64,000 nucleotides of DNA from an uncultured Alphaproteobacteria bacterium (GTDB lineage Bacteria > Pseudomonadota > Alphaproteobacteria > Methylaequorales > Methylaequoraceae). Under the pieces are notes generated by a model, which was not told the origin of the DNA, did not search any database, and saw only the letters and a program-made list of their open reading frames with translations. This document shows positions 1 to 64,000 of this stretch, one piece after another. The stretch lies in contig CACEWP010000001.1 in the NCBI GenBank assembly GCA_902563305.1, positions 62,001 through 126,000 of the forward strand, given 5' to 3'. The position numbers and the translations under genes are program-made. Each line of letters opens with the position of its first letter. Within the stretch, counting starts at the first letter, position 1.

Positions 1-1
1 A

Positions 2-235
2 GAGGAAAACAAAAACAGAATTAGAGGAAAAAATGAAATTGGTTTTGCCTCAATTCGAGGAGGAGATGTAATAGGTGAACATAGTGTATATTTTTTTTTA
101 GATGGGGAAAGAATTGAACTAAAACATATTGCGTCTAGTAGGAGTATATTTTCTATTGGTGCACTAGAGGCTGCTAAATGGCTTTACAAAAAAAAACCAG
201 GCTTGTATACGACAATGGATATGGTAAAAAATTAA
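2..235 (+). CDS. dapB: 4-hydroxy-tetrahydrodipicolinate reductase, C-terminal part (truncated by window start)
   Basis: Frame 2 reads ...GFASIRGGDVIGEHSVYFFLDGERIELKHIASSRSIFSIGALEAAKWLYKKKPGLYTTMDMVKN*, a typical DapB C-terminus. Confidence 0.9.
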   Translation, partial: EENKNRIRGKNEIGFASIRGGDVIGEHSVYFFLDGERIELKHIASSRSIFSIGALEAAKWLYKKKPGLYTTMDMVKN

Positions 236-237
236 TT

Positions 238-792
238 ATGCTAGCTAGAAATTTTATATTATTAATTTCATTTTTTATTATTTCCGTGTCATGTGAGGAG
301 AAAGTCTCTGAGAGTGATCTAAATGATTACAAATCAATAATGGATGTTAGATTAGGCCACCTTGGGAATGCAATTATTTTGCAAGGAAGACTTCTCGATG
401 CTTTCAATTTAAGAAATGATAGGTCAGATGAAGATCACTTCAAAGAAGCAGAAGAATTAGTTCGAGGACATCTTGAATCATTTGGTCGACCTGATGATTT
501 GGAAGATTTAAAAATACCCAATTCAAGAAAAATTCAGGAGATTCATAGGTCACTGATTGAAGCATCAGAACTGATGATATCAGCAACTAATGCACTCGAG
601 GATAATGCTTGGCTTGGTGGATCTGTATCTTTTGCTGAAAGAAACTTAGAGGTAGCAAGATTTAATTTCCAAAATGCTGTTAAACTAGTTTATAAAGTTG
701 AAGATGATAAGGAGGTAAAACCTGTTATGGAATACGAAGAATATGAAGTAGGAGAAACCCCTATTAAATCTGATAAACTTCAATCAGATTGA
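238..792 (+). CDS. small lipoprotein, uncharacterised
   Basis: Start at ATG 238 (MLARNFILLISFFIISVSCEE..., signal peptide plus lipobox-like SVSC) is better than 178, which overlaps dapB in another frame. Confidence 0.65.
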   Translation: MLARNFILLISFFIISVSCEEKVSESDLNDYKSIMDVRLGHLGNAIILQGRLLDAFNLRNDRSDEDHFKEAEELVRGHLESFGRPDDLEDLKIPNSRKIQEIHRSLIEASELMISATNALEDNAWLGGSVSFAERNLEVARFNFQNAVKLVYKVEDDKEVKPVMEYEEYEVGETPIKSDKLQSD

Positions 793-799
793 TATAAAA

Positions 800-1708
800 T
801 TACTTGTTTATCATTGATCGATTTACCATCCACCCACCTAAAACAATTAAGAGTAAACCATAAAGCATGTTTTGTGACAAACTTTCTCCTAAAAATAAAA
901 AACCCCAAATTGAACCAAAACACGGAATTAGATAGTTGCTTTGACTTGCAAATACAGCTGTTCTTATTTTAATTAAGTTAAAAAAGATCAGGATTGCAAG
1001 TCCTGTACAAACAACACCAAGAATACTGGCTGAGAGGAAACTTTCCAAGCTTATATTTTGAAGATGAAAAATTTCAGAATTACCTGAAAAGAACAAATGA
1101 GAAACTAAAACTGGAAATGACAATATTGTTGCCAAAACAGTTGAAAAAGTAGCTATCTCAAGGGGTGTATTGTTATTAATTTTTTTAACTAAATTTGCTG
1201 ATAAGCCATAGCAAAAAGAAGAGAAAATAATTAAACACGAGAAACTTATAGTTGTCGACAAAATTGATAGATTTGAAGGATTAATAAAAACAATCATTCC
1301 AAAAAAACCAACCAATAAGCCAAAAACACTAAAGAAGTTTAACTCAGTACCTCTAAATAATATAAAAGAAATCAGCAAGGTAAACAGAGGCATTGTTCCT
1401 ATAAGAGTGGATGCAACAATACTATCTACATAAATTTCACTTAGACTAATAAGGTTGAATGGCAAAACATTCCCAAAAACAGCTATCCCGATTAATAGAC
1501 CTGTATTTTTAGAAAACATTTTTTTAAAAGTATTTCTTTGGCAAAAAAACATAAGAAAGAATGATGCAATTAGAAGTCTATAAAAGGTCAAAAGACTTGG
1601 AGGGATTGTATCAATACTTAATTTTATAAATAAGAAAGAGCTTCCCCATATGGCTGACAGTGAAATTAATGCTACATAACTTTTGAAGGGGATATTAAGA
1701 TTTTTCAG
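800..1708 (-). CDS. EamA/DMT-family transporter
   Basis: Multi-TM EamA-like. Homology-like TM1 (ALISLSAIWGSSFLFIKLSIDTIPPSLLTFYRL) continues upstream of the listed TTG start at 1591 to a CTG at 1706-1708, directly after the stop of the upstream gene. Confidence 0.7.
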   Translation of the reverse strand: MKNLNIPFKSYVALISLSAIWGSSFLFIKLSIDTIPPSLLTFYRLLIASFFLMFFCQRNTFKKMFSKNTGLLIGIAVFGNVLPFNLISLSEIYVDSIVASTLIGTMPLFTLLISFILFRGTELNFFSVFGLLVGFFGMIVFINPSNLSILSTTISFSCLIIFSSFCYGLSANLVKKINNNTPLEIATFSTVLATILSFPVLVSHLFFSGNSEIFHLQNISLESFLSASILGVVCTGLAILIFFNLIKIRTAVFASQSNYLIPCFGSIWGFLFLGESLSQNMLYGLLLIVLGGWMVNRSMINK

Positions 1709-1711
1709 ATT

Positions 1712-2179
1712 TTATCCAATACTATTTGAAAGTTTCAGAGCAGATTGAATTTGTGAAAGAAGTTTTTTTTTGTCATTATAATTTAAGAAAGATCCTAAAA
1801 GTACAACCTTATCCTTGGACTTAACAATTAAATTATGTTGGTGTCTGGCTGGATTTAAAATTTCCACCTTCGTCCAGTATGAGTCAAGATTCCAAGTTTG
1901 CATTTTTCCAGATGGAAAATTTCTAGTAATACAGAGTTTTTGACTGAGCACCTTAACTGTCTCGAAGATTTCGCCTGACTTATAATTAATTTTAAAAGCG
2001 TAGTAAAGTAACAAAACATCTAGACCTAAAAATCCGAAGACTGGCCAAGCCCCAATATACCAAAAGAAAACGCCCACAGCAAAAAAAACAAAAGACACAA
2101 TAAACATCAGGTTTCTAAAGCCTTTTTTGGATAGACTTCTATATGGAAGCACAGTTATATCTAAAAAAGTTTTTTCCAT
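1712..2179 (-). CDS. DUF2244-family membrane protein
   Basis: ITVLPYRSLSKKGFRNLM motif followed by two TM segments. Confidence 0.8.
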   Translation of the reverse strand: MEKTFLDITVLPYRSLSKKGFRNLMFIVSFVFFAVGVFFWYIGAWPVFGFLGLDVLLLYYAFKINYKSGEIFETVKVLSQKLCITRNFPSGKMQTWNLDSYWTKVEILNPARHQHNLIVKSKDKVVLLGSFLNYNDKKKLLSQIQSALKLSNSIG

Positions 2180-2283
2180 ACAACTATATAAAGCTATTTT
2201 TTTTATTTTTAAAGTTATATTTATGTGAAATATTTTTGAAATTCTATAATATCAAAATTTATATTATAAAAAGAAAGAATTAT

Positions 2284-3252
2284 ATGAATAAAAAAATTTT
2301 AGGAATGGGGAATGCAGTTTTGGATATTGTTTCATCCGTTTCAGATGATTTTCTGGCAAGTGCAAATTTAACAAAAGGGGCTATGACATTGGTAGACCAG
2401 AATGTATCTGATAAGATTCTAAAAAAAATTAACCCAATAAAAAAAGATTCTGGTGGGTCAGTAGCAAATACAATAGTGGGAATCTCACTTCTAGGATTAA
2501 ATTCATTTTTCTGTGGAAAAGTCAGAGACGATGAGCTTGGCGACGAATTTATTTCAGATATGGAAAAAACTAAAACTAAATTTCTTTGCAAACAATCCAC
2601 TCAAGGTTTGCCGACTGCAAGATGTATTGTATTCGTTTCGCCAGACGGTGAACGTTCAATGCAAACTTTCTTAGGAGCGAGCACAACTCTTGGGAAAGAG
2701 GATATAAAATCTGACTTTTTTAATGATATAGATTATTTATTAATTGAAGGTTACTTATGGAGTTCAGAAAGCGCAAGAGAGGCAATCTATAAAGCTATCG
2801 AAATTGCGAAGATTAAAAAAATTAAAATTGTTTTTTCACTATCTGATCCAAACTTAGTGAAGATGTACAGGGATGACTTTCTTAAACTATTAAAGTCTGA
2901 GATAAATATTTTAATAGGTAACGAACATGAATTTAAAGAATTATTAGGTAATAACAATTTATTAAATTTTTTAAAAACACAGACAGTTGAAATGTTACTT
3001 AAAACAATGGGTAATAAGGGTGTTGAAGTTGTTGATTCTGAGGGATCTGAAATAATACCTTCATTCCAAGTTGAATCGGTATTAGATACTACAGGAGCTG
3101 GAGATATGTTTGCTGCGGGATTCTTATACAAGTTATTAAAAGGCGAGTCGCCAAAAAAATCTGCTTTATTTGGCTGTAAAGTTGCGTCATTGATCATTCA
3201 GCAATACGGAGCAAGACTAACAGAAGAGACTTTAAGTAATCTAGCTAACTAG
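2284..3252 (+). CDS. PfkB-family sugar/adenosine kinase
   Basis: MNKKILGMGNAVLDIV..., GGSVANT, DTTGAGDMFAAGFLY signature; start moved to ATG 2284. Confidence 0.9.
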   Translation: MNKKILGMGNAVLDIVSSVSDDFLASANLTKGAMTLVDQNVSDKILKKINPIKKDSGGSVANTIVGISLLGLNSFFCGKVRDDELGDEFISDMEKTKTKFLCKQSTQGLPTARCIVFVSPDGERSMQTFLGASTTLGKEDIKSDFFNDIDYLLIEGYLWSSESAREAIYKAIEIAKIKKIKIVFSLSDPNLVKMYRDDFLKLLKSEINILIGNEHEFKELLGNNNLLNFLKTQTVEMLLKTMGNKGVEVVDSEGSEIIPSFQVESVLDTTGAGDMFAAGFLYKLLKGESPKKSALFGCKVASLIIQQYGARLTEETLSNLAN

Positions 3253-3481
3253 TTAAAAAAAAGTTAATTATTCCAAATGCAAAAATTGGTATTTGAAAAC
3301 CAAAATTTGTGAGAATCGCTTTATCTCTTAATAGATAGCCACTAACACTCCAGAATATAACACCTGAGCCATGTAAAAAAATATTTAAAGGATAGTAATT
3401 AAGGTTTGTCAAAAGTATGCCACTTAAGACAAGGATAGTACCTATCCACTTATTTACTTCTGCAACTTTATTCATGAGCAT
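3245..3481 (-). CDS. small membrane protein, uncharacterised
   Basis: 78-aa hydrophobic ORF with several TM segments, in a gap between genes. Confidence 0.5.
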   Translation of the reverse strand: MLMNKVAEVNKWIGTILVLSGILLTNLNYYPLNIFLHGSGVIFWSVSGYLLRDKAILTNFGFQIPIFAFGIINFFLTS

Positions 3482-3522
3482 AACTATTTGCTTTCCTAAA
3501 TTTTTTGAGATTTTTACTGCTT

Positions 3523-5412
3523 CTAAAAATCTATAATCGTTTTTAATTTTCTTAGTACCAAGTTAACAGGAATAGCATTAATATTTGTAGATTTAAAGGT
3601 CTTTTGAGAAGATATTGAAACATGAAGAGGATTACCAATTGGAGCAAACTTTTCAGCACTAGTTGGTCCAAAAAGCGTTAAGGTTGGAGTCCCAGTTGAG
3701 GAAATTAAATGACCACATCCTGTGTCATTACTTATCCCTGCTTTGCAATTTTTTACAATTTTAATTGTTTCCATTGGGTTATTGCTTTTGAAAATTTTTA
3801 TCTTCCCCCCAAACTCTCTAATTAAATTTCTCTCTAGATCAGTTTCTTTTGGACCTAAAATGAAGACTGGAAGAAGATTCCTTCTAATTAAATGTTCTGC
3901 GATATCAATGAAATTTTCAAAGGCCCATCGTTTCCAAATAACCGAAGCACCAGGACAAATAGCAATTTTATTATTATTAACCTTATTGTTAAGATTTGAA
4001 AATTTGACTTTTGAGGGACTGAGAACTTCAGACAAATTTACCAAGTGTTGACTAATATTTTTTTCGTCAGGATTTTCTGGAATTAAATCAGAAAACAAGT
4101 AATTTGCACATGAAGAAACAAAAATTTTAGTTTTAATTTTTTGTAAGATAAGGGTGGTTAAAAATCTTTTTTGAGTATCTATAACAATATCATAAGTTCC
4201 AAATTTATTTTTTTTAAACAAATCAAGAATATTAGAACCAAAATCTTCTTCATAAATATTATCTATGAGGCCTGAAGCAATAGAACTTAGCTCGGTTCTA
4301 AAAATTGAATTTCCTTTTCCTGCTAACCACGTTATTTGTGCATTAGGAAATATTTGTCTAAGACATTTAAGAAGAGGTAGTTTTAACAAAGCATCTCCTA
4401 GTAGATCTAATCCAACATAAACTAAAATTTTTACTTTCGATTTATCCTTTTTTTGGATTTTTCTTATTTCTTCATTGGAAACCCAAGTTCTGAATACCTG
4501 ATAACGAACAACTTTAGGATTAATCCTTGGGTTAACTTTGCTGAAACAATATGTGAGAAGAAATTTATTAAAAAGTTTTTCTTTGTTTACTCTTCTTCTC
4601 CAAGATAAACACCGTGCAACTATCTTTCTTAGCGCCTTCCTTTTCAATGCTTTATTAACAAATGCTGCTTTTTCTAAAAAATTAAGAGTTGCTATTGAGA
4701 GGTCATAAAGGGTTTGAGCATTATTACTCATTATCCTTTCTTTTATGAAAGAAGGTCCAACACATATAATTTTCTCAGTAGAAAAAACATTGAACTTTCT
4801 GGAGGTTTTTGAAATATATTGATTCCCAGCCACACGAAGCGGAAGTGAATAATCTTGAACAAAAACAGTTTCGTCGCAGCCCTTTACCTCCAAAATAGTT
4901 TCGGTTCTAATCATGAGATTGCTCGACCCACCCCAACCATTTACAAGAAACTTTTCGAATGTATTTTGAATTTCTGAGGATTCAGGCTTATTATTTGTGA
5001 AATTATACTTATTAGGATCTGGACTCCAATCCCAATCACCATACAAAAGATCGATATCTTTTTTTTGCATTTGTGATTTCATATATTTCAAACTATCTGG
5101 AGCGAGTATATCGTCGCCATCTAAAAGTTTGATATAAGAGTACTTGACAAACTTAAGAGCATTATTTGTTGCGATACTTGGTCCTGAGTTTTTCTGAGTA
5201 AAAATTTTATAATCTATTTTGCTAGATTTTAGAAAGTCTTTAGCAATTTTATATGAACGGTCTTTGGAACCGTCATCTACAACGATGACTTGATATTTTT
5301 CGGATTCTTCAAATTGATTTGTAGCGGAGTTTAAGGTTTGTAGAATATATTCTTCTTTATTATATAACGTGACAATTATTGATATGCCGTCTTTATATTT
5401 TACTCTTTGCAC
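3523..5412 (-). CDS. two-domain glycosyltransferase: GT2 (N-term) fused to GT9/heptosyltransferase-like (C-term)
   Basis: SIIVTLYNKEEYILQTLNS...VVDDGSKD...LLDGDD (GT2), then ILVYVGLDLLGDALLKLPLL...ICPGAS..KRW...ISNDTGCGHLISSTGTPTLTLFGPT (GT9). Confidence 0.85.
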   Translation of the reverse strand: MQRVKYKDGISIIVTLYNKEEYILQTLNSATNQFEESEKYQVIVVDDGSKDRSYKIAKDFLKSSKIDYKIFTQKNSGPSIATNNALKFVKYSYIKLLDGDDILAPDSLKYMKSQMQKKDIDLLYGDWDWSPDPNKYNFTNNKPESSEIQNTFEKFLVNGWGGSSNLMIRTETILEVKGCDETVFVQDYSLPLRVAGNQYISKTSRKFNVFSTEKIICVGPSFIKERIMSNNAQTLYDLSIATLNFLEKAAFVNKALKRKALRKIVARCLSWRRRVNKEKLFNKFLLTYCFSKVNPRINPKVVRYQVFRTWVSNEEIRKIQKKDKSKVKILVYVGLDLLGDALLKLPLLKCLRQIFPNAQITWLAGKGNSIFRTELSSIASGLIDNIYEEDFGSNILDLFKKNKFGTYDIVIDTQKRFLTTLILQKIKTKIFVSSCANYLFSDLIPENPDEKNISQHLVNLSEVLSPSKVKFSNLNNKVNNNKIAICPGASVIWKRWAFENFIDIAEHLIRRNLLPVFILGPKETDLERNLIREFGGKIKIFKSNNPMETIKIVKNCKAGISNDTGCGHLISSTGTPTLTLFGPTSAEKFAPIGNPLHVSISSQKTFKSTNINAIPVNLVLRKLKTIIDF

Positions 5413-5463
5413 TGAAGATTCCCTTAATCTTTCTTCTCCTCTGTTTTTAATATTAACACAAGT

Positions 5464-6153
5464 CTAATCTTTATCAATAGAGTAGCCAGAGGACCTGATA
5501 GTCCTTATAAAGTTTTTTTTTCCTTCGATATTTAATGATTTTCTAAGCCTCCTTATGTGAGTGTCAACAGTTCTTCGTTCAACATAAATCCCGTGTCCCC
5601 AAACAGAATCTAGAAGTTGTTCTCTTGAAAATACTCTGCAAGGGTTTTCCATAAGATGCTTTAAAAGATTATATTCCGTGGGTCCAAGATGAACTCTCGT
5701 TTTTCCTCTGAATACTTTATGTTCATTATCCAAAATTTTAATGTCTTCAAACTCTAATATGTTGTTTTGAGTAGAAGTTGATCTTCTAATAAGGGCTTTT
5801 ATTCTTGCAATAAGTTCTGCAGGGCTAAAAGGTTTTGATATGTAATCATCCGCCCCATATTCCAAACCCCTTATTCTGTCTTCCTCTTCCTCTCTGGCAG
5901 TCAACATTATAATCGGTAAATTACTGGTTTCTTGTTTTCTTCGCAGAATTTTACAAAGCTCTAATCCATTTGGTTCAGGAATCATCCAATCAAATATAGC
6001 CAATGATGGAATTTCTTCTTTAATCAACAATAGTGCTTCTTCACCGTTAGTGGCTGATTTTACCTGAAATCCGTTTTTTTCAATATTGTAGGTAATCATT
6101 GGTAGTAATGATTTATCATCCTCCACCACAAGAATTGTTTTTTTAGTTTCCAT
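5464..6153 (-). CDS. phoB: phosphate regulon response regulator PhoB
   Basis: REC plus winged-helix OmpR/PhoB family; adjacent to phoU/pst. Confidence 0.93.
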   Translation of the reverse strand: METKKTILVVEDDKSLLPMITYNIEKNGFQVKSATNGEEALLLIKEEIPSLAIFDWMIPEPNGLELCKILRRKQETSNLPIIMLTAREEEEDRIRGLEYGADDYISKPFSPAELIARIKALIRRSTSTQNNILEFEDIKILDNEHKVFRGKTRVHLGPTEYNLLKHLMENPCRVFSREQLLDSVWGHGIYVERRTVDTHIRRLRKSLNIEGKKNFIRTIRSSGYSIDKD

Positions 6154-6807
6154 TTATTTAAGAGTACCTTGAAGATTATAAATAACTTCTTTTGATATTA
6201 CTTTTGATAGATCTCCAATTCTTTCTAATTCTTTAGCGATAAATAACATTTGTGTACAAAACCCAATAATATCTCTATCTTCCATCATCAAATGTAAATG
6301 CTCTCTAAAACAAGTTTCATACACAGAGTTAATTGTGATATCTTCGGTAGGAACAGATCGTGCAATTTCTTTTGACTCTTGATCATAAGCACTTAGGGCT
6401 GTGGAAAAATTTTTTAAAACTAAAAGGCCAAGTTGGTGAATTGAATCAGTGCTATAGCTATCAGGAGATTTTTTTACTGATAATATCCTTCCAGCCACGT
6501 TGGATGCATGATCACCGATGCGTTCTAGTATACTTGATATTTTCAGAGAAATAATAATCTGCCTAAGATCATCTGCAAGAGGTTGTCTTTTTGACAACGT
6601 AATGGTCGCAAATCCTCTTATTTTTTTTTCTAAAGCATCAATGCCTTTATCATTTTCTATAACTTCATTAGCTTTTGAAATATTGATTATTTTTATCAAG
6701 TCAACTGCTTGGAAGATTTGTTTTTCAACATTCAAACCCATTTTTGTTAAGTTGCTTTTTAGAGAATTTAAATCTTCATCATATGTTGTTACAATATGTT
6801 CTTTCAT
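6154..6807 (-). CDS. phoU: phosphate signalling protein PhoU
   Basis: PhoU repeats (ERIGDHASNVAGR, ELERIGDLSKVIS); position after pstB. Confidence 0.93.
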   Translation of the reverse strand: MKEHIVTTYDEDLNSLKSNLTKMGLNVEKQIFQAVDLIKIINISKANEVIENDKGIDALEKKIRGFATITLSKRQPLADDLRQIIISLKISSILERIGDHASNVAGRILSVKKSPDSYSTDSIHQLGLLVLKNFSTALSAYDQESKEIARSVPTEDITINSVYETCFREHLHLMMEDRDIIGFCTQMLFIAKELERIGDLSKVISKEVIYNLQGTLK

Positions 6808-6810
6808 TTT

Positions 6811-7575
6811 TTAACCTATTTTTCCTGTTATATAATCTTGAGTTTTTTTTTGGCTTGGTGTTGAAAAAATTTGATCTGTGCGCCCTACCTCGATTAAATT
6901 ACCCATATGAAAAAAAGCAGTTTGCTGTGAAACTCTTGCAGCTTGCTGCATAGAGTGAGTAACTATTACAATAGTAAAGTTTTTAACTAACTCATCAATA
7001 AGTTCTTCAATTACAGCAGTTGCTATTGGATCTAGTGCTGAGCAAGGTTCATCCATTAGAATGATTTGTGGACTAATTGCAATGGCTCTGGCTATGCATA
7101 GTCTTTGTTGTTGTCCCCCCGATAAAGAGGTTCCTGAATCATTTAGCCTATCTTTTACCTCTTCAAACAAACCAGCTTTTTTTAAGCTATATATAACTAG
7201 CTCCTCTAATTCATCATCGCTATTAACAATTCCATGAATTTTTGGTCCGTAGGCAACATTATCAAAAATTGACTTAGGGAATGGATTAGGTTTTTGGAAC
7301 ACCATTCCTATCTTTGCCCTAAGTAAAACCGGGTCGACTTCTGTGGAATATATATCTTCTTCATCAACAATAATTTTTCCTTCTATCCTACAAATATCAA
7401 TCGTATCATTCATACGATTTATACATCTAAGAAAAGTAGATTTTCCACAACCACTTGGACCTATTAAGGCTGTGACCTTATTTGTAGGAATTTCAAGATT
7501 GATTTTATCAAGTGCTTTCTTCTGGCCATAGTAAACATTAACATTTTTACTTTTTATTTTAATTTTTTCTGTCAT
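6811..7575 (-). CDS. pstB: phosphate ABC transporter ATPase PstB
   Basis: Walker [10 protein letters not shown], signature [28 protein letters not shown]. Confidence 0.96.
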
Positions 7576-7593
7576 AAAACCTCTCATAATATT

Positions 7594-8868
7594 TTACCAT
7601 TTTTTTTCAAACTTTTGTCTAATATATACTGCCAATCCGTTCATCAAAATAAGAAAAGAAAGTAAAACCATTACCCCTGCCGCAGTAAGCTCAACAAAAC
7701 CTCTAGCAGCAGTACTTTTCCAAAGATAAATTTGAACTGGAAGAACAGTAGAGGAATCTAAAAATGACCCTGGAACATCAACAATAAACGCAACCATTCC
7801 TATCATTAATAATGGTGCGGACTCTCCAAGTGCTTGAGACATTCCAATGATGGTTCCTGTCAGAATACCTGGCAAAGAAAGTGGAAGTACATGATGAGTA
7901 ACTGTCTGAAACTTCGTTGCACCTAAACCAATTGCAGCTTCTCTAATTGACGGTGGTACAGCCTTTAATGAAGCTCTGGTGGCAATAATAATTGTTGGAA
8001 GAGTCATAAGAGCTAAAACCATTCCGCCAACGATGGGGGCAGATCTCGGTAAATGCATGACATTGAGAAAAATTGCTAAACCTAATAATCCAAATATTAT
8101 AGAGGGTACGGCTGCTAAGTTATTAATATTAACCTCAATAAAATCTGTAAATTTATTTTTTGGTGCAAGCTCCTCAAGAAAGACTCCTGCGGCAACGGCA
8201 ATTGGAAATGATAGAATTAATGTTACAAATAATGTAAAGAATGAGCCTACAAGCGAGCCCCAGATTCCTGCTTGTTCCGGTTCTGTTGAATCTGCCTTTA
8301 CAAAAAAGTTTTTATTAAAATTACTTTCAATATTATTTGCTGATCTTATTTCATTCAGCCAATTCAATTCGAGGTTAGAAATCAATCTATCTTCTTCTGC
8401 TATCAACTCCATGTCTGGATTTTTATTTATAACATCAATTTTTGAGGAGGCTAATAACCATAAGGTGACTTTCTGGCCTATTAGTTGTTTGTTTTCTAGA
8501 ACAAGTCTCATAAGGTTTTCTTCCTCTGAACTAGAGATAAAGTTACTTAATTTGCGTAATTCGCCCTTGTCAGAAATTTCTGGAAAAAAACTATTTAAAG
8601 AGTTTTTGATTATTTTTTGAAAATTTGCGAATTTTATATCTTCTTCTTTTTGGTCATTGTCTGTGTAAATTATATCAGGATCAAAATATACTTCTAATTT
8701 TATATAAGTACTTAAAAAAGCTTTTTTCCCCTCCATAAAAATTGAACTAAGAATAATACATAAAAATGTGACTGCAGATGTTATACCTAGCAAACCATAA
8801 ATCTTGAATCGTGATTCTTGTCTTTTTCTTTTTTTTAGAGAATATTCTATTTTTTTTAGGTTATTCAT
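7594..8868 (-). CDS. pstA: phosphate ABC transporter permease PstA
   Basis: PstA permease motifs (NNLAAVPSIIFGLLGL, LPRSAPIVGGMVLALMTLP), between pstC and pstB. Confidence 0.95.
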   Translation of the reverse strand: MNNLKKIEYSLKKRKRQESRFKIYGLLGITSAVTFLCIILSSIFMEGKKAFLSTYIKLEVYFDPDIIYTDNDQKEEDIKFANFQKIIKNSLNSFFPEISDKGELRKLSNFISSSEEENLMRLVLENKQLIGQKVTLWLLASSKIDVINKNPDMELIAEEDRLISNLELNWLNEIRSANNIESNFNKNFFVKADSTEPEQAGIWGSLVGSFFTLFVTLILSFPIAVAAGVFLEELAPKNKFTDFIEVNINNLAAVPSIIFGLLGLAIFLNVMHLPRSAPIVGGMVLALMTLPTIIIATRASLKAVPPSIREAAIGLGATKFQTVTHHVLPLSLPGILTGTIIGMSQALGESAPLLMIGMVAFIVDVPGSFLDSSTVLPVQIYLWKSTAARGFVELTAAGVMVLLSFLILMNGLAVYIRQKFEKKW

Positions 8869-10246
8869 ATCTTTCCCTGTATTTACTTACAATTTTGAGT
8901 GCCAATAAATTTAAAAAAAGGGTTGCAACAAAAAGTGTGATTCCTAGGGCAAAAGCAGCAAGTGTTTTTGCACTATCAAACTCTTGGTCGCCAATTAAGA
9001 GTGTAACTATTTGTACTGTGACAGTTGTTACAGCTTCAAAAGGATTAGCTGTTAAGTTTGCTGCAATTCCTGCAGCCATAACAACTATCATAGTTTCGCC
9101 TATAGCACGAGAAACTGCGAGAAGAATTGCTCCAATTATACCAGGCAAAGCAGCTGGAAGTATTATTTTTTTAACTGTTTCTGATTTTGTTGCTCCCATA
9201 GCATAAGATGCATCACGTAAGGACTTTGGCACGGCACTGATAACATCATCTGATAAAGATGAAATAAAAGGAATAATCATTATTCCCATAACACCACCAG
9301 CGGCTATTGCACTTTCAGAGGCAATATTAAATCCACTATAGTTTGCTAAATCTTTAAAAAAAGGACCAACTGTAATAGCTGCAAAAAATCCATACACTAC
9401 AGTAGGTACGCCTGCTAGTATTTCTAAGATTGGTTTAAAGGTTTGTCGAACTTTGGGAGTTGCATATTCTGATAAATATACAGCAGAAAGCAAACCAACT
9501 GGAATTGCCACAGACATTGCTATCAGGGTGATCAAAAGTGTTCCTGAAAAAATCGGGATTGCTCCAAAAACACCTTGACTTGCAATTTGTCCTTCTCTAA
9601 TTGCTGTTTGAGGGCTCCAAGATAGACCAAATAAGAAATCAAAAAAAGGTATTTCATCAAAAAATCTTAAAGCTTCAAAAATCAGAGAAAAAATAATTCC
9701 TATAGTTGTAATTATTGCGATTGTCGAAGAGAATATTAATAGATTTATATTTGATTTTTCTACTGCCTGTCTTGCCTTAAATGTGGTTGAAATCTTTTTT
9801 AATGAAAAATAGCTAGAGAGAAAAGCAACAATTAAAATAGAAAAATATGCAAAAGAGTTTGAGTAATTATTTAGGTCTTTAAAATATGTCGCGCTTTCCA
9901 CTATCAAAGGATTTGTTCCTGGGAAAATTCTCTCGAGATCGACTGCTTTTATGCTATCAACTAGCATTGAGGGGGCTCCATCGAAGTTTGCTGATAATTG
10001 CTCCGGGATGTTTTGTAATAAAATGTATTCCAGAATAAAGGGCTTACCAACTAACCAGAGCAGAAGCAATGATGATGTTGGGAAAATAATTAATAGGAGT
10101 GAATATGTTCCGTAGTAAGATGGCAGAGAGGGAAGTTTTGATCCTTTTTCTAATTTAGCATTAAGTTTTAAGGCTTTGTTGGTTGCATACCAGTGAACTG
10201 ATAGCCCCAACACTACTAAAATAAAGAAAAAGGACCAAAAACCCAT
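8861..10246 (-). CDS. pstC: phosphate ABC transporter permease PstC
   Basis: PstC permease (LLSAVYLSEYA, ILAGVPTVVYGFFA, ATKSETVKKIILPAALPGI). Confidence 0.95.
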   Translation of the reverse strand: MGFWSFFFILVVLGLSVHWYATNKALKLNAKLEKGSKLPSLPSYYGTYSLLLIIFPTSSLLLLWLVGKPFILEYILLQNIPEQLSANFDGAPSMLVDSIKAVDLERIFPGTNPLIVESATYFKDLNNYSNSFAYFSILIVAFLSSYFSLKKISTTFKARQAVEKSNINLLIFSSTIAIITTIGIIFSLIFEALRFFDEIPFFDFLFGLSWSPQTAIREGQIASQGVFGAIPIFSGTLLITLIAMSVAIPVGLLSAVYLSEYATPKVRQTFKPILEILAGVPTVVYGFFAAITVGPFFKDLANYSGFNIASESAIAAGGVMGIMIIPFISSLSDDVISAVPKSLRDASYAMGATKSETVKKIILPAALPGIIGAILLAVSRAIGETMIVVMAAGIAANLTANPFEAVTTVTVQIVTLLIGDQEFDSAKTLAAFALGITLFVATLFLNLLALKIVSKYRERYE

Positions 10247-10272
10247 AACGTAACATTAAAGAATTCCTTCTT

Positions 10273-11319
10273 CTACTTCAAGACCTTAGCATCAAATTTA
10301 GCAAGAGTTTTACCATCTTTTTCAAATTGAGCTCTCTCGCTTTCACCAAGTGGAATAAGGCCCTTTGATACTAAATAACCGTCAGAACCAATTGCTTTTG
10401 AAGAGGTAAATTCTCTTACATATTCTTTTATTCCTGGAATAACCGATGCATGAGCATTTTTTATGTAGAAAAACAATGATCTTGAGACTGGATATTTACC
10501 AGATGAGATAGCCTCAAACTCTGGAAAAACACCATCAACTTTTGCCGCTTTGACCTTATCTCGATTTTGATCAAGAAAAGAATAACCAAAGACTCCCAAT
10601 GCGCCAGGGTCAGCAACCAACTTTTCGATAATTAAGTTGTCGTTTTCTCCAGCTTCAACATAGGGACCATCTTCTCTGACACTTCGGCATTGACTTTTAT
10701 AAAGTTTTTTGTCTTTTTTCTTCAGTGCTTTTCTTCCAGGAAATTTTTTGCAACCTCTTTCAATAGCTAATTCATTGAAAGCATCACGTGTCCCAGAAGT
10801 CGGAGGTGGCCCAATTACAACAATAGGCGCAGCTGGTAATGCTGGGTTTACTTCGTTCCACATTTTGTAAGGGTTAGGTTTTACAGTATTTCCTTCGGGA
10901 TCCGCAGGAACGTCTTTAGCCAGAGCAAGATAAATATCCTTTAATGATAATTCCAGCATAGGACCAGATTTAGCGTTAGCCATGGCAATTCCATCAAAGC
11001 CGACTTTTATTTCGGTAATATCAGTTACGCCATTTTCTGAGCATTTTTTTACTTCCTTGGATTTTATTCTTCTAGAAGCATTAGTAATGTCTGGATGTTC
11101 GGTTCCTAGGCCTTTGCAGAAAAGCTTAAGACCTCCACCTGAACCTGTAGATTCAATTACAGGAGTTTTAAAACCGCTTGTTTTCCCGAATCTTTCTGCC
11201 ACTACCGTAGCAAAAGGATAAACTGTGGAAGAACCAACAATTTTTATTTGGTCGCGTGCTATTGATTCAGTGCTAAAAGCAAATGCCAAAGCAACAATAG
11301 CAAGTGAAGATTTTTTCAT
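10273..11319 (-). CDS. pstS: phosphate-binding periplasmic protein PstS
   Basis: Signal peptide, IVGSSTVYPFATVVAERF, ESTGSGGGLKLFC, SGTRDAF. Confidence 0.95.
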   Translation of the reverse strand: MKKSSLAIVALAFAFSTESIARDQIKIVGSSTVYPFATVVAERFGKTSGFKTPVIESTGSGGGLKLFCKGLGTEHPDITNASRRIKSKEVKKCSENGVTDITEIKVGFDGIAMANAKSGPMLELSLKDIYLALAKDVPADPEGNTVKPNPYKMWNEVNPALPAAPIVVIGPPPTSGTRDAFNELAIERGCKKFPGRKALKKKDKKLYKSQCRSVREDGPYVEAGENDNLIIEKLVADPGALGVFGYSFLDQNRDKVKAAKVDGVFPEFEAISSGKYPVSRSLFFYIKNAHASVIPGIKEYVREFTSSKAIGSDGYLVSKGLIPLGESERAQFEKDGKTLAKFDAKVLK

Positions 11320-11380
11320 ATTTCCTCTCTTTATAGTTAAAGGTTAAAAGCAAACAATAAGCAATTAAGTGTATAGAAAT

Positions 11381-11409
11381 ATGACATTTATGTTACATTT
11401 TTATGACAA
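11381..11409 (-). promoter_or_regulatory. Pho box upstream of pstS
   Basis: Minus strand TTGTCATAAAAATGTAACATAAATGTCAT: three 11-bp-spaced TGTcAt half-sites. Confidence 0.85.
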
Positions 11410-11441
11410 TGTACTTTTATTACTTTTTACTCATTTAAGGT

Positions 11442-11957
11442 TCACAAATCTTTAGGTTTTGTATAAAAATTTATTTTTGATACTGATTTATTAATCTCAA
11501 ACCATTCTTTACACTTGAAGCTTACATTAAAAAAAGCAGAAGTTGTATATTCTTCAATAGCATTTAGATAATATTTATTGTTGCTTCCACTAAAAAAATT
11601 CTCAATTGAACTGGAAATTAAGGGTTCATGTGATACTACCAAAACTCTGTTTAGTTTTGCGTGTAACATAACCGTATCAAATATATTTATTCCTGATGAA
11701 TGATATAAGTCCTCTAAATAATAGATCTTCGGATCATTGGAAACTTTTTCTAATAATAGCTTTAATGTTTCTTTGGTTCTCCTCGATGGAGAACAAAAAA
11801 TTTCTTTAAACACTATTTTTTTTTCTTTTTTCTCTAAAAATTTTAGTATTTTTTCGGTTTTTTTTTTACCCTTCATCGAAATAGGTCTTGACATATCGTC
11901 TCCATCGAAATTACTCCAATCTGACTTAGCATGCCTAATTAACGATAAATTTAGCAT
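11442..11957 (-). CDS. sixA: SixA-like phosphohistidine phosphatase (histidine phosphatase family)
   Basis: LSLIRHAKSDW...DMSRPISMKG...CSPSRRTKET...VSHEPLI. Confidence 0.85.
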   Translation of the reverse strand: MLNLSLIRHAKSDWSNFDGDDMSRPISMKGKKKTEKILKFLEKKEKKIVFKEIFCSPSRRTKETLKLLLEKVSNDPKIYYLEDLYHSSGINIFDTVMLHAKLNRVLVVSHEPLISSSIENFFSGSNNKYYLNAIEEYTTSAFFNVSFKCKEWFEINKSVSKINFYTKPKDL

Positions 11958-12099
11958 AAAGTGTAGATTAACAATTTAGATAAAAATTTAAAAGGTAAAT
12001 TAAGTCATTCATGATTTATTTTAATTAATAAACATATTTTAAAAAAGTGTGAGAGTGAAATGCGTGAGAGTAAATTGAAACCCTTAATGAAAGTGCCTT

Positions 12100-13554
12100 T
12101 TAATTACTTTTTAATGATTCAAAGGCATCTGAAATATTTTTCATGCCCCTTTCAAACGATTGTCCGAAAAGCAGATAGGTTTTTTTTGCTTTAAAATTAA
12201 CCTTATTTATGGAATTAATTGTTAATTTACAATGATCCAAATTATTATAGTTAAGTCTGCCTGTGATATGATGCGCCATTCTTAAAAGTTGTCCCAATAT
12301 TTTAACTTTAATGAGATTTTTTTTTGAAATCTTTTCTGAATAAGACAAAGCAAAATTTTCCTTAAGATTGTTTGAATATCTAAAGTAAAGAATTAAAGCA
12401 AGCATAATTCTATTTTGCCTATCTAGGTGAAAAAATTGATGGTATAAGATTTTTTCAAGAGCAAAAATTCTTCTATGCTCTGGATGCAAAGCCGACGCTA
12501 TGTTTGTAAGCCAGCATGCTGAAAGTAAAAGATTTTGATCCATTTTCAAAATATCATTAAACGGTAAAATCCAACTGAATAATTTCTCGGCATTTCTTTT
12601 CTTAATTGTTCCGCGAGCTATTTTTCTAATTTGGCTTAAAAACGGATCCACGCCTTTGTCTTTAACTAGATCATATAGAACACCTTCTCTAACTCCAGTG
12701 TTAGTAAAAAAGATTTTTTTTATCGACAACTTTTGAACTAACATTTCTAAAACATTAAAGGTGTATGGGATCGATTTTTTTCTTGATTTGAATAACTGGC
12801 TTAAAAACTTTTCATCAACTGTATTTTTATTTACAAAAATTCTTGTTCTTAATTCATTCAAAAATTCAGCTGAATCAACTTTATAATCTTGAATTATTTT
12901 TAAATCTTCACTTTTTATATGCATATGCAATTTTGCTAATGCTCTAAAGGACCCTCCAACTGCATAAAAATTTGAGTATTTATTTAATTTTACTTTTTGT
13001 ATGGAATCTTTAATATATTTAAATACCTTTTTGTCATCAAAATTGCCAATTTTTTTAAGGACTACATGTCCTATAATTAAAGATTCAATAAATTTTATTT
13101 GTTTCGAAGTATTAACTTCAGTTAATTCAAGACTACCGCCGCCAAAATCGCCAACAATTCCATCGACTTCGTGGTGTGAAAAAAAAACACCTTTTGCTGA
13201 TAACTCTCCCTCTTCTTCTTCCGTTAAAACTCTTATATCATGGTCGAACTCAGATCTTAGTTTTTTTACAATAAGATTTTGATTTTCTGCAAGTCGCAAA
13301 GCAGCTGATCCAAAAATATGAAGATTTTTTTTTTTAACATTTTTACATAAATAAAAAAATCTTTTTAATACCTTCATTAAATTTTGGAGTTCTGATTCAT
13401 CTATTCTTTTCATGAATATTCCTTTTCCCAAATTTAAAGTAACTTTTTCATTAAAGATGACACTAGCTGAAAACTTTTGCTCATCAAAAATGACAAGCCT
13501 AACTGAAGATGAGCCAATATCAATTATGGCAATTGGATTATTTTTATTACTCAT
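12100..13554 (-). CDS. ppx: exopolyphosphatase (Ppx/GppA)
   Basis: AIIDIGSSSVRLVIFD, GDFGGGSLEL; 4-nt overlap with ppk. Confidence 0.93.
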   Translation of the reverse strand: MSNKNNPIAIIDIGSSSVRLVIFDEQKFSASVIFNEKVTLNLGKGIFMKRIDESELQNLMKVLKRFFYLCKNVKKKNLHIFGSAALRLAENQNLIVKKLRSEFDHDIRVLTEEEEGELSAKGVFFSHHEVDGIVGDFGGGSLELTEVNTSKQIKFIESLIIGHVVLKKIGNFDDKKVFKYIKDSIQKVKLNKYSNFYAVGGSFRALAKLHMHIKSEDLKIIQDYKVDSAEFLNELRTRIFVNKNTVDEKFLSQLFKSRKKSIPYTFNVLEMLVQKLSIKKIFFTNTGVREGVLYDLVKDKGVDPFLSQIRKIARGTIKKRNAEKLFSWILPFNDILKMDQNLLLSACWLTNIASALHPEHRRIFALEKILYHQFFHLDRQNRIMLALILYFRYSNNLKENFALSYSEKISKKNLIKVKILGQLLRMAHHITGRLNYNNLDHCKLTINSINKVNFKAKKTYLLFGQSFERGMKNISDAFESLKSN

Positions 13555-15644
13555 TTTTTTTTAAATTTTGATCCTCTGCCAGATAAAGATGGATTGTCTA
13601 TAAAATACTTATGTGCAGAAAAACCAACTGATTTTGAAGCAATGCGTTCGTAAGACCCGTTAGATTTTAATTTCCAACTATTTTTTTTATCTTTTAAGTA
13701 TGCAACCATTATTTGATTCAGAATTTGTTTTTGAACAGTTTCGTTGGCTATGGGAATAAAAGCTTCTACCCTTCTATCAAGATTTCTTGTCATAAGGTCA
13801 GCTGAAGAAATAAAAACGAAATTTTTTTCATTTGGCATTTTATTCCCGTTGGCAAAACAAAAAATTCTGCTGTGCTCCAAAAACCTTCCTATAATACTTT
13901 TTACCTCAATATTCTCAGAAAAACCAGGAATTCCTGGCCTTAGTCCGCATATACCTCTTACTATTAGTTTTATTTTAACTCCATTCTGTGAAGCAAAATA
14001 TAATTGATCAATGATATTACTATCAATTAATGAATTAACTTTGATCCATATTTGAGCAGGTAGATTCTTTTTTTTATTTGTAATTTCATTGTTGATAAGA
14101 GAGGTCAATTTTTCCCTTAGAAATTTTGGTGAATATGTCAACACATTCATTTTTTCTGGCTTTGTATAACCAGTTATAAAATTAAAAACTTTTAAAGCGT
14201 CATTTGCCAAATCTTTATTACATGAAAAAAAAGATAAATCAGTATAAGTTTTTGCAGTTATAGGGTGATAATTTCCAGTTCCAAAATGAACATACGACAC
14301 AAGCTCATCACTTTCCTTTCTTGTTACAACAGAAATCTTAGCGTGAGTTTTGAGATTTACAAATCCATATACGATGTGCACACCAGCTTTTTCTAAATCA
14401 CGCGCCCATTTGATATTTTTCTCTTCATCAAAACGAGCTTTCAATTCCACTATTGCTGTTACTGACTTGCCATTATTAGAAGCATCAATTAAAGCTTTAA
14501 TTATTGGCGAGTTTTTGCTCGTTCTATAAAGTGTTTGTTTAATCGATACAACAAAATCATCTATTGCTGCTTGTTCCAAAAAGTTTACAACAACATCAAA
14601 ACTCTCAAAGGGATGGTGAACGATAATATCCTTTTTCTTAATTGCTGAAAAACAACTCCCATTATAATCTATGATTCTTTGCGGAAATCTTGGCTTTATT
14701 TTTTTAAATTTAAGATCTTGATCGGCGTGCTCGACAATCTCATTTAGTGAATTAATATCCAAAAGTGAATTTACTCGAAAAATTCTTTCCTCACTAACTT
14801 TGAGCGATTTTTTAATAAAAGAAAGTAATTTTTTTTCTACTCTTCCTTGAATATATAAACCAATAACTGTTCCTCTCCTTCTTTTTTTTAGAGCAGTTTC
14901 GAATGAGAGAATTAAATCCTCAGCCTCTTCTTCAAATTCAATATCACTGTCTCTGATAACTCTAATTAATGAAAAACTTTTTAGCTTAAAATCTGGAAAG
15001 ATAATTTTGATGTTATTTTTTATAATATCCTCGGATTTAGCAAAATTATTGGGATTTGAAACTTTGAAAAATCTTTGGAGTTTTGGTGGAAAAATAACTA
15101 GAGAATAGGATAGCTTCCCTTTTTTATTTATTAAAGCACACACCATTGTAATGCTTTGATTTGGAAGAAATGGAAATGGATGGGCACCATCAATTGCTAA
15201 TGGTGTTAAAGAGGGCAGAATTGATTTTTTGAATACTTCAACTGTTTTTTTTTCTTCTTTTTTGAAATCTTTTGGTATTTCCAAAACTTTTATTTTTTTT
15301 TTACTTAATTCTTTTTTAAGGCTATTCCAAATATTTTGTTGTTTTTTTAAAAGTGACCTCAAAGATTTTGTAACGTCATTAAACTGTTGCCTAGTTGTTC
15401 TTCCGTCATCAGTTCTCATGGAAACTTTCTGTTTCATCAGTCGGTAAAGTCCTGCAACTCTTACCATATGAAATTCATCTAAATTATTTCCTGAAATTGA
15501 TAGAAATCTTAGTCTCTCTATTAACAGATTCCGAAGGTTTTCTGATTCGCTCAAAACTCTATCATTGAAACTCAACCAAGATAACTCTCTATTGATGAAA
15601 CGCATCGGAGAATTTTGAATGTTTTTATTAAATTTTTTGTTCAT
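13551..15644 (-). CDS. ppk1: polyphosphate kinase 1
   Basis: FINRELSWLSFNDRVLSESEN, ELKARFDEEKNIKWARDLEKAGVHIVYG, HFGTGNYHPITAKTYTDLSFF. Confidence 0.96.
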   Translation of the reverse strand: MNKKFNKNIQNSPMRFINRELSWLSFNDRVLSESENLRNLLIERLRFLSISGNNLDEFHMVRVAGLYRLMKQKVSMRTDDGRTTRQQFNDVTKSLRSLLKKQQNIWNSLKKELSKKKIKVLEIPKDFKKEEKKTVEVFKKSILPSLTPLAIDGAHPFPFLPNQSITMVCALINKKGKLSYSLVIFPPKLQRFFKVSNPNNFAKSEDIIKNNIKIIFPDFKLKSFSLIRVIRDSDIEFEEEAEDLILSFETALKKRRRGTVIGLYIQGRVEKKLLSFIKKSLKVSEERIFRVNSLLDINSLNEIVEHADQDLKFKKIKPRFPQRIIDYNGSCFSAIKKKDIIVHHPFESFDVVVNFLEQAAIDDFVVSIKQTLYRTSKNSPIIKALIDASNNGKSVTAIVELKARFDEEKNIKWARDLEKAGVHIVYGFVNLKTHAKISVVTRKESDELVSYVHFGTGNYHPITAKTYTDLSFFSCNKDLANDALKVFNFITGYTKPEKMNVLTYSPKFLREKLTSLINNEITNKKKNLPAQIWIKVNSLIDSNIIDQLYFASQNGVKIKLIVRGICGLRPGIPGFSENIEVKSIIGRFLEHSRIFCFANGNKMPNEKNFVFISSADLMTRNLDRRVEAFIPIANETVQKQILNQIMVAYLKDKKNSWKLKSNGSYERIASKSVGFSAHKYFIDNPSLSGRGSKFKKK

Positions 15645-16890
15645 TATAACTTTCCTGGAGGAAGGATGTTAAATACAAACAAAAAGCAATCATGATTGTT
15701 GATAATGCTAAGCTTAAAGTTAGCCCGCCAAATTGATAAGATAATCCAGATAAAAGGGTTCCGAAAAACCTTCCAGTAGCATTAGCCATATAGTAAAAGC
15801 CAACATCAAGAGAAACTCTGTTCATTTTTGAGAAATGCAAAATCAAATAAGAATGAATAGACGAATTTACAGCAAATATTCCACAAAAAATAAAAAGACC
15901 AGAAAATAAAAAAATTGTTGTCAGAAAAATTTCACTGAAAAAAAATAGTAAAAAAGTTAATAAGATTAGATTAATTAGGAGGTAGAGAACCCAATTTTTT
16001 GAGATATCTACCAAGTTAATTTTTCTGTTGTCCTTCTTTAAGAATAATTTTGGTGAGTAAGCTTGAATTATTCCGTAGAGAATTATCCATGCGGCCATAA
16101 AGCTCCCAATTATAAAGAAGGCTTTTTTATTCCCATCTACCGAACCATCCGAAAAAATACTGTAAAAAAAAATTGGCAATCCAACCACAAACCAAACATC
16201 ACGTGCTCCAAATAAAAAAATTCTTGCTGCAGATAGAAAGTTAATGTTTTTAGATTTTGAAAATACATCGAATATTTTTGCTTTATTATTTTTATTTATA
16301 AGATCATCCTTTAAGAAAATAAAACTACATACCAAAATAAAGGTAACAATAACAACCATTGAAATTAATGAATTATAAAAACCTATCGTTGCTAATAATG
16401 TACAGCCCAGCAAAAATCCGAAACCTTTTACAGCATTTTTCGAACCTGTTAAGATTGCCACCCACTTAAAGAGGCTCGATTGATTATCTGGTGCTAAAAG
16501 TTTAACTGCTGATTTAGAGGACATCTTTGTTAAATCTTTTGCAATACCGCTTAATCCTTGGACGATTAAAACATAAAAAATCGAAAAGTTTTGACTCCAA
16601 TTTTCATCCAATTGTGATAGAGAGTAAAGAGAAATTATTTGAACAGTCAAACCTGCATATAAAGTAAGCTTAAGACCGTATCGAGCGGCTAACCATCCAG
16701 CTGAAGGATTTGTAAAAATCCCAGCCAGTTCATAAAATAGAAATAAATATGCGAGTTGTAGTGGTGAAAAACCATTTTGATGAAAATGAAGTAAAACTAA
16801 CATTCTCAGTGCCCCATCACTAAGCATAAATACCCAATAAGCAAAGGTAACTATCAAATAAGAGAATTGTTCTTTAGACAATAAAATCAT
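15628..16890 (-). CDS. arsJ: organoarsenical efflux MFS transporter ArsJ-like
   Basis: DGALRMLVLLHFHQNGFSPLQLAYLFLFYELAGIFTNPSAGWLAARYGLK, GLSGIAKDLTKMSSKSAVK, FKWVAILTGSKNAVKGFGFLLG resemble ArsJ; overlaps the GAPDH gene. Confidence 0.85.
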   Translation of the reverse strand: MILLSKEQFSYLIVTFAYWVFMLSDGALRMLVLLHFHQNGFSPLQLAYLFLFYELAGIFTNPSAGWLAARYGLKLTLYAGLTVQIISLYSLSQLDENWSQNFSIFYVLIVQGLSGIAKDLTKMSSKSAVKLLAPDNQSSLFKWVAILTGSKNAVKGFGFLLGCTLLATIGFYNSLISMVVIVTFILVCSFIFLKDDLINKNNKAKIFDVFSKSKNINFLSAARIFLFGARDVWFVVGLPIFFYSIFSDGSVDGNKKAFFIIGSFMAAWIILYGIIQAYSPKLFLKKDNRKINLVDISKNWVLYLLINLILLTFLLFFFSEIFLTTIFLFSGLFIFCGIFAVNSSIHSYLILHFSKMNRVSLDVGFYYMANATGRFFGTLLSGLSYQFGGLTLSLALSTIMIAFCLYLTSFLQESYNEQKI

Positions 16891-17885
16891 AGAGATTCAC
16901 TTACAAATTCGCAAATATCAACCATTCTTTTTGCATAAGCGATTTCGTTGTCATACCATGCATAAACTTTCAGTTGCCTCTTGTTTATAACCATAGTAGA
17001 ACACGCATCAATAATTGCTGACCTGGTATCATTTACATAATCTGCTGATACAAGCTGAGCTTCCTCATAGCCTAAAATCCCTTTCAAATCATTCTCAGAG
17101 GCATCTTTAAAAAAGTTATTTACTTCTTCTTCAGAAGTATCTCGTTTTAATTCAAAAACACAATCCGTTAATGATGAATTTAAAAGTGGGACTCTGACAG
17201 CATGACCATTAAGTTTTCCTTCTAATTGAGGATAAATAAGAGATATTGCTTTCGCACTTCCTGTTGTTGTGGGAATCAAAGAATTTAAAGAGGACCTAGA
17301 TCGTCTGATATCTTTTCCAGGTTTGTCGACAATTGTCTGTGTGTTAGTTACGTTATGTATTGTTGTAATTGACCCATGTACTATGCCAATATTTTCGTGG
17401 AGTACTTTTACAACAGGTGCTAAACAGTTTGTTGTACAACTAGCAGCTGTAATTATTTTATGAGTATCGGGAATATATGTTTTATGGTTTATTCCAAATA
17501 CTATATTTGCAACATTTTTTTCATTAATTGGTGCAGAGACAATTACTTTCTTAACACCATTATCAAAATAAGGGGCTAATTTTTTTTCTGATTTGAAGAC
17601 TCCCGTGCAATCTAAAACAATATCTACACCTTCTAGTTTTAAATTTTCAATTTTATTGTGATTATTAAAAATTAGTCTTCGATCATCAATTGAAATTATA
17701 TTCTGGTCGGTAGAAAATTTGGCATTCCACCGACCATGAACAGTGTCAAACTCCAACAAATGGCAATGTGTGTTTATAGTTCCAACTGCATCATTAATCC
17801 AAGCTAAATCTAAATTTTTTTCTAGAAGAAATTTGAGTACATATTTACCAATCCTTCCTATTCCATTAATTGCATACGTTGTCAT
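16887..17885 (-). CDS. gap: ArsJ-associated glyceraldehyde-3-phosphate dehydrogenase
   Basis: INGIGRIGKYVLKFLL, ASCTTNCLAPVVKVLHENIGI, DIRRSRSSLNSLIPTTTGSAKA, LNGHAVRVPLLNSSLTDCVFEL; 4-nt overlap with arsJ; start set to MTTYAING. Confidence 0.88.
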   Translation of the reverse strand: MTTYAINGIGRIGKYVLKFLLEKNLDLAWINDAVGTINTHCHLLEFDTVHGRWNAKFSTDQNIISIDDRRLIFNNHNKIENLKLEGVDIVLDCTGVFKSEKKLAPYFDNGVKKVIVSAPINEKNVANIVFGINHKTYIPDTHKIITAASCTTNCLAPVVKVLHENIGIVHGSITTIHNVTNTQTIVDKPGKDIRRSRSSLNSLIPTTTGSAKAISLIYPQLEGKLNGHAVRVPLLNSSLTDCVFELKRDTSEEEVNNFFKDASENDLKGILGYEEAQLVSADYVNDTRSAIIDACSTMVINKRQLKVYAWYDNEIAYAKRMVDICEFVSESL

Positions 17886-17904
17886 GATGAACGAGTACTT
17901 TGGT

Positions 17905-17926
17905 AGTGTTACAGTTTTATGACAAA
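17905..17926 (-). promoter_or_regulatory. Pho box upstream of gap-arsJ-ppk-ppx
   Basis: Minus strand TTTGTCATAAAACTGTAACACT; 11-bp-spaced half-sites; same consensus as the pstS and porin boxes. Confidence 0.8.
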
Positions 17927-17951
17927 AGCTCCTAAATAGCCAAAAATACAC

Positions 17952-17988
17952 ATGTCATCTTACGTAAAAGTGTTACGTAAGGTGACAT
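17952..17988 (-). terminator. 16-bp stem, 5-nt loop inverted repeat (ATGTCATCTTACGTAA-aagtg-TTACGTAAGGTGACAT); putative terminator or attenuator
   Basis: Near-perfect inverted repeat (one G/T mismatch) between the end of the Lys-rich gene and the gap promoter; short T-rich tract follows on the minus strand. Confidence 0.5.
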
Positions 17989-18000
17989 ATTATATTTTAT

Positions 18001-18618
18001 TTATTTTGTTGTCTCAGGTTTTTCTTCTGATGAAGGAGAGGTGATATCCGTTTTTATGTTTATATTTTGAGTAGAAACTTTATCTAAGCTCCCATTTGAT
18101 TTTGTTAAATCAATTTTTTTTGTTTTTGACTTATTTTTGACAGTGGACTGAGAAGTTTTTGTAGTTTTTTTATCACTTTTTTTAAGTCGAGCTTTTAACT
18201 TTTTATTGTTACTTTTTAATTTTTTAATAACTTTTTTAGGTTTATTAAGTTTAGATTCTAATTTCTTATTATCCTTTTTTAATTTACTAACGTTTTTATT
18301 AGGTTTCTTAAGTTTGGATTCTAACTTTTTATTAACCCTTTTTAATTTACTAACCTTTTTTTTAGGTTTTTTGAATTTAATTATTTTAGCTTTTAAATTT
18401 TTATTTTTCTTTTTTAAAACCTGAATTTCTTTTTTTTGATCAGATTTTTTTTTCGCACCTTCAATTGCTAAACACCCTAATTTTACAATTTTTGGTAGCT
18501 TTTTAGATTTACTCATTTTTTTAAGACTTAAACCTGTTAAGCGAGAAAATTTCTTATTAGAAATCTTATTTTTTTTCCCCCATCTTTTAAGCTGAGTTGG
18601 TTTTTTAAGTGGTTGCAT
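18001..18618 (-). CDS. Lys-rich protein: degenerate XRE/HTH-like N-terminus plus 21-aa coiled-coil repeats and charged tail
   Basis: ATG 18618 preceded by strong SD (AAAAGGAGGAATTAAA). N-terminus QLKRWGKKNKISNKKFSRLTGLSLKKM..KLPKIVKLGCLAIEGAKKK aligns with the XRE protein at 19223; repeats K(P)xxxVSKLKxxNKKLESKLx. Confidence 0.7.
   Translation of the reverse strand: MQPLKKPTQLKRWGKKNKISNKKFSRLTGLSLKKMSKSKKLPKIVKLGCLAIEGAKKKSDQKKEIQVLKKKNKNLKAKIIKFKKPKKKVSKLKRVNKKLESKLKKPNKNVSKLKKDNKKLESKLNKPKKVIKKLKSNNKKLKARLKKSDKKTTKTSQSTVKNKSKTKKIDLTKSNGSLDKVSTQNINIKTDITSPSSEEKPETTK
18178..18369 (-). repeat. three tandem 63-nt (21-aa, three-heptad) coding repeats
   Basis: KPKKKVSKLKRVNKKLESKLK / KPNKNVSKLKKDNKKLESKLN / KPKKVIKKLKSNNKKLKARLK. 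Confidence 0.8.
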
Positions 18619-18681
18619 TTTAATTCCTCCTTTTAACTTTACATTTATGCATTGCAATTCCTGGGAACAGCATATACAAAT

Positions 18682-18700
18682 ATACGCAATTATTGCATGT
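18682..18700. promoter_or_regulatory. palindromic site 1: ATACGCAATTATTGCATGT
   Basis: Perfect GCAAT-T-ATTGC core; 63 bp before the ATG of the Lys-rich gene; matches sites 2 and 3. Confidence 0.65.
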
Positions 18701-18706
18701 TGTCAA

Positions 18707-19015
18707 TTATTTAAAGCTTTTGTTGTTTGTTGTATTTTCTGTTAATTTTTGTTTAAGGGACTCTAAATCCTGATCTAACTTATAGTGTGACCAATCACTA
18801 AAAGACAAACAAACGGAATATTTCTTTTTTAAAATATTGTTATTTTCTTTTATGTTTGAAGCGCTTTTAAGTTGGCCGTTAATTATCTCAGACATAAACC
18901 TACAAGAATTCTGAGTATTATATGTTTCTGTGGTAGTTTTACTTACGTCTGTTACAAAGCCGTCAGAATCATAAAGAGGGCCAAAAAACGTTACAAAAAC
19001 AATAACCCAAGTCAT
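18707..19015 (-). CDS. small ORF with N-terminal signal/anchor-like segment, uncharacterised
   Basis: 102-aa ORF MTWVIVFVTFFGPLYDSDGF..., two Cys; lies between palindromes 1 and 2; no family recognised. Confidence 0.5.
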   Translation of the reverse strand: MTWVIVFVTFFGPLYDSDGFVTDVSKTTTETYNTQNSCRFMSEIINGQLKSASNIKENNNILKKKYSVCLSFSDWSHYKLDQDLESLKQKLTENTTNNKSFK

Positions 19016-19110
19016 TTTCTTTTCGTTTGGTTGTCTAAGCTTCTTTTTTTAAAAACAAAGTCCCAATATAGCAAATGTCCATACATATATAATCTCCTAA
19101 GCAGTTATCC

Positions 19111-19129
19111 ACACGCAACTATTGCGCGT
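19111..19129. promoter_or_regulatory. palindromic site 2: ACACGCAACTATTGCGCGT
   Basis: Same core as sites 1 and 3; exactly 30 bp from site 3. Confidence 0.65.
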
Positions 19130-19140
19130 TTATTATAAAT

Positions 19141-19159
19141 ATACGCACTGATTGCGCAT
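19141..19159. promoter_or_regulatory. palindromic site 3: ATACGCACTGATTGCGCAT
   Basis: Same core; 63 bp before the likely ATG (19223) of the XRE regulator. Confidence 0.65.
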
Positions 19160-19222
19160 ATGTCAATATTATTTTGTAATAATTTTTTTTTTTTGGTATT
19201 AATACTTACTTTCTTAAAGTCT

Positions 19223-19426
19223 ATGGAAAAAGAACAGTTCAAAAAATGGAGAAAAAAGAATGGTTTTTCTCAAGCAGAGGCTGCTAATGTACTTGGCCTA
19301 AAAAGGAGAATGATCCAGTATTATGAGAAGGGTAAAAAAGGAGAAAAAGATATAAAAATACCCAAATATATAAAATTAGCATGTGAAGCGATAGAACTTA
19401 AGAAAAAGTTAAAGAAACTGGTTTAA
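19223..19426 (+). CDS. XRE-family HTH transcriptional regulator (67 aa)
   Basis: MEKEQFKKWRKKNGFSQAEAANVLGLKRRMIQYYEKGKKGEKDIKIPKYIKLACEAIE; HTH. ATG 19223 preferred over 19160, which would abut the palindrome. Confidence 0.85.
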   Translation: MEKEQFKKWRKKNGFSQAEAANVLGLKRRMIQYYEKGKKGEKDIKIPKYIKLACEAIELKKKLKKLV

Positions 19427-19445
19427 TTTTAAAAGGAGTAAACTT

Positions 19446-19991
19446 ATGAGCGATAATTTTGACATCAAAGTTGGTGAGTCACTAATTGCTGGAGGACCAC
19501 CAGGAACAGCAGCTGAGCCGGAAGTAGTTATCGGAAAATTTAACGGCCCATTTGGAACAGCTTTCGCCACCTTACTAGGCAATCAAGTTAAAGGACATAC
19601 AAAAGTTCTTGCGATAATGAACACAGACGTAATGGTTAGGCCAGCAACATTAATGGTGAGCAAGGTCACTGTCAAAGACGACAGATATACCAATATTTTA
19701 ATGGGAACAGTTCAAGGAGCTATTGCTAATGGTGTGTTAGATTCCGTTAGAGAGGGTTATATTCCAAAGAAAATAGTTAATGATGTAGGCATTATTGTAT
19801 CAGTTTGGTTGAATCCAAGTGTAGCTGAAGACAAAAATTTAGATCACAAAATACTTTTTGATATTCATCGTAAGGCGACCACGAGTGCAATAAAGAAAGC
19901 AATGAAGGACGAGCCATCGATAGATTGGCTTTTAGAAAACCAAGATAAAATTGTTCATAAATACTTTGAAAAAGCATTAGATTCCAAGTAA
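19446..19991 (+). CDS. formaldehyde-activating enzyme (Fae) family protein
   Basis: KVGESLIAGGPPGTAAEPEVVIGKFNGPFGTAFATLL...MVRPATLMVSKVTVKD...GTVQGAIANGVLDSV follows the Fae pattern; SD AAAAGGAGTAAACTT; 19 nt after the XRE gene. Confidence 0.85.
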   Translation: MSDNFDIKVGESLIAGGPPGTAAEPEVVIGKFNGPFGTAFATLLGNQVKGHTKVLAIMNTDVMVRPATLMVSKVTVKDDRYTNILMGTVQGAIANGVLDSVREGYIPKKIVNDVGIIVSVWLNPSVAEDKNLDHKILFDIHRKATTSAIKKAMKDEPSIDWLLENQDKIVHKYFEKALDSK

Positions 19992-19992
19992 C

Positions 19993-20082
19993 AGTGTATA
20001 TGCACATAAGATAGATTTCTAATGGATTTTAGGCGTTCTTTTAAATTAACCTGCAATTTCACATAAATAGTGCATATACACT
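19993..20082. repeat. 13-bp perfect inverted repeat AGTGTATATGCAC ... GTGCATATACACT with 64-nt spacer
   Basis: Arms at 19993-20005 and 20070-20082, in the convergent gap between fae and the GT4-DgkA gene. Confidence 0.75.
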
Positions 20083-21475
20083 AAAAAAATCTCTTCAATA
20101 TGGATACATAAGTAACAAACACAAAAACAAGTGAGCAAAGAACAGCTGCACTGCCTAAATCTTTGGCTCTTTTTGAAAGGTCGTGATGTGAAAAAGAAAT
20201 TCTGTCAATGGTGGCTTCAATGCTTGAATTAAGTAATTCAATTATGAGTAAAAGCATAATACTTCCAATCATGAGAAGTTTTTCTGTAGTCTCGGTTGGA
20301 AATATAAAAGCAAGAGGGATTAATATCAAAGTGAGAAGTAGTTCTTGTCTGAAAGCACTCTCCTCCTTAAAAGCAAATATAAATCCTGAGAGACTATTTA
20401 TTAAAGCAAAATATAATCTCCTCAACCCAGTATTCTTTTTATGTGGATTCTCTTTAAAGACATATGTTTTTGGATCCCTTTTTTTTGAATTTTGTAGATT
20501 AGATTCAAAGATATTGACAACATTCTCCCAGGTGAATTTTTTTACATAATGTAAAGGTTTGTTGGCCGGTATTTTTAATGCATTTAAACACGCTATTTTA
20601 AGATTTTTATTTAGAACCCCTGCTCCACTTTTTCCAATAACATTGATTGGGCCTGCAACTGGAAATGCGGCTACTGGTAATCCGCATGCCATAGCTTCTA
20701 GTAATACTAGCCCGAAAGTATCGGTTTTGCTTGGAAAAACGAATAAATCTGCTTTTCCATAGTATTCATGTAATTCATGTTGTTTTTTTTCACCAAAAAA
20801 TTTGACATTTGGATATTTTTTTTCGAGTTTGCGTCTATCAGGACCATCACCTACAATCCATTTTTCACAGTCGAGATCTAATTTTAAAAACGCTTCTAAG
20901 TTTTTTTCAATAGCAACTCTTCCTATGTTTATCAAAATAGGTTTGCCATTTTTCTTTTTTTGCAAAGGGGGTTTGAAAAGCTTAAAATCAACACCTCGTG
21001 GCCATATTGTAGTATTATGTATATTCCACTTTTTTAAATCTTCTATTACTGATTTTGTAGGAACAAGTATTTTATGTGCTTTACTATGAAACCATTTTAG
21101 ATAACCATAACCTATAAAAAGAGGAACTTTAGTTCTCTTATATATATATTCCGCAAATTTTGTATGAAATGAAGTTGTATAAACAAGTCCATTTTTTACC
21201 ACATAATTTCTTCCTGCTAAACCTAGTGGACCCTCAGTTGCAATATGAATCGCATCTGGATTGAATTCTTTAATTAACTTTTTAACTTTGTTCCCTGGAA
21301 AAAAAGATAACCGGATTTCAGGGTAAGTAGGACAAGGAAATGTTTTAAACAGATCAGGTGTTATCATTAAAACATTATGACCTTTTTTTTCTAAAAGTTC
21401 TTTTGTTTTAGATAACGTATGGACCACTCCATTAACTTGAGGGTGCCAGGCATCTGAGATAATTACTATTTTCAT
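20081..21475 (-). CDS. GT4 glycosyltransferase (Agt-like) fused to a C-terminal prokaryotic diacylglycerol kinase (DgkA) domain
   Basis: MKIVIISDAWHPQVNGVVHTL...GRVAIEKNLEAFL...DTFGLVLLEAMACGLPV (GT4), then EESAFRQELLL...ELLNSSIEATIDRIS..HHDLSKRAKDLGSAAV (DgkA, about 20084-20452). Confidence 0.88.
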   Translation of the reverse strand: MKIVIISDAWHPQVNGVVHTLSKTKELLEKKGHNVLMITPDLFKTFPCPTYPEIRLSFFPGNKVKKLIKEFNPDAIHIATEGPLGLAGRNYVVKNGLVYTTSFHTKFAEYIYKRTKVPLFIGYGYLKWFHSKAHKILVPTKSVIEDLKKWNIHNTTIWPRGVDFKLFKPPLQKKKNGKPILINIGRVAIEKNLEAFLKLDLDCEKWIVGDGPDRRKLEKKYPNVKFFGEKKQHELHEYYGKADLFVFPSKTDTFGLVLLEAMACGLPVAAFPVAGPINVIGKSGAGVLNKNLKIACLNALKIPANKPLHYVKKFTWENVVNIFESNLQNSKKRDPKTYVFKENPHKKNTGLRRLYFALINSLSGFIFAFKEESAFRQELLLTLILIPLAFIFPTETTEKLLMIGSIMLLLIIELLNSSIEATIDRISFSHHDLSKRAKDLGSAAVLCSLVFVFVTYVSILKRFF

Positions 21476-21485
21476 AACTAGGAAA

Positions 21486-22286
21486 TTAAGTTTTTTGTGG
21501 GAGCTGAAAGTGACTTGAATGCTCTTGAGAAATTCTAGATGACCAGTCAACAATCTCTAGATTACCATCGATATGTTCTACAATTGCGGTCATAGACTCT
21601 ACCCAATCACCGCTATTACAATATATTATATCATGAATTGATTTGAATTCTGCTTTGTGTATATGCCCACAAACAACACCATCAAACCCTCTTCTTTTTG
21701 CCTCCTTAGTCATTACTAATTCATAGGCAGTAATAAATGAAACAGCTTTTTTTACCTTTTGTTTAATAAACTTTGATAATGACCAGTAAGGTAGCTTTAA
21801 AAATTGTCTAATATTATTAAATAGATTGTTTAAGCGGATTAACATAGCATAACACTTGTCACCAACATATGCGAGCCAACGAGCATGTCTAATAACGCTA
21901 TCAAATTGATCTCCATGAATGATCCATAATTTCTTACCCTTGAGAGTGGTATGGTGAGCTTCCTTTTCAATTATTATATCTCCGAAATTCACACCAATAT
22001 ATTTACGCGCAGCTTCATCATGGTTACCTGGTATAAATACAACTTTTACTCCTTTCCTAGCTTTTCTTAGTAATTTTTGGATAACATCATTGTGAGCTTG
22101 TGGCCAATACCATTTTTTCTTCAATCGCCATCCATCGATAATGTCTCCTACAAGAAAAATTTTTTCGGACTTTGAAACTTTAAGAAACTCTAAAAGAAGT
22201 TCTGCTTTGCAACCGCTTGTACCTAGATGAACATCTGAAATCCATATTGTTCTGTAACGATTATGTTTAAAGGATACGCCATCCAT
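21486..22286 (-). CDS. plcP: metallophosphoesterase, PlcP-like phospholipase C (LpxH-like fold)
   Basis: WISDVHLGTSGCKAELLLEFLK, GDIIDGWRL, GNHDE, CGHIHKAE; adjacency to Agt-like GT4 supports PlcP over LpxH. Confidence 0.82.
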   Translation of the reverse strand: MDGVSFKHNRYRTIWISDVHLGTSGCKAELLLEFLKVSKSEKIFLVGDIIDGWRLKKKWYWPQAHNDVIQKLLRKARKGVKVVFIPGNHDEAARKYIGVNFGDIIIEKEAHHTTLKGKKLWIIHGDQFDSVIRHARWLAYVGDKCYAMLIRLNNLFNNIRQFLKLPYWSLSKFIKQKVKKAVSFITAYELVMTKEAKRRGFDGVVCGHIHKAEFKSIHDIIYCNSGDWVESMTAIVEHIDGNLEIVDWSSRISQEHSSHFQLPQKT

Positions 22287-22365
22287 TCATATTATTTATC
22301 AAATAAATGTGTCAAAATTATTACAACACCACATATAGTGTTACTAATATGATATGACACAAAAA

Positions 22366-22390
22366 AAAAGAGGCTTATAAAGCCTCTTTT
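22366..22390 (-). terminator. rho-independent terminator downstream of the porin
   Basis: AAAAGAGGCTT-ata-AAGCCTCTTTT stem with a T run on the minus strand (A-tract 22357-22369 on +). Confidence 0.85.
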
Positions 22391-22420
22391 TAATTTTTGA
22401 AATTACTAAGGAAGGAAAAC

Positions 22421-23872
22421 TTAGTATTTTAGATGTAGTCGAGCTTGAATTGACGAAATTTCAGAGTCTCTCATTCCATTTGAGTTATCTGAACCATAAT
22501 CACCGTAAGTGTATTCAGCCATCAGTCTAACGTTTGAGTTAAAGTAGTGATTGAAACCGAAAGTATGAGCTTCGCCAGAACCACCATTTCTATCTCCAGT
22601 ACCGGTTACATTTGTATCATGATCTGTTTGATCTATCCATTCGTATTGATACTTTGGCATAAAACAATGTCTTTTACATTTTAGTCCACCTAATGCACCT
22701 TTTTTTCCGCTATGTTTAAATTTGCCAGAAAATGCGTACGCTACACTTATCGACCCACCATGATAATTGAAATCTTCTTCAGCAATAGTAGTACTATTTG
22801 GAGCTGAATATTCATATTTACCTACTTGGTATTCAGCCTGCGAAAATAGCTGTCCGTAAATCAGACTATATTGAGGACCAAAAAAGTGATGATATTTAAG
22901 ATTGGTTTCATCACCTAAATCTATTGGTTTGTCAACTAAGGTATGAAGTCCGTTTGCTCTAGCACTATTTGTGTCATAACGACCAGTGGCATTACGATCA
23001 CCACCTGTATCAGTATCTGTATTACTAAGGTCTAATGCACCAAAATGAGCACCTATAAGAAGAGAAGTACCTTCTCCAAAATAGTTAGGAGCCTTACTTT
23101 TAATAACTTGGTATTGTGTTGCAACACTACCTCCAAACGATTCGTTATTTTTCTCAGTACCTACTACATTTTCTGACCCATCAGAAATATTTTGTTCGAT
23201 AGCACTTTCCATACCGTGGAAAAGAGTCGCCTTTAAGTGAAACCTGCTACCAAATGCTCCAGCTGTATCATAACCAATACCGGTTCTGTGACCAAAATTC
23301 ATAGTTTCATTATGCATTGGTCTTTCCATAAATATCAAATTGTTAGAACTTGTATTTTCATACAATCCTGCTGCTGCTTTTTGGTTACCAAATGTAAGCT
23401 TACCAAATCCTTTAATGCTTTTTGAAATAAGAGCATCTTTAAATATAACAGTTCTGTCTGCAAGGTCATCCCCTCCATCAGCAAAGTCAGGTTGGAAAGC
23501 AAAACCCCATCCATTTCCAATATCACCTTTTAATGTGAATCTTAGTCTTCTGAATTCTGATCCTAAACCGGCTTCAGTGATTTTTCCTGTTGTTCCATCT
23601 GCAAGAGTCCCGTCATAATCAAGAAGGCCTCCGACATCGTACATAATTCTGCCTTTAATCTGAAACTTATATTTTCCGTCAGTGCTTTTGATACGCAAAC
23701 CCTTGCCTTTTTCAAAGTAAGCCTTACCTTTATCACCTTTGGACATCTGTTCTTTCATTTTTAGTATTTCGTTTTGCAGTGCGTCGATCTGTGCACCAAC
23801 GTCTTGTGCTTTGGCGTTTGTAATCAGACCGCTCATTGCCATGATTGCAATACCTGAGTATAATTTTTTCAT
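22421..23872 (-). CDS. phosphate-selective porin (OprO/OprP family)
   Basis: Signal peptide, coiled-coil N-term, FRRLRFTLKGDIGNGWGFAFQPDFADG, C-terminal beta-barrel with aromatic-type end (ARLHLKY). Confidence 0.85.
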   Translation of the reverse strand: MKKLYSGIAIMAMSGLITNAKAQDVGAQIDALQNEILKMKEQMSKGDKGKAYFEKGKGLRIKSTDGKYKFQIKGRIMYDVGGLLDYDGTLADGTTGKITEAGLGSEFRRLRFTLKGDIGNGWGFAFQPDFADGGDDLADRTVIFKDALISKSIKGFGKLTFGNQKAAAGLYENTSSNNLIFMERPMHNETMNFGHRTGIGYDTAGAFGSRFHLKATLFHGMESAIEQNISDGSENVVGTEKNNESFGGSVATQYQVIKSKAPNYFGEGTSLLIGAHFGALDLSNTDTDTGGDRNATGRYDTNSARANGLHTLVDKPIDLGDETNLKYHHFFGPQYSLIYGQLFSQAEYQVGKYEYSAPNSTTIAEEDFNYHGGSISVAYAFSGKFKHSGKKGALGGLKCKRHCFMPKYQYEWIDQTDHDTNVTGTGDRNGGSGEAHTFGFNHYFNSNVRLMAEYTYGDYGSDNSNGMRDSEISSIQARLHLKY

Positions 23873-23911
23873 AATATTCCCTCGTAAAGTTAAAAATGTA
23901 AGCTAGTAATT

Positions 23912-23933
23912 TTTTGTTACAACTTTATGACAA
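23912..23933 (-). promoter_or_regulatory. Pho box upstream of the porin
   Basis: Minus strand TTGTCATAAAGTTGTAACAAAA, 11-bp-spaced half-sites. Confidence 0.8.
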
Positions 23934-24027
23934 ACAAGCTTTTAACAAAATTTAAACAAGTTTGTTGCAAAAAAACAACAACAACAATTTATATCAACAA
24001 AATAACACTAAATTAAAAGACAATTTT

Positions 24028-25287
24028 CTAAGAAGATTTGTATTTTTCAAACGTTATAGAAAATGATGACCCTTTGTTAACTTCGGATTGAATATTTAAT
24101 TGTGCATTATGTCTGTTTAAAATATGTTTGACAATTGAGAGACCAAGGCCGGTGTGACCAGTATCTCTTGGTCTTGAGGTATCAATTCTATAGAACCTTT
24201 TGGTCAGCATTGGAATATTTTGATTTGAAATTCCAATGCCAAAATCTTGCACAAGAAACACTACGGTATTTAGTTTTGTCATTAATTTTATTTGTACAGG
24301 TTTCTTGGACTGACTGTGGGTTAAAGCATTTTCTATGATATTAAAAAAAACTTGCTCTAATTCTGATTCATCACCAATAATCTCAGTTTTTCTTCTAGGA
24401 ATTGAAAACTGATATTTTGTTTTGCTCAAAAACTTTCTTTCTTTACATGTTTTTCGAATATTTTCCAAAATTTCGTTAAGATTAACCTTGCCTTCAGGGG
24501 GGATATATTCAATCCTTTCAATTCGTGTAAGAGAAAGCAGATCTTTAACTAACGATGACATTCGGCTAGCTTCATTGAACATAGTTTTAAGGAATTCTTC
24601 CTTTTTTGAATTTTTTTTGGGAGACTCATTTATTAAAGTCTCACAGTATCCAATAATTGATGCAATTGGAGTTTTTAATTCATGACTAGCATTTGCTATA
24701 AAATCTCTCTGAATATTCTGAATATTGTGTTGAGATGTCGTATCAAATAGTCTGATGAAATTTAATTTATTTTTCCCCAAATCTCTTCTGCCAGAAACCC
24801 AAATATTAAAGATTTTTTCCTTTGGATAAATTAAATTCAACTCTCTCTCAACAGGTTTCTTTTGCTTAACAGATTCGTCAATAAGCAAACTTAGTTCTGG
24901 AATTCTAAGCGTTGAATAAATATTTTTTTGTTTTGAATCTTCTCCAAAAAATTCAATAGCTTGTTCATTCATTTCAATAATAATATTATTCTGGTCAATA
25001 ATAAGAAGTGGATCTGGGAAAAACTGAAAAAAATAGTCATAAAAAAAAATTCTCAAGCGGGCGGATTTAGAATTTTCGTTTAGACTTTTGATAATTAGAT
25101 TTGTATTAAAAATAATTGGTTGAAATAAATTAAAAAAGAAAACTTTGTCTGAGCGAATACCCTTCCCTTTGAAGCTTTGAAGGGATTTACTAATAATCTT
25201 CAAATCTTTTATGAAAATTACCAATAAAACTAATAGGATTAAAAACATAAAAAGAAATACGATAATTATGTCTTTATGAATAAACAT
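24028..25287 (-). CDS. phoR: phosphate regulon sensor histidine kinase PhoR
   Basis: N-terminal TM, PAS, HisKA (FIANASHELKTPIASIIGYCETL), HATPase; resembles PhoR. Confidence 0.85.
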   Translation of the reverse strand: MFIHKDIIIVFLFMFLILLVLLVIFIKDLKIISKSLQSFKGKGIRSDKVFFFNLFQPIIFNTNLIIKSLNENSKSARLRIFFYDYFFQFFPDPLLIIDQNNIIIEMNEQAIEFFGEDSKQKNIYSTLRIPELSLLIDESVKQKKPVERELNLIYPKEKIFNIWVSGRRDLGKNKLNFIRLFDTTSQHNIQNIQRDFIANASHELKTPIASIIGYCETLINESPKKNSKKEEFLKTMFNEASRMSSLVKDLLSLTRIERIEYIPPEGKVNLNEILENIRKTCKERKFLSKTKYQFSIPRRKTEIIGDESELEQVFFNIIENALTHSQSKKPVQIKLMTKLNTVVFLVQDFGIGISNQNIPMLTKRFYRIDTSRPRDTGHTGLGLSIVKHILNRHNAQLNIQSEVNKGSSFSITFEKYKSS

Positions 25288-25326
25288 GAAAATGATTTAA
25301 TAGATTGTATACTAATTTAAATTAAT

Positions 25327-27999
25327 ATGAAATTAAAACAACCTGATATAAAAGGTTTCACCTCTGATAAAAAAAAAATAGAGTCCTCAAAACCAACCCC
25401 AATGATGCAACAATACCTTGAGGTAAAAGATAGGCATCAAGATTATTTACTTTTTTATAGGATGGGCGATTTTTATGAGCTTTTTTTTGAAGATGCTGTT
25501 TTAGCTTCGTCAGTATTAGGTATTGCCCTTACTAAGCGAGGTAAATTAAATGATAAAGATATTCCAATGTGCGGAGTTCCAGCACATGCATCTCAAACAT
25601 ATTTATCTAGATTAATTGACCAAGGTCACAAAGTAGCAGTTGCAGAACAGTTGGAGGATAAAGATTCTTCACCAAAAAATAAGAAAATCTTCACAAGAGA
25701 TGTTGTAAAAATAATTACACCTGGAACAATTCTGGATGATTCATTATTAGATTCCAAGTTTAATAATCATCTTGCAAGTATTTCATTTGTAAAAGGTGAA
25801 ATTTCAATTTCATGGACTGATATGTCTACAGGATCAATAAAGCTTCAGACAATAACAGGGAGTAATTCAATAAACGATGTATATGAATTAATAAATAAAA
25901 TTGAACCCGAAGAAATAATATTATCTGACCAAATTAATAAAATAAAGTTACTCGATTCAAGATTTAATTTATTTGAAAAAATAATTTCAAAGGTTCCCAA
26001 TGAATTTTTTGATCCTCAAAATAATAAATTAAAAATACAAGATTTTTTTCAAAACACTGCTATTGAATCTTTTGGTGACCTAAGAGAATCAGATTTTAGT
26101 GCTCTTGGGGCATTGATAAATTATGTAGAACTTACACAAAAACAAAATATTCCACTGATCAATGACTTCCAAATCGTTAATAAATTAAACTTTATGCAAA
26201 TAGACAACTTTTCTATGAGAAGCTTAGAAATATTTGAAAAAAATGATGGGCAAAAAACCGGATGTCTTTTGGAAGTAATCGATAAAACCAAGACTGCAGC
26301 AGGTGGAAGACTATTAAAAGATTATTTAAAATATCCTTTAATAGAAAATAAAGAAATAAAAAAAAGACATCAGTTTGTTGAAACTTTTATAAAAAACTCC
26401 CTAACCATGACAAGAATAATTAACTTATTATCATCTCAATCTGATGTCGAACGAGCTTTGTCGAGAGTTAGTGCAAAAATTAATAATCCGAGAGACTTAT
26501 TACTACTAAAGAATTTCATAGAAAATTCTGAAAAAATTTTTCTGGAAGTCAAAGAAATCAAGAAAAAAGAGCTAGAGCATTTGTATCCAAGTAAGCAATC
26601 TATGGAAAACGCATCTAGAATAAAAGATCTTATTTCAAAAAATATAATTGAAGCCCCACCAATAAACCTAAATGAAGGAGGTGTTTTTAGGCAATATGTA
26701 TCAAAGGATCTCGATTCGTTAAGAAATATAAAAAATGAGAAACAAAAAGAAATTTTGGCTATGCAAGAAAAATATTGTCGAATTACTAACATATCAAACT
26801 TAAAAATAAAGTTTAATAACATTCATGGATATTTTATTGAAGTGACAAATAAGAATGCAGAAAAAATTTCATATTCAAATGAATTTAAATTTACATTGAT
26901 TCAAAATACAGTAAACAATTCCAGATTTCAAACAGACGAACTCTTAAAGGCTTCAATTGAAATACAAAACGCTCAAGAAGATGCAATTTTACTTGAGAAG
27001 AAACTATATTCACAAATCTGCAATGACATTAATAAATCAAGTCAAGACGTTTATGTAATTTCAAAGAAAATTGCATTTATTGATGTCATTACGAATTTTG
27101 CTAACCTGGCAATAATAAAGAATTTCGTAAAACCTAATCTAATTGAGGAAACATCTTTAGATATTGTCGGAGGACGACATCCAGTAGTAGAGGAGAGTTT
27201 GCTGGAGAAATCCCAAGAATTCACTCCAAATGACTGTAAAATGAATAGGGAAAACTTTGCATGGTTAATGACAGGGCCAAATATGGCGGGAAAAAGTACT
27301 TTTTTAAGACAAGTTGCAATAATTATTATTATGAATCAGATAGGGTCTTTTGTACCAGCTGATTCTGCAAATATTGGAGTATTCGATAAAATTTTTACAA
27401 GGATTGGAGCTTCGGATAATTTGTCCAAAGGCATGTCAACATTTATGACAGAGATGGTTGAAACATCAAGAATCTTGAACGAAGCTACCAAAAACTCTTT
27501 AGTAATATTAGATGAGCTAGGAAGAGGTACATCTACAGAAGATGGGTTGGCTATTGCACAAGCAGTATTAGAATATATTTTGATGAAAGTAAATTGTTTG
27601 ACGTTATTTGCAACACATTTTAAGCAATTGTGTTTTTTAGCAGATCATTACAGTTCACTTAACTTAAAAACACTAAAAATAAAAAAATGGAATGATGAAA
27701 TAGTTTTTCTTTACAAATTAATCGATGGAATATCCGAGGGATCTTTTGGTATTCATGTAGCAAGTATGGCTGGAATTAAAAAACCAATTTTAGAAAGATC
27801 CAAAAAAATTCTTCAGAAGATTAATCCAGGCCAAAATGTAAACAAAGAATTAATTGATAAAGATGGTTTCAATAAAAAAACAGAAGAGGATAGAAAAAAA
27901 ATTAATGATCTTATCAATATGCTTAATAGATTAAATTTAGATGAAGTTAGTCCAAAAGATGCTCTAGATATTCTTTATGCTATGAAAAAAAACTTCTAG
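25327..27999 (+). CDS. mutS: DNA mismatch repair protein MutS
   Basis: TPMMQQYLEVKDRHQDYLLFYRMGDFYELFFEDA; TGPNMAGKSTFLRQ. Confidence 0.98.
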   Translation: MKLKQPDIKGFTSDKKKIESSKPTPMMQQYLEVKDRHQDYLLFYRMGDFYELFFEDAVLASSVLGIALTKRGKLNDKDIPMCGVPAHASQTYLSRLIDQGHKVAVAEQLEDKDSSPKNKKIFTRDVVKIITPGTILDDSLLDSKFNNHLASISFVKGEISISWTDMSTGSIKLQTITGSNSINDVYELINKIEPEEIILSDQINKIKLLDSRFNLFEKIISKVPNEFFDPQNNKLKIQDFFQNTAIESFGDLRESDFSALGALINYVELTQKQNIPLINDFQIVNKLNFMQIDNFSMRSLEIFEKNDGQKTGCLLEVIDKTKTAAGGRLLKDYLKYPLIENKEIKKRHQFVETFIKNSLTMTRIINLLSSQSDVERALSRVSAKINNPRDLLLLKNFIENSEKIFLEVKEIKKKELEHLYPSKQSMENASRIKDLISKNIIEAPPINLNEGGVFRQYVSKDLDSLRNIKNEKQKEILAMQEKYCRITNISNLKIKFNNIHGYFIEVTNKNAEKISYSNEFKFTLIQNTVNNSRFQTDELLKASIEIQNAQEDAILLEKKLYSQICNDINKSSQDVYVISKKIAFIDVITNFANLAIIKNFVKPNLIEETSLDIVGGRHPVVEESLLEKSQEFTPNDCKMNRENFAWLMTGPNMAGKSTFLRQVAIIIIMNQIGSFVPADSANIGVFDKIFTRIGASDNLSKGMSTFMTEMVETSRILNEATKNSLVILDELGRGTSTEDGLAIAQAVLEYILMKVNCLTLFATHFKQLCFLADHYSSLNLKTLKIKKWNDEIVFLYKLIDGISEGSFGIHVASMAGIKKPILERSKKILQKINPGQNVNKELIDKDGFNKKTEEDRKKINDLINMLNRLNLDEVSPKDALDILYAMKKNF

Positions 28000-28012
28000 A
28001 AAACAAAACTAA

Positions 28013-30577
28013 ATGGAGAAAATAATACTTCAAAAAATTAATCCAATTAAAAAATTTTTTTTAGTTGAAAGAGATAAAAACAAGAAAAAATTTTTGTTAG
28101 AAAATAAGGCACTAGGATACTGCAAACGAAACTCCAAATTAATTGACAGCCTGATCAATCAAATTTTTATTAATCTGAATGATTTAAAAATAAAATTAAA
28201 TATTAACTTTTGTATTTGTGCGGTCGGTGGTTATGGAAGGGAGACAGTTGCACCATATTCTGATTTGGACCTTCTATTTTTATTTAATGATCAAACTGAT
28301 AACACTAATATGCAAAAGATTGTTGAATTTATCCTTTTCCCTTTGTGGGATTTAGGCTTTAGCATTGGATATGCTGTGAGGAATATTGAAGAATCTATTT
28401 CTCTTTCGAGTAAGGACCACGTTATTCAAACATCAATGTTAGACGCCAGATTTATTTGTGGGTCGCAAAAATTATATAACGATTTAATGAAAAGATTTAA
28501 AAATCAAATTGAAAAAAGTGGACTCAAACTTCTTAAGAGTAAAATTATTGAGAGAAAAAAAAGATTAAATCAGATTAATTTTGATTACTTCAAAAATGAA
28601 CCAAATTTAAAAGAAAGCGAGGGTTCATTGAGAGATATAAATCTTGTATTCTGGGGGCTAAACATTCTAAAGCTAACAAATAAACCCGAATTAAATAATT
28701 TTTCAAATTTTTTAACTATAAAAGAAAGAAGATTGCTTTTATCATCATACGAATTTCTATTACTTCTGAGATGTCATCTTCATCTTCAAAGTCAAAGATC
28801 CAACGACAAATTATCTTTTGATTATCAAAAAGCTATTTCAAAGAAAATTTATCAATCATCAATAATACAGGAAAAGGATAGCCCTAATATTTTTGCTGAA
28901 AAAATGATTAAAGATTATTTTAAACATAGTAAAAATACTAAAAATTTGGCAGAAATTTTTTCCAACATAATTGAAAATATTTTAAATAAAGAAATTAAAA
29001 AATATCTTTTTTCAATGCCTGAAAAAAAACCTGTATCAATTCTTCAAAATTTTTTGACTAAACTTTCTAAGGGACGAGATAATGCCAAGGATAAGAGAAT
29101 TATTCTAGAATATTTAAATAAATTAGATAAGTCTGAGATTTTAAATTCAAAAAATCTTAAACTCTTTAAAGAAATTTTCTTTTCAACTGAAAAGGAGAAG
29201 TTTATTACACTTTTTGATTTAGGTATCATTTCAAAAATGATTCCCGAGTTTTCCAAAATCTATTATTTACCTCAATTTGATAGATATCATTCCTTATCTG
29301 TCGGGCAACACACATTAAAAGCTCTGAGTATCCTAAAAGACCTTGAGCAGAAGAAAATCAGAAAAAGTAAATATAATTTTTTCTATGAAGAAATAAAAAA
29401 AAAATTTAATAAGAAGGCACTCTATTATGCAACATTACTTCATGACATAGGTAAAGGAAAAGGTGGTGCTCATAATGAAAAGGGAGCTAAAATTGCTAGA
29501 AAAGTTGTTTTAAGATTTGGAGAAAGTTTCAAAACAGCAGACGATACTTTTTGGTTGGTTTATAATCATTCAATATTAAGTGATGTTGCATTTAAAAAAG
29601 ACTTAGAAGATCACTCAGTCATTAGAAATATTGCAAAAAAAATTAAAAATTTACAAAGGTTGAGAGCTTTATTTCTTCTTACAATTACAGATATTTCTGC
29701 AGTAGAGCAAGGGATATGGAATAATTGGAAAGCGACCTTACTAGGTAATCTATATTTAAAGCTTGAAAGACAAATTAAAAGCCCTGATAGAATTGTTGGT
29801 TTGAATGAAAAAATAGAGAAAATCAAAGATAATATTTTGAGACATTCAAAAAAAATAACAATATCAAAATTGGATGAAATAGCAAAAATAACTTATCCAA
29901 ATTATTGGCTTCTCCAATCCGAGAAAATGATAATTTTTCAAATAGAGCATTTTAATTTAACTAAAGATAAATATTTTAATTTTATAATTAAAAAATCCGA
30001 AGATCAGTTTTTTGATTTGATACTAGTCACACAAGACAGACCCAGGCTTTTCTTAAACTTAATATCGATTTTTGTTTCTGAGAATATTTCAGTTTATGAG
30101 GCAAGAATTTTTACATTAGATAATGGGACAGTAATTGATACATTTAAATTTTCCCTTAACGATGAGAATAATTTTAATAAAACGGATTCGAAAAGAATAT
30201 TAAACTCAATTAAAAAAAAAATTACAAATCTAGGTGAAGGTAAAGAAATGCAAATCGGCAAAAATTTAGAATCTAAGATTAAAATTTTAAAAAGAAAAGT
30301 TGATGTAAATTTTGATAATGAATCTTCATCGACTTACAGTATTTTAATTGTAAAAACAAATAATCGACCAAAGCTTCTTTATGATATCTCAAAGATCTTG
30401 ATCAAAAATAATCTTATTATTTCAATGGCGAAGATTTCAACTAATGGAGATTTTGTTGAAGATAGCTTTCATTTGAGAAGCGAGTATGGTTTGAAGATTG
30501 AAAATAAAGATTCAATTAAAAATTTAGTGAATGAAATCATTGATAAACTTAATCATAATCTAAACGATGTTATTTAA
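28013..30577 (+). CDS. glnD: [protein-PII] uridylyltransferase GlnD
   Basis: GGYGRETVAPYSDLDLLFLF, HD domain LLHDIGKGKGGAHNEKGA, tandem ACT. Confidence 0.95.
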   Translation: MEKIILQKINPIKKFFLVERDKNKKKFLLENKALGYCKRNSKLIDSLINQIFINLNDLKIKLNINFCICAVGGYGRETVAPYSDLDLLFLFNDQTDNTNMQKIVEFILFPLWDLGFSIGYAVRNIEESISLSSKDHVIQTSMLDARFICGSQKLYNDLMKRFKNQIEKSGLKLLKSKIIERKKRLNQINFDYFKNEPNLKESEGSLRDINLVFWGLNILKLTNKPELNNFSNFLTIKERRLLLSSYEFLLLLRCHLHLQSQRSNDKLSFDYQKAISKKIYQSSIIQEKDSPNIFAEKMIKDYFKHSKNTKNLAEIFSNIIENILNKEIKKYLFSMPEKKPVSILQNFLTKLSKGRDNAKDKRIILEYLNKLDKSEILNSKNLKLFKEIFFSTEKEKFITLFDLGIISKMIPEFSKIYYLPQFDRYHSLSVGQHTLKALSILKDLEQKKIRKSKYNFFYEEIKKKFNKKALYYATLLHDIGKGKGGAHNEKGAKIARKVVLRFGESFKTADDTFWLVYNHSILSDVAFKKDLEDHSVIRNIAKKIKNLQRLRALFLLTITDISAVEQGIWNNWKATLLGNLYLKLERQIKSPDRIVGLNEKIEKIKDNILRHSKKITISKLDEIAKITYPNYWLLQSEKMIIFQIEHFNLTKDKYFNFIIKKSEDQFFDLILVTQDRPRLFLNLISIFVSENISVYEARIFTLDNGTVIDTFKFSLNDENNFNKTDSKRILNSIKKKITNLGEGKEMQIGKNLESKIKILKRKVDVNFDNESSSTYSILIVKTNNRPKLLYDISKILIKNNLIISMAKISTNGDFVEDSFHLRSEYGLKIENKDSIKNLVNEIIDKLNHNLNDVI

Positions 30578-32141
30578 AATAATTTCTATTGTAGGTTCTT
30601 TAACCTTTGTTAGCAGAATACTTGGTTATATGAGAGATTTACTTATTGCGAGAGTAATTGGTGCAGGTATGGTCTCTGATTGTTTTTTTGTAGCATTTAA
30701 GTTACCCAACTTATTTAGAAGAATTTTTGGAGAAGGAGCTATGAATGCAGCCTTTATTCCGGTTGTTTCTGGAGTCAAAACTAATTCTGGTAAAAAGGAA
30801 TCAGATTATTTCTTTTCAAATATTTTTTCAATTTTATTAGTTTTTCTTTTTATTTTTATAATTTTAGTAGAAATTTTCATGCCATTATTCATTAGACTTA
30901 TAGCTCCAGGCTTTTACTCAAATTCTGATAAATTTATGCTTTCAATTGATTTGTCAAGGTTATCATTTCCATTTGTACTGTTTATTTGCTTAACATCATT
31001 AATGGGCGCATATTTAAACACACTAGGAAAATTTGCCTCTATGGCTGTAACACCTATTATTTTAAATATTACATTGATATTTGTTTTACTCATTTTTTTT
31101 AAAAATGAAGATAAAGTTTTAATCTCAAATTCATTGAGTTTGTCTCTATCAATTGCAGGAATCATTCAAGCAATCTGGATGTATTACAATTTAAGGAAAA
31201 ATAACTCAGGCTTATATTTAAATTTTTCTTTTAATAAGCTATTTAAGAAAAACAGAGAAAATCAAAAGTTTTTCAAATTACTATTTCCGGCAATTTTGGG
31301 AAATGGTGCATATCAACTAAACTTACTTATCGATATGATTTTAGCATCAACATTACCAGACGGTTCTATATCTTATCTATATTATGCAGACAGAGTTAAT
31401 CAACTACCACTCGGAGTATTAGGTATTGCAATAAGTACAGCATTATTGCCTCTATTATCATCCCAGATAAAAAAAAACCAATTACAAGAAGCAAATGAGA
31501 GTATTTCTAAAGCAGTAAAATTTGGAATATTATTTTCTATTCCTGCATTTTTTGGAATTTTAATTTTTTCAAATGAAATAATTTCCTTTTTGTTCTTCAG
31601 GGGGGCGTTTGAATATACAGATGTGGGACTAACCGCAACAGCATTAGTTGCTTTAAGTTTTGGTTTACCAGCTTTTATTATGATAAAAATTTTAGTTGTT
31701 CCATTCTTTGCAAATGAAGATACAAAAACTCCAATAAAGATATCTTTAGCATGTATGTTAATTAATTTAATTTTAAACTTAATTTTAATCAGAGACTTTT
31801 ATCATGTTGGATTAGCGATTTCGACATCAGCATCAGCCTGGATAAATACTTTTTTACTTTTTTATATATTAAAAAAAAGAAATAATTTTTCCTTTGACAA
31901 ATCTATTATAAAAGTTTGTTTAAAAGTATTTACGTCCTCAATTACAATGTCAATTCTAACCATTCAAATTCATAAAATGTTTTTAATAAATTTGTCGGAG
32001 TATTCTTTTTTTAATACCAATTTTGCTCTTGTTGTGTGTATAATTTTTGGAATAATTATTTATATTGCTACATTATATATTTTGGGCATAAAAGAATTTG
32101 AAATTGACAAATGGAAAAATCAGAAGAAGAAGCTAAACTAA
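30567..32141 (+). CDS. murJ: lipid II flippase MurJ
   Basis: SRILGYMRDLLIARVIGAG...NLFRRIFGEGAMNAAFIPV. Confidence 0.96.
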   Translation: MLFKIISIVGSLTFVSRILGYMRDLLIARVIGAGMVSDCFFVAFKLPNLFRRIFGEGAMNAAFIPVVSGVKTNSGKKESDYFFSNIFSILLVFLFIFIILVEIFMPLFIRLIAPGFYSNSDKFMLSIDLSRLSFPFVLFICLTSLMGAYLNTLGKFASMAVTPIILNITLIFVLLIFFKNEDKVLISNSLSLSLSIAGIIQAIWMYYNLRKNNSGLYLNFSFNKLFKKNRENQKFFKLLFPAILGNGAYQLNLLIDMILASTLPDGSISYLYYADRVNQLPLGVLGIAISTALLPLLSSQIKKNQLQEANESISKAVKFGILFSIPAFFGILIFSNEIISFLFFRGAFEYTDVGLTATALVALSFGLPAFIMIKILVVPFFANEDTKTPIKISLACMLINLILNLILIRDFYHVGLAISTSASAWINTFLLFYILKKRNNFSFDKSIIKVCLKVFTSSITMSILTIQIHKMFLINLSEYSFFNTNFALVVCIIFGIIIYIATLYILGIKEFEIDKWKNQKKKLN

Positions 32142-33130
32142 TATTTTCTGGAGTTCAACCTACAGGAAATCTTCATCTAGGTAATTATCTTGGAGCTATA
32201 AAAAATTGGGTTGAATTACAAAAAAAAACAAAATGTATCTTTTGTATCGTTGACCTTCATGCAATCACAACTCAAGATAATCAAAATCGAATTCTTAAAA
32301 ATACGCGAGAGGTTGCTGCTGCATATATAGCATCAGGAATAGATCCAAAAAAAAATATTATTTTTGTTCAATCAAATGTAACAGGTCACAGTGAGCTTTC
32401 ATGGATTTTAAGTTGTCACACTCCAATAGGTTGGTTGAACCGTATGACACAATTTAAAGACAAGGCTGGAAAAAATAAAGAAAGAGCTGCTCTAGGTTTG
32501 TATTCATATCCTGTCTTAATGGCTGCCGATATTTTACTATACAAATCCACACATGTTCCTGTTGGAGAAGATCAAAAACAACACCTTGAATTAAGTAGAG
32601 ATATAGCCCAAGCTTTTAACAGATATTATGATGTAAATTTCTTTCCAGTTCCAGAACCAATTATAACTGGAAACGCAACTAGGGTTATGAGCTTAAAAGA
32701 TGGTTCAAAAAAAATGAGCAAATCAGACCCTTCAGATCAATCTAGAGTAAATCTTTCAGATGATTCCGAAGAAATAAAAAAGAAAATACAAAAAGCTAAA
32801 ACTGATTCTGAGCCATTTCCATCAAGTTTAGAAAATTTAGATGATCGTCCTGAAATTAAAAATTTAATAAATATTTTTTCTTCTCTCAAAAATAATTCAC
32901 CAGAAGAAACTATTGCTCAATATTTATCAAAGGATTTTAAATATTTTAAAGAAGAACTAAGTAACTTGATCATAGAGAGAGTTTCAAAGATTTCATCTGA
33001 AATGCAAAAGCTTCTTAGAGATTATACTTATCTTGATTCAATATTAATTCAAGGGAGTGAAAGAGCTAACGAGATTGCTGAAACAAACATTAAAGAGCTT
33101 AAAAAAATTATTGGATTTTTTGGATCATGA
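32111..33130 (+). CDS. trpS: tryptophan-tRNA ligase
   Basis: IFSGVQPTGNLHLGNYLGAIKNW, KMSKS. Confidence 0.97.
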   Translation: MEKSEEEAKLIFSGVQPTGNLHLGNYLGAIKNWVELQKKTKCIFCIVDLHAITTQDNQNRILKNTREVAAAYIASGIDPKKNIIFVQSNVTGHSELSWILSCHTPIGWLNRMTQFKDKAGKNKERAALGLYSYPVLMAADILLYKSTHVPVGEDQKQHLELSRDIAQAFNRYYDVNFFPVPEPIITGNATRVMSLKDGSKKMSKSDPSDQSRVNLSDDSEEIKKKIQKAKTDSEPFPSSLENLDDRPEIKNLINIFSSLKNNSPEETIAQYLSKDFKYFKEELSNLIIERVSKISSEMQKLLRDYTYLDSILIQGSERANEIAETNIKELKKIIGFFGS

Positions 33131-34041
33131 GTTTCTACCTTCCAATTGCAGATATCCAAATAAATTTATTATTGATTTTATTTTTTGGTTTTTTAGTTGG
33201 TTTCATGTCTGGATTATTTGGCGTAGGAGGTGGTTTTTTAATGACACCTTTATTGATATTTATGGGGATACCACCTGCTACAGCTGTGGGAACGGAGTCA
33301 GTTCAGATTCTTGGTTCTTCAGTCTCTGGAGCAATGGCACATGGACTTAAGAAAAATATAGATTATGAGATAGGAATCTTCCTTTTGATAGGAGGGATAT
33401 TTGGTTCAACCATTGGTGTAATCTTATTTAACTTTTTAAAAGAATCAGGGAATATTGATCTTATTATAAAATTCTTGTACATACTTTTTTTGGCGATTAT
33501 CGGAACATTAATGTTTATTGAAAGTACAATATCACTTTTAAGGGACAATAAAGTTGAAATTTCTTCAAGAAAAAGAAAAAGAAGTTTTTTAGATTATTTA
33601 CCTTTGAAACTCAAATTTAGACAATCTAAAATTTTTATTTCAATATTATTACCAATCTTTGTGGGAATTTTTGTTGGATTTTTGTCTTCCTTTATGGGTG
33701 TCGGTGGAGGTTTTGTAATGGTTCCCGCAATGATTTATATCTTTGGAATGGGTACAGTGGTAGCAATTGGAACTTCGCTTTTCCAGATTGTTTTTGTAAC
33801 TTTAAATGTTACAATCCTTCATGCTACTTTCAATTATTCTGTAGACCTAATATTGGCAATTTTTCTATTAGTTGGCGGTGTTATTGGAGCACAATATGGG
33901 TCAAAATTTACCTCAAGATTTAAAGGAGAGCAGATCAGAATTCTTTTAGCACTTATTGTTTTAATGGTTTGTATTAAGATGGGTATTGAATTAGTAAGTG
34001 AACCAAATGCAAACTCAAGGATAATTCTTCAAAATGTTTAG
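33127..34041 (+). CDS. TauE/SafE-family permease
   Basis: FLVGFMSGLFGVGGGFLMTPLLIFMGIPP...GFLSSFMGVGGGFVMVPAMIYI. Confidence 0.9.
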   Translation: MSFYLPIADIQINLLLILFFGFLVGFMSGLFGVGGGFLMTPLLIFMGIPPATAVGTESVQILGSSVSGAMAHGLKKNIDYEIGIFLLIGGIFGSTIGVILFNFLKESGNIDLIIKFLYILFLAIIGTLMFIESTISLLRDNKVEISSRKRKRSFLDYLPLKLKFRQSKIFISILLPIFVGIFVGFLSSFMGVGGGFVMVPAMIYIFGMGTVVAIGTSLFQIVFVTLNVTILHATFNYSVDLILAIFLLVGGVIGAQYGSKFTSRFKGEQIRILLALIVLMVCIKMGIELVSEPNANSRIILQNV

Positions 34042-34759
34042 AAATAAGAGATACATTGTTATGTTATTACTTTTTTCATTTTTTCTCGTAAAAAATGGTG
34101 AATCAGAAACTCTCATTTTTGATTTATCTGAGCGTTTTATTGAGGTTTCAGGTAACAAAAATAATCCAGACTTCACAATTTTCGGTTTCACTGATTCAAA
34201 AAGTTCTTTAGTTTTAAAAATAAAAGGTCCAGATCAAAAGGTAATTCTACAAAACAAGAAAAAAGTTTTAGGAATGTGGTCTTGGAATAAAACAGGAGAA
34301 TTTATTTATCCAGGTCTTTTTCACTATTATACTAATAAAAATGATGATGAAATTGATTTTGAAGTTAAAAAAGATCTTTTTGATAATGTTAAGTTAATAG
34401 GTAAAGATAATGATAATTTAAAAAAAGATCTAATAAAAAAAAAAATGTCACTTGGTTTGTTCTTAATCAAAAACAATTCTTTTGAAACAATTAACAAGAA
34501 GTTGCCAAGTTTTTTCAAGATACCAATAAAATTACCTAAGAATTCTCCAGAAGGCACATACACAGTAAGTTTAAATATAATCGATAGTATTAACAATTTT
34601 GAAAGTAAGAAAGTAAAAATTAAGATCTATAAACCAGGATTAAGTTCATTTATTTTTAAATTTGCCCATAAATTCTCATTTATATATGGACTTTTTTCTG
34701 CTATAATTGCGATAGGTCTAGGTTTATCAGCTGGTTTGATTTTTAGAAGATTTTTATGA
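34034..34759 (+). CDS. TIGR02186-family membrane-anchored protein
   Basis: Signal peptide, C-terminal TM, adjacency to TauE/SafE and motif pattern (FTDSKSSLVLKIKGP). Confidence 0.75.
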   Translation: MFRNKRYIVMLLLFSFFLVKNGESETLIFDLSERFIEVSGNKNNPDFTIFGFTDSKSSLVLKIKGPDQKVILQNKKKVLGMWSWNKTGEFIYPGLFHYYTNKNDDEIDFEVKKDLFDNVKLIGKDNDNLKKDLIKKKMSLGLFLIKNNSFETINKKLPSFFKIPIKLPKNSPEGTYTVSLNIIDSINNFESKKVKIKIYKPGLSSFIFKFAHKFSFIYGLFSAIIAIGLGLSAGLIFRRFL

Positions 34760-35226
34760 CAGAAAAAGAACTTATATTCCTTGTTGTTCTTGATGATTCA
34801 AAGGAAATTTTTAATGCACTAAGGTATGCGGCAAGAAGAACAGCAAGAACTAATGGAAGGGTTGCGTTGCTTTATACTTTTGAGACACTTGAGTTTAGCC
34901 ACTGGAAGGCAGTAGAGGATATTGCTGAGATTGAGTTAAGGGAGGAGGCCGAGTCGAAAATCAAAGAGTATGAAAATTATGTTCTAACTTTTTCTAATAA
35001 GAAACCTAAAAAATTTATAATGAAGGGTGACAGATTGGAATGTATTATTAAATTTTTAGATGCAAATAAGTTTATTTCAAATTTTGTATTAGCCTCTTCA
35101 CTTAATAAATCTGGAGGTGGCCCTCTAATTAATGCTTTTACAATGAAGCATAATGATAAGATCAAAGTTCCAATAACCATAATTCCTCCACTTTTAACAG
35201 AAGAAGAAATTGACAATTTGTCCTGA
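34756..35226 (+). CDS. universal stress protein family
   Basis: VVLDDSKEIFNALRYAARRTARTNGRVALLYTFE. Confidence 0.75.
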   Translation: MTEKELIFLVVLDDSKEIFNALRYAARRTARTNGRVALLYTFETLEFSHWKAVEDIAEIELREEAESKIKEYENYVLTFSNKKPKKFIMKGDRLECIIKFLDANKFISNFVLASSLNKSGGGPLINAFTMKHNDKIKVPITIIPPLLTEEEIDNLS

Positions 35227-35244
35227 TTTAATTATTTTATAAAT

Positions 35245-35817
35245 ATGTTTATACAAACAGAACAGACACCTAATCCCTCCACCCTTAAATTTTTACCAGG
35301 TATGGTACTTTTAAAGTCAGGAACATTGGAATTTAAAACTAAAGAAGAAGCTACAAAAAATTCATTGGCGAAGATTTTATTTTCTTTAAATAATGTAATG
35401 GGAGTTTTTATCGGTAAAGATTTTCTCACAATTACTAAATCTGATGAAGTTGAGTGGGAAATGCTAAAACCAACAATTCTATCGGCTATACTCGACTTTT
35501 TTTCATCTGGTGGATTAATCGAAACAGACGTTTCGCAAAAGACAGATTCAAAAGCTAAACTTCATAAGTACTCAAAAAAAGATCAAGAAATGGTGAATAA
35601 GATCAATGAACTTTTAGAAGAGAGAATTAAACCAGCTGTAGCTCAAGATGGTGGAGATATAAGTTTTGTTAAATTAAAAAATGGTGTCGTTTTTTTAGAA
35701 CTTAGAGGAGCATGTTCTGGATGTCCTAGCTCAACAATTACTCTTAAATCAGGGATTGAAAATATGTTGAAGTATTATATTCCAGAAATTAAATCTGTTG
35801 AAGCTGTCAACCAGTAA
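35245..35817 (+). CDS. NfuA/NifU-like Fe-S scaffold
   Basis: FIQTEQTPNPSTLKFLPG; QDGGDISFV...RGACSGCPSSTITLKSGIE. Confidence 0.93.
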   Translation: MFIQTEQTPNPSTLKFLPGMVLLKSGTLEFKTKEEATKNSLAKILFSLNNVMGVFIGKDFLTITKSDEVEWEMLKPTILSAILDFFSSGGLIETDVSQKTDSKAKLHKYSKKDQEMVNKINELLEERIKPAVAQDGGDISFVKLKNGVVFLELRGACSGCPSSTITLKSGIENMLKYYIPEIKSVEAVNQ

Positions 35818-36770
35818 TGGAAAAAAGCCAGGCAGTCTATAGAAATTTAGTTGTATTAATTGTTTCACTTGTTTTTATTAACCTAGCAATAGGATTCTAT
35901 AAAAGCTTTTCTAAAATTAAAAATGTCGGAACTTCATCAATTAGTTTTAGAATTCAAGATAAAACTGCTCTAAATTATTTTACAAATAGATCTACAGTAG
36001 ATTTTATAAGTCAAGCAGAGGAAATGATCGATATTTTTGAAAAATATGATTTTTCAGTCGATAATTTTATGAATGATCAATCCTCAAATTTAATTATTTT
36101 TTCAAGCTGGCCAAATGATTTCCTTGACATTAAATCAATTAACAAAAGAAAAAAACTTTTTATTAATACTTTGCTACCAATAATTTTTCTAGAAAATAGA
36201 AAAATTTTAGAGGACAGAAAAAAGATTCTCGATTGGTGGAATCAATCAGATGGAGAGAGTTTTTCTAGAGAATTTTGGCCGAACTGGTTGTTTGAATTAA
36301 GTGAAAAATATAATTATACAGAATCGAGTTTGGGTAATCTATTAATAAGAGTAGATATAGTTCCATTATCATTAGCACTATCTCAAGCTGCTATAGAAAG
36401 TGGTTGGGGAACATCAAGATATATGAATGAAGGCAATGCTATTTTTGGACAATATACCTATGATAGTAAGGCGGGCATAAAACCAAAACAAAGATCAGAA
36501 AAAGAAAGGTTTTTTGTCAAGAAATTTTCAAGTTTATCTGATTCTGTGAAGTCCTATCTTAAAAATATAAATACTCACAATGCGTATGAAGATTTTAGAC
36601 AGGAGAGAAGGAAATTAAGAATGAACGGTGAGGATTTATTAGGCAATGTTTTAGCTAATTATCTAACAAATTACTCGGAGAGAAATAAAGAATACGTTAA
36701 GGACCTTAAACTCTTAATAGAAACCAATAATTTTATGAAGTTTGACAAAGCAGCAGGTCTTTTGAATTAA
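35817..36770 (+). CDS. Bax-like glucosaminidase domain protein
   Basis: ALSQAAIESGWGTSRYMNEGNAIFGQYTY. Confidence 0.85.
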   Translation: MEKSQAVYRNLVVLIVSLVFINLAIGFYKSFSKIKNVGTSSISFRIQDKTALNYFTNRSTVDFISQAEEMIDIFEKYDFSVDNFMNDQSSNLIIFSSWPNDFLDIKSINKRKKLFINTLLPIIFLENRKILEDRKKILDWWNQSDGESFSREFWPNWLFELSEKYNYTESSLGNLLIRVDIVPLSLALSQAAIESGWGTSRYMNEGNAIFGQYTYDSKAGIKPKQRSEKERFFVKKFSSLSDSVKSYLKNINTHNAYEDFRQERRKLRMNGEDLLGNVLANYLTNYSERNKEYVKDLKLLIETNNFMKFDKAAGLLN

Positions 36771-37777
36771 AGTAGTCGTTTAATCATTTTCCCAAACCAA
36801 AAAACGTCTCCTTTTTGATCTATCAATGTGCAATTTATTCTATATCTAGTTCCAATCCTTAGGTTTTCTATGTATAATTGAACTTCATTCAAAAAGTTTT
36901 TTTTCCGTAACTTTGCATAATTATTTATAAAACAATTAATCATTTCTGAAGGGAAGTTTGATTTGAAATTTAATCTAAAACTACTTGAATTTACAACTGT
37001 GTCTTTAAATGAAATATCATAAGCATTTAATGGTTTAGATTTAACAATTGTTTTAAACCTTTTCAAACTTCCAAATTCGTTATTAAGAGAAAAACGTGGA
37101 AGCCGAAATTTATTATCATTTTTTTGGATTGGAGCTGAAAATTGAGAGAAAGCAAATTCATAATTTAACATTTTTATTAAACCTTCTATATCGGAATTAC
37201 TTTCTCCAAAAGGATATGAAAATATTTTTGGCTGAACACCTAACCTCTTTTCAATTATTTCCTGATTTTCTATGACTTCCTTTATCAAGTCACTTCGGTT
37301 TATTTCAAGAAAACTCATGTGGCTTTTAGAGTGATTAAGAACTAGTCCATTATTTTCCGAAATTTCTTTAAGCATGGACCAACTCATAGAATCTGAATTA
37401 GATTCACTGGATACAAAATCAGAAGAAACGAATATACTAAAGGGTAATTTATGTTTTTTTAAAATCGGAAAACCATGGTGGTAAAAAGACTTGAAAGCAT
37501 CGTCGATCGTTATAAAAACAGATCTTTCTGGTAATTTTTTTTTCATTTTGAAATAATTAATTAAATCAGATAAGGGAAGAATTTTAATGTTTTCTTCAAT
37601 TAAAAAATTAATGTGTTCTTCAAAAAGAACTTTGGAAATACTAGTGCTTGGATACTTATTTTCATTAAATCTGTGGTACATCAAAACTACAATATTGGAA
37701 TCGTCAGATTTAGTATCTTTTGGAAATAAAAAACATAGAATTAGAAAAATTAATTTGATGGTAAAATTAGATATCAT
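36767..37777 (-). CDS. polysaccharide deacetylase family protein
   Basis: VVLMYHRF...RSVFITIDDAFKSFYHHGFPILKKHKLPFSIFVSSDF. Confidence 0.88.
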   Translation of the reverse strand: MISNFTIKLIFLILCFLFPKDTKSDDSNIVVLMYHRFNENKYPSTSISKVLFEEHINFLIEENIKILPLSDLINYFKMKKKLPERSVFITIDDAFKSFYHHGFPILKKHKLPFSIFVSSDFVSSESNSDSMSWSMLKEISENNGLVLNHSKSHMSFLEINRSDLIKEVIENQEIIEKRLGVQPKIFSYPFGESNSDIEGLIKMLNYEFAFSQFSAPIQKNDNKFRLPRFSLNNEFGSLKRFKTIVKSKPLNAYDISFKDTVVNSSSFRLNFKSNFPSEMINCFINNYAKLRKKNFLNEVQLYIENLRIGTRYRINCTLIDQKGDVFWFGKMIKRLL

Positions 37778-38303
37778 TTATAATTGGAAATTTTTTCGAA
37801 TTAAAAAGTTGATAGTGCCACCACTCATTTCTAAAGAAATCCCATCCCGCATCTGTCATAATCCCTAAGAGTATTAATCTATTCTTGTAAGACTCCTTTG
37901 AAATGTCATGACAACCATGATAAGAAAGTCTAGAAAATTCATCAAATCCAGTTCCCATATCTAGTTCACTTCCTTGTAAGTCGGTTAAAGTCAGATCAAT
38001 TGCAACGCCCCTTGAATGAGGAGAACCTTTATCCGGAGGTGCTATAAAGCTTGGGTCTGGTAAGCATTCCCAAAGTTTTTTTTGTACATAGACAGGTCTA
38101 TAAGCGTCAAATATTTTTATAAGAAGATTTTGTTTTTTTGCGATTTTGACTGCCAGATCAAGATGTTCATATGCGATCTTGTGAATAAAACATTCATTAG
38201 ATTTGTATACTTTTTCATTAGTAAAGTTATTTGATGTTGAATATCTAAGGTCAATCAGTACTTCTATTTTTTTTTTGTTTACTTTAACTAAATTTTGATT
38301 CAT
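37767..38303 (-). CDS. D-alanyl-D-alanine dipeptidase (VanX/DdpX family)
   Basis: IFDAYRPVYVQKKLWE...SPHSRGVAIDLTL...EWWHYQL. Confidence 0.9.
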   Translation of the reverse strand: MNQNLVKVNKKKIEVLIDLRYSTSNNFTNEKVYKSNECFIHKIAYEHLDLAVKIAKKQNLLIKIFDAYRPVYVQKKLWECLPDPSFIAPPDKGSPHSRGVAIDLTLTDLQGSELDMGTGFDEFSRLSYHGCHDISKESYKNRLILLGIMTDAGWDFFRNEWWHYQLFNSKKFPIINDI

Positions 38304-38318
38304 TTTGGGAATTAAGTC

Positions 38319-38957
38319 ATGTTATCATTATCAATTTTTAGTTCAAGTCAAAGAATTTCTGTCGCGCTTTATAATGAGAACAATTTAAAGAGATCATACG
38401 AACAAAAACTAAATCAAAAAAAAATTGAAGCAATTTTTTTATTTTTGAGGAAAATTTTGATAAATAATAAAAAGAAAATTAATAGAATTTTTTTTTCTGT
38501 GGGCCCAGGTAGTTACACTGCATTACGATCTATTAAAGCTATTTCTCAGGGAATCGCACTCTTTTACGATTCCAAAATTGTAAACGTCACTGATTTTGAA
38601 ATATACCTTGCAGAAATTAAAAATAACAAAAATGATGCCCTTATTTTTTTTGAAACTTTTAACGGAAAGTTTTTTTACCAGTTATTTAAACCCTATAAGA
38701 ATATTTATAAACCAAACTCAAATTGTTTGAATGGAGATTTAAAAAATTTAAATAAATTTATTATAGATGAAATGAAGAAAAATAAAAAACTCAATTTGAT
38801 TTCTGATAATAGAAAAAATTTTTCATCTCTAAAATTAAAAGATGTCAAAAAGAAAGTTATTGTAATACCTTGCGCAAAAAAAATGGCAAATGCAGTTTTT
38901 TCTGGTTATGGGTCTGAAAGCCAGGAAATAATATATCCCCATACATATTATGAATGA
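38319..38957 (+). CDS. tsaB: tRNA t6A modification protein TsaB
   Basis: FFSVGPGSYTALRSIKAISQGIAL; followed by RimI. Confidence 0.88.
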   Translation: MLSLSIFSSSQRISVALYNENNLKRSYEQKLNQKKIEAIFLFLRKILINNKKKINRIFFSVGPGSYTALRSIKAISQGIALFYDSKIVNVTDFEIYLAEIKNNKNDALIFFETFNGKFFYQLFKPYKNIYKPNSNCLNGDLKNLNKFIIDEMKKNKKLNLISDNRKNFSSLKLKDVKKKVIVIPCAKKMANAVFSGYGSESQEIIYPHTYYE

Positions 38958-39411
38958 TTATTTATTTAAAAGATTAGATGAAATTCATTCCAAGGAGATT
39001 TTTATTCTTCAGAATAAAAATATTAAAGATTTTGGACAAAACATCTGGAAAACTAGGGAATTGCAAAAATCAATTAAACAAAAAATTTTCGAAGGGAATG
39101 TTTTTGTATACAATAGTAAAATAAATGGTTTTTGTTTTTTTAGAAAGATAGATGATTATATAGAGATTTATTCTCTCTTTGTAACACCTTTATTTAGACA
39201 AAAAGGTATAGCAAAAATATTTTTAGAACGCTGCAAAGAATACTGTGAGCAAAACAATCTAAGAAAAATTATATTAGATGTAAACGAGACAAATCATAGA
39301 GCTATTAAATTTTACAAAAAAAACAACTTCCTTTTTTGTGGCAAAAGAAAAAATTACTATAGAAATAGTACCAGTTTTAATGACTCTTTTACAATGTATA
39401 AGTTATTGTAA
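38950..39411 (+). CDS. rimI: ribosomal protein acetyltransferase RimI-like GNAT
   Basis: VTPLFRQKGIAKIFLERCKEYCEQNNLRKIILDVNETNHRAIKFYKKNNF. Confidence 0.85.
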   Translation: MNDYLFKRLDEIHSKEIFILQNKNIKDFGQNIWKTRELQKSIKQKIFEGNVFVYNSKINGFCFFRKIDDYIEIYSLFVTPLFRQKGIAKIFLERCKEYCEQNNLRKIILDVNETNHRAIKFYKKNNFLFCGKRKNYYRNSTSFNDSFTMYKLL

Positions 39412-39413
39412 GA

Positions 39414-39626
39414 CTAACTCAGTTCAATTTCAAATATATCACTTTTTTTTTGTGTAACTTTTATTTCAAAATTTTTTTTTAGACTATTAGATAACAGGTT
39501 ATATTCTTTTTTCCCTTTTAAGATAATTACTTTTTTTTGATTAAAGTTTTCTTTAATGAATTCTTTTGTTTTAAGAAAACTCATTGGGCATTTCAAGTCT
39601 GTTATATCTAAAACTTTTTTTGTCAT
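39414..39626 (-). CDS. TusA/SirA-like sulfurtransferase
   Basis: LDITDLKCPMSFLKTKEFI motif. Confidence 0.75.
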   Translation of the reverse strand: MTKKVLDITDLKCPMSFLKTKEFIKENFNQKKVIILKGKKEYNLLSNSLKKNFEIKVTQKKSDIFEIELS

Positions 39627-39731
39627 TTTTTTACTTCTTGTGTTATAATTCTCTTAATGGAGAATAAAACTCATTAGACCTTATTATAACGCAATAAAAG
39701 TTTAATAAAACTTAAATAAAAGGTTAACTAA

Positions 39732-40151
39732 ATGAATGAACTATTAGAAAAAATTAATAATTTAGGTCTAAAGATGACCGAGCAAAGGAAAATAATTGTT
39801 AAAGTTCTTTCAGATTCAAAAGATCATCCTGATGTTGAATCTGTCCACAAAAGGGCTTCTAAAATAGATAAAAAAATTGGAATTGCTACTGTTTACAGAA
39901 CTATTAAGCTATTTGAGGATAATAATCTTTTGGAAAAACATGAATTTAGAGGCTATAGCTCAAGATATGAAACAGTAAGAGAGAACCATCATCACTTGAT
40001 AGATATAAGAAGTGGGAAGGTTAAGGAATTTAGAAACACTTTGGTAGATGCGATGCAAAAGCAGATTGCAAAAGAAATGGGTTATAACTTAGTAGATTAT
40101 AGACTGGAAATATATGCCGTTCCAATTAAAAATAAAACAACAAAAAAATAA
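39732..40151 (+). CDS. fur: Fur-family transcriptional regulator (Fur/Mur)
   Basis: GLKMTEQRKIIVKVL...DKKIGIATVYRTIKLFEDNNLLEKHEFRGYSSRYE. Confidence 0.88.
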   Translation: MNELLEKINNLGLKMTEQRKIIVKVLSDSKDHPDVESVHKRASKIDKKIGIATVYRTIKLFEDNNLLEKHEFRGYSSRYETVRENHHHLIDIRSGKVKEFRNTLVDAMQKQIAKEMGYNLVDYRLEIYAVPIKNKTTKK

Positions 40152-41067
40152 AGAAAATTCTCAGAGTTTTTCTAAAATTGAAAAATTCAAATCTATATTA
40201 GATAAGGTGAAGTTTGCAGCAAGAAATGTCATTTACGTAAAAAATTGGTCAGACTCTCTGCAAAGATCACTCGATAAAAAAATATATTTATCCAAACATG
40301 TTTTGAATCCTAGGGACTTAAATATTAATTTAAGTTGTTTCTCGATTAAAATTGTTAATGATACTCATCCTTTGATTCATAAAGTTAAGGAGTTGAGACA
40401 AAAAAGTTTTTTTAAAAATTCAGGAGAAAAAGAATCTGATTCCGATGAATTTGATAAGTTTTGTGATCATTTAGTTGTTATTGATAAATCAATATCAAAA
40501 GACTTTGTAGTAGGAACATATAGATTACTTCTAAAACCAAAGTTTTTAAAAAGTCAAAAATTTTACAGTCAATCAGAATTTAATATTAAAAATTTATTAA
40601 ATAGTAAAAATTTAACATTACTTGAAGCAGGAAGATCCTGTGTTCATGAGAATTATAGAGATGGTAGGATAATTAAATTATTATGGAGGGGGCTAGCAAC
40701 ATATATTTCAAATAATCATGTTGATTTGATTTTTGGTTGTGCAAGTTTTCCTTCAAGTAATTATAAATTATTTATTAAACAGCTTTCTTATTTGTATCAC
40801 TATCACAGAACACCTGATTACTTATGTACTGAACCCGTTGAAAAACTTAAAGCAAATTTTGATGTTCTAAAAAAAAACTCCCTTGATGTAAATGAAAGTT
40901 TTAGACAACTTCCACCACTTATAAAAGCATATATAAGAGTTGGTGCATGGATCGGACCAGGAGCAATTGTTGATAAAAAATTTGATACTACCGATGTTTT
41001 AATTGTTTTAAATTCAAAAAAAATTTTAAAGAAATATTCTCAACTTTCCTTTCAAAAATTTTCCTGA
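40114..41067 (+). CDS. OlsB-like GNAT N-acyltransferase (hemolysin-like)
   Basis: VVGTYRLL...LLEAGRSCVHENYRDGRIIKLLWRGLATYI. Confidence 0.8.
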   Translation: MPFQLKIKQQKNKENSQSFSKIEKFKSILDKVKFAARNVIYVKNWSDSLQRSLDKKIYLSKHVLNPRDLNINLSCFSIKIVNDTHPLIHKVKELRQKSFFKNSGEKESDSDEFDKFCDHLVVIDKSISKDFVVGTYRLLLKPKFLKSQKFYSQSEFNIKNLLNSKNLTLLEAGRSCVHENYRDGRIIKLLWRGLATYISNNHVDLIFGCASFPSSNYKLFIKQLSYLYHYHRTPDYLCTEPVEKLKANFDVLKKNSLDVNESFRQLPPLIKAYIRVGAWIGPGAIVDKKFDTTDVLIVLNSKKILKKYSQLSFQKFS

Positions 41068-41885
41068 TGCTTTATTCTCCAATATTATCTTTTTTTAGAT
41101 TCTTGGCACTTGTCCCCTGGATATTAATTACGGTGGGTTTTCATACTATAAGTATGATAATCTCACAAAAATTTTTCTTTATATTTTACAAATTTTTATT
41201 CTTTGGCTTAACTAAAATTTTTGGAATTAAAATTAATTCTTTTGGAAATAAAAAAAATAAAAAAGTTTTATTTATTTCAAATCATATCTCATATTTGGAT
41301 ATAATAATATTAGGTTCAACTATTGATGCAATCTTCGTAGCAAAATCTGAAATTAAGAATTGGCCAATTATTAATAAATTATGTTTTTTAGGTAAAACAA
41401 TTTTTGTTGAGAGAGAAAATCTAAGGTCAATAAAAATGCAAGCGGAAAATATTAAAACAAATTTGAGAAATGGTTTTAATGTAATTTTATTTCCTGAAGG
41501 AACATCAAGTGACGGATCAAGGGTGCTTAATTTTAAGAGTTCCCTTTTTCAGGTAATAAATCACAATGAATTGAAAAACTACTCTATTCAACCAATTTCC
41601 ATTTCTTATAATAAGTTAGATGGGTTGCCTCTGGACAAAACCTACAGACCATTTTTAGCATGGTTTGGAGCAATGGATCTTGTATCACATGCTTGGAAGT
41701 TCCTAGGACTTGGTGTTAGTGAGGTGAGCGTTCATTTTCATGAGTCCAAAAAATTTTCTTCTTTCGCAAATAGAAAACATGCATGTAGTTTTTGTCATGA
41801 AAAAATATCTCAACAAGTAATTAATGATTTTCGTTCGTTAGAGATTGATGATAAAATTAAACTAAATGAATTTAAATTCTTGTAA
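41067..41885 (+). CDS. 1-acyl-sn-glycerol-3-phosphate acyltransferase family (PlsC/OlsA-like)
   Basis: ISNHISYLDIIIL, FPEGTSSDGSRVLNFKSSLF. Confidence 0.9.
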   Translation: MLYSPILSFFRFLALVPWILITVGFHTISMIISQKFFFIFYKFLFFGLTKIFGIKINSFGNKKNKKVLFISNHISYLDIIILGSTIDAIFVAKSEIKNWPIINKLCFLGKTIFVERENLRSIKMQAENIKTNLRNGFNVILFPEGTSSDGSRVLNFKSSLFQVINHNELKNYSIQPISISYNKLDGLPLDKTYRPFLAWFGAMDLVSHAWKFLGLGVSEVSVHFHESKKFSSFANRKHACSFCHEKISQQVINDFRSLEIDDKIKLNEFKFL

Positions 41886-41916
41886 TACAAAAAAAATCAT
41901 TTAATTATTTATAGAC

Positions 41917-43248
41917 ATGAATCAGTCTTTTTTTATTAAAACATATGGTTGTCAGATGAATGAATACGACTCAGAAAAGCTAAACGAGTTGTTAAAATTT
42001 AATGGCTATAAGGCGTCAAAAAATTTTGAAGAATCAGATATTGCAATACTTAATACATGTCATATAAGAGAAAAGGCATCAGAGAAATTATATTCGGATT
42101 TAGGCAGGCTTTCAAAGTTTAAAGAAAACAAAGCAAAAGTAGGAAAAAAAATGCACATCATTGTTACTGGTTGTGTTGCCCAAGCTGAAGGGGATGAAAT
42201 TTTGAAAAGAAATAAAAGTGTTGATTATATTTTTGGCCCTCAGAACTTTCACAAACTTCCAAAAGTTCTTAACGATTCAAAAAGTGAAAAAGTTTTTAAT
42301 GACTTTTTGTGTGAAGATAAATTTTCATCTTTGTTACCTTCAACCGGAAAAGAAGTCAGCAAACTAGTAACAATTCAAGAAGGATGTGACAAATTCTGTT
42401 CTTTTTGTGTTGTGCCGTATACAAGAGGTGCGGAATTTTCTAGGCCATTAGAAGATATATATGCAGAAGTCAGCTCTTTAGTAAAAAAAGGAGCTAGAGA
42501 AATAACATTATTAGGACAGAATGTAAGTGCTTATAAGTCAGAAATTTTAAAAGATGGCAAAAAAGTAAAAGTTAAGCTTAGTTATTTATGCGAAGTTTTA
42601 TCAAAAATTATTGGCCTAGAAAGAATAAGATACCTAACTTCACATCCGATTGATATTGATGAATTGCTTATAGATCAACATAAAATTAATTCTAAACTAA
42701 TGCCATTTCTTCATTTACCAATTCAATCTGGATCAGATAGAGTTTTAAAAAAAATGAATAGAAAACATGACAAAAAATTTTATTTAGATTTAATAAAGAA
42801 AATAAGAAGAAAAAATAATAGTATGGCTTTCTCTTCAGATTTCATCGTTGGTTATCCAGGTGAGACTGACCATGATTTTGAAGAAACTCTAGATGTAATT
42901 GAAAGGGTTAAATTTGCAAGTTCATATTCATTTAAATATTCTTCTAGACCGGGAACACCCGCTTCAATTGATAATAATTATGTGAACGAGAAAAAAGCTG
43001 ACGTAAGGCTAAAAAAAATACAAGAGGTTTTAAATAATCAGCAAAAAGAATTTAACAAATCATTTCTTGGGAAATCAAGCAATGTTCTGTTTACGGGAAA
43101 AGGAAAAAAAATAAATCAATTTGTTGGGAGAACTCCTCATCTTCAACCAGTTCATGTTTTCTCAAATGATGATCTAACAGGACAACTCTTAAAAGTGGAG
43201 CTCTCTCAACTGACATCCTTTTCTTTTCATGGAAAACTATCTAACTAG
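41917..43248 (+). CDS. miaB: tRNA-2-methylthio-N6-dimethylallyladenosine synthase MiaB
   Basis: KTYGCQMNEYDSEKL; QEGCDKFCSFCVVPYTRG. Confidence 0.97.
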   Translation: MNQSFFIKTYGCQMNEYDSEKLNELLKFNGYKASKNFEESDIAILNTCHIREKASEKLYSDLGRLSKFKENKAKVGKKMHIIVTGCVAQAEGDEILKRNKSVDYIFGPQNFHKLPKVLNDSKSEKVFNDFLCEDKFSSLLPSTGKEVSKLVTIQEGCDKFCSFCVVPYTRGAEFSRPLEDIYAEVSSLVKKGAREITLLGQNVSAYKSEILKDGKKVKVKLSYLCEVLSKIIGLERIRYLTSHPIDIDELLIDQHKINSKLMPFLHLPIQSGSDRVLKKMNRKHDKKFYLDLIKKIRRKNNSMAFSSDFIVGYPGETDHDFEETLDVIERVKFASSYSFKYSSRPGTPASIDNNYVNEKKADVRLKKIQEVLNNQQKEFNKSFLGKSSNVLFTGKGKKINQFVGRTPHLQPVHVFSNDDLTGQLLKVELSQLTSFSFHGKLSN

Positions 43249-43256
43249 AGAAAAAA

Positions 43257-44273
43257 TTGAAAAAAAATTTTAATAAGGATACAAATACACATTCAAAAAC
43301 AATGTCATTTGGTGACAACTCCTTACTACCTATAGTTTATGGAGATCATGATAGATTTTTAAAGATTATAGAAAAGAAGATGAATGTTTCAATAATTACC
43401 AGAGGAAATTTTCTTAAAATTAGTGGTGCAGAGAGTATGGTAAAAATTACTGGAGAACTATTGGAGACTTTATTTAAAAATGTACAAAAGAATAATTTTC
43501 TAGATGAAGGCGAAGTTCATGGTATGATAAATTTATATAGAGAATCTAGGAATGGCGCATCGAAAAAGATAGAAAATATTGATTCATTAAGTTTTACTGC
43601 AGGTAAAAAATTAATAAAGCCCAGGTCAAAAAAACAAGTTGATTATTTTAACTTAGTTAAAAAAAAGAATTTAGTTTTCTGTTGTGGTCCAGCGGGTACT
43701 GGAAAAACATATTTGGCTGTTGCTTTGGCCGTCTCTATGCTCAAAACAGGACAAATTGAGAAGATTATTCTTTCAAGACCAGCAGTAGAAGCTGGTGAGA
43801 GACTTGGATTTCTTCCTGGAGATTTAAAAGAAAAAATAGATCCATATTTAAGACCACTTTATGACGCCCTAAATGATATGCTATCTTTTTCTGAAGTTTT
43901 AAAAAAAATTGAAAATGGAATGATAGAAATTGCACCTCTTGCTTTTATGAGAGGAAGAACATTATCTAACGCTTTTATAATTCTAGATGAATCACAAAAT
44001 ACTACCTCAATACAAATGAAAATGTTTCTAACAAGATTAGGTGAGAATTCAAGAATGATAGTTAACGGAGATTTATCTCAGGTGGACCTTCCATCTGGAA
44101 CAAAATCTGGATTAAGAGAGTCAATGAATATCCTTAAGGATATAGAGGATATAGGGTTTATTGAATTTGAAGAAAAGGATGTTGTAAGAAATCCTTTGGT
44201 TTCAAAGATAGTTGGTAAATATGAAGAATTTGAAAGAATCCAAGGTGTGGGTGACAAATATAAAAAAAAATAA
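43257..44273 (+). CDS. PhoH-like ATPase (TTG start)
   Basis: FCCGPAGTGKTYLAVALAV...SRPAVEAGERLGFLPGDLKEKIDPYLRPLYDAL. Confidence 0.95.
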   Translation: MKKNFNKDTNTHSKTMSFGDNSLLPIVYGDHDRFLKIIEKKMNVSIITRGNFLKISGAESMVKITGELLETLFKNVQKNNFLDEGEVHGMINLYRESRNGASKKIENIDSLSFTAGKKLIKPRSKKQVDYFNLVKKKNLVFCCGPAGTGKTYLAVALAVSMLKTGQIEKIILSRPAVEAGERLGFLPGDLKEKIDPYLRPLYDALNDMLSFSEVLKKIENGMIEIAPLAFMRGRTLSNAFIILDESQNTTSIQMKMFLTRLGENSRMIVNGDLSQVDLPSGTKSGLRESMNILKDIEDIGFIEFEEKDVVRNPLVSKIVGKYEEFERIQGVGDKYKKK

Positions 44274-44280
44274 TTTTAAT

Positions 44281-44751
44281 ATGATTGATGTTAAATTTGA
44301 ATGTGAGGGTAATTTTAAGGAAAAAGACATAAGAAATTTTGTAGAAGAATCTGTTAATCAAACTATAGAAATACTTAAAAATAGTGATTTAAAAACCTAT
44401 ATTTCTGTATTTTTGACAAACAACAAAGAGATCAGAAAAATTAACTTTAAGTTTCGGAATATCGATAAAGAAACTAACGTTTTATCTTTCCCTCAAAATG
44501 AGGAAAGAGTGATGATAGATTTAGAAAATTATTTAATATTAGGAGATATTGTAATTTCTCTTGAAAAAATTTTAGCCGAATCCAAGGAGCGAGAAAAAAG
44601 TTTCTACAAACATCTACTTCATATGATTGTTCACAGTACATTACATTTATATGGATATGATCATACAAATAAAAAAGAAGCTGATATTATGGAAGAGAAA
44701 GAAAAAGATGTACTCAATGAGTTATTCAAAAGGAAAAATTTTAAATTATGA
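44281..44751 (+). CDS. ybeY: endoribonuclease YbeY
   Basis: ETNVLSFPQ...LLHMIVHSTLHLYGYDH; start set to MIDVKF after phoH stop. Confidence 0.92.
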   Translation: MIDVKFECEGNFKEKDIRNFVEESVNQTIEILKNSDLKTYISVFLTNNKEIRKINFKFRNIDKETNVLSFPQNEERVMIDLENYLILGDIVISLEKILAESKEREKSFYKHLLHMIVHSTLHLYGYDHTNKKEADIMEEKEKDVLNELFKRKNFKL

Positions 44752-45587
44752 TAAAAAAATTTTTTACTAGAATTGCCTCCATATTTCGTTCAAACGAAAA
44801 AGAAGAATTAAAAAATGTTATTGAGGATTTAATTGATGAAAATAAAAATGGCACTGAAAAAATTGATGACGGAACCAAGAATATATTTAAAAATGTCATT
44901 AACCTAAGTGATAAATGCATTGAAGATATTATGATCCCAAGAGCAGACATAGATGCAGTTTCTTCAGATATAAAAATTAATAATCTTGTTAGTTTCATAA
45001 ATAAAAATAAGCATTCAAGAATACCTGTATTTCAAGATAACTTGGACAGAATTATTGGGATGATTCACATACGAGACTTGTTCGAGAAAGTAAATAATAA
45101 AGTTAGAAACAATAGAAACTTAAAGCTTTCAAAAACAATAATAAGAAAGATTCTTTTCTCATCTCCCTCAATGAAAATTCTTGATCTTTTATTAAAAATG
45201 AGATCAGAGCAGATTCACATGTCAATTGTAGTAGATGAATTTGGAGGAACAAACGGTTTGGTGACTATTGAAGATCTTGTGGAGGAAATTGTTGGGGAGA
45301 TTAAAGATGAGCACGATCTTGAAGAAATTGAAGAGATAAAAAAAATATCTAAGAAAACTTATGATGTTTCTGCGAGGCTACCAGTTGAAGAATTAGAAAA
45401 AAAGATAGGTGGATATTTTACTGAAGAAGAAAAAGAAGATATAGATACAGTTGGTGGTTTGGTTTTCAACTTATTGGGAAAAATTCCGAGTAGAGGAGAA
45501 GTTATAAATCATAAAAGTGGCTTGGAATTTACAATTAGAGATGCAGATACGAGGAAAATTAAAAGAATTCTAGTTAATGTCAAATAA
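44748..45587 (+). CDS. CorC/HlyC-family CBS domain protein
   Basis: MIPRADIDAV...CBS pair...IVVDEFGGTNGLVTIEDLVEEIVGEI, C-terminal CorC domain. Confidence 0.93.
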   Translation: MIKKFFTRIASIFRSNEKEELKNVIEDLIDENKNGTEKIDDGTKNIFKNVINLSDKCIEDIMIPRADIDAVSSDIKINNLVSFINKNKHSRIPVFQDNLDRIIGMIHIRDLFEKVNNKVRNNRNLKLSKTIIRKILFSSPSMKILDLLLKMRSEQIHMSIVVDEFGGTNGLVTIEDLVEEIVGEIKDEHDLEEIEEIKKISKKTYDVSARLPVEELEKKIGGYFTEEEKEDIDTVGGLVFNLLGKIPSRGEVINHKSGLEFTIRDADTRKIKRILVNVK

Positions 45588-47103
45588 AGTTTACCAATGT
45601 ATAGCTTTTTTTACTTCAGGACTCATTAGTGGAATTTCAATTTCCGCCGACTATTTAATTCCTTTATTTCTGATTGGTCATTACTTTTTTATTAAATTTC
45701 TCCTAAAAAGAAGTGTTTTGTTTTTAAACTTTATTCCAGGATGGTTGTTTGGTTTTGGTTTTTTTTTTTCATCTATGCATTGGATTATAAATCCTTTTCT
45801 TATTTATGAGGAACATAAGAGTTTAGCTCCTTTTGTAATATTAATTTTTCCTTTATTAATGGGTCTGTTTTTTGCTCTACCAAGTTTTTTGATAACACGG
45901 TTTAAAATGTTAATAAATATAAATAAGCATCTTTTTACATTTGGCTTTTTTATTACCTTTATTTTATTTAGTTCTGAATTTCTAAGATCAAAAATATTCG
46001 GTGGCTTACCTTTTAACTTATACGCTCATATTTGGGTTTTTAATGAAAGGTTTTTTAAAATAGTTGCATTGGTTGGCGTTTATGGACTTTCGTTCTTTAC
46101 TATATTTTGGATGGTTATTTCAATCTTATTATTTATAAAAAAAAAGATTTCTTTTTTAATACCCTTAACAAGTTTTCCTGTAATTTTAATTATTAGTTCG
46201 TTTCTTTATGAGAAGGAAAATTTAGAAAAAAACAATACTCTTGATGTAAGAGTCGTACAACCAAATATTTTGCAAAAAGAAAAATGGGATAAAAGTTTAT
46301 TTCAACAGCACGTCGACAAGCTTCTCAGACTTTCCAAAAGAGCGAAAAAAGATACACAATTAATAGTTGTTTGGCCAGAAGCAGCTATGACTGTTTATTT
46401 AAATGAAAATAAGGATTTATTAAATTATATCAGGCGTAATATTGATGATTCTACTACTATAATCACAGGAGGACTTAGAAGGGACTTTGTAAATAATAGT
46501 TTCAAAATTTATAATTCTTTATTTGTAATTGAAAAGAATGGTTTTACTTTTTATGACAAAAAGCATTTAGTACCTTTCGGAGAGTTTATTCCTTTAAGAT
46601 CCATTCTAAATTTTTGGAAGATAACTCCTGGTAAAACTGACTTTAGTAGTGGCAAAAAAGAGAATTTACTTACATTAGTGAGTGATAATAAAGAAATATT
46701 ATTTGAACCGTCAATTTGTTATGAAGCAATTTTTCAGACTTTTAATTATAAAAAAATAGAACTGCTAATTAATATAACAAACGATGCTTGGTTTGGAAAA
46801 ACAACTGGCCCAAAGCAACATTTAACTGCTGCAATTTTTAGATCAGTTGAAAAAGGCGTCCCGCTCTTAAGGTCAGCAAACTCTGGTATCTCTATAATAT
46901 CAGATAGTAACGGAAAAATTTTAAAAAAAATAGAACTAGGAAAAGAGGGCTTCATTGAAAAAAAAATCATTCTTGGTGAAAACTCAACCTTTTTTATGAT
47001 GTATGGAAATAGAGTTGTTCTGATATTAATTTTTATTTTTTTCTTTATAAATTTTTCAATTGATTTTGTAATAAAAAAAAGAAAAAGTTTGAAAAGTTAT
47101 TAA
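45577..47103 (+). CDS. lnt: apolipoprotein N-acyltransferase
   Basis: VVWPEAAMTVYL; NITNDAWFGKTTGPKQHL. Confidence 0.95.
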   Translation: MSNKVYQCIAFFTSGLISGISISADYLIPLFLIGHYFFIKFLLKRSVLFLNFIPGWLFGFGFFFSSMHWIINPFLIYEEHKSLAPFVILIFPLLMGLFFALPSFLITRFKMLININKHLFTFGFFITFILFSSEFLRSKIFGGLPFNLYAHIWVFNERFFKIVALVGVYGLSFFTIFWMVISILLFIKKKISFLIPLTSFPVILIISSFLYEKENLEKNNTLDVRVVQPNILQKEKWDKSLFQQHVDKLLRLSKRAKKDTQLIVVWPEAAMTVYLNENKDLLNYIRRNIDDSTTIITGGLRRDFVNNSFKIYNSLFVIEKNGFTFYDKKHLVPFGEFIPLRSILNFWKITPGKTDFSSGKKENLLTLVSDNKEILFEPSICYEAIFQTFNYKKIELLINITNDAWFGKTTGPKQHLTAAIFRSVEKGVPLLRSANSGISIISDSNGKILKKIELGKEGFIEKKIILGENSTFFMMYGNRVVLILIFIFFFINFSIDFVIKKRKSLKSY

Positions 47104-47126
47104 TTATGAACTACTAGTTTATTTCT

Positions 47127-48302
47127 ATGTTAAAAGATTCTTCAAGTTACATTTTCACAAGTGAGTCAGTTTCAGAGGGTCATCCAGATAAAATATGCGA
47201 TCAAATTTCAGATCTAATTGTCGACATCTACATGAAAGCTGACAAAAACTCAAGAGTAGCATGCGAGACTTTAGCTACAACTAACCGTGTTATCTTGTCT
47301 GGAGAAGTGAAAATAAATCAAAACCATGATCAAGTGAAAGAGGGAATAATAGAGGAAAAAATTAGAGAAAAAATTAAAGAAATAGGTTATGAGCAGAAGG
47401 GCTTCCATTGGAAAAATTTGAAAATAGAAAATTACTTGCATCAACAATCTCAAGATATTTCTCAAGGAGTAGATTCATCAAGTTTTACAGGTGCAGGAGA
47501 TCAAGGAATAATGTTTGGTTATGCTTGTTCTGAAACTGACTCATTGATTCCTGCACCGTTATATTATTCGCATATGATCTTGAGGGAACTATCACATTTT
47601 AGAAGAAATAATGATTCTTTCTTTGGACCAGATTCTAAAAGTCAAGTGTCAATGAATTATGAAGGAAACCAACCAAAAAATATTGACTCAATAGTAGTTT
47701 CCACTCAACATTTAGAAAGTATCGGAAACCACCAAATTAGAAAGAAAGTTTTGGAAATTATTGAAAATTCTATCCCCAACTCTTTGTTACCCAAATCAGA
47801 AAAGATTCTTATAAATCCAACAGGAAGGTTTGTTATTGGTGGTCCTGATGGTGATACAGGGTTGACAGGAAGAAAGATTATTGTAGATACTTATGGCGGT
47901 GCTGCACCTCACGGAGGGGGGGCGTTTTCAGGAAAAGATTATACAAAGGTTGATAGATCTGCTGCATATATCGCTAGGTATATTTCAAAAAATATTGTTG
48001 CAAGTAAATTAGCTAGAAAGTGCCTAATTCAGCTGTCTTATGCTATTGGGGTAGCAGATCCAATTTCTATTTATTTAAAAGCAGATAAAGAGTCGAATCT
48101 AAATACTGAGAATATTATTCAAATTATAAAAAAATATGTTGATTTATCCCCGAACGGTATTAAAAACCATCTTAAGTTAGATAGACCTATCTATGAACCA
48201 ACTTCTAGTTATGGTCATTTTGGAAGAGAATTTATTCCAGAAACAGGAAGTTTTTCTTGGGAAAAGTTAGATTTGGCAGAAAAAATATTAAATGAATATT
48301 AA
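47127..48302 (+). CDS. metK: S-adenosylmethionine synthetase
   Basis: FTSESVSEGHPDKICDQISD; GAGDQGIMFGYAC; GGGAFSGKDYTKVDRSAAY. Confidence 0.98.
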   Translation: MLKDSSSYIFTSESVSEGHPDKICDQISDLIVDIYMKADKNSRVACETLATTNRVILSGEVKINQNHDQVKEGIIEEKIREKIKEIGYEQKGFHWKNLKIENYLHQQSQDISQGVDSSSFTGAGDQGIMFGYACSETDSLIPAPLYYSHMILRELSHFRRNNDSFFGPDSKSQVSMNYEGNQPKNIDSIVVSTQHLESIGNHQIRKKVLEIIENSIPNSLLPKSEKILINPTGRFVIGGPDGDTGLTGRKIIVDTYGGAAPHGGGAFSGKDYTKVDRSAAYIARYISKNIVASKLARKCLIQLSYAIGVADPISIYLKADKESNLNTENIIQIIKKYVDLSPNGIKNHLKLDRPIYEPTSSYGHFGREFIPETGSFSWEKLDLAEKILNEY

Positions 48303-48304
48303 AG

Positions 48305-48961
48305 ATGTTGCCATTCTATGGAAGAAAGTTATCAAGAAAAAATAAAAATTTTTGTCCACGGACACTTAAAGCGAATGAATTTTTCTTTGATGAATCAAGC
48401 TCCAATTTATCAAAAGAAATTACTAATTCTAAATCTATTTTCAATTTAGAAATTGGTTTTGGAAAAGGTGAGAACCTCATATATCAATCTCAAATAAAAA
48501 AGGATGAATTATTTTTCGCAATTGATCCATATTTATCTGGAGGATTGAGTCTTCTAAAAGGAATAGAATTTAATAAAATTTCTAATATTTTTTTTTCTGA
48601 TCTACCTTTTGCAAAATTTCTAAATTTGGCTAAAAACTTTTCTTTTAAAAGAGTTTATATTTTATTTCCAGACCCTTGGCCTAAGAAAAAGCATAAAAAA
48701 AGAAGACTAATAAATGAGAAATTTGTTGAAAATTTAAATAAAATTACGACCAGTAAATCAGAAATCATAATAGCAACTGACGATGCAGACTACTCAAATC
48801 AAATTTCAAAAACTTTTTCAAATATAAAAACCTTTGAATTATTTTCAAAAAGAAATGATTACTTGAGCTTTCAGGATAATGATATCTACCCAACAAAGTA
48901 TTATACAAAAGCAAGAAATCAAAATAGGAAAATAAACTTTTTTATTTTTACAAAATTATAA
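48305..48961 (+). CDS. trmB: tRNA (guanine-N7)-methyltransferase TrmB
   Basis: LEIGFGKGENL; LFPDPWPKKKHKKRRL. Confidence 0.94.
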   Translation: MLPFYGRKLSRKNKNFCPRTLKANEFFFDESSSNLSKEITNSKSIFNLEIGFGKGENLIYQSQIKKDELFFAIDPYLSGGLSLLKGIEFNKISNIFFSDLPFAKFLNLAKNFSFKRVYILFPDPWPKKKHKKRRLINEKFVENLNKITTSKSEIIIATDDADYSNQISKTFSNIKTFELFSKRNDYLSFQDNDIYPTKYYTKARNQNRKINFFIFTKL

Positions 48962-49082
48962 TCCTAAAAAAAAAATATTAAATTATTTATGTTTAGCCAA
49001 AGTCTTGGTATGAATATCTTAAACTTTTCAAATTACTGTACAGGGATATAATTTGAAATAAATAATTTATAGGGTATTAAAA

Positions 49083-50603
49083 TTGGAAAAAAATGAAATC
49101 AGAGACATTCAAACGTTTGATATTATTGATGTAGCGAAGAATATCGCGAAAGAAAAGGGAATCGACGAGCTTGAAGTTATTGATGCAATGGAAATGGCTA
49201 TCGCAAAAGCAGGTAGGACAAAATACGGATTTGAGTTGGACATAAGAGCACATGTTGATAAAAAAACAGGAAAAATTGGTCTTTTTAGGTATCAAGAGGT
49301 TGTGGAAGATATGGACTCCTTTCCATCTGAAGAGCGAGTTAACAAAGTAAATATTTCAAATCTAAAAAAAGATAATAAATCACTTAAGGTTGGAGAATTT
49401 GTTAAGGAAGAACTTCCTCCTTTAGATTTTGGAAGAATAGCAGTTCAGACAGCTAAACAAGTTATATTTCAAAAAGTAAAAGAAGCTGAGAAAATTATGC
49501 AGTTCAACGAATTCAAAGATAAAGCTGGTGAAATTGTAAATGGGGTTGTCAAAAGAGTCGAATATGGGAATTTAATTATTGATCTAGGAAAAGGTGAAGC
49601 AATTTTGAGAAGAGAAGAACTTTTGAATAGGGAGGTTTTTAGAAGATCTGATAGAATACGGGCTTACATTAATGAAGTTAAACATGATTTAAAAGGTCCA
49701 CAAATATTTTTATCCCGGGCTCATAATAATTTTTTAGTTAAACTTTTTTTTCAAGAGGTTCCTGAAATTTATGATGGAATAATCGAAGTCAAGTCTGTTG
49801 CCAGAGATCCTGGAAGTAGGGCGAAAATTGCAGTTTATACAAAAGAAAAAAGCATAGATCCTGTAGGAGCGTGTGTGGGGATGAGAGGAAGTAGGGTTCA
49901 GGCTGTTGTTAATGAACTTCAAGGGGAAAAAATTGATATTGTGCTTTGGTCTGAGGATATTGCAACATTCGTGGTTAATGCTTTGGGGCCTGCAGAAGTA
50001 GATAAGGTAATAATTGAAGAAGACCTAAAAAAGATAGACGTTATTGTCCCAGATGAACAATTGAGTCTCGCAATTGGAAGAAAAGGACAAAATGTCAGAC
50101 TGGCAAGCGCCTTAACAGGATGGAGTATTGATATATTAACAACATCTCAAGAATCAGACAGAAGAAACGAAGAATTTAAAAACTTATCGCAAAAATTTAT
50201 TGAATTTCTTGATGTTGACGAAGTGATCGCCCATTTACTAGTTACAGAAGGTTTTACCACTATAGATGAAGTTGCAATGGTCTCTCTTGAGGAGTTAACT
50301 TCCATAGAGGGTTTTGATGAAAATTTATCAAAAGAGTTAATCCAAAGAGCTAAAACTTGTGTAGAGAAAATTAGAGAAGAAAACCTACAGAAATTGAGAG
50401 AATCAGGTTTTGATGATTATTTGCTTAATACAAAACTTTTTAATACCGAACAATTATTAAAATTGAATGAAAATAATATTAAAACCAGAGACCAACTTGC
50501 TGACCTATCAAATGTTGAGCTAATTGAAATATTTAGAGAAATGGATAAAGATAAAGCTGACGAAATAATAATGGATTCAAGACAACACTGGTATAAAAAC
50601 TAA
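49083..50603 (+). CDS. nusA: transcription termination/antitermination protein NusA (TTG start)
   Basis: S1 and KH domains; DPVGACVGMRGSRVQAVVNELQGEKIDIV; C-terminal HhH repeats. Confidence 0.97.
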   Translation: MEKNEIRDIQTFDIIDVAKNIAKEKGIDELEVIDAMEMAIAKAGRTKYGFELDIRAHVDKKTGKIGLFRYQEVVEDMDSFPSEERVNKVNISNLKKDNKSLKVGEFVKEELPPLDFGRIAVQTAKQVIFQKVKEAEKIMQFNEFKDKAGEIVNGVVKRVEYGNLIIDLGKGEAILRREELLNREVFRRSDRIRAYINEVKHDLKGPQIFLSRAHNNFLVKLFFQEVPEIYDGIIEVKSVARDPGSRAKIAVYTKEKSIDPVGACVGMRGSRVQAVVNELQGEKIDIVLWSEDIATFVVNALGPAEVDKVIIEEDLKKIDVIVPDEQLSLAIGRKGQNVRLASALTGWSIDILTTSQESDRRNEEFKNLSQKFIEFLDVDEVIAHLLVTEGFTTIDEVAMVSLEELTSIEGFDENLSKELIQRAKTCVEKIREENLQKLRESGFDDYLLNTKLFNTEQLLKLNENNIKTRDQLADLSNVELIEIFREMDKDKADEIIMDSRQHWYKN

Positions 50604-50609
50604 ATTTAA

Positions 50610-52937
50610 ATGGTAGACAATAACGACAATAAGAATAACCTATCTGGAAAATTACAGCTAAAAAAAACAATAAATGCTGGTCAAATAAAACAAAGCTTTT
50701 CCCACGGTCGAAGCAGATCTGTTTCAGTAGAAGTTAAAAAGAAAAGATCATTAACTGGTTTCTCGAAAGATCAAAAAATTGAGCAACCTAAGTCTCTAGA
50801 TACAAATTTGTCCCAGACAGATCATTCCGAGAGAAAAGCTTCGTCAAAAACAACTGAAAAAAAAATAGAAACTGAAGTTCAAAACGAGAAAATAGAAAAA
50901 AAATCTACAAAAAAAAATATAACAAAAAATTTTAATGAGGCAAAAATAAATAATGAAACAAACAATGAAACAGTTGAGAAACCAAAACAACCAAAGTTTG
51001 TCAAATCTCCTAAGAGTTTTGAAAATAGAAGGCAAGGAAAACTTACTATTTCACAAGCATTAGATGATGATAATGAAAAAGTAAGATCTCTTGCTGCCAT
51101 AAAAAGAGCTAGAGAAAAAGCTAAGCTAAGAAATGTAATTAAATCAGAAAATAAAGAAAATCTTGAATCTAAGGAAAAGAAAAAAAAAGAAATTATTATT
51201 CCTGATGTAATAACCGTTAACGAGCTTGCATCAAGATTAGCAGAGAAGTCATCCAACCTGATCAAATCTTTAATGAAACTCGGAGTGATGGCTACAATAA
51301 ACCAGACTATTGATAGTGATACTGCTGAATTGTTAGTAATGGAGTTTGGTCATATACCAAAAAGAGTCAGTGAATCTGATGTTGAGGTTGGTTTGAGTGG
51401 ACCTACTGATAATGAAGTAGACCTTAAAATAAGACCCCCAGTAGTTACAGTGATGGGTCATGTTGATCATGGAAAAACCTCACTTCTTGACGTTATTAGA
51501 GAAAAAAAAGTTGCTGCCACAGAGGCAGGGGGTATAACACAACACATTGGATCTTACATAGTTGAGGCAAAAAAAAATCAAATGATAACTTTCATTGATA
51601 CACCTGGTCATGCCGCTTTTAGTCAAATGAGAGCCAGAGGATCAAATATAACAGATGTTATTGTATTAGTTGTTGCTGCTGATGATAGCGTAAATGAGCA
51701 GACTATTGAAGCAATAAGCCATGCAAAGGCATCCGGATGCCCAATTATTGTAGCGGTTAATAAGATAGATCTTCCCACAGCCAACCCCCAAAAAGTCGAG
51801 TCCGATCTAATGAAACATGAAATCATTAGCGAAAAGATGGGGGGACAGAATGTTTTTGTTAATGTGTCTGCTAAAACCAAGGTCGGGATAGATGAATTAT
51901 TAGACTCGATATTACTTCAGTCTGAAATTCTTGAATTAAAGGCCAACCCAAATAGGAGCGCAGAGGGAACCGTTATTGAATCCAAGATTGAGAAAGGTAA
52001 GGGTACAGTAGTTTCTGTTTTAATACAAAACGGCTCTCTGAAGGTTGGAGATGTTGCTGTAATTGGAAAAGAATGGGGAAAAGTAAGGGCAATGTATAAC
52101 GATTCTGCTGAAAAAATTAATGTTGCTTTACCAAGTTTTCCAGTGGAACTTCAAGGCCTTTCTGGCACACCAGATTCCGGTGATAAATTAGTGGTTGTTG
52201 AAAATGAATCAAGAGCAAGAGAGGTCACTCAATATAGATCAAGGATGAAAAGAATTGAGGAAAACTCTTCGATTAAAAGAGTCTCTATAGACCAAATGAT
52301 TGAAAGCGCGTCTCAGGATGAAAAAAGAATAATCTCAATTATTATAAAAGCTGATGTTCATGGATCGAAAGAAGCAATTGAGCAGAGTTTAAATAAAATG
52401 AATTCAGATAAGGTTACAATGAAAATAATTCATACAGCTGTTGGTGAGATTAACGAATCAGATGTAACCCTTGCAATTGCATCAAAAGCAAGAATATTTG
52501 GTTTTAATGTCAAAGCCAATTCACAAGCAAAAACATTATCAAAAAGAGAAGGAATTAGAATCAGTTATTTCTCAATAATTTATGAAGTACTTGATGAAGC
52601 TCAAAAAATAGTTGAGGGTTTAGATAAAGATGTAGAAGTTGAGACTCAAATTGGTAAAGCAATGATAAAACAAGTTTTTGAACTTTCCGATTCAAACAAA
52701 GTTGCAGGATGTGTAATTGAAGAAGGCAAAGTTACTTCAAGGTCATTCGTTAAAATTATAAGAGATGAGAAGTTAATTCATGAATGTGAAATTTCAAGCC
52801 TAAGAAGAGAAAAGAATCAAGTTAAAGAAGTCTCTAGTGGCCTAGAATGTGGTATTGTTCTTTCAAAGTTCAATGAGGTTGTAGAAAACGACAGGCTTGA
52901 ATTTTATGTGAGAGAGAAAGATGAAAAAAAATCTTAG
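50610..52937 (+). CDS. infB: translation initiation factor IF-2
   Basis: RPPVVTVMGHVDHGKTSLLD; FIDTPGHAAF. Confidence 0.98.
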   Translation: MVDNNDNKNNLSGKLQLKKTINAGQIKQSFSHGRSRSVSVEVKKKRSLTGFSKDQKIEQPKSLDTNLSQTDHSERKASSKTTEKKIETEVQNEKIEKKSTKKNITKNFNEAKINNETNNETVEKPKQPKFVKSPKSFENRRQGKLTISQALDDDNEKVRSLAAIKRAREKAKLRNVIKSENKENLESKEKKKKEIIIPDVITVNELASRLAEKSSNLIKSLMKLGVMATINQTIDSDTAELLVMEFGHIPKRVSESDVEVGLSGPTDNEVDLKIRPPVVTVMGHVDHGKTSLLDVIREKKVAATEAGGITQHIGSYIVEAKKNQMITFIDTPGHAAFSQMRARGSNITDVIVLVVAADDSVNEQTIEAISHAKASGCPIIVAVNKIDLPTANPQKVESDLMKHEIISEKMGGQNVFVNVSAKTKVGIDELLDSILLQSEILELKANPNRSAEGTVIESKIEKGKGTVVSVLIQNGSLKVGDVAVIGKEWGKVRAMYNDSAEKINVALPSFPVELQGLSGTPDSGDKLVVVENESRAREVTQYRSRMKRIEENSSIKRVSIDQMIESASQDEKRIISIIIKADVHGSKEAIEQSLNKMNSDKVTMKIIHTAVGEINESDVTLAIASKARIFGFNVKANSQAKTLSKREGIRISYFSIIYEVLDEAQKIVEGLDKDVEVETQIGKAMIKQVFELSDSNKVAGCVIEEGKVTSRSFVKIIRDEKLIHECEISSLRREKNQVKEVSSGLECGIVLSKFNEVVENDRLEFYVREKDEKKS

Positions 52938-53274
52938 TTTAGAAAAAATTAAAGAAGAAAGAAAAAAATCTAGAGTCGATAAAATTTCATCACTAATAAA
53001 GAAAACAATTGCAGAAATTTTGATTCAAATTGACTTTAGCGATTCTCAAGGAAATAATATTTTAATTTTTGTTTCTAATGTAATACTTTCATCCGATGGT
53101 AAAAGCGCGACGGTTTTTTTAGAAACGATTAATTATACAGAGGGTAAAGATAAAGATATTGTAGAAACTATTAACGAAAAAACGTCTAAGATTAAAAAAG
53201 AATTTTCCAACAGAATAGATCTTAGATACACACCAAGGTTAAAGTTTAAAGTAAATGTACCCATAACCAAATAG
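52921..53274 (+). CDS. rbfA: ribosome-binding factor A
   Basis: RbfA-like size, position between infB and truB, RIDLRYTPRLKF motif. Confidence 0.9.
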   Translation: MKKNLSLEKIKEERKKSRVDKISSLIKKTIAEILIQIDFSDSQGNNILIFVSNVILSSDGKSATVFLETINYTEGKDKDIVETINEKTSKIKKEFSNRIDLRYTPRLKFKVNVPITK

Positions 53275-53280
53275 AAATAA

Positions 53281-54177
53281 ATGAAAAAGAATCAATATAA
53301 CGGATGGATCTATCTAGATAAACCTCTTGGAATAACATCAAATTTTGCCTTAAATAAAATAAAGAAAATTTTTAAAAACTCTAAAGCAGGTTTTGTTGGA
53401 ACTCTTGATCCAATGGCTTCAGGTTTTCTCCCAATCGCTCTAGGCTCAGCTACTAAAGTTATTCCTTATATTGAAAAGGCAAACAAAGAATATTTGTTTA
53501 CAATAAAATGGGGTGTGCAAAGTGAAACTGGAGACACCGAAGGTAAAATAATTAAGAGGAAGAAAAAATATCCTTCTGTTAATTCTATAAAAATGGTTTT
53601 AAGAAATTTTGTTGGAAGTTTAAAGCAAAGTCCACATAGATATTCTTCAGTAAAAATAAATGGTTTAAGAGCATATCAGCTTGCTAGGAAAAATATACCA
53701 TTCGATACTAAGAAAAAGGACATTTATATTCATGATATAAAGCTATTGAATAGTATTTCCGACGATTGTGCATGTTTTTACATTAAGTGTAGTGCGGGAA
53801 CTTATATAAGAAGTTTATGCGAAAGTTTGGCCTACTCGCTTGATACTTTTGGTTTGGTTACTGAACTGAGAAGAATCGGTTTTGGGGATTTTAATAAAAA
53901 ACTAATTTCACTGGATTATTTATTAAGTTTGGTGCATAGTGATCAGCTTAATAAGCTTGTATATCCAATTGATGACGTTTTCAATAAAACTAACAAAATT
54001 TATTTGGATAGTAAGCAGGTTAAAAAAGTTTTAACCGGCAGTTTTATAGAGATGAATGACAATCACGTTGAAACAGTAAAAGATAAAATGGTTTTTGCGA
54101 AACATGAAAATGATATTGTTGCCTTAGGCTTGATAAAAGAGAGTAATTTTCACCCAAAAAAGTTGTTAATTACATGA
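53281..54177 (+). CDS. truB: tRNA pseudouridine(55) synthase TruB
   Basis: GWIYLDKPLGITSN; GTLDPMASGFLPIALGSATK. Confidence 0.96.
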   Translation: MKKNQYNGWIYLDKPLGITSNFALNKIKKIFKNSKAGFVGTLDPMASGFLPIALGSATKVIPYIEKANKEYLFTIKWGVQSETGDTEGKIIKRKKKYPSVNSIKMVLRNFVGSLKQSPHRYSSVKINGLRAYQLARKNIPFDTKKKDIYIHDIKLLNSISDDCACFYIKCSAGTYIRSLCESLAYSLDTFGLVTELRRIGFGDFNKKLISLDYLLSLVHSDQLNKLVYPIDDVFNKTNKIYLDSKQVKKVLTGSFIEMNDNHVETVKDKMVFAKHENDIVALGLIKESNFHPKKLLIT

Positions 54178-54231
54178 ATCCAATCATATGTTATAACTTG
54201 TATATAGATACTAGAATCTAGGAAATTTAGA

Positions 54232-54483
54232 ATGGATAAAACTTTAAAAAATAAAAATGAAAATAAAAAAGAAAATGTTGGAAGTAGCGAAAGTCAAATT
54301 TCAATATTTTCAGAAAGAATTAAGAATTTAACTGAACATTTAAAATCTAACAAAAAAGATCATAACACTAGAAGAGGTTTGATGAAGCTTGTAGGAAAGA
54401 GAAAAAAACTTTTGAGCTATGTAAAAAGCAAAAGCAATGAAAGATACGAGTCAATTATAAAGTCTCTAGGTCTAAGACGTTAG
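54232..54483 (+). CDS. rpsO: 30S ribosomal protein S15
   Basis: GSSESQISIFSERIKNLTEHLKSNKKDHNTRRGLMKLVGKRKKLL. Confidence 0.97.
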   Translation: MDKTLKNKNENKKENVGSSESQISIFSERIKNLTEHLKSNKKDHNTRRGLMKLVGKRKKLLSYVKSKSNERYESIIKSLGLRR

Positions 54484-54503
54484 GCAAATTAAGGAGATAA
54501 ATA

Positions 54504-56573
54504 ATGTTTAATATTTCATCCGTTGAGCTGGACTGGAAAGGCTTAACTTTAAAATTAGAAACAGGTATGATTGCTCGTCAAGCTGATGGCGCAGTGAAAT
54601 GCAGTATAGGGGGGACTGTAGTACTATGTACAGTTTCAGCCTCTCGTGAATCGGATAATTCAAACGATTTTTTCCCTCTATCAGTTCACTACATTGAAAA
54701 GTCATATTCGGCAGGTAAAATTCCTGGGGGGTTTTTTAAAAGAGAAGGGAGGCCATCTGAAAATGAAATACTTACCTCGAGACTTATAGATCGGCCAATT
54801 CGACCCTTATTTCACGACGATTTTAAAAATGAAACTCAAGTTATTTGTACTGTAATAAATTATGATGGTGAGAATGATCCGTCCGTATGTGCAATGATTG
54901 GTGCGTCTGCTGCGATTACAATTTCAGGTTTACCTTTTCTTGGGCCTTTGGCATGTGCCAGGGTTGGTTTTATGGATGGTGACTACATTCTTAATCCGAC
55001 AAAAGACGAATTGAGAGATAGTGAGTTAGACTTAGTAGTTGCTGGTACAAGAGATGGTGTATTAATGGTAGAATCCGAAGCTAATGAACTTGATGAAAAA
55101 ATCATGTTGGGCGCAGTCCAATTTGGATTCAAAGAGTCTCAGGCAGTAATTGATGCAATCATTGAATTAGCAGAGAAATCTGCTAAAGAATCTTGGCCAA
55201 TAGAAGAGAAACAAAAACTTAAGTTTATTGATGAATTAAGGAATTTGACTCAAAAAGAACTTAACCCTATTTATAAGATCAAAGAGAAAAAGAAAAGAAA
55301 TGAATCTTTAAATGAGGCACGAAAAAAGATCGTAGAAAAGTTTAATGATAGCATTGAAGATGAAATAATACTTAAGGACGAGATTAAGAAGATTGAGAAA
55401 GAATTAGTGAGATCTTCTATAGTTAGTTCACATAAGAGAATAGATGGTAGAGGGCTCGACGATGTAAGGGATATAGATTGTAGAGTTGACTTGCTTGAAA
55501 ACGTTCATGGGAGTGCACTTTTTACAAGAGGAGAAACTCAAGCGTTAGTAACTACAACTCTAGGAACAACTTCAGATGAACAAATGCTTGACGGATTAGA
55601 TGGAGACTCCAGAGAAAAATTTATGTTGCATTACAACTTTCCCCCTTTTTCAGTCAATGAGGTTGGAAGAATTGGATCGACTGGGAGAAGAGAGGTTGGG
55701 CATGGAAAACTTGCATGGAGGGCTATTAACCCAATATTAAGAAGGTCTAAGGATTTTCCATATACAGTAAGAGTGGTCTCAGAGATAACTGAATCTAATG
55801 GTTCATCATCAATGGCGACAGTTTGCGGGTCATCATTGGCTTTAATGGACGCGGGTGTTCCACTTGAAAAGCCAATTGCAGGTATAGCAATGGGATTAAT
55901 TAAAGAAGAAAATAAGTTTGTTGTTCTAACTGATATACTTGGAGATGAAGATCATTTAGGAGACATGGACTTTAAGGTCGCTGGAACCGAAAAGGGAATT
56001 ACTTCCTTGCAAATGGATATCAAAGTCGACGGTATTACAGAGAATATTATGAAAGATTCACTATCTAAGGCTCACTCTGCAAGACTACATATTTTGAAAG
56101 AAATGAATAAGGCACTAGATAAGTCTCGAACTGGAACCAAATCAAATGCACCACAGATTGAGAAGATAAAGATTGATAAATCAAAAATAAGAGAAGTTAT
56201 AGGATCTGGGGGGAAGGTTATTAAGGATATTTGTGAGAAGTCTGGAGCTAAGGTAGAAATAGACGATGATGGTTTAATTACAATCTTTGCATCAAAGTCT
56301 AGCGAAGGTAAAATTGCAGCTAGTATGATAAACGATATTGTAGCTGAACCGGAGGTTGGAAAGATATATGAAGGTAAGGTTGTAAAAACTACTGACTTTG
56401 GAGCTTTTGTAAATTTCATGGGAAGTAGAGACGGCTTGGTTCATATAAGTCAATTAAAAGATGAGAGGGTTGAAAAAACAACTGATGTAGTTAAAGAGGG
56501 TGATCAAGTAAAAGTGAAAGTTATTGGAGTTGATGACCGAGGAAAGGTAAAGTTAAGCATTAAAGACGTTTAA
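54504..56573 (+). CDS. pnp: polyribonucleotide nucleotidyltransferase
   Basis: RNase PH repeats, KH and S1 domains; [29 protein letters not shown]. Confidence 0.98.
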
Positions 56574-56575
56574 TC

Positions 56576-57976
56576 ATGAAAAATATTGATTCAATGATAC
56601 TATCTGGAAAAGAGTCACTTCCACTTATAGAGGGTGGTAAAGGGATTGCTGTTTCAAGTGGTGAAAGCTCTGGTGCATGGGCAAAAGCTGGAGGTGTTGG
56701 AACTTTTTCTGGGGTGAATGCTGATTCGTATGATGAACAGGGTAATTTGATACCACAGATATATAAAGAAAAAACTAGATCAGGAAGACACAAAGAATTA
56801 ATTAACTTTTCAGTTTCAGGAGCAGTTGAACAAGCAAAAATTGCCAGAGATATTGCTGGTGAAAAGGCACCGATTCATATAAATATTTTGTGGGAAATGG
56901 CAGCCGCTGAAGAAATATTGACTAGAACTTTAGAACAAGCAAGTAACATAATTGATGGTGTTACCTGTGGTGCTGGAATGCCTTATAAATTATCAGAAAT
57001 TGCAGCAAGATTTGGGATCTATTATTATCCAATCGTTTCTTCCGCAAGGGCCTTTAATGCTCTTTGGAAGAGGTCCTATAGAAAAACGTCAGATTTTCTT
57101 GGTGGTGTTGTATATGAAGATCCATGGCTTGCTGGAGGACATAATGGTTTATCTAATAGTGAGAACCCTTTAAAGCCACAACCCCCATACCCTAGAGTTA
57201 GAGAGCTTAGAAAGCTAATGAATCAATTCGATCTTCAAGATACTCCAATTATAATGGCGGGCGGAGTGTGGAATCTTTCTGAGTGGGAAGATTGGATAGA
57301 CAACCCGGAGATTGGTAAGATAGCATTTCAATTTGGAACTAGACCTTTATTAACCCAAGAGAGTCCAATTCCAGATACTTGGAAAAAAAGGCTTCTTTCT
57401 ATAAAAAAAGGGGAAGTCAGTCTTCATAGGTTTAGCCCAACAGGTTTTTATTCTTCAGCAGTTAAGAACAATTTTCTAATTGAACTTGAAGAGAGATCAA
57501 GGAGACAAACGCCATTCCTCAAAGAACAGACAATTGAGTTTAATGAAAAAATTGAGATTGGGCCAAGAAAAAGAACTTTTTATGTAAAACATTCTGATAA
57601 ATCTAAAATAATGGAGTGGATTAAAAAAGGTTTTTCAAAACCAATGACAACTCCAAATGACACTTTGATCTGGGTTACTATTAAAAAAGCAAGTCAAATT
57701 GTGAAAGATCAAATTGATTGTATGGGCTGTCTCTCTCAATGTCTTTTTAGTAATTGGTCTCAAGGTGATAAAGGGACTACTGGTAAAAAAGCTGATCCAA
57801 GATCTTTTTGTATTCAAAAAACTCTTCAAAAAATAAGTCATGGAATTTCAAACCTTGAAAATGAGCTTATGTTTGCAGGTCACTCAGTTTATAGGTTTGC
57901 GCTTGATCCTTTTTACAAAGGGGGGTTCATTCCTAGAGTAAATCAATTAGTTGACAGAATCATGAAGGGATTATAG
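56576..57976 (+). CDS. nitronate monooxygenase-family flavoprotein with Cys-rich C-terminal segment
   Basis: TIM-barrel NMO pattern (GVTCGAGMPYKL, GGHNG, FGTRPLLTQES); CMGCLSQC...C near the C-terminus. Confidence 0.75.
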   Translation: MKNIDSMILSGKESLPLIEGGKGIAVSSGESSGAWAKAGGVGTFSGVNADSYDEQGNLIPQIYKEKTRSGRHKELINFSVSGAVEQAKIARDIAGEKAPIHINILWEMAAAEEILTRTLEQASNIIDGVTCGAGMPYKLSEIAARFGIYYYPIVSSARAFNALWKRSYRKTSDFLGGVVYEDPWLAGGHNGLSNSENPLKPQPPYPRVRELRKLMNQFDLQDTPIIMAGGVWNLSEWEDWIDNPEIGKIAFQFGTRPLLTQESPIPDTWKKRLLSIKKGEVSLHRFSPTGFYSSAVKNNFLIELEERSRRQTPFLKEQTIEFNEKIEIGPRKRTFYVKHSDKSKIMEWIKKGFSKPMTTPNDTLIWVTIKKASQIVKDQIDCMGCLSQCLFSNWSQGDKGTTGKKADPRSFCIQKTLQKISHGISNLENELMFAGHSVYRFALDPFYKGGFIPRVNQLVDRIMKGL

Positions 57977-57994
57977 TTTGAAATGGGATATTAA

Positions 57995-58408
57995 ATGGTT
58001 AAAAATCACTATATAGAAAATGCTTTAGAGATGTTAAAAGAATCACCTTTGAAGCTAACGGAACAAAGAGTGTGTATGATAAACATTCTTTTTAAAAATG
58101 GTGCATCCCATTTTACCGCTGAAGAAATCTATAATGAGGCAAATAAAAAAAGATTGAAAATATCATTGGCTACTATTTACAATTGCTTAAATCAATTTAA
58201 AGAAAATGGCATAATTAAGGCAGTAAAAGTTTCAAGTGATAAAATTTACTTTGATACAAATTTAAAAGAGCATCATCATTTTTTCTGTCAAGAATCTGAA
58301 AAATTAACAGATATTAAGACTGACCACGTAAAGATTTCAAAGCTCCCAAAACTTCCCAAAGGAAAAAGGCTTAAATCAATAGAAGTTATAATAAATATAA
58401 CAAAGTAG
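57995..58408 (+). CDS. irr: Irr-like Fur-family regulator
   Basis: LTEQRVCMINILFKNGASHFTAEEIYNEA...ISLATIYNCLNQFKENGIIKAV...YFDTNLKEHHHF matches the Irr pattern. Confidence 0.82.
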   Translation: MVKNHYIENALEMLKESPLKLTEQRVCMINILFKNGASHFTAEEIYNEANKKRLKISLATIYNCLNQFKENGIIKAVKVSSDKIYFDTNLKEHHHFFCQESEKLTDIKTDHVKISKLPKLPKGKRLKSIEVIINITK

Positions 58409-58430
58409 TTTACAACTTTTAAACGTAGAA

Positions 58431-58901
58431 CTATTTTCCCCAAAGATGTTTTTTTAGAATCCAGCCTTCAATTTCTCCTTTCTTTATAAAACACCAATCA
58501 TTGACGCATCTATCATTTTCTAGAATCAAGTTTTTTTTAACCTTAGCTATTTTTTTAGATTTAGCATTTGGAAATTTATAAATAAATTCTTCTAAGGCAA
58601 CAACAATTACAAAATCTTTTTCAGACAATTGTGAATTGGAGATCCAACCATTAATTCCGCTAATATCGGTTATTTTTTTCCAATTACCAAATTCTTCTAA
58701 AATCTTCAATGGGTAACCTTTTATTAATATTTTGTAAATTATCAGATGATTCAAGCCAGGACCATTTCTGACATTCACTTCACTATATTTAGTTGTTAAA
58801 ATATTTTTTTTTGTTTCAGTCGAAGCAAGTTTTGGTGATATATTTATTGTGAATAGTGTATAGAAAATTAAAAAAATTGGGAATATGGTTCGAAAAAACA
58901 T
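58431..58901 (-). CDS. SH3-domain periplasmic protein
   Basis: EVNVRNGPGLNHLIIYKILIKGYPLKILEEFGNWKKITDISGINGWISNSQLS; start set to MFFRTIFPIFLIFY (signal peptide). Confidence 0.8.
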   Translation of the reverse strand: MFFRTIFPIFLIFYTLFTINISPKLASTETKKNILTTKYSEVNVRNGPGLNHLIIYKILIKGYPLKILEEFGNWKKITDISGINGWISNSQLSEKDFVIVVALEEFIYKFPNAKSKKIAKVKKNLILENDRCVNDWCFIKKGEIEGWILKKHLWGK

Positions 58902-59871
58902 TGTTATTCTGATTACTAGAAAATTACCAGAAAAGATAGAAAAAAAATTAAAAGAAGATTTTAATGTTTTAAGTAACAAAACTGATAGAAAACTATCTTA
59001 CAACGAATTAAAGAAGAAGATTGCCGACGTTGATATTTTGATACCCTGTGTGAGTGATACAATAGATGCATCAATAATTAAATCTGGGAAAAAGTTAAGA
59101 TTAATTGCAAATTTTGGAAATGGTGTAGATAATTTGGATCTTGTTACAGCAAAAGAAGAAAATGTTTTGGTAACAAATACTCCAGATGTACTGACAGAGG
59201 ACACTGCAGATTTGGTTCTAACAATGATTCTTATGATTAGCAGAAAGGTCATTGAGGCGCAAAAAAAATTAATAGGTGGTAAATGGTCTGGGTGGGGGCC
59301 AAGTGAGACGTTGGGTCAAAGAATAAAAGGGAAGAATGTTGGAATAATCGGAATGGGAAGAATTGGAAGAGCTGTTGCTAATAGGCTAAATATTCTTGGT
59401 GTAAACATTTTGTACCATAATAGAAAACGTCTGAGTAAAACTCTTGAAAGGGTTCATAAAGCAAAATATTTTGACAATTTAGATTTGATGATTTCAAAAT
59501 CTGATATTATTAGTATTCATTGTCCATATACCCCTGAGACATTTCATTTAATGTCAAAAAAAAGACTAAATTTACTAAAAAAGAATTGTATTATAATTAA
59601 TACTTCAAGAGGAGAAATAATTGATGAACAGGCCCTTGCAAACCTGCTTTTTCAAAAAAAAATAGGTGGTGCTGGTCTTGATGTATTTGAGCATGAACCT
59701 GAAATAACTCAGAAGCTCTTTGAATCCAATAATGTTATCTTATTACCTCATATAAGTTCAGCGACTTTTGAAAGTAGGATCGCAATGGGAGACAGAGTGG
59801 TAAAAAATGTTAAATCATTTGTAAATGGAAAGGTTCCTCCAGATTTAGTTGATAAGCAATATGACGAATAG
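58885..59871 (+). CDS. D-isomer-specific 2-hydroxyacid dehydrogenase (glyoxylate reductase-like)
   Basis: NVGIIGMGRIGRAVANRL; FGNGVDNLDL; NTSRGEIIDEQALANLL. Confidence 0.92.
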   Translation: MVRKNIVILITRKLPEKIEKKLKEDFNVLSNKTDRKLSYNELKKKIADVDILIPCVSDTIDASIIKSGKKLRLIANFGNGVDNLDLVTAKEENVLVTNTPDVLTEDTADLVLTMILMISRKVIEAQKKLIGGKWSGWGPSETLGQRIKGKNVGIIGMGRIGRAVANRLNILGVNILYHNRKRLSKTLERVHKAKYFDNLDLMISKSDIISIHCPYTPETFHLMSKKRLNLLKKNCIIINTSRGEIIDEQALANLLFQKKIGGAGLDVFEHEPEITQKLFESNNVILLPHISSATFESRIAMGDRVVKNVKSFVNGKVPPDLVDKQYDE

Positions 59872-59877
59872 TCTATT

Positions 59878-60630
59878 TTAGTCGCATTCAGAGCATTTTT
59901 TATTTTTTGTAATTTTTATTTTTTTTAAATCTAAGTTTAAACAGTCAAATAAGATTAGTTCTTTAAAGTTACCTTTTAGCTTTAATATAAAGTTAATAGC
60001 GAGATTGGCCTGGATTAGCCCTCCAAGTCCAGCAACAGGTGCAATAATACCCATTTCGTCGCAGCTCATAGCAGTATCTTTTTTTAGTTCTGGAAAGATA
60101 CATTTATAACACGGGTTATCCTGTTTGCTCCATGAAGATGTCATAAAGGCTTGTAATTCAAAATTCTGAAGAGCGGCAGAAATTAATATTTTTTTCTCAA
60201 GATGGCAAAATCTATTTATAACTAGTCTTGACTCATAATTATCAGTACAATCCAATACAATTTTATCTTTGCCAACAAATCTTTTTATATTTTTAGAAGT
60301 AACCTTTTTTTTAAAATAAACAATTTTAATAGAATTATTTATAGATTTAATTTTTTCGGAGAGAACTACGCTTTTACTTTTTCCTATGTCTTTTTCAGTG
60401 AATAATGTTTGACGATTGAGATTACTCAAAGATACTTTATCATCATCAATTAAGGTAAGACTTCCTACCCCACTCATCGATAAATATTGAGCTGCAGAGG
60501 TTCCAAGACCTCCACAACCAATTACCGAGACTGATGAATTAAAAATTTTTTTTTGTCCTGAAATTCCTATTTGTTCCATCATAATTTGTCTTGAATATTT
60601 TTCCATCAGGTATTGTTCTCTTTTATTCAT
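59878..60630 (-). CDS. moeB: MoeB/ThiF-family adenylyltransferase
   Basis: VIGCGGLGTSAAQYLSMSGVGSLTLIDDDKVSLSNLNRQ; two CxxC motifs. Confidence 0.9.
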   Translation of the reverse strand: MNKREQYLMEKYSRQIMMEQIGISGQKKIFNSSVSVIGCGGLGTSAAQYLSMSGVGSLTLIDDDKVSLSNLNRQTLFTEKDIGKSKSVVLSEKIKSINNSIKIVYFKKKVTSKNIKRFVGKDKIVLDCTDNYESRLVINRFCHLEKKILISAALQNFELQAFMTSSWSKQDNPCYKCIFPELKKDTAMSCDEMGIIAPVAGLGGLIQANLAINFILKLKGNFKELILFDCLNLDLKKIKITKNKKCSECD

Positions 60631-61582
60631 TTGAGAACTCTGAGAATAAGGCTGTAGATAAATATCTTTCTGCGAAAGATGGAAGAATTATGACTGTATT
60701 TTTATTTTTCATTGAAATTTCTTCATTAATTTCGACTGCTGCCGAGAGAACTGCACCTGATGATATTCCACCGGCTATTCCCTCAATCTTAGCTAACATT
60801 CTTGCGAAATAAAACGATGAATTGTTACTGATTGATAAAACTTTATCAATTATCTTTAAATCAAGATTTTTAGGAAGAAAACCTGCACCTATTCCCTGAA
60901 TTAGGTGTTGCCCAGGTGTTGATCCACTTATGACTGCTGAATCCTCTGGCTCAACTGCTACAATTTTTATTTTTTTATTTTTTTCCTTAAGATACCTGCC
61001 TACTCCCGTGATTGTACCTCCAGTTCCAACACCTGAAACAAAATAATCGAGTTTGCCATCACAACTTGTCCAAATTTCTTCACCAGTTGTATGATAATGT
61101 ACTTCAGGGTTAGCAGTATTTTCGAATTGATTTAAAATTAAACTATTTGGTGTATTTTTTTTTATTTCAAGAGCTTTATTCATCGCCCCCTTCATTCCTA
61201 ATTTTTTAGGGGTAAGAAAGAGTTTTGCACCAAAGAATTGTAACATTTTTTTTCTCTCTATTGACATACTATCTGGCATAGTAAGTATTAATTTATAGCC
61301 TCTTGATGCACATATAAAAGCTAGTGCTATACCCGTGTTGCCCGAAGTTGGTTCAATTATTGTTGTAGAAGAATTAATAAGTTTTTTTTTCTCGGCAGAT
61401 TTAATCATTGCTAAACCAATTCTATCCTTAACTGATCCAAGTGGATTGAAAGACTCAAGTTTAGCAATGATGTTTCCATGAAATTTAAGGTGATCTTTTA
61501 GTCTTTTTAATTGAACCATTGGAGTTTTACCAATTGTTTCATCAATTGAATTAAAAATTTGAGAGGATTTTTTAAATGACAA
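60623..61582 (-). CDS. cysK: cysteine synthase A
   Basis: IGKTPMVQLKRL...NPLGSVKDRIG...EPTSGNTGIALA...GVGTGGTITGVGRYLKEK; likely TTG start near 61582. Confidence 0.92.
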   Translation of the reverse strand: MSFKKSSQIFNSIDETIGKTPMVQLKRLKDHLKFHGNIIAKLESFNPLGSVKDRIGLAMIKSAEKKKLINSSTTIIEPTSGNTGIALAFICASRGYKLILTMPDSMSIERKKMLQFFGAKLFLTPKKLGMKGAMNKALEIKKNTPNSLILNQFENTANPEVHYHTTGEEIWTSCDGKLDYFVSGVGTGGTITGVGRYLKEKNKKIKIVAVEPEDSAVISGSTPGQHLIQGIGAGFLPKNLDLKIIDKVLSISNNSSFYFARMLAKIEGIAGGISSGAVLSAAVEINEEISMKNKNTVIILPSFAERYLSTALFSEFSNE

Positions 61583-62015
61583 AATCGACTTTCTTTGAAA
61601 TATTCTTCTGAATATTCTTACTCTTTGCAATTCTGCAAACATCTTCAATTGATATATTATTAAATGTTTGCATACATTTTATTGAAATATCATTAAGAAG
61701 AGGTATTACAATTTTTCTAGAAAGGCTAGAGTTAAAATTATTCACAACTTTGTCATCCTTTGATACGCAATTTATAACATCTGATATCCTTATCTTTCTT
61801 CTTTCTTTTGCCAAACTATATCCTCCTTTTGGTCCTCTTGACCCAATAAGGATTTTATTTTTTACAAGAATTTGCAGAGTTTTCTCTAGATATCTTTTTG
61901 GTATACCTTGTCGATTAGCAATAGCTTCATTTTGAACTGGAGCAGGACCGGCATTTAGAGCTATATCTATTACAGCCTCGATAGCATAAATTATTTTTTT
62001 TTGTACTTTAAACAA
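61572..62015 (-). CDS. Rrf2-family transcriptional regulator
   Basis: YAIEAVIDIALN...GIPKRYLEKTLQILVKNKILIGSRGPKGGYSLAKERRKIRISDVI; likely TTG start after the dut stop. Confidence 0.88.
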   Translation of the reverse strand: MFKVQKKIIYAIEAVIDIALNAGPAPVQNEAIANRQGIPKRYLEKTLQILVKNKILIGSRGPKGGYSLAKERRKIRISDVINCVSKDDKVVNNFNSSLSRKIVIPLLNDISIKCMQTFNNISIEDVCRIAKSKNIQKNISKKVDFVI

Positions 62016-62025
62016 ATTAACTTTC

Positions 62026-62472
62026 CTATTTAACTCCTGTGGAGCCGAACCCTCCTGTGCCTCTTTTTGTACCACTCAACTTATCGCTTGCAGTTAACTC
62101 TATATCTGGTAATTGCATGAATACTAATTGAGCTATTCGCATACCACGTTGTACGTTAAAAATTTTCTTTCCATGATTTATTAATATAACCGCAATCTCT
62201 CCTCTGTAATCAGCATCAATTGTTCCAGGAGAATTAAGAACTGTTACACAGTTTTTTAGTGCTATTCCTGAGCGAGGTCTTACTTGTGCTTCCACTCCAT
62301 TAGGCATTTGCAATGAAAAGCCGCATGGAATTAAAACTGATTCCTGGGGATTAATATTTATTTCATTGTCCAATGCAGCTAGCAAGTCAAAACCAGCACT
62401 GCCATCTGTTGCTTTTTTTATTTGATAGAGATTTTTACCGTTTTGTAGTTGTTTAAATAATATTTTCTTCAT
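62026..62472 (-). CDS. dut: dUTP diphosphatase
   Basis: GSAGFDLLAA; RSGIALKNCVTVLNSPGTIDADYRGEI; RGTGGFGSTG. Confidence 0.97.
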   Translation of the reverse strand: MKKILFKQLQNGKNLYQIKKATDGSAGFDLLAALDNEININPQESVLIPCGFSLQMPNGVEAQVRPRSGIALKNCVTVLNSPGTIDADYRGEIAVILINHGKKIFNVQRGMRIAQLVFMQLPDIELTASDKLSGTKRGTGGFGSTGVK

Positions 62473-63680
62473 TATATTAATTTATTTTTTTTAAAAAATT
62501 TAACAATTTTTTTTGTAATTTTTTTTGCGACTTGTGACTTTTTCATCTCAGGCCAGTTTTCAATTTTATTTTTTGTAATTAAAGAAACTTTATTTTTTGA
62601 TGATCCAAAAACATTACTCAGTTTTACATTATTAGCAATTATCCAGTCACAATTCTTTTTAAGTAATTTTTTTTTGGAATTAGTGATTAATTTTGAGGTT
62701 TCGGCTGAAAAACCGATTACTAATCTTGGTCTTTTTTTATGTTTTGATATTTTTTCAAGAATATCTATGTTTTGTTTAAAAGTTATAGAAATTTCCTTTC
62801 CCATTTTTTTTATCTTCTCTGTAATTTTTTTTTTTGGTTTCCAATCCGAAATTGCAGCAGCTGAGATAAACACATCACATGGGAGGTTAGAAACAGTTTT
62901 GTTATAAAAATCATCTGCATTGCTGGCACTTATTACTTTTATATTTTTTGGCTTTTCTAGATTTGTTTTACCAGTGATTAATATTACTTTAGCTCCTAAA
63001 CATTGGATCGATTTCGCAATTTCATAACCCTGAATTCCTGATGAGTAGTTACTTAAAAATCTCACTGGATCAATTCTTTCTTGAGATGCACCAGCACTAA
63101 CTATAATTTTTAATCCAGATAATTCTTTGGGACTAAAGATATCATTTAAATTCTCAATAATGTCATTGACCTCCATAAGTTTTCCTGAACCAACACTTCC
63201 ACAAGCCATACGACCTTTTTTTGGTGAGAAGATCTTTACATTTATTTTAGATAAAAATTTTAGGTTTGTTTTTACCGCCGTGTTGTTCCACATGTTTGAA
63301 TTCATTGCTGGTGCAATAATTTTAATTTTATTTGACGCTAACAAAATATTAGATGAAAGATCATCAGCAATTCCGTTTGCCATTTTTGCAATAAAATTTG
63401 CCGTACAAGGAATTACTAATATTGCATCCACTGTGTTAGCTAGTCTTATATGATTCATTTCCTTTTCCTCTGAAAGTGAGAAAAGGTTTGAATGAACTTT
63501 TTTCCCTAACAAACTCTCAAAAGTAATTAGATTTATAAACTTTTTGGCATTTTCAGTTAAGATGCATTCGATAGTTACATTATTCTCTTGGAGTCTCCGA
63601 ATCAGATCTAAAGCTTTATAACTCGCTATCCCACCTGTAATAATTAACAAAATTTTTTTATATTTAAGAAAACTCATCAT
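62472..63680 (-). CDS. coaBC: bifunctional phosphopantothenoylcysteine decarboxylase/phosphopantothenate-cysteine ligase
   Basis: ITGGIASYKALDLIRRL; APAMNSNMW; VSAGASQERIDPVRFLSNYSSGIQGYEIA. Confidence 0.96.
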   Translation of the reverse strand: MMSFLKYKKILLIITGGIASYKALDLIRRLQENNVTIECILTENAKKFINLITFESLLGKKVHSNLFSLSEEKEMNHIRLANTVDAILVIPCTANFIAKMANGIADDLSSNILLASNKIKIIAPAMNSNMWNNTAVKTNLKFLSKINVKIFSPKKGRMACGSVGSGKLMEVNDIIENLNDIFSPKELSGLKIIVSAGASQERIDPVRFLSNYSSGIQGYEIAKSIQCLGAKVILITGKTNLEKPKNIKVISASNADDFYNKTVSNLPCDVFISAAAISDWKPKKKITEKIKKMGKEISITFKQNIDILEKISKHKKRPRLVIGFSAETSKLITNSKKKLLKKNCDWIIANNVKLSNVFGSSKNKVSLITKNKIENWPEMKKSQVAKKITKKIVKFFKKNKLI

Positions 63681-64000
63681 AATTCACAAATGTGTATTGA
63701 AGCCACACCATCTAAAATATCAATCACTTCGATATTTTTAAAGCCAACCTTAAGTAATTTTTTAGTAAGGAGCATTTGATTTGGAAATTCTTTTATGCTT
63801 TGAATCAAGTAAGAATATGCTTCTTTATTGTTGAGAAATATTTTTCCATAAAAAGGTATAATTTTGCTATATAAATTAAATAAAGTTCTTAAACTTCTGT
63901 TATTGATTTCACTAAACTCAAGACAATAAAATTTTCCACCTTTTTTAATTATTCGTTTGATTTCTTTCAGTGATTGGTCAATGTCAGAAAAGTTTCTCAA
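63677..64000 (-). CDS. ubiE: UbiE-like methyltransferase, C-terminal part (truncated by window end)
   Basis: RNFSDIDQSLKEIKRIIKKGGKFYCLEFSEINN...LYSKIIPFYGKIF...SYLIQSIKEFPNQ. Confidence 0.88.
   Translation of the reverse strand: MRNFSDIDQSLKEIKRIIKKGGKFYCLEFSEINNRSLRTLFNLYSKIIPFYGKIFLNNKEAYSYLIQSIKEFPNQMLLTKKLLKVGFKNIEVIDILDGVASIHICEL

Follow-up and report, generated by a model that had tools for sequence, protein, structure and literature searches.

A putative autoregulated XRE module with a lysine-rich XRE paralogue in the phosphate/polyphosphate island of Methylaequorales

Aca proteins act on strong promoters, which they repress by way of inverted repeats located in the promoter core (PMC9410906), and AlgP, an H1-like lysine-rich protein, associates with and spaces polyphosphate granules and also associates with DNA (PMC9239181). 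Flexible phosphate genomic islands (fGIp) were described in HIMB59 (PMC10734472), and sensing or regulatory roles have been proposed for fae-like proteins (PMC3728764). The reference SAG for the order TMED127 (Methylaequorales), a methylotroph, is AG-892-F10; its hypothetical proteins CDS.256 and CDS.257 (34% lysine) exceeded 1e4 TPM in Sargasso Sea surface water at BATS (PMC12542740). Both are found only in TMED127, belong to the small set of its genes that exceed 10,000 TPM and, unlike xoxF5, showed no diel pattern (PMC12542740).

The window, a 64,000-nucleotide stretch of an uncultured alphaproteobacterial contig, was compared with a family sample of 32 genomes, most of them incomplete; genome-wide statements are based on searches of genomes and of selected stretches. 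The genes of the module and its flanking hairpin are as follows.

17952-17988: terminator-like hairpin of 16 pairs, 3' of the lysine-rich gene
18001-18618, minus: lysine-rich protein, 205 aa, 34% lysine (XRE homology, AF2, composition)
18707-19015, minus: small protein, 102 aa, predicted beta-beta-alpha-beta (alignment, AF2)
19012-19086, minus: micro ORF, 24 aa, MYGHLLYWDFVFKKRSLDNQTKRK (conserved motif and ribosome site; ATGA overlap with the small ORF)
19223-19426, plus: XRE single-domain HTH regulator, 67 aa, putative autorepressor (Pfam HTH_3, Aca1 profile matches)
19446-19991, plus: Fae-family paralogue without the presumed catalytic His (Pfam Fae, NCBIfam one_C_fae, alignment)

This layout agrees with the initial annotation, which had placed an XRE and a Fae-family gene 19 nt apart on the plus strand (both with Pfam matches) and a small ORF and a lysine-rich ORF divergently on the minus strand. 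The window ORFs also bear out its description of the block as an interruption of a minus-strand phosphate locus. The conserved 24-codon ORF at 19012-19086 had been overlooked in that first reading. Between the convergent fae and glycosyltransferase-diacylglycerol kinase (GT-DAGK) genes lies a perfect 13-bp inverted repeat with no T-run, AGTGTATATGCAC, at 19993-20005 and 20070-20082; similar GTGTATATACAC elements were seen 3' of fae in several genera, whether the XRE module was there or not. The repeat is local, and its assignment to an interspersed repeat family was unsupported.

The XRE protein matched Pfam HTH_3 (E 4.6e-8), and its profile matched NE0471 (2auw; E 1.4e-7) and the Aca1 chains 7c0g, 7vjn and 7fa3 at E 1.4e-4 to 1.6e-4, which denotes superfamily-level kinship only. 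Homologues were present in genera 1, 2, 7, 8, 9 and 10. Given the mode of action of Aca proteins (PMC9410906) and the profile match to Aca1, the XRE protein would be expected to repress all three promoters of the module, listed here with their putative operators.

18679-18706, minus: lysine-rich gene promoter, sigma-70-type, TTGACA-16-TATATT, 11/12 consensus
18684-18698: putative operator O3, ACGCAATTATTGCAT, in the spacer of the lysine-rich gene promoter
19105-19113, plus: TTATCCACA, a perfect DnaA-box sequence beside O1, kept in genera 1, 7, 8 and 10
19108-19136, plus: putative XRE-fae promoter, TCCACA-17-TATTAT, 9/12, weaker than the minus-strand pair
19113-19127: putative operator O1, ACGCAACTATTGCGC, in the spacer of the putative XRE-fae promoter
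19138-19166, minus: micro/small promoter, sigma-70-type, TTGACA-17-TATATT, 11/12 consensus
19143-19157: putative operator O2, ACGCACTGATTGCGC, in the spacer of the micro/small promoter

The three 15-bp cores, already recorded as near-identical palindromes, follow the pattern ACGCAA-N3-TTGCGY, and the two minus-strand promoters are the best sigma-70-like promoters of the region. The TTATCCACA sequence may be a piece of the XRE promoter -35 region or a DnaA-box-like site. O1, O2 and O3 were the only sites in the window with at most one mismatch; at two mismatches or fewer, eight sites were seen against a shuffle mean of 3.4 (maximum 12), and the palindrome count by itself is only modestly above chance. 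The palindromes are convincing because they lie inside consensus promoters and recur in five genera. A similar promoter-plus-operator plan was found in genera 1, 2, 7, 8 and 10 of TMED127/Methylaequorales, where most minus-strand promoters had TTGACA with an operator in the spacer and TCCACA preceded O1. The micro/small promoter followed this plan in genera 8 (11/12) and 2 (9/12), the lysine-rich gene promoter in genera 7, 8 and 10 (TTGACA-16-TATTAT or TACAAT), and the XRE-fae promoter in genus 7 and another genus 1 genome (TCCACA-16/17-TATAAT). Exceptions were the degenerate sites of genus 10 and the micro/small promoter of genus 7, which was missed by the scan.

Sites with at most one mismatch in the 1.34-Mb genome comprised O1-O3 and two others, both within coding sequences, and this genome-wide pattern search found no near-perfect operator at C1 genes, canonical fae included. 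A genome-wide XRE regulon was rejected because near-perfect sites, apart from those two, are confined to the module. Overlap of promoters with operators, together with the local distribution of sites, is a signature of local autoregulation at the level of sequence. The proposed self-regulation of the module through a single common operator is supported at this level: each of the three units has a site within its promoter, and several genera show the plan.

The explanation that we favor, and judge probable, is an auto-repressed module specific to TMED127/Methylaequorales and set in a phosphate/polyphosphate island, with an Aca-like XRE protein and an abundant, XRE-derived, lysine-rich polycation. 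A small XRE dimer would bind the palindrome between the -35 and -10 elements of the three divergent promoters and shut XRE-fae, micro-small and lysine-rich units together. Once repression was relieved, the small and lysine-rich proteins would be made in very large amounts from the near-consensus minus-strand promoters. The lysine-rich protein would be an XRE duplicate in which the C-terminal helix, expected to mediate dimerisation, persisted, most of the recognition helix disappeared and a polycationic coiled-coil tail was acquired; as a plentiful protein it would most likely serve to bind nucleic acid and/or polyphosphate. The Fae paralogue, without the catalytic His, would be a downstream passenger. 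Two observations count against this explanation. Genus 2 keeps XRE and the small protein yet has no lysine-rich protein, and more than 1e4 TPM for two products would be unexpected in a repressed module unless the inducing state prevails. As judged by the high transcript level, repression may be weak in phosphate-poor surface water.

The expression data concern the closest named relative of the window, SAG AG-892-F10 (L052). Its lysine-rich protein contains 34.1% lysine, whereas every other ORF on the 320-kb contig has 24% or less; the ORF index is 235-248 by a crude caller, and the small ORF lies directly upstream on the same strand. From lysine content and gene order, rather than accession, this pair is most likely CDS.256 and CDS.257, and the small and lysine-rich proteins of the window are most likely their respective homologues. 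Published text taken with this match in composition and gene order indicates that the lysine-rich gene is very probably among the most strongly transcribed of these cells at sea. In a dominant methylotroph of the ocean, one of an abundant methanol-consuming group, two of the most transcribed genes, context-free hypothetical proteins in a 2025 paper, are thereby very probably placed. The home supplied for them consists of promoters, a candidate repressor with operators, a putative origin of the lysine-rich protein by repressor duplication, and a location in a phosphate/polyphosphate island. A testable question arises from this placement, that of DNA or polyphosphate management in phosphate-starved ocean cells.

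The lysine-rich gene starts at ATG 18618 with ribosome site AAAAGGAGG, and compared with this start the upstream TTG 18657 is unlikely. Its N-terminus aligned with the XRE protein (hhalign E 1.9e-6, 41% identity, 49 columns), in keeping with the kinship seen earlier, and derivation from XRE by duplication is the best explanation of the similarity. The alignment gap covers MIQYYEKGK, the recognition-helix segment, and helix IPKYIKLACEAIE is kept; in a single-sequence AF2 model the third helix is short (32-36) and a long helix begins at 43. The XRE-like N-terminus with its truncated recognition helix is followed by lysine-rich coiled-coil repeats and a conserved C-terminal NGSLDKVSTQNINIKTDIT, which is 90-95% identical between genera, compared to 68-76% for the N-terminus. 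Neither the HTH nor the C-terminal part had a relative outside the family among 289 class genomes. One class-wide match, in G233, was an MreC coiled coil beside MreB, a match of composition and not a homologue. KPAA repeats are absent, and Pfam and NCBIfam gave no AlgP-type match.

Binding of DNA, RNA or polyphosphate is the probable role of the lysine-rich protein, which as a polycation is possibly a polyphosphate or nucleoid protein. In the main rival explanation it is chiefly an anti-repressor that forms heterodimers with XRE through the kept C-terminal helix, takes XRE off the operators and so creates a bistable switch. Loss of the recognition-helix segment with retention of the IPKxIxLxCxAIE helix, a pattern identical in three genera, is what an anti-repressor would show, and such a role could coexist with polyanion binding. 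However, the conserved C-terminal motif and the long lysine-rich tail would be left unexplained, and genus 2 has XRE and the small protein without the protein that would counter repression, so that we regard this role as possible but rather doubtful. It is unlikely that the protein represents a new polyphosphate/nucleoid-condensing class that evolved from its own repressor and, in its free form, titrates XRE via heterodimers, so that its supply would be matched to how much polyphosphate or DNA is there to bind it. If true, each gene of such a polyanion-buffered feedback loop would account for over 1% of transcripts in ocean cells starved of phosphate.

The other two minus-strand ORFs are closely coupled, the stop of the micro ORF overlapping the start of the small ORF (ATGA). 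The motif MxGHxxxWxxVxK and the ribosome site are kept in the micro ORF of genera 1, 7, 8 and 10, and the genus 2 counterpart has 12 aa, MSYFYFWKSFWF. Synonymous changes are not dominant in its first 13 codons, so the coding status of the micro ORF rests on the conserved motif, the ribosome site and the overlap. The small protein has two conserved Cys in the alignment. Its AF2 model, of modest confidence (mean pLDDT 67), is a beta-beta-alpha-beta fold in which the hydrophobic N-terminus forms the first strand, a better prediction than the anchored product first suggested. The small protein had no homologue outside the family among 289 class genomes, and a fold search returned no PDB match below E 0.39.

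XRE and the small protein occurred together in part of genus 1 and in genera 2, 7, 8 and 10. The lysine-rich, small and micro genes are divergent from XRE-fae in genera 1, 7, 8 and 10, but in genus 2 XRE lies beyond fae on the opposite strand and the lysine-rich gene is absent. Genus 9 has XRE/lysine-rich remnants beside tRNA-Ser, far from Fae, and only the XRE 3' end is left ahead of fae in genera 6 and 12, the genus 12 contig having Ns and possibly being a mosaic. Fae without XRE was found in genera 3, 4 and 5 and in other genomes of genera 1 and 8, mostly divergent from pstS and adjacent to the porin O/P gene. Its presence without XRE in several genera suggests fae as the earlier occupant of the locus, with the XRE module as a variable addition. 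Truncated lysine-rich/XRE copies beside tRNA-Ser(gga) in another genus (L132 of G020, 6594-7222; L133 of G027, 3200-3893) are 83-94% identical to the window and probably stem from a recent transfer, with two distinct deletions afterwards. Another genus has, beside an 80% identical fae, a piece of GAPDH that matches the window at 98% identity (L023/L144, G015:C8), from either phosphate-locus recombination or an assembly mosaic.

Gain and loss with remnants, including the genus 9 copies beside tRNA-Ser, would also suit descent from a phage or mobile element, domesticated as an acr-aca-like or toxin-antitoxin-like locus and retained for defence or by chance, as would the Aca-like XRE protein and the weak resemblance of the small-protein model to small phage proteins (E 0.008-0.05). 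Such a history is improbable given that searches of 2.9 million viral contigs with three queries (XRE, small and lysine-rich proteins) found no relative, that PADLOC and PHROG gave generic HTH or coiled-coil matches and no further family, that expression in situ is very high, and that the module holds the same phosphate-island place in at least three genera. Viral origin via close homology and identity as a defence system were both rejected on these searches. A toxin partner for a type II toxin-antitoxin system was not recognisable either, the small and lysine-rich proteins having no toxin family in Pfam, NCBIfam, PADLOC or PHROG; Fae is not known as a toxin.

The window Fae matched Pfam Fae (PF08714; E 6.7e-59) and scored 134 bits against NCBIfam one_C_fae (TIGR03126), above the cut-off, compared to 255 bits for the canonical copy. 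The alignment places AAEPEV where the canonical protein has VAHIDL, with Glu instead of the His that structural work on Fae identifies as catalytic. AAEPE recurs in all aligned close homologues, which come from Hyphomicrobiaceae, Methyloceanibacter and Methylobacterium (61-77% identity), and M. extorquens Fae has VAHID. The canonical Fae with the His present is encoded at G000:C1:267472, within a C1 gene cluster recognized by gene content. A tie to C1/formaldehyde sensing had been suggested for the locus, whereby XRE would respond to formaldehyde or a C1 intermediate and Fae would be sensor or effector. The XRE-Fae operon of genera 1, 7, 8 and 10 and the methylotrophic lifestyle (PMC12542740) are compatible with this suggestion, and the roles proposed for fae-like proteins (PMC3728764) make a regulatory role for the window paralogue possible. 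The change of His to Glu, the canonical Fae elsewhere in its C1 cluster, C1 genes without a near-perfect operator, the separation of Fae and XRE in several genera and CDS.256/257 expression without the xoxF5 diel pattern (PMC12542740) nevertheless make C1 sensing very unlikely, and nothing here ties XRE to formaldehyde. The paralogue seems to have been in the phosphate locus for a long time and to have turned into a downstream passenger of XRE.

The island around the module contains pstS, pstC, pstA, pstB, phoU, phoB, phoR, sixA, ppx, ppk, MFS, GAPDH, fae, a porin O/P gene, the GT-DAGK fusion and an LpxH/PlcP-like phosphoesterase, the names of the pst, pho, sixA and ppx genes being taken from sequences and synteny. 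The block is missing from the equivalent place in L059-L061 and L142. The fusion and the LpxH-like gene (20081-21553 and 21486-22286, minus) resemble PlcP/Agt, a pair that remodels lipids when phosphate is scarce; genus 8 (L139) has two separate genes in place of the fusion. A Pho-box-like TGTTACAGTTTTATGACA lies at 17907-17924, ahead of the GAPDH-MFS-PPK-PPX operon, and similar boxes occur in the pstS-fae gap of relatives and, in genus 2, as an array between XRE and the micro ORF.

PPK was found in 16 of the 32 genomes. It was present in 12 of the 14 that carry the module (truncated by a contig end in some of them) and in 4 of the 18 that lack it, three of those four bearing remnants. When remnants are counted with the module, the figures are 15/18 vs. 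1/14. Fisher p values were 0.001 (module) and 4e-5 (module or remnant), uncorrected for relatedness or linkage; PPK and module are physically linked in genera 1, 7 and 8, and relatedness also confounds the association. Linkage cannot explain the whole association since PPK is not near the module in genera 2 and 9; one genus 2 genome has a PPK with stops.

The module resembles Aca systems, notably Aca1, in its small single-domain HTH protein, its putative operators in strong sigma-70 core promoters and its proposed local autoregulation. In contrast to Aca systems, it is chromosomal, has divergent genes instead of acr upstream of aca in one operon, and has no known acr; it also has three promoters rather than one, with the lysine-rich paralogue of the repressor predicted to be under the repressor's own control. 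Small HTH homology and an inverted repeat in the core promoter are present and a position downstream of acr is not; as XRE is the first gene and its partners are divergent, the system is not filed as Aca. AlgP is the nearest functional analogue of the lysine-rich protein. Like AlgP/PhaF, that protein has a helical N-terminus and a long Lys/Pro-containing repetitive tail, a likeness of composition rather than homology, and its gene lies near ppk-ppx; it differs in the coiled-coil-like KPKK...KLK tail in place of KPAA and the XRE-HTH-derived N-terminus, and granule binding is putative. The window Fae belongs to the same sequence family as the Fae enzyme but, with Glu for the catalytic His, groups with His-less paralogues of Methylobacterium, Hyphomicrobiaceae and others. 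The island holds pst/pho genes with ppk, ppx, sixA, DGK, LpxH-like and glycosyltransferase genes in one variable block, and thus belongs with the fGIp of HIMB59, with which it shares pstSCAB, phoU, phoR/phoB and these genes (PMC10734472); to that set the TMED127 island adds the XRE/micro/small/lysine-rich module and the Fae paralogue.
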